From NCBI RefSeq assembly GCF_009939295.1, contig NZ_WVIC01000036.1:1-43036 (forward strand): a stretch of DNA of 43,036 nt, given 5' to 3'. The notes under the pieces were generated by a model that made no database searches, was not told the origin of the DNA, and saw only the letters and a program-made list of their open reading frames with translations. This document shows positions 1 to 43,036 of the stretch, in pieces; position 1 is the stretch's first letter, and the number at the start of each line of letters is the position of its first letter. This DNA comes from Petrachloros mirabilis ULC683 (GTDB lineage: Bacteria; Cyanobacteriota; Cyanobacteriia; Thermosynechococcales; Thermosynechococcaceae). The position numbers and the translations under genes were made by a program.

Positions 1-4
1 TTAA

Positions 5-160
5 CTCGGGAGTTCCTTAGCACATTATGGGCTCTTTTTTCTTGCGCTTACCCTGTATGGGATTGGTGAGTTGATGCGAGGTGTATTGAAGCTGATTAAT
101 ACCAAGTCTTCGGCAGAAATGCAGGAACAGCTCGAATTTCTAAGTAATTGGATTTTATGA
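5..160 (+). other. Short membrane-like reading frame, possible gene 3' end
   Basis: An open frame runs from just after a TAA at 2-4 to a TGA at 158-160. It encodes about 51 residues with a hydrophobic first third (LFFLALTLYGIG) and a charged, glutamine-rich tail. An internal ATG lies at 74. I do not recognise the family. It may be a small membrane protein, the tail of a gene broken by the in-frame TAA, or chance. It ends 28 nt before the stop codon of the convergent hydrolase gene. Confidence 0.25.
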
Positions 161-188
161 ATGAGGTTGGTGATTGCTCATGCTAAGG

Positions 189-1001
189 TCAGTTTTCTCC
201 AGATGGCACCGGAACAAATAGCTCTTTGAAAAATTGTTTCATGGCAGCCCAGGAGCGACGATCGGCCTGGGCATCGTAAGCCACACCGTCGCTGGGGTCA
301 TCCCCTGCTTCTGGGTTGGTGAAGCTGTGGACTATCCCCCCATAGCTAATCAGTTGCCAGTCTACCTCTGCCTCGGCCATTTCGGTATCAAAGGCAGCGA
401 CTTGCTCTGGCGGCACATAGGGGTCGGCAGCCCCATGGAGAACTAAAACTTTGGCCTGAATTTGCCGCGCATCTTCGGGGTTGGGGGTATCTAGGTTGCC
501 GTGGAAGCTGACCACGCCAGCCACGTCTGCGCCGCTACGAGCCAGTTCCAGGACGGTGCCACCGCCAAAACAGTAGCCAATGGCGGCAATTTTATCGGGT
601 TGGGTGAGGGCATGGTTTTGCAGGACGCTCAGGCCAGCTTGGGCGCGATCGCGCAGTAATGCCCGATCGGCTCGATATTTGCTGGCTTCCGCTCCAGCCG
701 CCTCCGGGTCAACGGGACGCACTCCTTTGCCATAAATATCGGCGGCAAACGCCACGTAGCCCATTTCGGCCAGTTGCTCGACCCGCTGGCGCACGTAATC
801 TCCAATGCCCGTCCATTCGTGAACCACCATCACCCCTGGGCGGCGTCCTTCAAGCTGATCATCATAGGCCAGATAGCCCTCTAGAACAGTATCGCCCTGA
901 CGGTATTCCACCACCTGAGTTTGCAGGGCAGCCTGGGCTAGGGTTCCCCAACTCATAGCCACCAGGGTGGACAGTAACGCAGTCGGCAAAGCGAGTTTCA
1001 T
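189..1001 (-). CDS. Dienelactone hydrolase family protein, exported
   Basis: An alpha/beta hydrolase of the dienelactone hydrolase family, 270 aa from the ATG at 1001. The first 25 residues form a signal peptide (MKLALPTALLSTLVAMSWG then LAQA), so a periplasmic enzyme is likely. The family's Cys-Asp-His triad is visible: Cys144 in GYCFGGG, Asp193 in HGAADPYV and His225 in GIVHSF. The start is set by a GGAGG motif 5-8 nt upstream; a TTG 12 nt further up would lengthen the protein needlessly. The ATG shares four bases (ATGA) with the stop of the upstream histidine kinase, so translation is probably coupled. The family hydrolyses lactones and other esters; the substrate here cannot be told. Confidence 0.9.
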   Translation of the reverse strand: MKLALPTALLSTLVAMSWGTLAQAALQTQVVEYRQGDTVLEGYLAYDDQLEGRRPGVMVVHEWTGIGDYVRQRVEQLAEMGYVAFAADIYGKGVRPVDPEAAGAEASKYRADRALLRDRAQAGLSVLQNHALTQPDKIAAIGYCFGGGTVLELARSGADVAGVVSFHGNLDTPNPEDARQIQAKVLVLHGAADPYVPPEQVAAFDTEMAEAEVDWQLISYGGIVHSFTNPEAGDDPSDGVAYDAQADRRSWAAMKQFFKELFVPVPSGEN

Positions 1002-2284
1002 AGCTCCTCCCAAATAACAGGCAGTTGGACAGTAAATTGAGTTCCCGCTGTGGCAGTAGACTCAATGCTTAAGGTGCCGCCGTGAGCCTCGACAATCCGC
1101 TGGACAATCGCCAGGCCCAAACCGTTGCCCGTGGATTTGGTGGAAAAAAAGGGCTGGGTGAGGCGGCTGAGGATATCCGGGGAAATAGGAGTTCCCCCAT
1201 TATGCACCTGCAAGCAGGCGAGGGTTTCGGTTTGCTCCAGATGGAGCGAGATGGTGTCTCCTTCGGGAACGGCTTCGCAGGCGTTGCTTACCAGGTTGAT
1301 CAGTACCTGCATCAGTTTTTCGCCATCGCCCTGAACCCAGATGGGCACAGGGGCAGCAAAGACCTGGAGGTGACGCCCCTGAGCCCAGGGCATCTCGGTC
1401 AGGATGGTTTGATGTTGGCTCACCCAGGTATTGAGTTCCAGCCGCTGGGATTGGAGAACCTGGGGCTTGGCATAGAGCAAAATTTCGTTCAGGAGATGTT
1501 TGAGGCGTTCTTCTTCGGAGAGGGCGAGCTGGAGACGGGTGCGATCGCGCCCCCCCAACTCCAGACCAGACAGTGCCTTCAAGCCCATCTCCACAGTGGT
1601 CAGGGGGTTGCGAATTTCATGGACAATCATGGCAGTAAATTCGCCAATAGCAGCTAACCGCGCCTGCTCAATCAGTTGCACCTGGGCTGCTTCCAATTGA
1701 GCGGTGCGCCTTGCAACCTCGGCCTCCAGGGTTTCGTTAAACTGCACCTGCTGGGTGTAGAGCTGATAGTTATGAATGGCAGTAGCAGCCCGTTCGGCAA
1801 AGAGTTCCACATATCTGACATCCTCGGGAGCGTAGCAGCGAGGCGTGCGGTGGAAGGAACAGATGGTGCCAATGATGGTGCCATCGGCAAAGCGCAACGG
1901 CACGCCTAAATAGGAGCGATAGCCTGTGGGTAAAGCGCCGTAGTCTGGAACGCACTGGCAATCATCCACCGTGAGAGAGCAGCCTGTTTCAACCACCGTC
2001 TGGGTGATGGTGCCATGGAGGGGATAGAGGCACTCCGGGTCGGTAGACAGATCTAGGCTGCTGGCCAAGATTTGATCAAAGTCGTGCTCTCGACAGAGCG
2101 TTACCACAGACCAGTCCATGTGCATTAGCTCGCTCACCCCTCGGGCAATGGTCTGTAAGTAGTCCCGGAGTTGCCCAGTTTGATAGTTGAGCGAAAACAA
2201 GATCTCCAGCGTCGCCGTCGCCAACTGCTGAGCCCGTGGTTCCGGTGGCTCCTCAGCATCTGCTATCGGACGGATTGATCTCAT
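998..2284 (-). CDS. GAF-domain sensor histidine kinase
   Basis: A soluble sensor kinase of 428 aa with no membrane segment. Residues about 20-175 form a GAF-like sensory domain, 178-212 a coiled coil, 212-275 the dimerisation/phosphoacceptor domain with His222 in VHEIRNPL, and 315-425 the ATP-binding domain. The N box (Asn334 in INLVSNACEA) and the G2 box (GNGLGLA, 386-392) are intact. The G1 box reads VHNGG, without the usual Asp, a variation seen in some kinases that may weaken nucleotide binding. No response regulator is adjacent. Its start overlaps the cysS stop (ATGA) and its stop overlaps the hydrolase start (ATGA), so all three are probably on one transcript. The ligand is unknown. Confidence 0.9.
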   Translation of the reverse strand: MRSIRPIADAEEPPEPRAQQLATATLEILFSLNYQTGQLRDYLQTIARGVSELMHMDWSVVTLCREHDFDQILASSLDLSTDPECLYPLHGTITQTVVETGCSLTVDDCQCVPDYGALPTGYRSYLGVPLRFADGTIIGTICSFHRTPRCYAPEDVRYVELFAERAATAIHNYQLYTQQVQFNETLEAEVARRTAQLEAAQVQLIEQARLAAIGEFTAMIVHEIRNPLTTVEMGLKALSGLELGGRDRTRLQLALSEEERLKHLLNEILLYAKPQVLQSQRLELNTWVSQHQTILTEMPWAQGRHLQVFAAPVPIWVQGDGEKLMQVLINLVSNACEAVPEGDTISLHLEQTETLACLQVHNGGTPISPDILSRLTQPFFSTKSTGNGLGLAIVQRIVEAHGGTLSIESTATAGTQFTVQLPVIWEEL

Positions 2285-3768
2285 TCTTGGTACCAGGTGG
2301 TGACTCCACCCGGTTGATCAATGAGGGCAATGCCCTGGGCTTTGAGTTGATCGCGGATGCGATCGCTCTCAGCAAAGTTTTTGGTTTGACGGGCCGCCTG
2401 TCGCTGTTGAATCAAGGCTTCGATGGCCGCAGAATCAACTTCGGCTTCAGCCGGAGCCTGGGGCTGGGCTTCCAGGCCCAAGACTTGAGCCAAGCTCACC
2501 AGGGTATGCCACTGCTGATAGAGGGTTTCAGCATCTAGATCCCTATCGCCTTGGTGGGTGATTAGATTGCCCGCCCGCCGCAGATCTTTGGCTAGCTCAA
2601 ACAGTACCGCCAAGCCCCCCGAGGAGTTGAAGTCATCATCCATGGCTTCTGTAAAGCGCTGCACGGCGGGATCAGAACGATCCAGAACGTGAGCAGAGCC
2701 GTTGGCAGAGGCTGGATTCCACCCCCATTGGGTGCCGTGTTCATGGCCAAACAGCAGACCTTCTTTGAGGGTGTGCCAGCTATTTTGAGCAGATGCGATC
2801 GCCGCATCGGTGAAGTCAATAGGCTTGCGATATTGCGCCTGCAACACAAACAACCGCAGCGCCATCGGATCTAGAGATTGGCCATCCAGGCAGGGAAGGG
2901 AGTGATCGAGCAGATCTCGAATGGTGGTGAAATTGCCCAGGGACTTAGACATTTTCTCGCCCCCCACATTCACCATGCCATTGTGCATCCAGTAGCGGGC
3001 CAGGCGCTGCCCGGTCACGGCCTCCGACTGGGCGATTTCATTTTCGTGATGGGGAAAGACCAAATCGGCACCGCCCACATGAATATCGATTTGCTCACCT
3101 AGGCAATCGCGCACCATGGCTGAGCATTCAATGTGCCATCCCGGACGCCCTTGCCCCCAATCAGAGTCCCAAGCGGGTTCTCCCGACTTGGCAGCCTTCC
3201 ACAGGGCAAAGTCAAAGGGGTCGTGCTTTTTCACCGCCTCTGGATCTATAGCCGTGACCCGACCGCTGGCTCCTGCTTGCAGATCTTCAAGCTTGCGACC
3301 CGAGAGCTTGCCATAGTCTGCAAACCGGCGCACAGCAAAGTAAACATCTCCTCCAGCGGCGTAGGCATAGCCCTTTTTCTCCAGATCAAAAATCAGCCGC
3401 TTGATGCCATCTAGGGTATGCGTGGCGCGAGGATAGGCATCGGCTCGCCGGATATTGAGGCGATCCATATCTTCAAAGTAAGCCTGAATAAATCGTTCAC
3501 TCACCGCTTCCATGGACGAGCCATCCTGACGCGCCCGGTTCAGAATTTTGTCATCAATATCAGTAAAGTTCTGAACATAGTAGACCTCATAGCCACGCCA
3601 CACCAAGTAACGTCGCACCAGATCCCAGGCAATATAAGAGCGGGCATGACCCAGATGGCAGTAGTCATAGACCGTGACCCCACAGCAATACATCCGCACC
3701 TTCCCCGATTGGAGGGTCTCAAAGGGTTCTTTGCGACGGGTGAGGGTGTTGTAGATCGTCAAGGTCAT
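2281..3768 (-). CDS. cysS: Cysteinyl-tRNA synthetase
   Basis: Charges tRNA-Cys with cysteine in the cytoplasm. The 495-aa class I synthetase shows the HIGH-type motif HLGH at 38-41 and KMSKS at 272-276. The zinc ligands expected from the family are present: Cys29 in YCCGVTVYD, Cys215 in HIECS, and His240 with Glu244 in PHHENE. Length is normal to slightly long for a bacterial CysS. It is the first gene of a minus-strand operon; its stop overlaps the start of the histidine kinase by four bases. A 285-bp region separates it from the divergent Uma2 gene and should carry the operon promoter, though I see no clear -35/-10 pair. Confidence 0.97.
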   Translation of the reverse strand: MTLTIYNTLTRRKEPFETLQSGKVRMYCCGVTVYDYCHLGHARSYIAWDLVRRYLVWRGYEVYYVQNFTDIDDKILNRARQDGSSMEAVSERFIQAYFEDMDRLNIRRADAYPRATHTLDGIKRLIFDLEKKGYAYAAGGDVYFAVRRFADYGKLSGRKLEDLQAGASGRVTAIDPEAVKKHDPFDFALWKAAKSGEPAWDSDWGQGRPGWHIECSAMVRDCLGEQIDIHVGGADLVFPHHENEIAQSEAVTGQRLARYWMHNGMVNVGGEKMSKSLGNFTTIRDLLDHSLPCLDGQSLDPMALRLFVLQAQYRKPIDFTDAAIASAQNSWHTLKEGLLFGHEHGTQWGWNPASANGSAHVLDRSDPAVQRFTEAMDDDFNSSGGLAVLFELAKDLRRAGNLITHQGDRDLDAETLYQQWHTLVSLAQVLGLEAQPQAPAEAEVDSAAIEALIQQRQAARQTKNFAESDRIRDQLKAQGIALIDQPGGVTTWYQE

Positions 3769-4053
3769 GACGGCAATCTCACCAGAGTGAAGGGCAACGG
3801 TTTTATCCTATCAAGCTTACGGGGTCAGCGACGGTTCATGGTGGTTTTGTTTGGGGTGTGACGAAGGATTACTGATTCCGCAAACTCAGATGATAATGGA
3901 GCCAGAATACAGCCTGTTCAGAGGTTTGGGATTGAGGGCTACAGTCATGGCCACACCGATCCAGACCAAGTCTTCTAGCTACAAAGCATGGTGGATTGGG
4001 CAATTACTCAGATTCTTGTCATGCTGGACTCATAACCCTTGAGGGGCTTTGCA

Positions 4054-4632
4054 ATGACAGCCTTCACCATTGACTTCAGTTCCATCACCACCCTCTCAGG
4101 TGAGCAGTTCGACCGCCTCTGTGCCGATAACCCTGAAATCAAGTTTGAACGGACTCCTGCTGGAGAACTTGTGATTATGTCCCCCACTGGCGGTGAAACG
4201 GGAAAAGATAATGCTGAATTGAGTTCGGATTTTGTGATTTGGAATCGTGGAACCAAACTTGGAGTTGTCTTCGACTCGTCCACTTGCTTCAGACTCCCGA
4301 ATGGGGGCGATCGCTCCCCGGATGTGGCCTGGGTGGAACAGTCTCGCTGGGATGCCCTCACTCCAGACCAGCGGCGCAAGTTCCCGCCCCTTTGTCCAGA
4401 TTTTGTGCTGGAGTTGCTCTCCCCTTCCGATAATTTGCACACCACTCAACTAAAGATGCAGGAGTATTTGGGGAGTGGCATTCGCTTGGGGTGGCTGATC
4501 AACCCAGAAGACCAACAGGTGGAAATTTATCGACCGGGGCAACCCGTCGAAGTGCTGCAAGCCCCCAGCAGTCTATCGGAGGAGTCGGTTTTGCCTGGTT
4601 TTACACTTCTGTTGGACTGGCTGTGGAAATAA
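4054..4632 (+). CDS. Uma2 family endonuclease-fold protein (DUF820)
   Basis: A 192-aa member of the Uma2/DUF820 family, which is strongly expanded in cyanobacteria and has a PD-(D/E)xK nuclease-like fold. The expected core is visible: an acidic residue in RSPDVAWVEQS, DFVLELLSPSD with its Glu, then a Lys in TQLKMQEYLG, and the typical end LGWLINPEDQQVEIYRPGQPVE. The ATG at 4054 is preferred because GAGGGG lies 8 nt upstream; an in-frame TTG at 4039 has no such support. It stands alone, followed by a gene-poor stretch with an inverted-repeat element. Nuclease activity is inferred from fold only, and the biological role of the family is not settled. Confidence 0.92.
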   Translation: MTAFTIDFSSITTLSGEQFDRLCADNPEIKFERTPAGELVIMSPTGGETGKDNAELSSDFVIWNRGTKLGVVFDSSTCFRLPNGGDRSPDVAWVEQSRWDALTPDQRRKFPPLCPDFVLELLSPSDNLHTTQLKMQEYLGSGIRLGWLINPEDQQVEIYRPGQPVEVLQAPSSLSEESVLPGFTLLLDWLWK

Positions 4633-5080
4633 CTTCACGCTCCCAAACAATAGACTAAAGTGGTTACAATATCCAGGGCTGTTTCATTCTAAATTCTGAA
4701 GCTTTATGCTTCTACGAGAATACGCCATTATTGGTATCAGGAATTTGATCGATCTGTGGCTGGAATTACCTAAACTCGTTGCCTAAACCTAGAATGAAAT
4801 GACCCTGGCTCTGACAGACTGGCCAAAATCAATTTTCCTTGACCGGATGGTGGTGGCACAGTTATTGGGGCAAATGATGCTCCTGTGCCCAAGTTGGATT
4901 AGGGAACAGATGCTGAGTTTGCATGATTGCCCCCTCTTAGCGGGTTTTCGTTCACTTCCAGTCTAGTGCGGGCGGCGGGAAACTCTGCTCTACGGGCAGG
5001 AGAAACACCTGTCTCGAAAGGATTGGGCTGCGATCGCAAACTGGTTAAGTTCCATCCAACTCTCTTTTATCTACAGGATT
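4633..5080. other. 448-bp intergenic region, no convincing gene
   Basis: This gap separates the Uma2 gene from the convergent giant gene. It holds an inverted-repeat element at 4673-4808 and a 55-codon ATG frame at 4799-4966 that begins inside the element's right end and resembles no family I know. Single HIP1 cores occur (5032). No terminator with a strong stem and T-run is evident for either flanking gene. Confidence 0.6.
4673..4808. repeat. MITE-like element with imperfect terminal inverted repeats
   Basis: The ends at 4673-4691 and 4790-4808 are inverted copies, beginning CCAGGG and ending TTTCATTCTA, with 16 of 19 positions matching. The element is 136 bp and codes for nothing convincing. 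I cannot see a clear target-site duplication, so it may be an old or decayed insertion or the remnant of a longer insertion sequence. Confidence 0.55.
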
Positions 5081-8000
5081 TTAGATCCTTGTGCGATTAG
5101 GGGTGATTGCCGGAGTTGCCAACAGCACCTCATCTAGCAAAATCGTCTCGCAATAAATCAACCGACTGCCGCGAGGCACAAGGATTGCCACCCCGTCTGC
5201 GGGGAAAGATTCATATTCTGAAATCACTAAGCGGTAGCGATCTGCCTGAACCGAGCCGTTCAGTTTAATCGTGCCTACATATAGCACTGAAGCCGGGAGG
5301 GTGATTGTCGGATCGTTCGGGGTCGGGCTAAATTCTGCTAATTCTGGAGCAGCATCTCGCCATGCTAAATCACCTTGCAAGGTATCATCGCGCTCTTGAA
5401 GTTTGATCAAAATCGTATTGGAGCGCGTGGGTTGGGTGGGTGTAATGCCTGAGATGGCGATGCGTAGCTGTCCGGGCTGGTAGGGGTCAGCGGTTAGCAT
5501 CACCGATCGCTCTGGTGTAAGCTGCACAAAATCTGCCAGCACCACGCGAGAAAGTTTGGCATCCACCAGCGCATAGGGCTGATAGCGCACGAGCGCCAAG
5601 CGCACAAAGGGCGAGTAGGTTGTGCCCGCATCAATGGTTAGATCGCAGTACCATTTCTGCTGCTGGGCATCGAAGGCGACAGGATAGCCAACTACGCCTA
5701 CCCGTTTGCTGGGATCTTCTTCCAGTTTCAAGGACTGCTCTTGAGCGATCGCATCTGGAAAGTCATTGAATTGGGGCACTTGTGAGAGTCCTGGAGTCTG
5801 CCAAATGGGGTCATTGCCCCACTGAGTAATCAAAGATTTCCAGCGATCGCGCTCTCTAGAATCTTCGATATCAACCCCAGACCCATATTGAAAGAGCGTC
5901 ATCCCCAGCAATTCTCCTTCCCCCGAAGAGAACCAAGGGCGCTCTAAATACACCCGCAAGCCACCCCCAAAGCGCACGCTTCGCTTCAAATTTGTCTGGG
6001 TTTGGCGCTGCCAGCCAAAAGTAGGAATTACATAAGCAATTTGGGGCGAAACCGGACGGGCAGAGGCAGGAACCTCTACAGTGATGGGTTGGCTTTTACG
6101 AGTAAAGTCAACCGCTATTTTTTCACCTGGATTCAGCGGATCATCCTGCTCCTGGGGAAAATATTCACGGTAGCGGGATGTGGCAACAGCGGTATAACGC
6201 ACTCGATGATGCTTTGTGTCATTGATCTGATGACGGGGGGCAACATCACTAAAGACAGCATATTTGAACGTATTTCCTTCAAAGATACTGCGGATAAACT
6301 GACCCTGAAGTGGAAATGTGCCAGACTGCAAATTACCTAAGATGTCACCACTTCTGCCAAAGCAAAGTAAATCGTGATCAGCATCGTAATAGCCTATATA
6401 CCGACCATCTGGAGTCACCGTGATTGAGTGATCATTGAGTTGATGAATCGGTATTTCGTCCACAGGAGCCGTATAGTGACGATTCAGATCCTCAATGCGC
6501 TCAATCGTCAGATGCTCAATGGTTAAATCATCCACAGGGTCATCCCATTCAGCAAGAATATCAACCCTGGCGGTGCCGGCTCCATGTACCTGCAAACCAC
6601 CTAGCAAATAGGCATCTGTGCTGTCTAGCAATCGCCATGACGTAATCGGGCTTAATTCCGTTGCTGCCGTTGGGGTTGACTCTGGCATGGTTTGGAGAAA
6701 GTTTGGATCGGGGTTACTCTCGCTGTAAGGAGCCTGATACGGGGCATGTTGGACGCTGATGACAGTGAATTTAGGATTGCCGATCGGCTGTTGCACCGCA
6801 TGAACTAGCTTCAAAAGTTGAGGCGGAGTGAGCATCCAATGTCCACCCTCGACTGCCCGTTGCAAAATGTGGGCAATTTTATCGATGTCCTTGCCGGGAG
6901 CTATTACGTTCTGGTCTGGCGTGGTTGCCGTTTTTTGGTCAATGTATTCTCGCAGCCATTGCCAGACTCCCATCAGTTTCAAGTCATCGGGATGCAGATA
7001 GCTACTCAGAGGGATTACGGCGGTTGTCCCCTTGGGTAAAGAAACGGTCAACACTCGATTTTGAGCATCCCATCGGGGCGCAGCATTGCCTTCTGCCAGC
7101 GCCAGTCGAAAGGGTTGCAGGGTTTGCCAATCTGCGCTATCTCCAAAGCTAATCAGTGTGGCGGAGCCAGAGCGGGGGTTGGGGTCATTCAACGGATCAT
7201 AGGGAACCGAGGCTTCTGGCTCGATTCCAGGCTGAACCGTACCCAGACTGTATGCTGGGGTACCTGGCAGATCTCGCAGGGCGGCTCCCCTTGCCAGCAC
7301 ATCGGGAATATAGGGCAGGGTGTCGATGCGATCGCCTGCTTCTAATGGAAATCTTTGGCTCTCCTGCCCAGCCACCTCTACCTCAACAAAATTCAATTCA
7401 GCGCCATCTTTTGCCACCAGAAGGTCGTACATTGCTGTGCTGCGACTAATTTTGCCAGTGGCATCGTCCAGCATTCCGAGCTTTTCGGCAATTTCGACAC
7501 TGGTGCGGGGTGGCAAGATGTGGCGATCGCTGGCGGTCAGATCTGCTGGGTCTCCATCTTTGGCAGGAGCGCTATTGTAAGTGCGAATCACCAAGCGGTC
7601 AAGCTGGGAGCCAGGTTCAGTTACCCCCTTTGGATCACGCAAAACCACCTGGGGCGAAATCACCGGTTCAAACCGCAAGTATGCTACCCCGTTGGGGTCA
7701 CTGGGCAGGGCAAACAGTCTCGATAGTTGATCAACCAAGGGATGGGTTAACCCAATACAGTTGCCGCAGAGATCCACCACCCGTGCCCGTAGTCGATAGC
7801 GCCGTCCAAACCGCAGGCTGGGGAGGGAACTCCCAACAATTTTGAACTCGGTGGTCATTTTGAAGGGTGTTGCCGGGATATTTTGATCGGTTTTGGCTTG
7901 CAGCAAGGCATTTTCAGGATTGGGATCACTTGATAGCGCCTTATCTGGAAAGGGGACGCTCAAACTCCAACCTGCCCAGCGGGCGATCGCCTCCTGCAAA

Positions 8001-9538
8001 TAAATATCTTTAGGCTGCTCCTTGGATTTATCGGGTGCAGGTTGGGCTGCGGCAAGCTGGGTAAATCCTTCTTCATCGGAGGTGTTAAAGGGTTCACCTT
8101 CCAGGGTGTAGGTGGCATTGCGACGATGCAGGGAATGCCACTGCTGGGTGTGGTTGTCCCAGATGTCAATCCGGTAGCCATGCACCAGGTTTTCGGCATA
8201 AAATGCTTGGGCTTGCTGCTGGTCAAACTGGGTGTTGACGGCTTTTGCCTGCTTCAGTTTACTCAGCAGCTTTTTGCCCCGCTCATCTACATACAACGAA
8301 AAGCCACCCGATCGCATTGCAGGCAGAGTCACCCTCGGATCAAACACCGTGGGATAGGGAGAATCGGCAGGACCGGGGCGATCCTCGCGATCGCGCTGCA
8401 CTGTTTCCGCTAGCATAATCATTTTGTGCATTGCCCCATCCACATCCACCTGCGCTAGGCCAAATTTTTGCGGATTTAAGTAAAGCAAGCCAAATGCTTC
8501 TAATTCAGCCTGTTGCCCTCCGCCCGGCTGATTTGGATCGATGGGTTTGAATGCTTCGGGTGCGGTGAAAAAGATGCGGCTCCCTGACTCCGCTGCGAAG
8601 TGCAGGTATGCCGTTTCTAGCAGTGGCGTGGATGCAGGCGCGATCGCCCATTCCCAGTTAGGAGTTGCCCCCACAACGCTGAGGGTGCCGGGGGTAGCGA
8701 TCGCCACAAAGTCTCTAGGTAGCTCGATATCCATCACTAGCCCCAGCGCTCGCAGCAGTTCGGGATAGGAATTGAGGGAACTAAGCGCCTGGTGAAAATC
8801 GAGCAGGTTTTCAAAGTCTGGGGGGTTATCATTCAGTGGGGTGCCCTGGGGAATTTTTTGGGAGGCAATAAACCCCTTGGCGACATCTGCAAAAATTTGC
8901 TTGTCACGCTCACTTTTTCTGCCCTCCAGCAAGGAAGTAACCGGAATTAATCCGTCCCGATCCAATCTATCTGCTGCCTGGCGCTTTAAGCTCCTTACAC
9001 TCCCCTCTGCACTGCTTTGCAGTTCATAGCGTTGCGGATAGCTGCGCTCCTCATTCCAATTGACTTCTAGCCCTTCCACCAGATTTTGCAATGTTTCGTA
9101 GTGGTTGGCTTCCTGCTGCTGCAATCGCTCCAGTGACTCTGGTAATGCCAGTTCAACGCCTGCTTTTTGATAAATTCCTTTCAGCAACGACAGCGCTGCA
9201 CGAGTGGAAGAAGAAATCACCTGATGATCGGAATAATCATCAAGCTGGTGCGATCGCACCAGGGTGGTGGGCTTAAACAACGCCTCCCACAACTGCGGTT
9301 GCAGAATTTCAGTCGGCACAGCGGCAGTAAAGTCTGCTCCTGCACAGCGAAACGTCAGGCTCAGCCCATCTTCCTTGAGCCGTCGCGTCCAGATAAGCCA
9401 GTCTGGGAATGCCTCTAACCGGGGAGAATCGGGGTCAGCCGTGAGACGGGGAGAGACATACACAGACACGGGCAATCGCTCAGCATCCACACTCATGCCA
9501 CGGGGCACAACGGTGAATAAAATCCTTTGACTTGCCAT
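5081..9538 (-). CDS. Giant uncharacterised protein (1485 aa), second gene of tandem pair
   Basis: I do not recognise a named domain. The 1485-aa protein starts MASQRILFTVVPRGM, with no signal peptide and no membrane helix. Residues about 1-110 are strand-rich, 110-260 are helical with a charged coiled segment, and the rest is mixed beta with many Asp-Pro and Pro-rich turns. A single CxxC (DLCGNC) lies near residue 588, after the strand motif FGRRYRLRARVVDL. The N-terminal pattern (ILFTVVPRG then SVYVSPRL) reminds me of equally large unannotated actinobacterial proteins; this is recall, not a search. The ATG at 9538 is 48 nt after the stop of the other giant gene in the same direction, so they are probably co-transcribed. 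HIP1 sites within the gene indicate long residence in a cyanobacterium. Confidence 0.8.
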   Translation of the reverse strand: MASQRILFTVVPRGMSVDAERLPVSVYVSPRLTADPDSPRLEAFPDWLIWTRRLKEDGLSLTFRCAGADFTAAVPTEILQPQLWEALFKPTTLVRSHQLDDYSDHQVISSSTRAALSLLKGIYQKAGVELALPESLERLQQQEANHYETLQNLVEGLEVNWNEERSYPQRYELQSSAEGSVRSLKRQAADRLDRDGLIPVTSLLEGRKSERDKQIFADVAKGFIASQKIPQGTPLNDNPPDFENLLDFHQALSSLNSYPELLRALGLVMDIELPRDFVAIATPGTLSVVGATPNWEWAIAPASTPLLETAYLHFAAESGSRIFFTAPEAFKPIDPNQPGGGQQAELEAFGLLYLNPQKFGLAQVDVDGAMHKMIMLAETVQRDREDRPGPADSPYPTVFDPRVTLPAMRSGGFSLYVDERGKKLLSKLKQAKAVNTQFDQQQAQAFYAENLVHGYRIDIWDNHTQQWHSLHRRNATYTLEGEPFNTSDEEGFTQLAAAQPAPDKSKEQPKDIYLQEAIARWAGWSLSVPFPDKALSSDPNPENALLQAKTDQNIPATPFKMTTEFKIVGSSLPSLRFGRRYRLRARVVDLCGNCIGLTHPLVDQLSRLFALPSDPNGVAYLRFEPVISPQVVLRDPKGVTEPGSQLDRLVIRTYNSAPAKDGDPADLTASDRHILPPRTSVEIAEKLGMLDDATGKISRSTAMYDLLVAKDGAELNFVEVEVAGQESQRFPLEAGDRIDTLPYIPDVLARGAALRDLPGTPAYSLGTVQPGIEPEASVPYDPLNDPNPRSGSATLISFGDSADWQTLQPFRLALAEGNAAPRWDAQNRVLTVSLPKGTTAVIPLSSYLHPDDLKLMGVWQWLREYIDQKTATTPDQNVIAPGKDIDKIAHILQRAVEGGHWMLTPPQLLKLVHAVQQPIGNPKFTVISVQHAPYQAPYSESNPDPNFLQTMPESTPTAATELSPITSWRLLDSTDAYLLGGLQVHGAGTARVDILAEWDDPVDDLTIEHLTIERIEDLNRHYTAPVDEIPIHQLNDHSITVTPDGRYIGYYDADHDLLCFGRSGDILGNLQSGTFPLQGQFIRSIFEGNTFKYAVFSDVAPRHQINDTKHHRVRYTAVATSRYREYFPQEQDDPLNPGEKIAVDFTRKSQPITVEVPASARPVSPQIAYVIPTFGWQRQTQTNLKRSVRFGGGLRVYLERPWFSSGEGELLGMTLFQYGSGVDIEDSRERDRWKSLITQWGNDPIWQTPGLSQVPQFNDFPDAIAQEQSLKLEEDPSKRVGVVGYPVAFDAQQQKWYCDLTIDAGTTYSPFVRLALVRYQPYALVDAKLSRVVLADFVQLTPERSVMLTADPYQPGQLRIAISGITPTQPTRSNTILIKLQERDDTLQGDLAWRDAAPELAEFSPTPNDPTITLPASVLYVGTIKLNGSVQADRYRLVISEYESFPADGVAILVPRGSRLIYCETILLDEVLLATPAITPNRTRI

Positions 9539-9586
9539 AGGTTATTTCCAAGACTCTTGAGGGTAAAAATTCTGAGCGTGATGCAA

Positions 9587-12500
9587 TTACGCAAAGGCAC
9601 CCGCGTATTCATCCCACAGGGCGGGTATTTCCCAGGTATCTCTGAAGATGGGATCGGCGTTTTTGCCCCCAAACTTCTTCTCAACGGTAATGGCGATCGA
9701 TTTGCTGAAGAATAAAATTTCGACTTTCACCGTCAGGGTGGCGCGACCCGATGCCTTGCCGGTTTTAGATTCATAGGTAAAGCTCAGCAAAAATTCCAGA
9801 GAAACGGAAATGAGTCCCAGAATTGAGAGTTCACCGCCCATGCGGAAGTAGCCCGACAGAGTGGCATAGTCCTTGCTTTCTTTGATCTCTAGCTTGAAAT
9901 AGATACCCGCCATAATGTAAACGCCACCGCTGGCAACGCCCAGGTTAATCGAAACAGACGCGCCAAATTCAAATGCCGCTTCAACGACTCGTAAACCCTG
10001 TTGAGTATCCAACTGCAAATGGAAGAAACCACCGCCGCCAAAAAAGGCAATGGTGAGATTAAACGGATGCTGGCGCTCAGAAATACCAAAGTCAAACACC
10101 GGGTTGCCATCGGCAAAGGGCAGTTCTAGAGCAGCAGACAAGCTCACATCTTTGAGGGCAAACACCCCCACCGCAACCGGCGGCAAACCGATGGCAAACC
10201 CCACGCGAATGCGTTCGGCAGTGATCTCTAAACTAGGTCCCTTACCAAACAGTTCAGGGGGAATGATGTCTTTCAAATCCTCGACAAATTCTAAATCGCC
10301 CTGGAACTTTAAGGGGTTGACTTTTTCAAGTTCGACTTTGACATCTGGCTTCCGATCTGTTTCTGACTTAAACGTGAATGCAACAAAATTCAGCGCCAAA
10401 ACATTCAGAAACGTCAGCTTAAATTGATTCAATCGACCGCTAAATTCTGATCGCCCGGTACCTGCTCCAGTCGGTTTTTCGATGCGGGCATGAATTCTGA
10501 GCCTGCGATCGGGGTCTGTGGATTCAAACTTGAGAAAGTCTGGCCCAAATTGTTGTTTAACTTGGGGTTCCCAGGTCAGCTCAACCGCCGGAGGTGATGC
10601 CTGGGGGAAGGGCTGAATTTTGGGCGCATTCGCAAAGGTGCCACTGTCATCTAGCAATTCACTCAGTTTTAGCTTGCCAAACAGCAGCGCTTTATCTGCC
10701 ACATCCCCAAAGAAGTCCTTGGGATTAAAGGGATCTGGGCTGGCGGCTTTGGCTGGAGTGCCTGCGATCGCCCCTAATTTTCGTGTAATGCTGGTGATCG
10801 ACAAATTAGGTGTGGCAATGCCGCCTGCCTTGTCGGCTGTAAAATTCGATTGAACTTTGTTCACCAGCTCTGCAAATACTTCATTGGCACTATCAAATTT
10901 TTCATTGTTAAGATAGGTATCGAAGTATTTTATTTCGACCGGAGTTGTGGTTCCCAGAATTTGTTCAACGGCGGTTAAATTGACGGCAGCTTTCTCCAGC
11001 TTGGGCAAGAATCCGCCCAAGATCGGATCTGCGGGATGAGTGTCGAAATAGAGCGATCGCGTCGTCAGGGTTGTGTTGTCGCTGGTAGAGCCATCTCGGG
11101 CTGCATACGTGATGGCTTGCCCTGGAACCGTCCCAATTTTCCGCTGAGCATCTCGGTTGTATTCGGCTTTGACCTGAGCAATTTTGCCCGTTTCACTCTT
11201 TGGTACAAAAATAAGTGCCGTCGTGAAATCGATGACATGACGCTCACTGTCTTGCCCCACAGCATGAAATCGGAAGTCCGCTTGATTGACTCTGACCCAG
11301 AAACAATAGTCTGTGCCGCTAATAATCGGTGAAACTCTTGGATCATCAGGGGGCGTTTTTTGGGGCAAGTCAATATCCGGAGTGACTAAAGTCGTCAATC
11401 GCACTTGCTTTAATGGCATTCCCAAGCCTTGATGGGCTAAAGGCTCTCTGGTGTAGTCCTTCAATGGTTCTCGCACCACAATGAACATGCGCTGGGCGAG
11501 ATAGGCGAATGGAGTGCGGTTGACACTCTTGATCTTGCGTTCCGTCACCTTAATCAGCGCGGCGCGGTGCCCAAAGGGATATAGAAAACCTTCGTAAACG
11601 ATGCGAACGTAATGATCGCGTCCCTGGGTGGCCACATGTACCCATTCGGAAATGTTGAGGGCATTGTCTCCCTTCCTGCCCAATCGTCTTAGAAAATTAG
11701 GGGGGTGCAGCAGCCCGGGAATGATTTGATTGCCGAGTCCTGGATCTAACAATCGCATCAAGTCCCCCAGTTCTGGCTTCACTGCCTGGGTATTGATATT
11801 CTCAATCTGAAAGTTAATCGGATTTTCAATAATCAGTCTGGGAATCCACTCTACCGGAGGCTCCCAATTGCCCTGCGACTTGAGCCACCCCCCCAAAGGA
11901 GACAGCATCACCTGTTCTGCTTGAATCGGCAGGGGCCGATAGTCAGGATAGAAGGGGGGAATGTCTTCTACAAAGCCACTAAAAGCAGAGGTGAGAACCA
12001 CCAGCTCATGGCGATCGCGTCGATTCATCGCGGTCAGGACAGGAGAGCCTGCCCACTCATCTGCCTGTCCCAAGATGGGCCAGGGCGGGCGGATGAGCAG
12101 TCCGGGTGCAACGTAGTCGGGGGACCAAATTGCCCTCAGGGGGGCAGGGTTCACCTTTGACAGGGGAGTAATTTTCTCACCGGCTCGTTTGGCTAATCGC
12201 GTGTGCCAGAGTTCGGTTCGCCCTGCATGGGTTTTAGGCTGGGTGGCATGATCCCACACTACCTCCCGATTTGGCGACAGAATCAGCCGATAGGGCATTT
12301 CGATCGCTGTTTCCAGTTCGGTGGGAGGGGCAATTGCCGGGGCATTAGCGCGTTGGTCAGAGGTAGAGGGTTCTGAAATCGCAGCAATGGGTGAAACATT
12401 CAATTCTAGCCCTGTCCAATTCAGTAATCCCGCCGTGGTGTAGGGAATGCGGGGATTGCTGTTCCCAGGCAGTTGAAACACTAAGCGGCTGGGCTGCCCA

Positions 12501-13630
12501 ATTCTGGCGCGTGCCCTGGCTGGCATTTTAGAGTCAGGAAAGCCAGGTGGGGAGGTGTTGTAAGGCTTACTGAGCTCGCTTGGAGGGGGCTGGGCAGGGG
12601 GGGGATCTGGCTCAAAGATTGCTTCTTCGACAATGGTTTGGGGCGGAAACTGTACGATTAGGTATGCCGCTTGGGTGGTATCGGTGGCAACCAGAACCAA
12701 GTTAGTGCGATCGCTCTTATCTAGCTGCAAATTGCGACACTCAATGCGGAGGTTAAGCAAATCATCAGGACGCATTAACTCAACGATCGGATCAACCAAT
12801 GGATCAGTCGGATTCGGCAGTGTTGCAATCTTCGGCGCAACAATATGGGTTAATCCTTGGGGAAAATTGTCATAGAAGTTTAGGTCACGCAAAGCCCCTT
12901 GCTCATCGATGTCTCCCGTTGCGACAACGCCACCAAGATTAGCGCTGTAATACAACACATGCTTCTGAGTTCCGGCGATCTGCGTCCAATTTTTTGAAAG
13001 ACCGGGATAGCTTTGCAGGGGCAAATAATTGCCTAATTCATCCACCAGGCTAACCAGTCCGCCGCCCTCGTTAACGTTATAAAACAGAAAATGCTTTTGG
13101 GTTGAGGCAAGATGAGTCCAGGTTAAGGTTGATCCAGGCGGATAGCGATGGATGAACTGATGATTGCCGTCGGCATCAATTTGTGCGGTTGCCAGTTCTG
13201 TCGTAGTGGCGTTGTAATAGAGTACCCGGTTTTGAGTTGCCTCAATATGGGTCCAGCCAAGGGTGAAATCAGCGTAGGTGTGGAGCGATCGATAGTTGCC
13301 AAAAGTATCTATTGCCCCTATTTCTGCATTGCCTGTATTGGCATCATAGAACATTACATGGTCTTCGGTTGTTGCAAGAGTAGTCCAAGTGGCATTTGCA
13401 GAATAGTGCTGTAAAACTTGATGATTGCCCCTACCATCAATTTGTGCCGTTGCGATTGCAGTTGTGGCGCTGTTGTAATACAACAAACTATCTTTTGTAG
13501 CAACAATATGCGTCCATCCAGCGGTTTCGGTGAATCGTTGTAGAAACCGATGGGTACCGAACTCATCGAGTCCCCCTGTGCTGGATTCGCCTGCGATCGC
13601 ACCATAATAGAGCAGAGCATTGAGAGCCAT
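9587..13630 (-). CDS. Giant protein with N-terminal six-bladed propeller (1347 aa)
   Basis: First gene of the pair. Residues 39-259 hold five tandem 43-45-residue repeats, each starting W-T and carrying a Y/F-Y/D core (for example VLYYNATT) and a D-x-x-G-N turn. A partial unit at 1-38 and a final LTHIVA at 260-265 would complete a sixth blade, as in closed beta-propellers of the tachylectin/tectonin type. A proline-rich linker follows near residue 340. The last 400 residues are alternating amphipathic strands rich in Gly and Phe (FFGGGGFF, VASGGVYIMAGIYF), suggesting a large beta structure, ending LWDEYAGAFA. No signal peptide is visible. ATG 13630 and TTG 13633 share a GAGG motif; ATG is chosen. 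Function unknown; carbohydrate or surface binding by the propeller is inference. Confidence 0.82.
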   Translation of the reverse strand: MALNALLYYGAIAGESSTGGLDEFGTHRFLQRFTETAGWTHIVATKDSLLYYNSATTAIATAQIDGRGNHQVLQHYSANATWTTLATTEDHVMFYDANTGNAEIGAIDTFGNYRSLHTYADFTLGWTHIEATQNRVLYYNATTTELATAQIDADGNHQFIHRYPPGSTLTWTHLASTQKHFLFYNVNEGGGLVSLVDELGNYLPLQSYPGLSKNWTQIAGTQKHVLYYSANLGGVVATGDIDEQGALRDLNFYDNFPQGLTHIVAPKIATLPNPTDPLVDPIVELMRPDDLLNLRIECRNLQLDKSDRTNLVLVATDTTQAAYLIVQFPPQTIVEEAIFEPDPPPAQPPPSELSKPYNTSPPGFPDSKMPARARARIGQPSRLVFQLPGNSNPRIPYTTAGLLNWTGLELNVSPIAAISEPSTSDQRANAPAIAPPTELETAIEMPYRLILSPNREVVWDHATQPKTHAGRTELWHTRLAKRAGEKITPLSKVNPAPLRAIWSPDYVAPGLLIRPPWPILGQADEWAGSPVLTAMNRRDRHELVVLTSAFSGFVEDIPPFYPDYRPLPIQAEQVMLSPLGGWLKSQGNWEPPVEWIPRLIIENPINFQIENINTQAVKPELGDLMRLLDPGLGNQIIPGLLHPPNFLRRLGRKGDNALNISEWVHVATQGRDHYVRIVYEGFLYPFGHRAALIKVTERKIKSVNRTPFAYLAQRMFIVVREPLKDYTREPLAHQGLGMPLKQVRLTTLVTPDIDLPQKTPPDDPRVSPIISGTDYCFWVRVNQADFRFHAVGQDSERHVIDFTTALIFVPKSETGKIAQVKAEYNRDAQRKIGTVPGQAITYAARDGSTSDNTTLTTRSLYFDTHPADPILGGFLPKLEKAAVNLTAVEQILGTTTPVEIKYFDTYLNNEKFDSANEVFAELVNKVQSNFTADKAGGIATPNLSITSITRKLGAIAGTPAKAASPDPFNPKDFFGDVADKALLFGKLKLSELLDDSGTFANAPKIQPFPQASPPAVELTWEPQVKQQFGPDFLKFESTDPDRRLRIHARIEKPTGAGTGRSEFSGRLNQFKLTFLNVLALNFVAFTFKSETDRKPDVKVELEKVNPLKFQGDLEFVEDLKDIIPPELFGKGPSLEITAERIRVGFAIGLPPVAVGVFALKDVSLSAALELPFADGNPVFDFGISERQHPFNLTIAFFGGGGFFHLQLDTQQGLRVVEAAFEFGASVSINLGVASGGVYIMAGIYFKLEIKESKDYATLSGYFRMGGELSILGLISVSLEFLLSFTYESKTGKASGRATLTVKVEILFFSKSIAITVEKKFGGKNADPIFRDTWEIPALWDEYAGAFA

Positions 13631-13678
13631 CAATTTATCCTCGGAGAGGGCTTTTAGAGTTTGACCTTAAATTGTGAA

Positions 13679-13684
13679 ATTATA
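13679..13684 (-). promoter_or_regulatory. Possible -10 element for the giant gene pair
   Basis: On the minus strand the hexamer TATAAT lies 48 nt upstream of the ATG at 13630. No good -35 hexamer sits 16-18 nt further up (the best is TGATAT-like), so this is a weak prediction. Confidence 0.35.
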
Positions 13685-13780
13685 AGTTTCAAACATTCTC
13701 AATATCATGGTTGAGGTGACTTCATTATTGTAAAATTCAGTTACCTTTGCTAACATCCTTACACTCGCCCCCCTGCCCCC

Positions 13781-13803
13781 CTCGCGAAGCGTGCCCAAAG
13801 GGC
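13781..13803. repeat. Cyanobacterial palindromic repeat (CGCGAAGCGTGCC type)
   Basis: The stretch begins CTCGCGAAGCGTGCC and closes with GCCC-AAA-GGGC. It resembles the short iterated palindromes common between cyanobacterial genes. A second hairpin, CCCCC-AGAAT-GGGGG, follows at 13835-13849. Confidence 0.55.
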
Positions 13804-13919
13804 GTAATTTGGGAGGTTATGAATATCTCACAGTCCCCCAGAATGGGGGATGTAGGGGGCGAATGCAGGGTGAAATCGTTTTTCTCAGACTTGTGTGTAC
13901 ACGGTAGCCCGCCCTGGGA

Positions 13920-13968
13920 GAAGGATTTAGGGTGAGGGTTACGAAAGTGGGATGCCCCTAAATCCTTC
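13920..13968. repeat. Perfect 13-bp inverted repeat
   Basis: GAAGGATTTAGGG at 13920-13932 is exactly inverted as CCCTAAATCCTTC at 13956-13968, with a 23-nt loop. There is no T-run, so a repeat element is more likely than a terminator. Confidence 0.7.
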
Positions 13969-14163
13969 ACTTTGCACCGCAAACCCGGAAGAGTCTCAGT
14001 TTTTGAGTCCTTAGGTACAATACAACTCTCTCACCTGGACATAATCTAAAATGACGGTCATGTCTCAGAGATTTCTGAAACAACCACAACGATCACCCGT
14101 ACATCCAGTGTAGTAAACAGTTAGCTGAGCAAAGTAGAAAAGAAACAATGAAGCCGAAAAACC

Positions 14164-14292
14164 GTTAGTGTCCCGAGTTTTTCGCCATCGCTGAGAGAAT
14201 AAATAAATGATTTTTGAACCCCTTATCTAGCAAAGCTTTCAAGATAGCATTCTTTATTCTCTGAGGAGTAGTAAAAAGCCAAGGACGCTAAC
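14164..14292. repeat. Long imperfect inverted-repeat element (MITE-like)
   Basis: The left arm starts GTTAGTGTCC and the right arm ends GGACGCTAAC. Inward, CTGAGAGAATAAA is mirrored by TTTATTCTCTGAGG, so most of the 129 bp can fold into one long hairpin. It encodes nothing. This form fits a non-autonomous transposable element; no family transposase is in the window. Confidence 0.6.
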
Positions 14293-14432
14293 CAAAGTCA
14301 CCAGGGTAGATAGGTTGAGTATACCGTCTAAACCGAGAGTTGAAAATTAGTCAATAATAAAGCTTTGTAAGTCTTCAGAAGGCTTTTCAGAGGGCTGACT
14401 ATTGCTGGGGGTCTAAGTGACATCAGAAACCC

Positions 14433-15872
14433 TTACAGGCGATTGCGGGCTTTGAGGAATAGGTAGCGATCTACCAACTGGCCACTGATTTGGGGGGCAG
14501 GGGCATCTAAGACCAAAACGCCCTTTTGGTTCAGATGGGCGAAGGCCAAACTGCGCTGCTGGCGTAAGTCTAAGGCTACAGCTTGGCTATAGAGGTGTTG
14601 TACCTGCTCTGCGGCTGGCTCGCTGGTCAGTGCCAGTGAACGCTGGGCAATGACATCAATCTGAGGGTCGCGGAGAGTGACACAGAGGGGTAAAAACCGG
14701 GGGGTGAGCTGGGTCATGGCGGTGAGTAGTTCAGAAGATGCGATCGCATCCACCACATCAGTCAGCAACACCACCAAGGCACGCCGGGTGTATTGCCCCA
14801 GCACCCGACTCGCCACCTCCACATAGTTGGACTCGGTTTGCACGGGTTCCAGATTGTAGAGCTTGGCTAAAATAGTCGCCAAGTGAGAGGCACCCGACTG
14901 AGGCCCGACCCAAGTGTGAACAGATTGATCAAAAACCGCCACCCCCACCCGATCGCCCCGACGCAAACCCGCCATCGCCAGGGACAGAGTGGCATTTAGC
15001 GCCCAGTCAAACCGCTTTAGCCCTGCCACCTGAGCAGTCATCAACCGACCCCGATCCAGCAAAATAATAAGGGGCTGATCCCGTTCTGGTTCCAGAAGGC
15101 GAATCAAGGGATGACCCCGCCGCGCAGTGGCCTTCCAGTCAATCAAGCGCACATCATCCCCACTGTTATACTCCCGCAATTCCGAAAATTCTGTGCCCCC
15201 CAAAGCATGACGGCGACGGCGTAAACTCCCCGTGGCCTCCAGGCTTAACCGCACAGACAGCAACCGCAGCCCAATCAAATCTGGGTAAACCTCGACCTCA
15301 GTGGGCAAGGGCAGCCGCCAAGCTCGTTGTACCAAACCCCAAGGGCTCTGGAGCCGCAGCCCCAAGCTGGCCCAGACAAAGGCTCCTCGCCGGGGCGGAA
15401 ACACATGGTAAATCAACTCCGTTTCGGTGCGCGGCTGCAACGATGCCGTGAGAGTATCATGATCAACTTGAAAGGCTGTGGGCACCCCATCCCGGATTTT
15501 GAGCAGCGTTTGGGTGACACCATCGGGATGACCAAGCACCTGTACAAACAGATGAACAGCGTTCTCACGACCAATGGAAAGGCGGCTGTCACAGTGGCGT
15601 TGGATGGCAAGCTGCCACCGTTGAGACTGACTAAAGTCCCAGGCTGCCAAACTCAAAACCCCCAGGTTAAAAGCCACCAGCACCAACCATAGCCCCCACT
15701 GCGTCATCCCGTGCAACCAGGTCAACAGCAGGGGCAGAAGCAGTCCCAAGCTCAGCAACCCATAGAGTCGTAGCGTTGGCAGCGGGTGGGCACGGGTAGG
15801 CTGAACCGGGGTAGGTTGAACAGTTGGGAGAGTCCCAGGTTGTGGCTGCTCAACAAATGAGGAGGTGTTCAT
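14433..15872 (-). CDS. DUF58 domain-containing protein
   Basis: A 479-aa membrane-anchored protein with two adjacent hydrophobic segments near residues 33-75 and the DUF58 signature in the middle: GGTEFSELREYNSGDD followed by RLIDWKATARRGHPLIR. The following segment LIILLDRGRLM occupies the place of a von Willebrand A metal site but lacks the canonical DxSxS, so metal binding is doubtful. DUF58 proteins are usual partners of MoxR ATPases and are thought to act in assembly or quality control of envelope or enzyme complexes. It is the last gene of the four-gene operon and its ATG overlaps the moxR stop (ATGA). Confidence 0.9.
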   Translation of the reverse strand: MNTSSFVEQPQPGTLPTVQPTPVQPTRAHPLPTLRLYGLLSLGLLLPLLLTWLHGMTQWGLWLVLVAFNLGVLSLAAWDFSQSQRWQLAIQRHCDSRLSIGRENAVHLFVQVLGHPDGVTQTLLKIRDGVPTAFQVDHDTLTASLQPRTETELIYHVFPPRRGAFVWASLGLRLQSPWGLVQRAWRLPLPTEVEVYPDLIGLRLLSVRLSLEATGSLRRRRHALGGTEFSELREYNSGDDVRLIDWKATARRGHPLIRLLEPERDQPLIILLDRGRLMTAQVAGLKRFDWALNATLSLAMAGLRRGDRVGVAVFDQSVHTWVGPQSGASHLATILAKLYNLEPVQTESNYVEVASRVLGQYTRRALVVLLTDVVDAIASSELLTAMTQLTPRFLPLCVTLRDPQIDVIAQRSLALTSEPAAEQVQHLYSQAVALDLRQQRSLAFAHLNQKGVLVLDAPAPQISGQLVDRYLFLKARNRL

Positions 15873-16810
15873 CTTGGCACCGGTACCCGAGCCAGCAGAT
15901 TACGGATCACCTGAGCCATAGACACCCCATCTAACTGGGCTTCAGGTTTAAGAATGAATCGGTGCTGCAAGAGGGGAAGAGCCAGTGCTTTGAGATCATC
16001 TGGGGTGACAAAGGGGCGATTGGCCAGCCATGCCCGTGCCTGAGATGCTCGCAGCCATCCTACCGCAGCGCGGGGCGAGGCTCCCAACATCAACTCGGGT
16101 TGTTGGCGACTGGCAGTGACCAACGCCAATAAATAATCTTGCACCGGTTCCTCCACCCTAACCTGGCGCACCTGCTGTCGTGCGGCCAAGACTTGCTCCA
16201 CCGTGAGCAGGGGCTGAGACTGCCACTGATCAGCCTGCCGGGGGTCAAACCCTGCCAGGACGTTTTGCAGCATTTGCTTTTCGGCAGACAACTCCGGATA
16301 GGACACCACTAGCTTGAGTAAAAAGCGATCCAGTTGGGCTTCAGGAAGGGGATAGGTACCCTCGAATTCCAGGGGGTTTTGGGTAGCAATCGTCCAAAAG
16401 AGGGGCGACAGCGCCAGCGAATTGCCGTCTAGGGTCACTTGTCGTTCTTCCATGGCTTCCAGGAGAGCGGCTTGGGTTTTGGGAGGCGTCCGATTGATTT
16501 CGTCGGCCAGGAGTACCTGGGTGAAAATTGGGCCTTTGCGTAGGGTAAAGCTGTGGCTGTTAAAGTCAAAAATACTGGTGCCCAAAATATCGGCGGGCAG
16601 CACGTCGGGGGTGAGCTGAATGCGGCGAAAGTCGGCTTGCAGCAGAGTGGCCATCGCTTTGACCAGCAGAGTTTTAGCCGTCCCTGGTACCCCTTCTAAA
16701 ATCACATGGCCTTCGGCTAGTAAGCCTACGGTGAGCCCTTCGACGATGTTTGCCTGTCCCAGGACAATTTGTCCTAGAGCCTGCTGAAGTTCAGTAAATA
16801 CTGCGTTCAA
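15869..16810 (-). CDS. MoxR family AAA+ ATPase
   Basis: A 313-aa AAA+ ATPase. Walker A is GVPGTAKT at 40-47, Walker B is LADEIN at 101-106, and the MoxR-typical IATQNPLEFEGTYPLPEAQ segment follows, with a C-terminal lid domain. MoxR ATPases act as chaperones that insert cofactors or mature complexes together with von Willebrand A proteins. The start is a TTG at 16810 sharing TTGA with the stop of the upstream gene, with GAGG six bases before it; the first in-frame ATG comes only after Walker A, so the TTG is well supported. The client is not evident from the neighbours. Confidence 0.94.
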   Translation of the reverse strand: MNAVFTELQQALGQIVLGQANIVEGLTVGLLAEGHVILEGVPGTAKTLLVKAMATLLQADFRRIQLTPDVLPADILGTSIFDFNSHSFTLRKGPIFTQVLLADEINRTPPKTQAALLEAMEERQVTLDGNSLALSPLFWTIATQNPLEFEGTYPLPEAQLDRFLLKLVVSYPELSAEKQMLQNVLAGFDPRQADQWQSQPLLTVEQVLAARQQVRQVRVEEPVQDYLLALVTASRQQPELMLGASPRAAVGWLRASQARAWLANRPFVTPDDLKALALPLLQHRFILKPEAQLDGVSMAQVIRNLLARVPVPR

Positions 16811-17991
16811 AATTGGCCTCGCAACAGAGACTCGGCTCGACTCAACCAGGCCAAGAAGTCACGGTCTCGCAATCGTTGAGTCTGCCGAGAGGGCTTTAAA
16901 AAATTTAGTAGGTCTTGGGGGGGACGTCCAGTGGCTTGTCCCCACGCCTGCGCCAAGGTCGGATCGTCGGGCAATACAGACTGCCCCGAACCTGGAGCCA
17001 TCAGCCCCAACTGGTCTGCCAGTTGTTGCCGCACCCAGTCTTGGAGCTGCTCTATGACAAAGGCGCTGTGCCCAGCAGCATTGAGCGTCGCTGCCAGAGA
17101 TTGAATGTAGGTTTCACTATTATTGGAGGCTTTGACAATGGGTCGCCAAACCTGGCCAAAGCGATGATTGCCGGTCCACAACAGCAGCGCCAAGATCACC
17201 AGGATTTGGCCAGCGACGACCCCAAGGGGGGTTTGAGCCAAATAGGCAAAGACAGTGGGAGCTGAATCCTGGGACAGCGGGGAGTCATCCGCCAACTCGT
17301 CTCGATGACCATGCACCCACTCATCCACCCATAGGTTGCCCGATTGTCGCTGAACTAGTTGGGTTAGCAGTTCATAATTCCCTGGCTGATCGGCGTAAAT
17401 ATTGGCCGCCAACCAGGGATAGGTGGCAAACACCATACTGCCCTGGCCATGGCGCTCTGACCACACCACTGCTCCATAGCTATCCTGAAGTTCTAGTTGT
17501 CGCTGCACACCATCGGCTGGGGACACCATCCGCCGGGTGGTCTCCACCTGCACCGCTCCCTCAGGGCTGGGTACCTGGCTGTTAAAGGGGGCAGCCGTTA
17601 ACTGTCCTGCCCAGGTGAAGCGAATCACGGTATTGCCAGCTTTAACCCAGTCCCGCAGGGCTGACTCTGCTGAACTCGTGGGTGGATTGACCGGTGTCTC
17701 GCCCCAGACTTGCAGAAGTGCCTGTCCGGTGCCCGAGAGCTGATCATAGGGACGCTGCCAGCGCTGCACGGAGATGTCCTGCGCTAAGGCGAACTCATAC
17801 CAGGCCCGATAGCCCGTCAGCCCTCGCCCGTAGGTTGATCCCCCCTGGGGTTGGGGCGCACTGAAAAAAAGCACTGCCAAGGCCATCCCCCCTGCCAAGA
17901 TTAACCCCAACCATAGCCAACGAGATCCTCGCCGAGTTGCAGGCGAGGGCGGTACAGGCGTTGGGGGAGGGGCGCTTAGGGTTGGACTCAT
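16807..17991 (-). CDS. DUF4350 domain-containing membrane protein
   Basis: A 394-aa protein with a proline-rich N terminus, a membrane helix (WLWLGLILAGGMALAVLFF), an external domain with a typical DUF4350 layout (YGRGLTGYRAWYEF near the start), and a second helix (GVVAGQILVILALLLW) before a cytoplasmic tail. DUF4350 proteins occur in MoxR/DUF58 operons. The ATG at 17991 overlaps the stop of the DUF4129 gene as ATGA; a GTG at 18042 would add 17 residues inside the upstream gene and is less likely. Function is inferred only from the operon. Confidence 0.82.
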   Translation of the reverse strand: MSPTLSAPPPTPVPPSPATRRGSRWLWLGLILAGGMALAVLFFSAPQPQGGSTYGRGLTGYRAWYEFALAQDISVQRWQRPYDQLSGTGQALLQVWGETPVNPPTSSAESALRDWVKAGNTVIRFTWAGQLTAAPFNSQVPSPEGAVQVETTRRMVSPADGVQRQLELQDSYGAVVWSERHGQGSMVFATYPWLAANIYADQPGNYELLTQLVQRQSGNLWVDEWVHGHRDELADDSPLSQDSAPTVFAYLAQTPLGVVAGQILVILALLLWTGNHRFGQVWRPIVKASNNSETYIQSLAATLNAAGHSAFVIEQLQDWVRQQLADQLGLMAPGSGQSVLPDDPTLAQAWGQATGRPPQDLLNFLKPSRQTQRLRDRDFLAWLSRAESLLRGQF

Positions 17992-18659
17992 GACTGTGGC
18001 GATCGCAGCTCTGCTGCTAGGACTTGATAGGCTTGCTGACACTGCTGGAACAGGGGAGCCTCCACGGGCTGTGCTCCGTAGTACGCAGTCTCATGGGCTT
18101 GAATGATTTGCCGCCAGTGTTGGGCAATCTGTACAGAATGCTGAGGTTGCATCCCTAACAAAGCCTCTAACTGCTGAAGATATTCTTGATCGGTTCCAGC
18201 GGCATTTTGAGCCAGCCAGCCCAGGGCTTCGAGGTGTTGTAATAGAGCCATATACAGCGCCCGAAGTGCTGCTGTATAGTCCTGTTGCTGCTGCAATTGC
18301 TGCGCTGCTGCCAGCCATTGCGCGACCGTTCGAGTTGTTTCTACTGGGCGTTGCCATTGAGCGGGAACTGCGGGGCGAGATCGGAGCCAACGCCCCTGGA
18401 GCTGCCGGCAGCCCCAAAATAACACCCCTGCCACCAAAACGACGGCCAGCACTCGCACCCCCCACTGCAATAGTGTCTCTAGCCAGGGGGGAGGGGCTTG
18501 ATCTGAGGCACCTTCGGCCTGCCACCATTGCTGGAGTTGGAATTGCACCCACTCTCCAATTTGCCGGAGCCAGCTTTGCCCCTGCCACAGCAGCCGATCG
18601 ATATGGGATGGCATCATGGCCAAAACCATTGCCAGGGTGGGTCGAGCTTGACCTTCCAT
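17988..18659 (-). CDS. DUF4129 domain-containing protein
   Basis: First gene of the MoxR operon, about 223 aa from the ATG at 18659. It has an amphipathic N-terminal region, one membrane helix ([17 protein letters not shown]), and a C-terminal DUF4129 domain recognised by [19 protein letters not shown] followed by [11 protein letters not shown]. Many residues are Gln, giving low-complexity helices. In other bacteria DUF4129 is often fused to a transglutaminase-like domain; none is present here. Start uncertain: ATGs at 18614, 18617 and 18629 are also possible, and would leave more room for the divergent panD promoter, since the gap to panD from 18659 is only 32 bp. Confidence 0.8.
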
Positions 18660-18691
18660 GCCTGCCAAGTTCTCAAGTTATGATGTCGAGT

Positions 18692-19087
18692 ATGCAACGA
18701 ACCGTCCTTCTGTCTAAGCTTCATAATTGCACCCTCACCGGCGCTAATCTGGAGTATGTGGGCAGCATCAGTATTGATGCCACACTCCTAACGGCTGCCC
18801 ATATTTTGCCCTATGAGCAGGTACAAGTGGTCAATGTCAGCAATGGCGAACGTCTGATTACCTATGCCATCGCTGCCCCCCCTGACTCAGGGTGTGTAGA
18901 GCTGAATGGGGCGGCAGCACGCCTGGGGGCACGAGGCGACCGAGTGATTATTATGACCTACGCCCAGATGACGCCCCAGGAGCTAGCGACCCATCAGCCC
19001 ACGGTGGTTCTGGTCACTGCCGACAACCAAATCGCTGAAGTGCGTCAGTCTGGGGTCAAGGATGCCAAAAATTTTTGCATTACCTGA
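18692..19087 (+). CDS. panD: Aspartate 1-decarboxylase
   Basis: Makes beta-alanine from L-aspartate for pantothenate and CoA synthesis. The 131-aa proenzyme self-cleaves to create a pyruvoyl cofactor. Starting at the ATG at 18692 (MQRTVLL) gives the family's canonical numbering exactly: Lys9, His11, Tyr22, the Gly24-Ser25 cleavage site in YVGSI, Arg54 in NGERL, Thr57 and Tyr58. Two earlier ATGs (18680, 18683) would add four or three residues and spoil this. It is divergent from the DUF4129 gene, and its last 43 bases overlap the convergent phosphatase gene. Confidence 0.96.
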
Positions 19088-19509
19088 ACTTGGTTGACAT
19101 CCGGAGCCGCATACTGGTGTTGCTGTTGGACATGTGCGATCGCATCCATCAGCGCCAGATTTTGGGTTTGAGCCACATAGAGCGAACAGACTGAAGCCGA
19201 ACGCCCCACCCCCGCCAAACAGTGAACATAGACAACATGACCCTTGCGTCGCCAGCGGTTGAGGATTTGCAAGGCTCGGTCAAATTGTGCTTCTGTAGGA
19301 ACCCCGCCGGTAAATCCATCGGGAATGGGCACTCGCTGCCAGACAAAGCTGTGTTGAATCTCAGTCGGGATGGGTCTCTCTGTTTCTTCTGTCAGCGAAA
19401 GAACGGCAGTAATACCTTCTCGACGTAGCATAAATGTGGAGGTATCCCGACGAGGAAAGGATCCCACAGCCAACTGCTGTGGCAAAACCCACGAAAAACG
19501 TTCAGGCAT
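19045..19509 (-). CDS. Dual-specificity / tyrosine phosphatase family protein
   Basis: A small cytoplasmic phosphatase of 154 aa. The signature loop HCLAGVGRS spans 96-104 with nucleophile Cys97 and Arg103, and Asp64 in PIPDGF is placed to be the general acid. The ATG at 19509 is preferred over a TTG at 19554. The family removes phosphate from Ser/Thr/Tyr or from small phospho-compounds; the target is unknown. The gene is convergent with panD and the two coding ends overlap by 43 bp. Confidence 0.9.
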
Positions 19510-19915
19510 GTTCTTGAATCTGTAACGAGCAACAACAAGTGGGGATTTCCCCAAGGTCAGAAATGTCTAGCCCTGAAGCATTAGGTCTAGATCTCTCCTA
19601 GCCTAGCTGATACAGCCAGCCATCACCTAGGCCGTGCAGCAGATCAAGCCGCCATCCCCAGCAGGCGGCAAGACTCGCCAGCCACCGCCCTGCTATTGTA
19701 CGCTTGGCAAGGTTGATCGGTTTCACTTTGCTTGCAGCTCAACAGCAGTTCAGCTTGCCCCAGGGATTTGTTACATCAAGTTTGCTGGGTAACTGAACAC
19801 CGGAAAGTTGATTGAGGTTTAACTTTAGGGTCTACGACTCCAGAAAACTTTCCGGACGAAATCCCTGGGCCTTAACTGCCACAAGCGACCGCAAAGGGAA
19901 ATTGACCTTGAAATT
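19510..19915. other. 406-bp region between divergent phosphatase and cysC
   Basis: No gene is seen. The part nearest cysC (19759-19869) has an ordered set of perfect inverted repeats, listed separately as a candidate RNA leader. The rest, 19510-19758, is unremarkable and should hold promoters for the two divergent genes. Confidence 0.6.
19759..19869 (+). ncRNA. Candidate structured leader RNA upstream of cysC
   Basis: Three nested or adjacent perfect stems are present. P1: CCCAGGGATTT (19759-19769) with AAATCCCTGGG (19859-19869), 11 bp. P2: GTTAC (19770-19774) with GTAAC (19789-19793), stacked directly on P1. P3: CCGGAAAGTT (19800-19809) with AACTTTCCGG (19846-19855), 10 bp, three nt from P1. 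Together they form a three-way junction of 111 nt ending 46 nt before the cysC ATG. I do not recognise a known riboswitch core in the loops. A DNA element or operator with the same symmetry is the alternative. Confidence 0.45.
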
Positions 19916-20563
19916 ATGTTCTATAAGATTGCTCAAAAATTGGATTCTGCAATGAAGTCTTCAAATGTAGTTTGGCATCAGCCTGGGGTGACTCGTACTC
20001 AACGAGAGCAGCAAAATGGTCACAAAAGCGCCATCCTCTGGTTTACGGGTTTATCTGGAGCTGGGAAGTCAACCCTTGCCCATGGTGTTGAAGAAAAGCT
20101 ACATCAGATGGGGTGTCACACCTTTGTGGTGGATGGGGACAATGTTCGCCATGGCTTGTGTGGTGATCTGGGTTTCTCTGATCAAGATCGCGTTGAAAAT
20201 ATCCGGCGGGTGGGTGAGCTGGCCAAGCTGTTTACTGAGGCAGGGGTGATTGTCCTGACAGCCTTTATTTCGCCGTTTCGGGCAGACCGCGATCGCGTCC
20301 GTCACCTAGTCTCCGAAGGTGACTTCTTAGAAATCTATTGCCAAGCGGATCTCGCCATCTGTGAAGATCGCGATGTCAAGGGTCTCTATCAAAAAGCAAG
20401 AGCCGGTCAAATCCCCCACTTTACCGGTATTTCTTCCCCCTACGAAAAACCAGACAACCCAGAGTTAGTTGTGCCGACTGGAACCCAGCCTCTAGAAGAA
20501 TGCGTGCAAATGGTTATTGAGGCGCTACAGTCCCACGGAATTCTAGCCCCATCCACCCCTTAA
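19916..20563 (+). CDS. cysC: Adenylyl-sulfate kinase
   Basis: Phosphorylates APS to PAPS, the donor for sulfotransferases and a step in sulfate assimilation. The 215-aa protein has Walker A GLSGAGKS at 45-52, DGDNVRHGL, the FISPF segment and the GLYQKARAG motif of the family. It carries the longer N-terminal extension ([15 protein letters not shown]) typical of the enterobacterial enzyme. An ATG at 19952 (MKSSNVVW) is an equally plausible start and would match usual CysC N termini better; 19916 is given as the longest ATG form. It is first in an operon with rmlB (4-nt gap) and rmlC. Pairing with dTDP-sugar genes suggests supply for sulfated polysaccharide rather than general assimilation (inference). 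Confidence 0.94.
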
Positions 20564-20567
20564 AGCG

Positions 20568-21629
20568 ATGACGCAAACAATCTTGATCACCGGTGGTGCT
20601 GGTTTTATTGGGGCGAACTTTGTCAAGCAACTGCTGGCTGAGAACCAGAGGTTAGTGGTTTTAGATAAACTGACCTATGCGGGTAACCCAGAGACCCTTT
20701 CCTTACTGGGGCTACAGGCTCCTCATCAATTCATTCAAGGGGATATTGGCGATCGCCCCTTGGTGCAATCATTGCTCGCCAAGCATCAGCCCACTGCCAT
20801 TGTCAATTTTGCTGCCGAAACCCACGTTGACCGCTCAATCGACTCACCTGCGCCGTTTATTCAGACTAATATTCTAGGCACGTTTAATCTACTTGAAGCA
20901 ACCCGCCACTACTGGCGACAGTTACCTGAAGCCCAACACCATTCCTTTCGCTTCTTACACATTTCAACCGATGAAGTCTTTGGTTCTCTAGAGCCCCATG
21001 ATCCCCCCTTCTGTGAAACAACTCCCTATGCCCCTAATAGCCCTTATTCAGCCTCAAAAGCAAGTTCAGACCATCTGGTAAGAGCCTATTTTCATACCTA
21101 TGATTTGCCTACTCTGATCACCAACTGCTCTAATAATTATGGCCCCTTTCAATTTCCAGAAAAATTAATCCCATTGGTGATTTTGAATGCCCTGGAAGGT
21201 CAGCCACTACCTATCTATGGGGATGGCCAAAACATTCGAGATTGGCTCTATGTGGAAGACCACTGCCGTGGAATTCACCAGGTCTTAGTCCAGGGAATTC
21301 CTGGGGAAACCTACAATATCGGCGGTAACGCTGAGCGCACAAATCTATGGCTGGTTCAGCAAATTTGCACCATTCTCGATGAGCTGTGTCCGGGGTCACC
21401 CCAGGTACCCCATGCCAATTTGATTCAGTTTGTTCACGATCGCCCCGGTCACGACAGACGCTACGCCATCGATTTCAGCAAAATTGAGCGAACCTTAGGC
21501 TGGCATCCTCAAGAATCCATTGCCTCTGGTTTGCGTAAAACAGTGCAGTGGTATATCGATCATCGAGACTGGTGTCAAGCCGTCGCTTCTGACAAGTATC
21601 AGCGAGAGCGCCTGGGACTCCAGGTCTAA
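20568..21629 (+). CDS. rfbB: dTDP-glucose 4,6-dehydratase
   Basis: Converts dTDP-glucose to dTDP-4-keto-6-deoxyglucose, the second step of dTDP-rhamnose synthesis (also called rmlB). The 353-aa extended short-chain dehydrogenase shows the NAD-binding [10 protein letters not shown] near the N terminus, the catalytic STDEVFGS segment and the YSASK active-site motif, followed by the family's [18 protein letters not shown]. It starts four bases after cysC and is followed 27 nt later by the epimerase gene. Genes for rmlA and rmlD are not in the window and must lie elsewhere if rhamnose is the product. Confidence 0.96.
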
Positions 21630-21656
21630 ATCCCGTTTAGAGGCTTAACCCATAGG

Positions 21657-22214
21657 ATGAAACTTCTTCAAACTTCCATTCCAGGTCTGTTGCTGTTTGA
21701 ACCTTCTGTTTTTGCAGATCATCGTGGTTTTTTCCTGGAATCTTACCATGCCCAAAAATATGCTGAGTTGGGGTTGACGGCTCAATTTGTCCAGGACAAC
21801 CATTCCTTTTCTTGCCAAGATACTCTGCGCGGCCTCCACTATCAACGACAACATCCCCAAGGCAAACTGGTTAGTGTGATCCGGGGCACAATCTTTGATG
21901 TGGGAGTTGATATTCGCCAGGGATCCCCCACCTTTGGCCAATGGTATGGCGCTTGCCTCTGCGGGGAGAATCATCATCAGCTCTACATTCCGCCTGGATT
22001 TGCCCACGGCTTCTGTGTACTCAGTGAAACGGCTGATGTGCTCTATAAATGTACCGACTTTTACGATCCTACAGATGATTGTTGTCTGCGCTGGAACGAC
22101 CCCGATCTCCAGATTGATTGGCCTGTTAGAGAGCCTTTGCTGTCTGCAAAAGATGCCAGCGCTCCCTTCCTCAAAGATGTGACACTTCATCTTCCCTGTT
22201 TTGAGTCACCCTAG
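21657..22214 (+). CDS. rfbC: dTDP-4-dehydrorhamnose 3,5-epimerase
   Basis: Third enzyme of dTDP-rhamnose synthesis (rmlC), 185 aa, cupin fold. The conserved active-site stretch LRGLHYQ carries His61, followed by Lys70 in HPQGKLV; VDIRQGSPTFGQW and the PPGFAHGFCVLSETADVLYK segment match the family closely. It is the third gene of the cysC operon and is convergent with the DUF29 gene 41 bp on. The product could feed rhamnose-containing surface polysaccharide. Confidence 0.95.
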   Translation: MKLLQTSIPGLLLFEPSVFADHRGFFLESYHAQKYAELGLTAQFVQDNHSFSCQDTLRGLHYQRQHPQGKLVSVIRGTIFDVGVDIRQGSPTFGQWYGACLCGENHHQLYIPPGFAHGFCVLSETADVLYKCTDFYDPTDDCCLRWNDPDLQIDWPVREPLLSAKDASAPFLKDVTLHLPCFESP

Positions 22215-22255
22215 CACCACAGTTCCCGATTTCCCTGTGCGACTTGCGGGATATG

Positions 22256-22696
22256 TTATGGTCGCCAGTTTACTGGCTCTGCAAAAATGTCTGCTTCGGA
22301 GAAGGGGCAGGTTTGAGGGAGTTGGTTGGGATCAAGAGGAGTTTCCCGCCCTACTAAGTCTAGGCTATCCCGATAACCCCGCTCGATGGCTTCGCAGAGA
22401 TAGGGCTTGAGACTGGGGTTATCTGCTAAATGCTCTTGAATGCGCCGACGCTGCTCTTTAATCGTATAAACCCAACTCTTCGAGCGTGCCTCTGGCTGGT
22501 AATGCCACTTAAGCAGGTGCCCTAGCAACACCCCTAGGCGGTTGCGTAATTCTTGCCGTTGTTGTTTGCCCAAGGATTCTATTTCCTCGATCAGGTTTTC
22601 AAGGTCGAGTTCTGCTAAGCACCCAGATCGCAGCAGGTCAACTTGGTGTTGAGTCCAGGCGTAAAAGTCTTGGTCGTAGAGTGTAGTCGTTGGCAT
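22256..22696 (-). CDS. DUF29 family protein
   Basis: A 146-aa member of DUF29, a family expanded in cyanobacteria and without known biochemical function. Signature parts are LYDQDFYAWTQHQVDLLRSG at the N terminus, DLENLIEEIESLGKQQ, and LLGHLLKWHYQPEARSKSW. The ATG at 22696 gives the usual family start (MPTTTLYDQDFYAW); a GTG at 22711 would add five residues. A good purine-rich ribosome site is not seen upstream of either. The protein is predicted soluble and helical. Confidence 0.9.
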   Translation of the reverse strand: MPTTTLYDQDFYAWTQHQVDLLRSGCLAELDLENLIEEIESLGKQQRQELRNRLGVLLGHLLKWHYQPEARSKSWVYTIKEQRRRIQEHLADNPSLKPYLCEAIERGYRDSLDLVGRETPLDPNQLPQTCPFSEADIFAEPVNWRP

Positions 22697-22865
22697 AAGG
22701 AGGTATGGCACTGTGTTCCACTATTGTATCTACATAGCCAGGATGCTGAAGCAGTGATAATGCCTTGGCACTAGAACTGCTATTTTTTAAGGAGCTCAAA
22801 ATAGCTTTCCAAGTCATGTCTCGATTTTGACCTTTGCGGTGTGGCGCTAAAAGCTAAGATGAGCA

Positions 22866-24494
22866 ATGTTGGCACTGCCGGGGCGTAATTTATATGAGAG
22901 TCTTGTTTTGAGCTACGCAGTTGATTTTGGAACTAGCAATACGGTCATTGCTCGCTGGAACCCTGTTTCGCAACAGCCTGAGTCTATTGCTCTGCCAGGT
23001 CTGAGTTTTCGGGTGGGGCAAAATCCAGATTTGGTACCTAGCTTGGTCTATGTTGAGCAAGCTGCAACGGGACAAGTTTTGGTCGGACAGCAGGTGCGCG
23101 ATCGCGGCCTTGACCTTCACAGCGACCCCCGGTTTTTTCGCAGTTTCAAGCGTGGCATTGGAGCTGATATTCAAGGATTTCTGCCCGAGCTAGATGGCTG
23201 TGCAGTGAGCTTTGAGCAGGTAGGACGCTGGTTTTTGCTAACCCTCTTGAACCAGCTCAAGGCAAGTCAGCCGGATCTGGGTGAGTCGTTGGTGGTGACG
23301 GTGCCCGTCGATAGCTTTGAATCTTATCGTCACTGGCTGGGACAGGTGTGCGCAGATCTGCAAATTGAGCAGATTCGGATGATTGATGAGCCCACGGCAG
23401 CCGCCCTAGGCTATGGCAAAGCCGATCAATCCTTGTTACTGGTTCTGGACTTTGGGGGGGGCACCCTGGATCTGTCCCTGGTGCAGTTGTCGGCCTCAAA
23501 ACCCCTGGGATTCATTTTGAAATGGGGCGATAAAATGCTGGCTGACTCAACTCGCCAACGGCCTCAAACAGCTCGGGTTTTGGCTAAGGCGGGACAGAAT
23601 TTGGGGGGTACAGATCTTGATCATTGGCTAGTGGATTACTTCTCAAAAACCCAAGACCTAGGAGTCACTCCCCTGACCACCCGATTGGCTGAGCGGCTCA
23701 AAATCCAGCTTTCACTCCAACCTAAGGCCACCGAGGTTTACTTCAATGCTGAGACGTTTGACAGCATTGAAATGAGTCTAGATCGAAACATGTTTGAAGA
23801 GATTTTGGTTCAGCATCAATTTTTTGAGCGCCTCGATGCCAGCATGACCCAGGTTCTGCAACAAGCTCGCCGTCAGGGAATTACCGTTGAAGACATTGAA
23901 TCAGTCCTCTTGGTGGGGGGGACTAGCCAAATTCCGGCTGTGAAAACCTGGGTGCAGCAGTATTTTGAAGCCGCCAAGGTGTGTAGCAGTCGTCCTTTTG
24001 AGGCCATTGCCCAGGGTGCTCTGCAACTGACTCGGGGCATTGAGCTAAAAGACTTTCTCTATCATGGCTACGGCGTTCGCTACTGGGATCGTCGTCAAAA
24101 TGCCCATGGCTGGCATCCCATCATTCCTGAGGGGCAGCCCTACCCCATGGCGGATCCGGTTGAACTCGTGCTAGGCGCGTCCAATGATGGCCAGCCTAGC
24201 ATTGAGCTGGTCATCGGCGAGTTAGGTAGCAATGCTGGGGGAACTGAGGTGTATTTTGATGGCGATCGACTGGTCACTCGCACCCTTAGCAATGTCCCAA
24301 CCACCGTTCAGGCACTCAATGATCGTGAGGGGGCTCGCAGTATCGCCAAGCTGACGCCCCCAGGGTACCCAGGGTGCGATCGCATCAAAGTCCAGTTCTG
24401 GGTTGATGAAACTCGCGCCTTAAGAATCACAGTTGAAGATCTGCTAGTTCAAACTATCTTGATCCGAAACCAAGTCGTAGCGCAGCTCAGCTAA
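22866..24494 (+). CDS. Hsp70 family ATPase-like protein
   Basis: A 542-aa Hsp70-like protein of the cyanobacterial short type. The actin-fold ATPase signatures are present in order: DFGTSNTVIAR near residue 21, IDEPTAAALGYG, VLDFGGGTLDLSLV, and LVGGTSQIPAV. The C-terminal part after about residue 385 is shorter than DnaK's substrate domain and lacks a lid, so canonical DnaK chaperone work is unlikely. An in-frame TTG at 22908 (followed by SYAVDFGTSN) matches the start common in related proteins and may be the real one. It stands alone and converges on the cNMP-fold gene. Confidence 0.9.
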   Translation: MLALPGRNLYESLVLSYAVDFGTSNTVIARWNPVSQQPESIALPGLSFRVGQNPDLVPSLVYVEQAATGQVLVGQQVRDRGLDLHSDPRFFRSFKRGIGADIQGFLPELDGCAVSFEQVGRWFLLTLLNQLKASQPDLGESLVVTVPVDSFESYRHWLGQVCADLQIEQIRMIDEPTAAALGYGKADQSLLLVLDFGGGTLDLSLVQLSASKPLGFILKWGDKMLADSTRQRPQTARVLAKAGQNLGGTDLDHWLVDYFSKTQDLGVTPLTTRLAERLKIQLSLQPKATEVYFNAETFDSIEMSLDRNMFEEILVQHQFFERLDASMTQVLQQARRQGITVEDIESVLLVGGTSQIPAVKTWVQQYFEAAKVCSSRPFEAIAQGALQLTRGIELKDFLYHGYGVRYWDRRQNAHGWHPIIPEGQPYPMADPVELVLGASNDGQPSIELVIGELGSNAGGTEVYFDGDRLVTRTLSNVPTTVQALNDREGARSIAKLTPPGYPGCDRIKVQFWVDETRALRITVEDLLVQTILIRNQVVAQLS

Positions 24495-24566
24495 TAGGGT
24501 GACACATACCCATACCCTTGATCGAGACCCTCTGAACCCACACCCTCTCAACAACCCATCGCAGGT

Positions 24567-25004
24567 TTACGCCAGAGCGTGAAACCGACATACCTTTTTG
24601 TATAACCCCTGAGTCATCTGGAGCGAGACCCCAGGGTGTACCTGAATAGCCTTCAGTAGTGCCTGCTCAGACAACATCAGAAAATGACAAGGTTCCAGCG
24701 TGTGAATAGACACAGGACTAGGCTGATGATCCAAAACAGACAACTCGCCCAAGCAAGCCCCCTCGGTCAACTCCGCTAAGGTGACTTGGTGCACCTGAAA
24801 CTTAATCCGCCCAGACACCAAAATATAAAGACTGTGAAGTTGCTGCCCTTGCCTCACAATCAAATGCTCAGCAGGCAAGAACACCTCGTCCAAACTTGCC
24901 CCCAACTGCTCAAAAAAAGCAGGGCAATCAACACTACCAAAAATCTCTAGTTTTTGGAGCATGGGTTGCCATTGGCAAACTGGACTGATGTGCTTGAGAG
25001 TCAT
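24567..25004 (-). CDS. Cyclic nucleotide-binding-fold protein
   Basis: A 145-aa single-domain protein with a CRP-type double-stranded beta-helix: HLIVRQGQQLHSLYILVSGRI then LGELSVLDHQPSPVSI. The latter segment is the phosphate-binding cassette. It keeps the Gly-Glu but has Pro-Ser-Pro where cAMP/cGMP binders carry a conserved Arg, so cyclic-nucleotide binding is doubtful. There is no DNA-binding or kinase domain. It may act as a small sensory or adaptor protein. The ATG at 25004 is the only sensible start. Confidence 0.85.
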   Translation of the reverse strand: MTLKHISPVCQWQPMLQKLEIFGSVDCPAFFEQLGASLDEVFLPAEHLIVRQGQQLHSLYILVSGRIKFQVHQVTLAELTEGACLGELSVLDHQPSPVSIHTLEPCHFLMLSEQALLKAIQVHPGVSLQMTQGLYKKVCRFHALA

Positions 25005-25246
25005 AACCCTTCATCTGGCGTGATTTGAACCTATCTTTAGTATTCAAATAAATTAGCCCCCTGTCTTCGGTAGAAGCACGGGATTTATAGCATGATATTA
25101 TCCAGAACCCGCATAATTACTGAGTTGTGAGAGATCATCCCTCTGAGGCGATTTGATAGAATAAGCTCATTTAGACTCCCCTGCCCCCTTGCTGCCCCCT
25201 TAATTGCACCAATGGGCAACCCCTATTTCAGCGAGACCCAGCACTC

Positions 25247-28138
25247 ATGTTCAAACAAGCAGCCCATTGGACACGATGGGGCATCATTGTCCTCTTGGGT
25301 TTGGTGTTTGCCTTAGATCTGAGCGCATATTGGGTGGCCGAAGGACTTTGGTTCCAAAATTTAGGGTATCTGGCCATCTTCCAAACCCAGGTGGGCATGC
25401 GAATTTTGCTGTGGATTGGGACACTCAGCGCCACTGCCGCGATTCTTTGGGGTAATTTATATCTAACTCAGTATTGGCGCTACGTGAAGCCAGTCTCGCT
25501 GCCTGAAGGGCGTTCCAGTCGTCGGGGCTTGTTGACTCTGTTGCTGACCGTGCTGGGCTTAGGGGGGCTGCTGGCTTGCTTTTTAGTCTATCAAGGACAA
25601 CTTTCAGCCCAGTTTTGGCATGGGCAACCAACCCCTGTAATGCGGGCACTGCCACAGTTCCAAGCCCAAACCGTGGGCGCGTTGATTTACGAGTGGATCC
25701 GCAGTCCCTGGCAATTGGGACTTGTGGCTCTTTTTCTAGTCGCGCTGAGTGTCTATCCCCGATGGGTATTGTCTGTGATCTCCCTGGCCCTATGCCTGAG
25801 CATGGGGCTAATTCTCTCTAGCCACTGGACAACGATTCTGCTCAGTCTCCACCCAGTTCCATTTCAGCAAACCGATCCACTGTTTGAGCAAGACATTAGC
25901 TTTTATATGTTTCGACTCCCCCTGTGGGAACTACTGCGGTTTTGGTGGGTGGGGGTCAGCCTTACCAGTTTTGTCAGCGTCACGCTCATCTACTTGCTCT
26001 CGGGCGATAGTCTCAGTCAAGGTGGATTTCCCGGTTTTTCACCCTTGCAAAAACGTCATCTATACGGCTTGGCTGGTAGCTTTATGATGGCCATTTCCCT
26101 GGGGATCTGGCTGGATCGCTATGAGTTGTTGTACTCAACTCGGGGCATAATTTATGGCGCTAGCTTTACAGAAGCCACCGTCGCGCTTCCGGCCAATACC
26201 ATATTGAGTTTACTGGGGCTAGGAATTGCCCTCCTTCTATTTTGGCGAACTCTGGCCTGGCGGTATTTTAAGCTGCGGGTGGGGCTCTTTAGCCTGTTGG
26301 GGCTTTATGTGGCTACGGTATTAATCGGAACTCTGCTGCTGCCGATGATAGTGCAGTGGGTGATTGTGCAACCCAATGAACTGGCTCGGGAAGAGCCCTA
26401 CATTCGCCAGTGTATTCGACTCACTCGCCAGGGCTTTGACCTAGCCCCCATTGAAGCCAAAACGTTTAACCCCCAGGACGATCTGACCCCTGAGCGGTTG
26501 CAGGCTAACAACTTAACCATTCGCAATATTCGCCTCTGGGATACCCAGCCACTTTTAGAAGCCAATCGCCAACTGCAACGGTTTCGGCTCTATTACGAAT
26601 TTCCCGATGCAGATGTGGATCGCTATCAAATTAGCGCTACCCCAGATGCCACAACTGCGACAGATCGCCGCCAGGTCTTGATTGCTGCCCGTGAACTCGA
26701 CTATGACTCAGTGCCCGAAGAAGCCCAAACCTGGGTGAATGAGCGATTTATCTATACCCATGGCTATGGCTTTACCATTAGTCCTGTGAATACGGCGGCT
26801 GCCAGTGGCTTGCCCGAATATTTTGTGCAAGACATTGGCACCACCACGGATGAAGGAGATTTGCAAACGGCTAGCCCTGAAATTCGAGCTAGCATTCCTA
26901 TTCGTACCCCCCGCCTTTATTTTGGGGAATTGACCCATTCCCATGTGATTACTGGCACCCAAGTCAAGGAATTGGATTACCCCAGCGGCAATGAAAATGT
27001 CTACAACGTCTATAGCGGGGCTGGGGGCGTTGGAGTTGGCGCTGTATGGCGTCGAGGGCTGTTTGCGCTGTACTTGCGAGATTGGCGCATTTTGCTAGCT
27101 CAGGATATTCTTCCGGAGGCCAAAGTGCTTTTCCGTCGTCAGATTCAAGATCGAGTTAGCGCAGTGGCTCCTTTCTTACAGTATGATCACGACCCTTACT
27201 TGGTTGCAGCCGATCCTAATCCAGATGCCACCCCGGAGAATCCCTCAGAAAATACCCTGTTCTGGATTATTGATGCCTACACAACCAGCGATCGCTACCC
27301 CTATTCTGACCCTGGTGGACAGCCTTTTAACTACATTCGCAACTCGGTGAAGGTGGTGATTGATGCCTATAACGGGTCGATGTCTTTTTATGCCATAGAG
27401 CCAGAAGAGCCTATTTTGCAGTCCTGGAGTCAGGTATTTCCTGACTGGCTGGAGCCTTTAGACAAGATGCCCCCCCGACTCCGCAATCATATTCGCTATC
27501 CCTTAGATTTATTTAAGTCTCAGACCCAGAGTTTATTGACTTACCATATGGTCGATCCTCAGGTGTTTTATAACCGGGAAGATCCGTGGCGGGTGCCCAA
27601 TGAAATTTATGGAGAGGCCACTCAACGGGTGGAACCCTATTACTTGATCATGAAGCTGCCAGATGAGCAAACGGAAGAGTTTATTTTGCTGTCCCCTTTT
27701 ACGCCCCTGCGACGCAACAACTTGATCGGGTGGCTAGCAGCTCGCTCTGATGGAGAAAACTATGGTCGTCGCCTTCTCTATCAATTTCCAAAACAAGAGT
27801 TGGTGTTTGGCCCAGAGCAGATTGAGGCGTTAATTAACCAAGACCCAGTGATTTCCCAACAAATTTCGCTCTGGAATCGTCAGGGCTCACGGGTGATTCA
27901 GGGTAATCTGCTGATTATTCCCATTGAACAGTCTTTGCTTTATGTGGAGCCACTTTACCTAGAGGCAGATCAGACGGGGGTACCGATTTTGGCTCGGGTG
28001 ATTGTGGTCTATGGCGATCGCATTGTGATGGCACCCACCCTAGATCAAGCCTTGAATGGTGTTTTTGCCGAAGAGATGGCGGATCCATCGACCATCATCC
28101 GATCTATCGAAGACTTTGATACTGTGGGTGTGCCCTAG
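25247..28138 (+). CDS. UPF0182 family large membrane protein
   Basis: A 963-aa protein of UPF0182, found in cyanobacteria and actinobacteria, function unknown. The N-terminal third has about seven membrane helices with family landmarks DLSAYWVAEGLWFQNLGY and DPLFEQDISFYMFRLPLWE. From about residue 375 a large domain outside the membrane plane follows (QPNELAREEPYIRQCIRLTRQGF), with TRVEPYYLIMKLP-like and FILLSPFTPLRRNNLIGWLAA segments near the end. Length is in the family range. Preceded by a 242-bp region without obvious structure and followed 41 bp later by a NUDIX gene in the same direction. Confidence 0.95.
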   Translation: MFKQAAHWTRWGIIVLLGLVFALDLSAYWVAEGLWFQNLGYLAIFQTQVGMRILLWIGTLSATAAILWGNLYLTQYWRYVKPVSLPEGRSSRRGLLTLLLTVLGLGGLLACFLVYQGQLSAQFWHGQPTPVMRALPQFQAQTVGALIYEWIRSPWQLGLVALFLVALSVYPRWVLSVISLALCLSMGLILSSHWTTILLSLHPVPFQQTDPLFEQDISFYMFRLPLWELLRFWWVGVSLTSFVSVTLIYLLSGDSLSQGGFPGFSPLQKRHLYGLAGSFMMAISLGIWLDRYELLYSTRGIIYGASFTEATVALPANTILSLLGLGIALLLFWRTLAWRYFKLRVGLFSLLGLYVATVLIGTLLLPMIVQWVIVQPNELAREEPYIRQCIRLTRQGFDLAPIEAKTFNPQDDLTPERLQANNLTIRNIRLWDTQPLLEANRQLQRFRLYYEFPDADVDRYQISATPDATTATDRRQVLIAARELDYDSVPEEAQTWVNERFIYTHGYGFTISPVNTAAASGLPEYFVQDIGTTTDEGDLQTASPEIRASIPIRTPRLYFGELTHSHVITGTQVKELDYPSGNENVYNVYSGAGGVGVGAVWRRGLFALYLRDWRILLAQDILPEAKVLFRRQIQDRVSAVAPFLQYDHDPYLVAADPNPDATPENPSENTLFWIIDAYTTSDRYPYSDPGGQPFNYIRNSVKVVIDAYNGSMSFYAIEPEEPILQSWSQVFPDWLEPLDKMPPRLRNHIRYPLDLFKSQTQSLLTYHMVDPQVFYNREDPWRVPNEIYGEATQRVEPYYLIMKLPDEQTEEFILLSPFTPLRRNNLIGWLAARSDGENYGRRLLYQFPKQELVFGPEQIEALINQDPVISQQISLWNRQGSRVIQGNLLIIPIEQSLLYVEPLYLEADQTGVPILARVIVVYGDRIVMAPTLDQALNGVFAEEMADPSTIIRSIEDFDTVGVP

Positions 28139-28179
28139 TCTTTTGTTCTCGATATTCTCTTTCTCTCAATATTGACGAT

Positions 28180-28620
28180 ATGCAAGCGCAACCTGAACCC
28201 CTCGCTTTGGAAGTGGCAATTGCCATTCTTCACCAGGATGATTGCTTTCTCATGCAGCTTCGAGACAATATTCCCACCATTATTCATCCTGGGGTTTGGG
28301 GGTTGTTTGGCGGTCATCTGGAACCGGGAGAGACTCCGGAAAATGCCCTGCGCCGTGAGCTAGGAGAGGAGATTAGTTATAGAGCCACGACCCTGGTTGC
28401 CTTTGGTCAGTATTCTGAACCTAGGGTGACGCGCCATGTCTTTGTGGGGGCACTGGATATTGAGTTGAAATATTTAAGACTCAAAGAAGGCTGGGACTTT
28501 GCCTTGTTGCCACCTGAGGCGATCCGCCAAGGTTACTACTACTCAGCTAAAGCAAAACAGAGTCGCCCCCTGGGTCGGCCTCACCAACAAATTTTAATGG
28601 ACTTCCTGTGCCAGCATTGA
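28180..28620 (+). CDS. NUDIX hydrolase
   Basis: A 146-aa NUDIX hydrolase that should cleave a nucleoside diphosphate linked to another group. The NUDIX box starts GHLEPGE and continues through RRELGEEIS, keeping the catalytic Glu residues; the usual Gly after EE-x is Ser here. The preceding GVWGLFGG is typical of the family. Substrate cannot be assigned. It follows UPF0182 by 41 bp and converges on the next gene with only 10 bp between stops. Confidence 0.9.
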   Translation: MQAQPEPLALEVAIAILHQDDCFLMQLRDNIPTIIHPGVWGLFGGHLEPGETPENALRRELGEEISYRATTLVAFGQYSEPRVTRHVFVGALDIELKYLRLKEGWDFALLPPEAIRQGYYYSAKAKQSRPLGRPHQQILMDFLCQH

Positions 28621-28630
28621 AGGTTGTTCT

Positions 28631-29050
28631 TCAGCCAATCCAAGAAATGGATTCGTCTTCTGCCGTGGGGGTGGGTTCCTGGGCAAAAGACTGGATGTGC
28701 CCCAGATTTGAGGAATCCTTTAGCCGCGTAGCCCCATGCCTTGATACCGGGAGTTCTGTGACATTTTGGGGCTGAGAAACTGGAATGGATTGGGGATGGC
28801 CAAGGTCTGATTCAGGGGCAAGGACAGAGGTTCTGCGCTCAGGTAGCACCACTTTATCCATGAGATATTCAATTGTTTCTTGCTTGAGCCAGCCTCGGGT
28901 GGCCACAATTTCCCCGAAGGGCAGTGAAATAACCCCTTGATCGGCTAGAATCACGCCAACCTGAGCCTCGCTCAGAAGCCCTGCCTCAACGAGGTAGGTT
29001 CCCAGTGGCTTATAGGATTTTTGGGTATGCTGTAGAAAATTCTTGTTCAC
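28631..29050 (-). CDS. Protein with GspE-N/MshEN-like N-terminal domain
   Basis: A 139-aa protein. Residues 14-70 (KPLGTYLVEAGLLSEAQVGVIL, then FGEIVATRGWLKQETIEYLMD) resemble the paired-helix N-terminal domain of type II secretion/pilus ATPases, some of which bind c-di-GMP. The rest is low-complexity, Ser/Pro/Glu-rich and probably disordered, ending ESISWIG. No ATPase domain is attached. The start is a GTG at 29050 with a G-rich ribosome site just upstream; no ATG is available. Function unknown; a regulatory adaptor is one guess. Confidence 0.75.
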   Translation of the reverse strand: MNKNFLQHTQKSYKPLGTYLVEAGLLSEAQVGVILADQGVISLPFGEIVATRGWLKQETIEYLMDKVVLPERRTSVLAPESDLGHPQSIPVSQPQNVTELPVSRHGATRLKDSSNLGHIQSFAQEPTPTAEDESISWIG

Positions 29051-29127
29051 CTCACCCCCCTTGACCTAAATCTCTTGGATTAAGTCTTGTGTATTGAAAT
29101 GACCCTCGATAGGATTGAGTTGTCTTA

Positions 29128-29231
29128 TAGCGGTTTACAGATCAATGGAGTACATGGGGTGCAGGGGGCAGTGCCCCCTGCGTGGGGGTTCCACCCCCAC
29201 ACCCCGTATCTCACTCAGGTGAGAACCGCTA
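29128..29231. mobile_element. MITE with TA target duplication and cruciform core
   Basis: A 104-bp element with ends TAGCGGTTT and AACCGCTA, flanked by TA on both sides (29126-29127, 29232-29233), as expected of IS630/Tc1-mariner-type insertion. Inside are two perfect hairpins, CAGGGGGC-AGT-GCCCCCTG (29162-29180) and GTGGGGGT-TCC-ACCCCCAC (29182-29200). It codes for nothing. Confidence 0.8.
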
Positions 29232-29347
29232 TAGGTTAAGACATGATCGCGGATATGGTCATTAAATATTACAGACTAACCCTTGAAATCGCAACGTCTA
29301 ACGGTTAGAGCTTAGGGCTGGTTACATCAAGAATTAATAAGCTGCAC

Positions 29348-29563
29348 CTAGGGCTTGGGTTTTAGAAAAACAATAGACTGCTTCCAAATGATGGTGGGTT
29401 GATCGTAGTGGTCGATCAGACAGAGGCATTGTTGATCTTGCCAATGGAGTTTTCCTACGAGGAGATCGTTAGTGGTGACTTTGATTTCAACTTCGGTGTC
29501 ATCTTGGATGAGTCCTTGGACTTGCCGAAAGCTAGGAAGTCCAGATTCAGTGTCGGTAGCCAT
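29348..29563 (-). CDS. hfq: Cyanobacterial Hfq-like RNA-binding protein
   Basis: A 71-aa Sm-fold protein of the cyanobacterial Hfq type, starting MATDTESGLPSFRQVQGLI. The Sm1 part (VEIKVTTNDLLVGKLHWQD) and the short Sm2 part (PTIIWKQSIVFLKP) are present, while the RNA-binding residues of enterobacterial Hfq are poorly kept, as usual in cyanobacteria. In Synechocystis this protein is linked to type IV pili and motility. The ATG at 29563 gives the family length; a TTG at 29590 would add nine residues. It is divergent from dapF, a neighbour pairing I recall from other cyanobacteria. Confidence 0.93.
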   Translation of the reverse strand: MATDTESGLPSFRQVQGLIQDDTEVEIKVTTNDLLVGKLHWQDQQCLCLIDHYDQPTIIWKQSIVFLKPKP

Positions 29564-29734
29564 AGTTGGGGTCAAACCATCCAGAGGCAAGTACGTTTAC
29601 AATAAGACCAACTTAGCGCATTGCTTGCTCTGCGCATACCCAAGGGCGTGTGCATGGCCTACAGCAAGGGCTGGTCTCGGTTATGGAGGTCTAGTTCTAT
29701 ATCAAGATCAACATCAAGATCAAAGGAATTAATA

Positions 29735-30583
29735 TTGTCTGGGATTGAATTTGCCAAGTATGAGGGGCTAGGAAACGATTTTGTTCTGATTGACAATCGC
29801 CTCGATAGGACTCCGTTGTTGACGCCAAAGCAAGCGATCCGGGTGTGCGATCGCAACTTCGGTGTCGGGGCTGATGGGGTGATCTTTGTGTTGCCCGGTC
29901 AAGGAGATACTGACTATACCCTGCGAATTTATAACTCCGATGGTTCCGAGCCAGAAATGTGTGGCAATGGCATCCGCTGTCTGGCGCGCTTTATTGCTGA
30001 ATTGGAAGGCGCAAAAGCGCTGCGCCAGTACCGCATCCACACCCTGGCTGGCGTGATTAGCCCAGAACTACTCCCAGACGGACAGGTGAAAGTGAATATG
30101 GGGCCACCATTTTTAGAAGCCGCCAAGATTCCGACAACCTTGGCAGCTTCAGAAGATAAAGTTGTCGATCAAGCCTTAACCGTTGCCGGCCAAACCTGGC
30201 AGGTGACGGGTGTGAGCATGGGCAATCCCCATTGCATAATCTTTGTAGAAGACATTGAGGCCGTGGACTTGGCAACCCTTGGCCCTCAGTTTGAGCACCA
30301 TGATGCCTTTCCCCAGCGCACCAATACGGAATTTATTGAAGTTGTGGCTCCCAATCGCCTAAAAATGCGGGTTTGGGAGCGAGGGGCGGGAGCCACTCTA
30401 GCCTGTGGAACGGGTGCTTGTGCCGCCCTAGTCGCTGGCGTCTTAACAGGGCGATGCCAGTCTCAAGCCACCGTTGAACTGCCCGGGGGATCTTTAGACA
30501 TTGCTTGGGCTGGGGGGAATGAACCGGTGTGGATGACTGGCCCCGCTCGCCCCGTTTTTAGAGGTTGTTTACATGAGTTGTGA
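29735..30583 (+). CDS. dapF: Diaminopimelate epimerase
   Basis: Interconverts LL- and meso-diaminopimelate for lysine and peptidoglycan. Both catalytic cysteines are seen, in PEMCGNGIRC and in ACGTGACAAL, with KYEGLGNDFVLIDNR at the N terminus. The family sequence begins right after a TTG at 29735 preceded by AAAGGA with 7-nt spacing, giving 282 aa. An ATG at 29654 would add a 27-residue Ser/Arg-rich stretch encoded by short direct repeats and is unlikely. A 21-nt gap links it to the amidohydrolase downstream. Confidence 0.93.
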   Translation: MSGIEFAKYEGLGNDFVLIDNRLDRTPLLTPKQAIRVCDRNFGVGADGVIFVLPGQGDTDYTLRIYNSDGSEPEMCGNGIRCLARFIAELEGAKALRQYRIHTLAGVISPELLPDGQVKVNMGPPFLEAAKIPTTLAASEDKVVDQALTVAGQTWQVTGVSMGNPHCIIFVEDIEAVDLATLGPQFEHHDAFPQRTNTEFIEVVAPNRLKMRVWERGAGATLACGTGACAALVAGVLTGRCQSQATVELPGGSLDIAWAGGNEPVWMTGPARPVFRGCLHEL

Positions 30584-30604
30584 GGCTGACGCTTGGGTGA
30601 TGTC

Positions 30605-31828
30605 ATGACTATGTTGACCACTTTTGCTGATTCTCATCCAGAGGTTCAAGGGCGAGTGCGGCCCGATATTAAGGGGCTCCAGCTTGATTTGGTGAGTTGG
30701 CGGCGATCTTTGCACCAGCATCCTGAACTGGGGTTTCGGGAGCATCAAACCGCTGAGTTGGTTCATGCCTGCCTGGAATCTTGGGGCATCAACCACCAAA
30801 CCCATATCGCTCAGACGGGTATTGTGGCCACAATCGCTGGAGCTCGCCCTGGTCCTGTCTTGGCTATCCGTGCCGATATGGATGCCCTCCCTATCCAGGA
30901 AGAGAATCAAGTGCCCTATCGGTCGCAACATGATGGTGTCATGCATGCCTGTGGTCATGATGGTCACACGGCTATCGCTTTGGGGACAGCGCTGTATTTG
31001 CACCAACACTGTCACGAGTTTGCGGGGACAGTCAAAATCATTTTTCAACCTGCGGAAGAAGGGCCGGGGGGAGCCGCCCCGATGATTGCAGCCGGAGTTC
31101 TCAAAAAACCTGACGTAGATGCCCTGATTGGCCTCCACTTGTGGAACAACTTGCCCTTGGGAACGGTGGGCGTGCGCAGTGGACCACTGATGGCAGCCGT
31201 GGAGTTATTTGAATGCATTATTCAAGGTAAGGGAGGACATGGAGCCATTCCTCAGCAAACCATTGATTCCGTTGTGGTCAGTGCTCAGGTCGTCAATGCG
31301 TTGCAAACGATTGTGGCTCGGAACCTGAATCCTCTCGAAGCAGTAGTGGTAACGGTTGGACAGTTACAGGCGGGCACGGCCATGAATGTGATTGCGGATA
31401 CCGCTTACCTGGGGGGTACGGTGCGCTACTTTAATCCAGATTTGGCGGCGGTGATCCCGGAGCGGATGGAGCAAATTATTGCTGGGGTCTGCCAAAGTCA
31501 TGGCGCTTCTTACGATTTGGATTACTGGTCGCTGTATCCGCCGGTGGTCAATGATGCTGCGATCGCAGATCTCGTCCGCTCTGTTGCTGAGTCCGTGGTC
31601 GAAACCCCAGCCCGGGTTGTGCCTGAGTGTCGGGCTATGGCTGGCGAAGACATCTCTTTCTTTTTACAAGAAGTCCCTGGTTGCTACTTTTTCTTAGGGT
31701 CTGCCAACCCCGACCTAAATCTGGACTATCCCCATCATCATCCCCGCTTTGACTTTGATGAAACAGCTCTGGGCTTAGGTGTTGAACTATTTGTCCGTTG
31801 CGTAGAAAAATTCTGTGCTTTGGAATAA
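30605..31828 (+). CDS. M20D-type amidohydrolase (IAA-amino acid hydrolase family)
   Basis: A 407-aa zinc/manganese amidohydrolase of the M20 peptidase superfamily, cytoplasmic. The metal-site motifs are HACGHDGHT, then EEGPGGAAPM, GLHLWN, and a late histidine in YPHHHPRFDF. Members cleave N-acyl amino acids, and some act on N-acetyl-diaminopimelate; being 21 nt downstream of dapF makes a link to amino-acid or cell-wall metabolism possible but unproven. ATG 30605 is preferred over TTG 30593; ATG 30611 is close by. Confidence 0.92.
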   Translation: MTMLTTFADSHPEVQGRVRPDIKGLQLDLVSWRRSLHQHPELGFREHQTAELVHACLESWGINHQTHIAQTGIVATIAGARPGPVLAIRADMDALPIQEENQVPYRSQHDGVMHACGHDGHTAIALGTALYLHQHCHEFAGTVKIIFQPAEEGPGGAAPMIAAGVLKKPDVDALIGLHLWNNLPLGTVGVRSGPLMAAVELFECIIQGKGGHGAIPQQTIDSVVVSAQVVNALQTIVARNLNPLEAVVVTVGQLQAGTAMNVIADTAYLGGTVRYFNPDLAAVIPERMEQIIAGVCQSHGASYDLDYWSLYPPVVNDAAIADLVRSVAESVVETPARVVPECRAMAGEDISFFLQEVPGCYFFLGSANPDLNLDYPHHHPRFDFDETALGLGVELFVRCVEKFCALE

Positions 31829-31899
31829 CACCTTGAAGCTGAACACCTTTAGCTCAAGATTGCTACCCCGACTTGGCTGTTATCTTCAGGCACTAGAAA

Positions 31900-31943
31900 T
31901 GGCTCAGGCAGGATTTGAACCGGCGATCTTAGCTTATGAGTCC
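31900..31943 (-). pseudogene. Truncated tRNA(CAU) copy, 3' part only
   Basis: On the minus strand this reads GGACTCATAAGC, then a T-arm (GGTTCAAATCC) and GCCTGAGCCA, closely matching the 3' portion of the tRNA at 32443-32515, in the same orientation. The D-arm and 5' acceptor half are absent; no GGCTCAG lies where it would be needed. It could be a duplicated attachment site or a decayed tRNA. Confidence 0.7.
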
Positions 31944-32079
31944 AAGCCTCACACTATATGGGAAAAGGCTTTTATCGACTCTCCAAAAAGCTTGCAACCA
32001 ATTTACAACCAAATAGCTTAAGGATGAGCTATCCCACAACATCCTATGCCATCCTGAATCGTCCCAGTCAAGTCGTGAG

Positions 32080-32376
32080 TCAATGGTCAATGCGTCCTGG
32101 GTTGTGTTGGCGATCGCGAATGAGCGCATCAACGAGTTCAGCCTGACGCGCCACTGTGTCAGCTTGGCGTCCAACTGTATCCACTAGACGAGAGATATGC
32201 TGCTCCTGGCGCTTACTGATTTCTGATTGCTCTCGCACCAGCTCCTTGAGTTCACTCATGCCGTCTTTAAGTTCGCCAAACCCAACCGTCACAACTTCCG
32301 TTAGCCTGCCGATTTGTTCAGTCAGAATATTCAAGTTCCCAGCCCAAGTAGCATTTGTTCCATTGCTATCGGTCAT
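32080..32376 (-). CDS. Small coiled-coil protein, unknown function
   Basis: A 98-aa acidic helical protein starting MTDSNGTNATWAGN. From residue 17 on it is one long heptad-like coiled coil (LTEQIGRLTEVVTVGFGELKD, then repeated DTVxRQAD/E units near the end). No catalytic motif. It is the only gene between the tRNA and the truncated tRNA copy. I recall similar small proteins in cyanobacteria but no function. Confidence 0.7.
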   Translation of the reverse strand: MTDSNGTNATWAGNLNILTEQIGRLTEVVTVGFGELKDGMSELKELVREQSEISKRQEQHISRLVDTVGRQADTVARQAELVDALIRDRQHNPGRIDH

Positions 32377-32442
32377 GATGCTTAAGCCTCTTCATTCAGA
32401 AAATATTCCATTCAAGGAAGCTTGAACAGGCTTGAATTAGAA

Positions 32443-32515
32443 TGGCTCAGGCGGGATTTGAACCTGCGACCTTGGGCTTATGAGTCCCCTGCTCTAACCA
32501 CTGAGCTACTGAGCC
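32443..32515 (-). tRNA. tRNA with CAU anticodon (Ile2 or Met type)
   Basis: A full 73-nt cloverleaf: acceptor GGCTCAG/CTGAGCC with discriminator A, D-arm GCTC/GAGC, anticodon loop CTCATAA with CAU at 32480-32482, and T-loop TTCAAAT. CCA is not encoded. The D-loop and variable region resemble bacterial tRNA-Ile2 (lysidine-modified CAU) more than elongator Met, but this is not certain. Stems carry mismatches: G27-A43 and A31-G39 in the anticodon stem and A51-C63 in the T-stem, so the copy may be decaying. Confidence 0.85.
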
Positions 32516-32637
32516 TGACACAGTTGTGTAGCATATCACACTGAGGGTAACAATTGCGACCTGCAAAGGCCATGCCTAAGCCTCCCAAAATTGTGTCAAC
32601 TTTCAAGTTTGAACCTGAGTGTTTCCAGTGTTTACTG

Positions 32638-33420
32638 CTAGCGTCCTCGTCGAATCCGCACCCCACGGGTCAAACCTTCCCCAGTGCCACCGTCGCTGGG
32701 ATCTAAGAAAGGACGAAGACTAAGTGCTCGACTACGGGAACGAGGCGTCATGCTTGGGGCACTGGCACGTTGACCTCCGACAATTGACATGCCAATGTTG
32801 ACCAATTCCTCAGCCAGTGAACCGCTGCGAATCGATGAGGATTGCCCCACAAAGGTGTTGACGCCTTGGGTCATGGTGCCGCCATCAGCCAGGGTGATGT
32901 TCTCAAATACTAAGTCCCGAGTCAGTAAGGGATCTTGCCCAGGGGGGACTGTAAAGACGATGCGGCAGCTTCCATGACCTTGGGTGGTGGCACAAACAAT
33001 GTTGTAGCCATTTTCTGTTGAATTTTGCAGCTCTAGGAGACCGTCAGGTCGGTATTCTTCGAGGCGGCGGCTAATTTCCACGCAGCGGCGCTCGGCATCC
33101 CAGCCACCCCCTAAGTTCTGGGGAACTGCCCAAGGAAAGGCTTCCTCTGGCCGACTCTGAGGTTGGTACATGACGGTATACTGCCCTTGAGAATACTGGC
33201 AGCTAAAGCGGGTGTCTCCATCCAGGGTGATCGGAGACACCTCGGAAGGGGTTGAGGGCTCTGAGCGCGATACATTGGGATCTAAGTCAGGCAAGTTCGA
33301 CTGAGCATTGACCAGAGAGGCTGAGCTGCTAAGGGCCATCGTGGCCATCAGCGCCCCAGAAAAAATGCCTCTTAGCGGTACTAAGGGTTGGTGTAGTTGG
33401 TGCACCCTCGAAATTGCCAT
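32638..33420 (-). CDS. COP23 domain-containing secreted protein
   Basis: A 260-aa protein of the COP23 (circadian oscillating protein) family found in cyanobacteria. The first 40 residues contain a signal peptide (FSGALMATMALSSSASLVNAQ). The COP23 domain covers about 66-195: TRFSCQYSQGQYTVMYQP, the WDAERRCVEISRRLEEYRPDG block and GYNIVCATTQG, with four conserved cysteines. The C terminus is Ser/Arg-rich. Function of the family is unknown beyond membrane association and rhythmic abundance in the founding case. It is divergent from crtR. Confidence 0.9.
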   Translation of the reverse strand: MAISRVHQLHQPLVPLRGIFSGALMATMALSSSASLVNAQSNLPDLDPNVSRSEPSTPSEVSPITLDGDTRFSCQYSQGQYTVMYQPQSRPEEAFPWAVPQNLGGGWDAERRCVEISRRLEEYRPDGLLELQNSTENGYNIVCATTQGHGSCRIVFTVPPGQDPLLTRDLVFENITLADGGTMTQGVNTFVGQSSSIRSGSLAEELVNIGMSIVGGQRASAPSMTPRSRSRALSLRPFLDPSDGGTGEGLTRGVRIRRGR

Positions 33421-33557
33421 GGATTTACCTGCCTGACGAGACTCGTTAAATTTTTCAAAATTCTCAATTGAATGCTAGGACGTTCTTTCACTGCCTGAAG
33501 TTCCGCTAAAATCAACTTCACATGTCATAAAACTTTAATTTATGGGGCTGAGTGTCG

Positions 33558-33563
33558 TATACT
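33558..33563 (+). promoter_or_regulatory. Possible -10 element for crtR
   Basis: TATACT lies 41 nt upstream of the crtR ATG. The -35 region, 17 nt earlier, reads TTAATT and is weak, so this is tentative. Confidence 0.35.
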
Positions 33564-33603
33564 GCATGAGGACAAATGCTTATGGAGTAAGGATTACCGA
33601 TAG

Positions 33604-34569
33604 ATGTCAGCGGAAGTCATGCCCCGTACTGTCCCCCATCATTTTCTGGGTCCTCCCGGTGACTTCAATCCCACCCTTCTGATGTTTGTGGCTGCTATTG
33701 GCTTGGTAGTCTTATCACTCCTAGGGCATTTTCGCTGGGATTGGCCGGGTTGGACTTCCTTTATCCTCAATGTTCTGGCTCTACATTTGGCTGGAACGGT
33801 GATTCATGATGCTTCTCATAACGTGGCCCATCGCGATCGCATCCTCAATGCACTGATGGGTCACGGCAGTGCCCTCTTGCTGGGGTTTTCGTTTCCAGTC
33901 TTTACGCGGGTGCACATGCAGCACCATGCCAACGTCAACGACCCCAAAAACGATCCAGATCACTTTGTGTCCACGGGTGGCCCGCTGTGGCTAATCGCCG
34001 CTCGGTTCTTTTATCACGAAATTTACTTTTTTCAACGCCGCCTGTGGCGCAAGTATGAACTACTAGAGTGGGTACTGGGTCGTCTGGCAGTGGTGAGCTT
34101 GGTGTGGTTTGCCATCCAACATGACGCCCTCGGCTTTGTCATGAACTATTGGTTTTCTCCAGCTCTAGTTGTGGGTTTAGCCCTTGGGCTGTTCTTCGAC
34201 TACTTGCCCCACCGCCCCTTCAAAGAGCGCGATCGCTGGAAAAATGCCCGCGTCTATCCTAGCCCCATTCTCAACATTCTCATTTTGGGGCAAAACTATC
34301 ATCTGATTCATCATCTGTGGCCCTCGATTCCCTGGTATAAAGTTGAGCCAGCCTACCACAGTGTCAAACCACTGCTAGATGCAAAGGGCTGTCACCAAAC
34401 CCTAGGGTTGTTTGAACGCAGAGGGTTTTGGGGATTTGTCTATGACCTATTTTTAGGCATTCGCCTCCATCCCAAAGAAAATGCTTCGGCTCTAGCAGAG
34501 CCCCTGGCCACCCAAGACAGCGCTAAGTTAGCCGTTGCTAGTGTAGCCACAGCAAAGACTCAAGAATAA
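33604..34569 (+). CDS. crtR: Beta-carotene hydroxylase (CrtR type)
   Basis: Hydroxylates beta-carotene (and related ketocarotenoids) toward zeaxanthin. The 321-aa membrane protein belongs to the fatty-acid desaturase-like di-iron family. Three histidine boxes are visible: HDASH at 68-72, HMQHH at 104-108 and HLIHH at 233-237, plus His203 in DYLPHRPF. Membrane helices flank the boxes. It starts with ATG 33604. A short Ala/Thr-rich tail ends the protein. Zeaxanthin and derived myxoxanthophylls protect against light stress, which fits the stress-type genes that follow. Confidence 0.95.
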   Translation: MSAEVMPRTVPHHFLGPPGDFNPTLLMFVAAIGLVVLSLLGHFRWDWPGWTSFILNVLALHLAGTVIHDASHNVAHRDRILNALMGHGSALLLGFSFPVFTRVHMQHHANVNDPKNDPDHFVSTGGPLWLIAARFFYHEIYFFQRRLWRKYELLEWVLGRLAVVSLVWFAIQHDALGFVMNYWFSPALVVGLALGLFFDYLPHRPFKERDRWKNARVYPSPILNILILGQNYHLIHHLWPSIPWYKVEPAYHSVKPLLDAKGCHQTLGLFERRGFWGFVYDLFLGIRLHPKENASALAEPLATQDSAKLAVASVATAKTQE

Positions 34570-34696
34570 GATTTCCTCCCTATCTTTTGGCGGATTATTC
34601 TGACGAGGAAAGTCACGCCAACGGCAGATTCCCTCAGCCTTTGACTCCTTTACTGTGGAAACAGGTTAAACCTAAAAACATCTTAGGAGAAGCGAT

Positions 34697-34879
34697 ATGG
34701 GCTTAGAAGATCGAGCCAAAGCCATCGGCAAAAATATTGAAGGGAAAGCTCAAGAAGCTTTAGGAAACCTGACAGGCGACCCTCAGGATCAAGCTGAAGG
34801 TCAAGCCAAACAGGTCGAGGCCAAAGGTCGCCACGCGGTCGAAGACGCCAAAGATAAAGCCAAAGAAATTATTGACTAA
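34697..34879 (+). CDS. CsbD family stress-response protein
   Basis: A 60-aa hydrophilic helical protein with the CsbD pattern: GLEDRAKAIGKNIEGKAQEALG then TGDPQDQAEGQAKQVEAKGRHAVED. CsbD proteins are general-stress proteins in many bacteria; the mechanism is unknown. AGGAGA lies just upstream of the ATG. A terminator-like hairpin follows, so it is probably transcribed alone. Confidence 0.93.
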   Translation: MGLEDRAKAIGKNIEGKAQEALGNLTGDPQDQAEGQAKQVEAKGRHAVEDAKDKAKEIID

Positions 34880-34915
34880 CCTCAAGGGCTTTTCATAGCT
34901 AATTTTCCGTGTTTC

Positions 34916-34950
34916 AGGTGCCATGGTTATTTCTGACCTGGCACCTATTT
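34916..34950 (+). terminator. Terminator-like hairpin after the CsbD gene
   Basis: AGGTGCCA (34916-34923) pairs exactly with TGGCACCT (34939-34946), loop 15 nt, followed by ATTTTCT. The stem is short but the T-run and position suit a factor-independent terminator. Confidence 0.5.
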
Positions 34951-35047
34951 TCTCGACAAAATATAGCTTATTTGCACCCACCTGAGGACTTCAAACCATT
35001 CCTAATGCTGAAGCCCTGGTTTACTGATCACTATAAGGAACCATGCC

Positions 35048-35278
35048 ATGCCAAGACTAGTTGGCCAGAAATCTCACACTGGCATATATATTGTGCCCCT
35101 CGTTGCCAGCGTTCTTGTGGCTGGTGGTGCTCTTCAATATCTGGGTGTTATCGATGTACCGGGCATTATCCAGCGGGCAAGGGATCGCTTCGATCAAAAT
35201 CGCCTCACAGATAGAGTGCCCGATAGCTTTGTGATTGGTGTTTCAGGACAGGAGCGAAATGATGCGAAAGGGCAGTGA
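35048..35278 (+). CDS. Small single-pass membrane protein, unknown
   Basis: A 76-aa protein with one membrane helix (GIYIVPLVASVLVAGGALQYLGVI, residues about 12-35) and a charged C-terminal part (IQRARDRFDQNRLTDRVPDSF). AAGGAACC lies just before the ATG. Its 3' end overlaps the start of the PRC-barrel gene by about 20 nt, so the two are likely translated together and may work together. No family recognised. Confidence 0.7.
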   Translation: MPRLVGQKSHTGIYIVPLVASVLVAGGALQYLGVIDVPGIIQRARDRFDQNRLTDRVPDSFVIGVSGQERNDAKGQ

Positions 35279-37130
35279 ATTTCTCGGCAAAACGGTGATC
35301 GCCTTTGACACTGGCAAGAAAATTGAACGGATTCGAGATCTGATTTTTGACCAAGAGACTCACCAGCTTCTCGGTTTACTTGTAGACGACGGCGGGCTAT
35401 TTCACTCAGCCAGAGTGATTCCTTTTAGTGCAATTCAGGCGGTGGGTGCGAATGCCGCCATAATTCGCTCAAAATCAGCCATTATGAAGGCAAAAACCGA
35501 TCCTAAAATCCGAGTTATTTTGAGACATAACAATGTTCTCAGGGGAACTAAAATCATGACTGTCTCTGGTCGTGATCTAGGCACAATGACGGATTTATTT
35601 ATAGATGAGCACACCGGCAGAGTTGAAGGCTACGAGGTGTCTGGCGGTTTCTTTGCAGATGCCTATACTGGACGTTCCTTTGTGCCAGCCCCAGAAACAC
35701 TTCATATTGGCGAAGATATTGCGTTTGTACCTGTTTCCGTTGCGGAAATGATGGAAGAACAGGTGGGCGGTTTCAAAGAAACCCTCCAGATGACAGGTGA
35801 TCAACTTCAAAGCACTTCAGGGACGGCCAGACGCCAGCTTGAGGCGGTGACTGCGGCAACCTCGACCAAGCTGCAAGAAACCCTGGATGCGACAGGCAAG
35901 CAGTTGCAAGCCTGGAATCGAGCTGCGATCGCATCTATCACCAACGCTGTGATCGATCCGAGCGAACAAAAAGCCTACGTGATTGGCAAGACAGCAGCAC
36001 ACGAGGTTGTGACTGCCACTGGCGTTCACATCGTGGCCGCAGGCCAACCCATTACCGAGGCCATAGCCAGCTTGGCAGAAGACCTAGGCGAATTAGACCA
36101 ACTTTATCGGGCTACAGGGGGTCGCCTATCCGAAGAAGTCAATGAGCGCATCCAAACTGCCACCGATCTGACCCGCCAACGACTGCAAGAAGTGGTGGTC
36201 GCCACCCAAGCTCACTTACAAGACAGCACAGACATTGCCCATAGCAAGCTGCAAGACGCAACCCGAAGTACGGCTGCCTCTATTACCAACGCCATCGTTG
36301 ACCCAGCCGAGCAGAAAGCACTGGTACTTAACCGTACCGTAGAAAAAGACGTTTTACTGCCCGATGGCACAATTCTAGTGACTCCCCACCAGCCCATCAC
36401 CTATGCCATGGCTGAAACCGCCGAGCAGCAAGGGATCTTGAATCAGTTGTATCGAGCCGCAGGCGGCAGCCTCACAGAAGATCTGAGCCGCAGCGCTAGC
36501 AACTTGATGGCCAGTCAGATCACCCAACAAGCCCTAGGCCGACGAGTGCAACAGATGGTGAGAACCCCAGACGGCATCATCATTGCCGCCCCAGGACAAA
36601 TTGTTACTCCTTCAGTCATCGAACGAGCCCAAACCCACGGCCAAGCCGCTGCCTTACTAGCAGCCGTAGGGCTGCACCCTAGCGATGTCGCCTATAGCCG
36701 CGTCAGGCAAGAGCTGTCCGCCACTGGAGACACCTTCCGCGAAGGAGCTATTCACCTGCAAGCAAATGCCCAAACCCTCTGGAACACCCTTCAAAAGCAG
36801 TTCGAGCAACTGAGCTATCAAACCAGACAGGCTTGGGAAAGTCGCCGGATTAAAGGCGCTTTGGGACGACCCGTGAACCGGATCATCCTGGATCAACAAG
36901 ACAACATCATTTTAGGGGTTGGCGAAATTATTACCCATCGAGCCATTGAACAAGCTCGTCAGGCCAACAGCCTTGATATCCTTCTCAGCTCAGTGCAGGA
37001 GCGAATTGCTCAAACATCGACAACTGCCCCTTACACCGCAGTGCCAACTCCATTTGTGCAACCAGTTTTACCCCAATCTGCTTATACTCAAGACACCTCG
37101 CCAGTAGTCTATAGTGGCAGTAAGTCGTAG
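35259..37130 (+). CDS. PRC-barrel protein with internal repeats
   Basis: A 623-aa protein. Two PRC-barrel-like domains lie at about 5-70 (LGKTVIAFDTGKKIERIRDL) and 95-165 (GRDLGTMTDLFIDEHTG). Long amphipathic helices with TxxQLQ/TKLQE patterns follow. Then come repeats with an ITNAxxDPxEQKA start and a G-x-I-x-A-x-G-Q-x-I-T core; the first two (codons from 35937 and 36282) are 115 codons apart, and two more divergent copies occur near 36510 and 36840. The tail is Thr/Pro/Tyr-rich. AGGAG sits 5-8 nt before ATGs at 35259 and 35262; either may be used. PRC barrels often sit near membranes or photosynthetic complexes; a stress-shielding or scaffold role is inference. Confidence 0.82.
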   Translation: MMRKGSEFLGKTVIAFDTGKKIERIRDLIFDQETHQLLGLLVDDGGLFHSARVIPFSAIQAVGANAAIIRSKSAIMKAKTDPKIRVILRHNNVLRGTKIMTVSGRDLGTMTDLFIDEHTGRVEGYEVSGGFFADAYTGRSFVPAPETLHIGEDIAFVPVSVAEMMEEQVGGFKETLQMTGDQLQSTSGTARRQLEAVTAATSTKLQETLDATGKQLQAWNRAAIASITNAVIDPSEQKAYVIGKTAAHEVVTATGVHIVAAGQPITEAIASLAEDLGELDQLYRATGGRLSEEVNERIQTATDLTRQRLQEVVVATQAHLQDSTDIAHSKLQDATRSTAASITNAIVDPAEQKALVLNRTVEKDVLLPDGTILVTPHQPITYAMAETAEQQGILNQLYRAAGGSLTEDLSRSASNLMASQITQQALGRRVQQMVRTPDGIIIAAPGQIVTPSVIERAQTHGQAAALLAAVGLHPSDVAYSRVRQELSATGDTFREGAIHLQANAQTLWNTLQKQFEQLSYQTRQAWESRRIKGALGRPVNRIILDQQDNIILGVGEIITHRAIEQARQANSLDILLSSVQERIAQTSTTAPYTAVPTPFVQPVLPQSAYTQDTSPVVYSGSKS

Positions 37131-37193
37131 CACACCAGCACTCCATCACTTCCTCTGAGCGACTTCGCAGCATTGTAGTAAAAGGAAAGCATC

Positions 37194-37751
37194 ATGGCCA
37201 TTATCCAAACAAGTATCCAGTCCTTTGGCCAAGTTGGCGACAACCCCATTGTTCTGGAAAAAAGTGTCACTGAACCCATTTGTGAGGGCTTAAATCTCGC
37301 CCTTGCCAGCTTTCAAGGACTGGCTCTACAGTATCAAAAGCATCACTTTGTTGTAGAAGGAGCAGAATTCTCCTCCCTTCATGAATTTTTTCATGATGGG
37401 TATGAAGCGGCCCAAGACTACCTAGATGATATTGGAGAGCGCATCAATGGTTTGGGGGGTGTCCCGGCCAGTACCTTCAGCAAATTGGCAGAGCTCTGCT
37501 GCTTTACACAAGAGTCAGATGATGTCTATGTCTGTTGTCAGATGGTCGCTAACGACTTGGCGGCTGAGCAGGCGATTATCCAGCTTTTACGACGGCTGGC
37601 TGCTCAAGCCGAAAGCTTGGGCGATCGCGCGACCCGCTTCTTGTATGAACAAATTTTACTCAAAACCGAAGAGCGCGCTTACCATCTTTCCCACTTCCTA
37701 GCACCCGATAGCCTAACCCTAGGCTTCATGAGTAATGGCACCAGCAACTAG
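37194..37751 (+). CDS. Dps/ferritin-like protein (DpsA type)
   Basis: A 185-aa Dps family protein that should assemble as a dodecamer, oxidise Fe(II) and protect DNA. The shared-interface ferroxidase residues fall at the same numbers as in E. coli Dps: His51 (KHHF), His63 (LHEFF), Asp78 and Glu82 (LDDIGERI); position 67, an Asp in E. coli, is His here. AAAGGAAAG precedes the ATG. It sits 63 bp after the PRC-barrel gene and is followed by a strong terminator. Three cysteines near 108-115 are unusual in the family and similar features occur in cyanobacterial DpsA. Confidence 0.9.
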
Positions 37752-37784
37752 CTTGAGTGCTTGAGGGGCTATCTATACAGTCAT

Positions 37785-37820
37785 AAAAGCGAACGGATAT
37801 TTACCCGTTCGCTTTTAATT
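37785..37820 (+). terminator. Rho-independent terminator after dps
   Basis: AAAAGCGAACGG (37785-37796) pairs exactly with CCGTTCGCTTTT (37805-37816), 8-nt loop, followed by AATTTTT. The stem's own A and T ends make it usable on both strands. Confidence 0.85.
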
Positions 37821-38043
37821 TTTGGAGAAATTTTTATGAAGACTAGAAAACCAAGACGAAGGCCGGGGAATGCATCGGTTTGATCAAAGCTATCTTGGCC
37901 ATTAAGTCTTTTGTGGAAAGCCCACCACAGGTAAACTGTAGTGATAAACTCAGTGTCATTCATGTATCTTCTTGACGGTAGAGTCCCGCACAATCAATGG
38001 GATCACTGCACTGTAAATGGGACAGATCTGAGGAAAAACGACC

Positions 38044-38982
38044 ATGAACTACAGCCTCGGGGTTGGGAACGAAACCCAATGGATTGTGGGGGGACTGGCG
38101 TGGGGAGTCAGCCTTTTTTTAGTTCATGTCTACTATCAAAAACGCTTTAAGGGCGTAGGCAAGGAACATCAAGCCCTCTCTACCTCAGTTACCGATCTCA
38201 CGATCCAGTGTACTGAGGCAAAGCAGGCAATTGCCCAGCGTGAAGATGAACTCATGCAAGTCAAAGCGCTGGTCACTGACTACGAACAGGCCAAAACAAA
38301 GCTGGAGATGGCCCATCAAGCCCAACAGGAAACCATTGATTTACTTCAAGCCCAAGTTGAGCATCTGACAGCAGCCAGAACCGCTCTGCAAGCCGAGGTT
38401 CAACGGGAGCAAGGCAATGCCCAAGCCTTAGATGTGCAACTAAATGCTTTCATTGAGCTCAAGGCCAACACTGAGGTCGAACTACGGCGGGTCAAAGACC
38501 AACTGATTGACCGAGAGCAAAAGCTGCGAACCCTGGCCACTGCTCATACCGCCCTCGATGAGTCAAGCCAAAAGGGACAGCAGCGACAGCTTGCCTTAGA
38601 GCAAAAATTGACTCAAATCTCCCAGGCCAGAGGCCAGCTTGCCCAAGAGCTGCGGCAAGAACAGCAGCTCACCCAACGCTTAAGACAACAGGTTGAAGCC
38701 CTGAACCGAACTCGGGATACTTTAGAGCGAGATCTCCAGCGAGAAATGGAATGTAGTCTTTCTCTAGAGCAGCAAGTGAAGGCGTTGACTCAACAGATAG
38801 AAGTTGTCCCAACCCCGTTACATCCCCATCGGGACTTGTCTGGCGGCCCAGTCTTGCCCAATCTTTTGCCGTTGCCTAAGAGACAGCATTCTCAACTTCG
38901 GGGTAGCTGCGATCGCAGCTACTTCCCCCCTCCCCCTGAAGGCACTGTAAAAACTGCAAGGTGGGATCCGCGCAACCACTAA
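38044..38982 (+). CDS. Membrane-anchored coiled-coil protein
   Basis: A 312-aa protein with an N-terminal membrane helix (IVGGLAWGVSLFLVHVYY, about 14-31) and a continuous coiled coil from about 40 to 250, rich in Gln, Glu and Leu (EQQVKALTQQI near the end). The tail is Pro/Arg-rich and includes RSYFPPPPEG. The last 107 bp overlap the convergent decarboxylase gene. No enzymatic motif. A structural or tethering function is likely but undetermined. Confidence 0.75.
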   Translation: MNYSLGVGNETQWIVGGLAWGVSLFLVHVYYQKRFKGVGKEHQALSTSVTDLTIQCTEAKQAIAQREDELMQVKALVTDYEQAKTKLEMAHQAQQETIDLLQAQVEHLTAARTALQAEVQREQGNAQALDVQLNAFIELKANTEVELRRVKDQLIDREQKLRTLATAHTALDESSQKGQQRQLALEQKLTQISQARGQLAQELRQEQQLTQRLRQQVEALNRTRDTLERDLQREMECSLSLEQQVKALTQQIEVVPTPLHPHRDLSGGPVLPNLLPLPKRQHSQLRGSCDRSYFPPPPEGTVKTARWDPRNH

Positions 38983-40378
38983 TATCGCCACCTTGGGCCT
39001 GAACCCTTTGCAAAAACGCTAAAGCCTGGGCGGTAATCTGCTCACCAGGTAACAGGGTAGGGATGCCAGGGGGATAGGGGCATACCAGTTCCGCACTGAT
39101 TCGCCCCACCGCTGCCTCCCAGGGGACTGCTTCGGTGGCACCCCACCAAGCCTCCTGGGGGGATAGTGCCGGAAGCGAGAGGTCAGGGGCTACACTCAAA
39201 TCAAGAAACCCTAACCCCTCTGTCCAATTCAACTGCTTTTGGGAGGGGCTAGCGGCCAGGGTTTGGAGTCCCTGTACCAATTGCTGCACCTCTGCTGCGG
39301 TATTTCCGAAACTGGGAACAAAGGTCAGGTGTCGGAGGGTGGGCAACTCTGCGATAATCCCCAGGGTTTGATCCAAAAGTTGATCGGCGGTAAACCCATC
39401 TAGCCCCAGCCCCGATACATCCACCGTCAATCGGGTGGGATCTAAAGTCATGCCATGGGCTGCTAGGTGATCCGGTGTTAACACCAATAGGCCAGGGAGG
39501 TCAGAGATCTGCGATCGCGCCCCTGCCACCATCCTCCATACCTCGCTCAACAGTGCCGCCCCGTGCAGTGCCATTTGCTGTCGAGCTGCATCCAGAGAAG
39601 CCAGCAGTAAATAGCTCGGACTCGTAGACTGGAGCAAATTCAGCACCTGCGCCAGCCGTTGAAAATCAACCCGATGCCCCCGGCCATGGAGCATCGCCGC
39701 CTGGGTGAGCGCCCCCAACACCTTGTGGGTTGATTGCACCACCAGATCCGCCCCGCTTTGCAACGCAGATGAGGGTAAGTCTGGGTGGAAGTGTAAATGG
39801 GGGCCATGGGCTTCATCCACAATTAGAGGAATATCCTGGGCATGAGTGAGGGCTGCGATCGCCCCCACATCACTACAGACCCCCTCATAGGTTGGCGACG
39901 TGATCAAAACCGCTTGGGGAGCATACTGCAACCCAGCCTGCACCGTCTCTGGCGTAACCCCCAACGCCAGCCCCAGCCCCGGATCGTATCGGGGAGTCAT
40001 AAAGACAGGAACCGCCCCCGAAAGAATCAGCCCCGAAATCACAGATCGATGCACCGTGCGTGGCACCAGCACCCGATCCCCCCTACCACAGGTCATCAAA
40101 AGAGCCGCCATGATGCCCACCGTGGAGCCATTCACCAAAAACCAGGTGCGATCCGCCCCAAAGGCATTCGCCGCCAGCTCTTGAGCAGCTTGTAGCACCC
40201 CCGTAGGAGCCAACATATTATCCAAACCAGGCAGCTCCGGCAGATCCCGCTGTAGGGACATTGACCCCAACAAGGACAGCAAGGCCGACGATGCCCCCCG
40301 CCCGCGCTTGTGACCGGGCATATAAAACCCAGCATGGGGCCGCTGACCCATGGTTTGCAGTGCGCTCACCAATGGCAT
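38876..40378 (-). CDS. Orn/Lys/Arg decarboxylase family PLP enzyme
   Basis: A 500-aa PLP-dependent enzyme of fold type I, Orn/Lys/Arg decarboxylase family, short form without the N-terminal regulatory domain. Marks are FYMPGHKRGRG near the start, VNGSTVGIMA, VDEAHGPHLHFHP, and the lysine that binds PLP in QSTHKVLGALTQ. Members decarboxylate basic amino acids to polyamine precursors; the exact substrate cannot be read. The ATG at 40378 has AAAGG four bases upstream; a GTG at 40423 is an alternative. Divergent from ychF. Confidence 0.9.
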   Translation of the reverse strand: MPLVSALQTMGQRPHAGFYMPGHKRGRGASSALLSLLGSMSLQRDLPELPGLDNMLAPTGVLQAAQELAANAFGADRTWFLVNGSTVGIMAALLMTCGRGDRVLVPRTVHRSVISGLILSGAVPVFMTPRYDPGLGLALGVTPETVQAGLQYAPQAVLITSPTYEGVCSDVGAIAALTHAQDIPLIVDEAHGPHLHFHPDLPSSALQSGADLVVQSTHKVLGALTQAAMLHGRGHRVDFQRLAQVLNLLQSTSPSYLLLASLDAARQQMALHGAALLSEVWRMVAGARSQISDLPGLLVLTPDHLAAHGMTLDPTRLTVDVSGLGLDGFTADQLLDQTLGIIAELPTLRHLTFVPSFGNTAAEVQQLVQGLQTLAASPSQKQLNWTEGLGFLDLSVAPDLSLPALSPQEAWWGATEAVPWEAAVGRISAELVCPYPPGIPTLLPGEQITAQALAFLQRVQAQGGDISGCADPTLQFLQCLQGEGGSSCDRSYPEVENAVS

Positions 40379-40516
40379 TTGCCTTTGATCTAACCCCCAA
40401 ACCACGAATAAACCTCCCAACACCTGCCTTGAGGGAACTGCACCGCATTAGGATAGAGTGTGAAGGATTGTAACCGCAATCCCTAGGTCTGAATTTGTGG
40501 AATCCAAGTCAAGATT

Positions 40517-41608
40517 ATGCTGAGAGCTGGAATTGTGGGACTGCCCAACGTGGGCAAATCAACCCTATTTAATGCTTTGGTCGCCAATGCCAAAGCCGAC
40601 GCCGCCAACTTCCCCTTTTGCACCATTGAACCCAACATCGGCGTGGTGGCCGTCCCCGATCCACGGCTCCAGATTTTGGCTGGCCTGTCAGCCTCTGAAT
40701 CTGTCGTGCCCACCCGCATGGAATTTGTAGACATTGCCGGACTGGTGAAAGGAGCCAGCAAAGGCGAAGGGTTAGGAAATCAATTCTTGGCCAATATCCG
40801 GGAAGTGGATGCCATTGTCCAGGTGGTACGCTGCTTTGACGACGATGACATTATTCACGTCTGTGGATCTGTGGATCCGGGGCGCGACATTGAAGTGATC
40901 AATCTGGAATTAGCCCTGGCTGATTTAGCTCAAGTCGAGCGACGCATTGAACGCACCCGCAAAGCTGCTCGTACCAGCAAAGAAGCCCAGATTGAGTTAG
41001 CCGCCCTAGAAAAGCTCCAGGCCATCCTAGATGCAGGGCAACCGGCACGCCTCACCGAACTCACCCCAGAAGAAGCTGACGCCATCAAATTCTTGGGTCT
41101 CCTCACCCAAAAGCCCGTGATCTATGCCGCCAACGTTGCCGAAGTCGATCTCGCCACCGGCAATGATTGGGTCGAGCAAGTCCGAGCCATCGCGGTGACA
41201 GAGCAAGCCCAGGTCGTCGTCGTTTCTGCCCAGGTTGAATCAGAGTTGGTTGAACTCTCACCAGAGGAACGCGCCGACTTTCTGGCATCCTTGGGCGTTA
41301 CGGAAGGTGGGTTGCAATCCCTCATTCACGCCACCTATGACCTATTGGGGCTGCGCACCTTCTTTACCTCCGGTCCTAAAGAAACCCGCGCCTGGACTAT
41401 TCTCCAGGGCACCAAGGCTCCCCAAGCAGCCGGTGTCATTCATTCTGATTTTGAGCGTGGCTTCATTCGAGCCGAGACCGTCGCCTACGAGGATCTCACC
41501 CACCATGGAGCCCTCAATGCCGCCAAAGAAAAAGGCTTAGTCCGTAGTGAAGGTAAGGAGTATGTGGTGCAAGAAGGGGATGTGATGCTGTTCCGCTTTA
41601 ATGTTTAA
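40517..41608 (+). CDS. ychF: Redox-responsive P-loop ATPase YchF (OBG family)
   Basis: A 363-aa OBG-family NTPase that binds ribosomes and prefers ATP in the studied cases. G1 motif is GLPNVGKST at 8-16, G3 is DIAGLVKGASKGEG, and NVAEVDL stands in the G4 place where GTPases have NKxD, as usual in YchF. The TGS domain occupies the C terminus (LRTFFTSGPKETRAWTI, then HSDFERGFIRAE). Full length and single-copy type; start at ATG 40517 is clear. Confidence 0.97.
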   Translation: MLRAGIVGLPNVGKSTLFNALVANAKADAANFPFCTIEPNIGVVAVPDPRLQILAGLSASESVVPTRMEFVDIAGLVKGASKGEGLGNQFLANIREVDAIVQVVRCFDDDDIIHVCGSVDPGRDIEVINLELALADLAQVERRIERTRKAARTSKEAQIELAALEKLQAILDAGQPARLTELTPEEADAIKFLGLLTQKPVIYAANVAEVDLATGNDWVEQVRAIAVTEQAQVVVVSAQVESELVELSPEERADFLASLGVTEGGLQSLIHATYDLLGLRTFFTSGPKETRAWTILQGTKAPQAAGVIHSDFERGFIRAETVAYEDLTHHGALNAAKEKGLVRSEGKEYVVQEGDVMLFRFNV

Positions 41609-41645
41609 TTTAGTTCAACTCCTTTTAAGCGGCCAGAAACAGAAA

Positions 41646-41840
41646 TTAGACGTGGTTATTCTGCTCAGCAGACGCCTGAACAGCAGGAATTTGATCGGCT
41701 GTCAGGACAACCACCTGGCCATCCTTCCAAATGGCGATCGACTCTCCTAACCTGCGGTGCCGCTCAATCGCCTCAAAGATCGCAGCTTTGACACCAGCCC
41801 GAATCTGTTGATGCTTTGATTGCATGTTTTTCTCAATCAT
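41646..41840 (-). CDS. Small partner protein of the zeta-like toxin operon
   Basis: A 64-aa protein from ATG 41840 (MIEKNMQSKHQQIRAGV), with one helical part (GVKAAIFEAIERHRRLGES) and a short strand pair (IAIWKDGQVVVL). AGGAG lies 5 nt before this ATG, and the first bases (ATGATTGA) overlap the stop of the interrupted zeta-like gene, so the original arrangement was translationally coupled. ATGs at 41873 and 41825 are less supported. By position it could be an antitoxin or accessory factor; the sequence itself does not prove this. Confidence 0.72.
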   Translation of the reverse strand: MIEKNMQSKHQQIRAGVKAAIFEAIERHRRLGESIAIWKDGQVVVLTADQIPAVQASAEQNNHV

Positions 41841-41987
41841 TTCCACTCCTGCCAATGAGCGTCCAGGTGCCATGATTATAAATAATTGGTGTTTGTCCAG
41901 TGATGCCTTCAGCCACCAACTGATAGTCAGGCTCAGAATTATCGAAAATCATCCAGTCATCACATAACGGCAAATACAACTCCATTA

Positions 41988-42141
41988 ACGTGAGTTCGAC
42001 AGCTCTCGTCTGCCCTCACCCCAACCCCTCTCCCAATCCTGGGAGAGGGGCTAAAACGTTGAATTTCTGCTCTGTTCCCCCTCTCCCAATGTTGGGAGAG
42101 GGGGCTAGGGGGTGAGGGCGGATAAGTCGTCGAACTCACGT
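41988..42141. mobile_element. 154-bp MITE with 7-bp target duplication
   Basis: Perfect 13-bp terminal inverted repeats ACGTGAGTTCGAC / GTCGAACTCACGT, flanked by direct repeats TCCATTA (41981-41987 and 42142-42148). Internally it has two strong hairpins, CCCCTCTCCCA/TGGGAGAGGGG type, at 42025-42050 and 42077-42104. It supplies a premature TAG (42105-42107) to the host zeta-like gene. Confidence 0.92.
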
Positions 42142-42474
42142 TCCATTAGATTCCTCCGTCCTCGTTCATAGCGCCTACGGATCACCTCCTCTGGAATGTC
42201 ATGCCCGCCACTCACCACACGACGAGCCACTCGTTCCACCGCTAGATCTGGGCTGCACAACCAAAAATAAAGCAAGCTCACGGTGTAACCTCTAGCTTTA
42301 CACCTCTCCACAAAGGGGGCAAAAGTCCGGGCTGCTAGGGTTGTCTCAAAGGCAAAGTCTGTTCCTGCTCTAGCTGCCTCCTCCAGTCGGGATAGCATCA
42401 ACCGTCCTGCTTGCATTGCCCTTGAGTCTGGATTGAATGGCGATAAGCCAGCTGCGATCGCATCGGCATTGATA

Positions 42475-42597
42475 TAGCCATCGCTAGAACGGTTAGGACG
42501 TGATCTGTAGCCTTGGAGCGATGGCTATACCGCCATTGCGCTGTCCCAGTTTTGAAACTGGAAGGGGCTGATGTCCTAAGCGAAATGGCCATCGCTA
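42475..42597. mobile_element. 123-bp MITE with TA target duplication
   Basis: Ends TAGCCATCGCTA and CATCGCTA-type inverted repeats (about 20 of 29 positions match), flanked by TA at 42473-42474 and 42598-42599, consistent with IS630/Tc1-mariner transposition. It lies inside the zeta-like gene after codon 31 or so. Related in end sequence (TAGCG) to the element at 29128-29231, but different inside. Confidence 0.9.
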
Positions 42598-42788
42598 TAT
42601 ATTCCAGCACCCCTAAACTGGGCAACAGCTTTAGGGCAACCGTTGTCTTTCCTGATCCATTGCTGCCTCCAATCACATATAGATCTGGCATGGAATATTA
42701 ATCTACATTCCAAGGTGACGATGCAGCATCTTGCCACTATTCTAGGCTGACCCCTCGAAGCAATCCGAGAGGCCAGCCTCGTGAGGCA

Positions 42789-43036
42789 TCACCGCTTGGG
42801 ACGCATCTTGGGGGGCTGCGCCTGCTGCTCTAGCTTCACTTTTGCTTTTGCTTTGATGTCTTCCACTTTCACGGCCACCTGTCCCATCACATCTTTGTCC
42901 CGGGGTGTCAGGTTGCTGCCATTCAAGGCTTGCCCATCTGATTTGCGGATGATCGTGAGCCTCTCTTTTGAGGGTTACGAAGTTTGAGGTCAGCGTCTAG
43001 GAAAGCGAAGACATTGATAGCAAAGCCGACCCCAAC
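42789..43036 (-). pseudogene. 3' end of an unidentified gene with a frameshift
   Basis: Reading inward from the window edge, one frame gives GFAINVFAFLDADLKLRNPQK, then runs into a stop; from about 42969 a second frame continues IIRKSDGQALNGSNLTPRDK, then a Lys/Gln-rich helix and PPKMRPKR before TGA at 42789-42791. The two join if one A is added to the AAAA run (42966-42969). A deletion, a sequencing error or programmed slippage are all possible. Family not recognised; the gene continues beyond the window. It lies upstream of the zeta-like gene on the same strand. Confidence 0.55.

What the first reader, a model, noticed from the sequence alone, without database searches (positions are those of the whole stretch)
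5081..13630. Tandem pair of giant uncharacterised proteins (1485 and 1347 aa)
More than 8.5 kb is devoted to two codirectional proteins 48 nt apart with no recognised catalytic domain, no signal peptide and no transporter nearby. Both seem beta-rich. From memory, pairs like these exist in actinobacteria, also unannotated, which would mean a widely spread two-component protein system of unknown role, possibly a surface or extracellular machine.
Basis: partly seen in the sequence, partly recalled or inferred. Interest (0 to 1): 0.75.

Follow-up and report, generated by a model that had tools for sequence, protein, structure and literature searches.

The report
Unnamed, always-paired giant bacterial protein duo
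Two very large bacterial proteins that no protein-family database we searched recognises are always encoded side by side across at least 15 bacterial phyla, and in many lineages one of them carries an export tag, so they look like an undescribed two-part machine that is shipped out of the cell.

Summary
The two giant genes are real: A at 5081-9538 (1485 aa) and B at 9587-13630 (1347 aa), both on the minus strand, B first, 48 nt apart. Neither matches a known family in Pfam, NCBIfam, PHROGs, PADLOC or PDB sequences at a meaningful score. They are an obligate pair. All 77 loci complete enough to measure have B directly upstream of A on the same strand (median gap 15 nt). Ten whole genomes hold exactly one pair each. 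Of 386 cyanobacterial genomes, the same two hold both and none holds only one. A and B distances correlate at r = 0.86. The family is sporadic, spans at least 15 phyla and moves horizontally: the window's nearest B relative is a Methylobacter. The main new clue is that about 24 of 80 B proteins carry a twin-arginine (Tat) signal peptide and none of 89 A proteins does. All five plasmid-borne giant alphaproteobacterial variants have one, and two loci have a TatA-like gene right after A. I therefore propose a folded A-B complex exported with A as hitchhiker and acting at envelopes or surfaces; fused lectin-like, peptidoglycan-binding, Ig-like and phospholipase D modules fit this. The window's own B lacks the signal, so its location is inferred. 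What the complex does is unknown.

The parts
9587..13630 (-). Gene B (1347 aa), first gene of the pair; core plus N-terminal repeat domain
   Evidence: homologous core in 80 collected B proteins
5081..9538 (-). Gene A (1485 aa), second gene of the pair; never carries an export signal in the family
9539..9586 (-). 48-nt intergenic gap between B and A
   Evidence: family median 15 nt, 70 of 77 at most 60 nt
12797..13630 (-). N-terminal 278 aa of B: about six repeats of ~43-46 aa, probably a lectin-like beta-propeller (fold not tested); replaces the ~400-aa N-terminal domain or Tat signal of other B proteins
   Evidence: similar segment in a Streptomyces avidinii protein
9590..12796 (-). Conserved core of B (aa 279-1347)
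   Evidence: AlphaFold model mean pLDDT 83
9650..10264 (-). C-terminal antiparallel sheet of B (aa 1123-1327), strictly alternating hydrophobic/polar strands, outer-membrane-protein-like in fold comparison
5144..6790 (-). C-terminal part of A (aa 917-1465): Ig/fibronectin-III-like beta-sandwiches, mapped from the model of the Nonomuraea homologue

Best explanation
A and B are the two subunits of one large, beta-rich complex of an undescribed family. Shown: the genes form an obligate, codirectional, co-inherited two-gene unit that moves between phyla and usually has no other conserved partner. Strongly indicated for part of the family: B carries the export signal (Tat) and A does not, so the folded complex would cross the membrane with A as hitchhiker. 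Inferred: outside the cytoplasm the complex sits at, or acts on, cell envelopes. The C-terminal amphipathic sheet of B would hold lipid or membrane, or pack against A. The Ig/Fn3-like A would be the scaffold or binding arm. Exchangeable add-on modules (propellers, peptidoglycan-binding, Ig, TPR, phospholipase D) would set the target. For the window, a six-repeat lectin-like module sits where other B proteins have the signal or a ~400-aa domain, so glycan binding is the most likely specificity. How this signal-less version reaches its target (non-classical release, lysis, or a cytoplasmic role) is open.
For: Pairing: (77 of 77 same strand, B before A, median gap 15 nt), + 123 (10 genomes, one A and one B each, adjacent), + 76 (same 2 of 386 cyanobacterial genomes for both). 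Co-inheritance: A/B distance correlation 0.86, permutation maximum 0.125. Horizontal spread: window B nearest to Methylobacter and Nostoc; other cyanobacteria have unrelated genes beside the same DUF58 gene. Tat: motif in 24 of 80 B (one of these doubtful, one further seen by eye), 0 of 89 A, 37 of 744 other genes; all five giant alphaproteobacterial B proteins; TatA-like gene directly after A in L072 and L111. Hitchhiker precedent: HybOC, PaoABC (PMC4273604). Modules: PG_binding_1 inside or fused to A, PLD fused to A, Big_3_5, TPR; M23 and lysozyme-like neighbours with PG_binding, subtilase, Ig-like; Zn-phospholipase C, patatin, CHU_C/LamG neighbours. Structure.
Against: The window B and its 10-row clade, and a 13-row Actinomycetota/Bacillota/Chloroflexota group, have no Tat or other signal. 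Most loci have no operon neighbour, so the envelope theme rests on a minority of members. The fold matches are partial and could be convergent. No complex was predicted, no function was tested, and no conserved catalytic motif was recognised.
Confidence: 0.45

Rival explanations
1. Antagonistic weapon: the complex is a secreted toxin-like assembly against other cells, with B as membrane-inserting or lipid-binding part, A as scaffold, and swapped modules (PLD, peptidoglycan-binding, lectin propellers) as effector and aiming parts.
For: PLD plus peptidoglycan-binding fused to A in Frankia, peptidoglycan hydrolase, subtilase and phospholipase genes next to several pairs; amphipathic sheet with porin-like curvature; patchy, plasmid-borne, horizontally mobile distribution.
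Against: No immunity gene is conserved beside the pair and most loci lack any effector domain; no match to PADLOC families and none to a named toxin family in Pfam.
Confidence: 0.2
2. Lipid or hydrophobic-compound carrier: the curved sheet of B is a groove that binds lipids or hydrocarbons inside the A-B complex, which handles or stores them.
For: Weak Foldseek matches of B to LptD, microsomal triglyceride transfer protein and OrfX1-OrfX3; one purely hydrophobic face over many strands; phospholipases beside some pairs.
Against: TM-scores are about 0.1 or lower and VIA ranks porins first; no lipid-metabolism gene is conserved next to the pair.
Confidence: 0.15
3. Cytoplasmic machine: signal-less members such as the window's work inside the cell, and Tat signals are a later addition in some lineages.
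For: 42 of 65 cores in the tree come from B proteins scored without a Tat signal, including the window clade; A never has a signal.
Against: Signal-less members (Frankia L029, Streptomyces L012, Arthrobacter L085) carry or adjoin peptidoglycan-binding domains, which make little sense in the cytoplasm.
Confidence: 0.2

Closest known systems
Tat hitchhiker complexes (E. coli HybOC hydrogenase-2, PaoABC)
   Same: One subunit carries the Tat signal, the co-encoded partner has none (in the Tat-bearing part of the family)
   Different: Not redox enzymes; two subunits of 900-3300 aa each with no recognised cofactor domain; the window member has no signal at all
Outer-membrane beta-barrels (CymA, MtrB, LptD)
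   Same: C-terminal ~200 aa of B resembles a wall segment: long antiparallel strands with alternating hydrophobic/polar residues, VIA Z up to 12.8
   Different: No Sec signal seen; chain ends in conserved helices (W..YC.AFA), not in a barrel-closing strand; also found in Bacillota and Actinomycetota; many would be exported folded by Tat
Ig/fibronectin-III multidomain surface proteins (fibronectin, bacterial adhesins, PorU Ig-like domain)
   Same: C-terminal part of A is modelled as a row of beta-sandwiches, best Z 9.7
   Different: No sequence relationship; the first ~780 residues of the modelled A have no convincing match
Clostridial OrfX/P47 (TULIP) proteins
   Same: Large beta-rich tandem-encoded proteins without signal peptide (from memory); a weak Foldseek match of B
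   Different: No sequence match; Foldseek E 0.016 and TM about 0.1 only

Membership tests
Tat hitchhiker pair (HybOC/PaoABC type) | One subunit has a twin-arginine signal, the partner none | tested here: met
   For part of the family: about 24/80 B, 0/89 A, control 37/744; 5/5 giant alphaproteobacterial B
Tat hitchhiker pair (HybOC/PaoABC type) | The window's own B carries the signal | tested here: not met
   Longest B ORF starts directly with the repeat domain
Tat hitchhiker pair (HybOC/PaoABC type) | Partners assemble in the cytoplasm and are exported together | not testable with these tools
   Needs co-purification and tat-mutant fractionation
Outer-membrane beta-barrel proteins | Amphipathic antiparallel sheet like a barrel wall | tested here: met
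Outer-membrane beta-barrel proteins | Last strand ends the chain (barrel-assembly signal) and protein confined to cells with an outer membrane | tested here: not met
   Two helices follow the last strand, conserved W..YC.AFA end; present in Paenibacillus and many Actinomycetota
Any Pfam-A, NCBIfam or PADLOC family | Match above the curated cut-off to the conserved core of A or B | tested here: not met
   only accessory inserts matched
Ig/fibronectin-III fold | Beta-sandwich fold in the C-terminal part of A | tested here: met
   VIA Z 9.7 (98 residues, rmsd 2.6) to the PorU Ig-like domain, several Fn3 rows at Z 8-9
OrfX/P47 TULIP proteins | TULIP fold | tested here: inconclusive
   One weak Foldseek row; no sequence hit
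Lectin-like beta-propeller (N-terminus of window B) | Repeats of ~45 aa forming blades | tested here: inconclusive
   About six repeats of 43-46 aa seen; no PDB sequence match; fold not predicted

The most novel reading that the evidence does not exclude
A widespread, undescribed class of two-subunit giant protein machines (about 250-550 kDa), in many lineages exported folded through the Tat pathway with one subunit riding on the other, some with their own TatA, and retargeted by swapping modules to act on membranes and cell walls of other cells.
Probability: 0.3. Interest if true: 0.85.

Novelty: categorically new. Interest (0 to 1): 0.62.

Why it matters
Two of the larger proteins that many soil and water bacteria encode belong to a family absent from the family libraries searched here, although it spans at least 15 phyla. 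If the Tat model holds, the complex would be among the largest Tat passengers (about 250-300 kDa, over 500 kDa in the rhizobial variants) and a test of how big a folded load the pathway can move. The obligate pairing and swappable modules point to a general-purpose envelope device whose target can be read from its add-on domains.

Tried and rejected
Known families: Pfam, NCBIfam, PHROGs, PADLOC and PDB sequence searches gave nothing above cut-off for the cores. Phage origin: no tblastn match in 50,697 phage records; one 'viral' contig carries a pair but most carriers are bacterial genomes. Conserved third gene: clustering of neighbours found only generic enzymes plus two small groups of exported proteins. 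A and B as duplicates of each other: profile comparison gave no relation. Viral fold library: nothing at E <= 0.001. VIA rows other than porins or Fn3 do not exclude other folds; residues 1-780 of A and 1-875 of the B model are barely tested. Papers: no description found; one search used guessed locus tags and tells nothing. A first genome-contig scan with B as a single sequence found no relative; the profile of A found 390. A search centred on Streptomyces failed technically.

Full report
Observation. The two ORFs are present as described: A at 5081-9538 (1485 aa) and B at 9587-13630 (1347 aa from the ATG at 13630), both on the minus strand and 48 nt apart. B is transcribed first. Neither core matches Pfam-A, NCBIfam, PADLOC or PDB sequences at a meaningful score, and PHROGs gives only weak matches.

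Family. tblastn found relatives on plasmids of Streptomyces, Cupriavidus, Diaphorobacter and Rhizobium and none in phage records. A profile of nine A proteins found 390 A-encoding stretches in one-genome-per-species contigs; the best 80 were kept. Loci with a stated phylum come from 15 phyla, among them Actinomycetota, Pseudomonadota, Chloroflexota, Acidobacteriota, Bacillota, Bacteroidota, Balneolota and Cyanobacteriota.

Obligate pair. In all 77 loci complete enough to measure, B lies directly upstream of A on the same strand; the gap is -4 to 197 nt, median 15, and at most 60 nt in 70 (coordinates). Because those loci were found through A, the converse was tested too. Profile searches with B and with A in 386 genomes of the window's phylum hit the same two genomes and no other. 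In ten whole genomes from different phyla each profile hits one place, and the two places are adjacent (a few hits are split into pieces). Plasmid records hit by B largely coincide with those hit by A, and the extra ones checked are giant pairs. A and B distances correlate at 0.86 over 63 loci (permutation maximum 0.125), so the two genes are inherited together. A and B are not related to each other.

Mobility. The nearest relatives of the window B are Methylobacter (70% identity over the core) and Nostoc. Four regions beside the DUF58 gene were fetched from genomes of the same family; the two read gene by gene have unrelated genes where the window has the pair. The window copy is therefore most likely an import.

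Export signals. Reading the N-termini showed twin-arginine signals on many B proteins, for example 'ISRRKFLSYAGILGATPVIGQ' (L030) and 'GGISRRQLFHLAGAAAVAVHL' (L072). A motif-plus-hydrophobic-stretch test found them in 24 of 80 B, 0 of 89 A and 37 of 744 other genes of the same loci; one of the 24 (L043) is doubtful and one more (L067) was missed. All five giant alphaproteobacterial B proteins of plasmids have one. In L072 (Symbiobacteriaceae) and in S. meliloti LMB1 a TatA-like gene follows A directly. On the tree the signal needs about eight changes, so it was gained or lost several times. Export of a signal-less partner with a Tat-signal partner is an established mechanism (HybOC, PaoABC: PMC4273604). 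The window B and its clade have no such signal.

Modules. B has a variable N-terminus: nothing, a Tat signal, a ~400-aa domain shared by at least 19 members, a YncE/lactonase-like propeller (L022), or in the window about six repeats of 43-46 aa. A carries PG_binding_1 inside it in S. nigrescens, PG_binding_1 plus phospholipase D at its end in Frankia, a bacterial Ig-like domain in Kitasatospora, and TPR in Paenibacillus. Adjacent genes, where there are any, include M23 peptidase and lysozyme-like proteins with peptidoglycan-binding domains, a subtilase, Ig-like proteins, Zn-phospholipase C, patatin and a T9SS adhesin-like protein. Most loci, the window included, have no such neighbour. The phospholipase neighbours come from single loci and may be chance.

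Structure. The B core was modelled with mean pLDDT 83. Its residues 876-1080 (window B aa 1123-1327) form long antiparallel strands whose positions alternate between purely aliphatic/aromatic and small/polar across 65 sequences. VIA-align 2 matches this part to outer-membrane barrels (CymA Z 12.8, rmsd 8.3, 196 residues; MtrB Z 11.5, rmsd 3.2, 195 residues); Foldseek TM-scores are low. Since the chain ends in conserved helices, occurs in monoderms, and in part of the family would be exported folded, a conventional outer-membrane porin is unlikely (inference). The A homologue of Nonomuraea was modelled at pLDDT 89; its C-terminal third resembles Ig/Fn3 sandwiches (best Z 9.7). The rest has no convincing match, but long multidomain models are poorly tested.

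Mechanism. Shown: an obligate, co-inherited, mobile two-gene unit of unrelated giant beta-rich proteins. Strongly indicated for a subset: Tat export with A as passenger. Inferred: an envelope- or surface-acting complex with swappable targeting modules; for the window, glycan binding through the N-terminal repeats. Unknown: activity, partner cells, and the route of signal-less members.

Verdict. I rate the family categorically new because no known family or system was matched; this rating concerns the proteins, as the function remains untested.

Noticed in passing
L111 5113-19804; L112-L115: Conjugative or large plasmids of Sinorhizobium, Rhizobium, Agrobacterium and Ruegeria carry a giant variant (B about 2280-3310 aa, A about 1260-1900 aa), B always with a Tat signal.
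   Followed up: partly
L072 13892-14077; L111 19637-19804: A small TatA-like gene follows A directly in two distant lineages.
   Followed up: partly
L029 14015-16465: Frankia A protein is fused at its C-terminus to a peptidoglycan-binding domain and a phospholipase D domain.
   Followed up: partly
L039 14051-14926: Streptoalloteichus A carries a ~290-aa insert of repeated Cys-pair motifs (zinc-ribbon-like), no Pfam match.
   Followed up: no
L053, L058, L064, L071, L078 downstream of A; L056, L057, L060, L079 downstream of A: Two small groups of proteins, several with Sec-type signals (the two members scanned have no Pfam match), recur next to A in Actinomycetota and in Balneolota/Kapaibacteria.
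   Followed up: partly
L024 8029-14263; L011 12764-17087; L078 6150-9216: B (and A in L024) is split into two reading frames: decay or sequencing error.
   Followed up: no
window 14433-18042: DUF58 / MoxR ATPase / DUF4350 operon upstream of the pair; DUF58 homologues occur in nearly all relatives searched.
   Followed up: partly
H13, NZ_CP108617.1 81095-81892: A repeat domain like that of the window B N-terminus lies in a Streptomyces avidinii N,N-dimethylformamidase-type protein.
   Followed up: no
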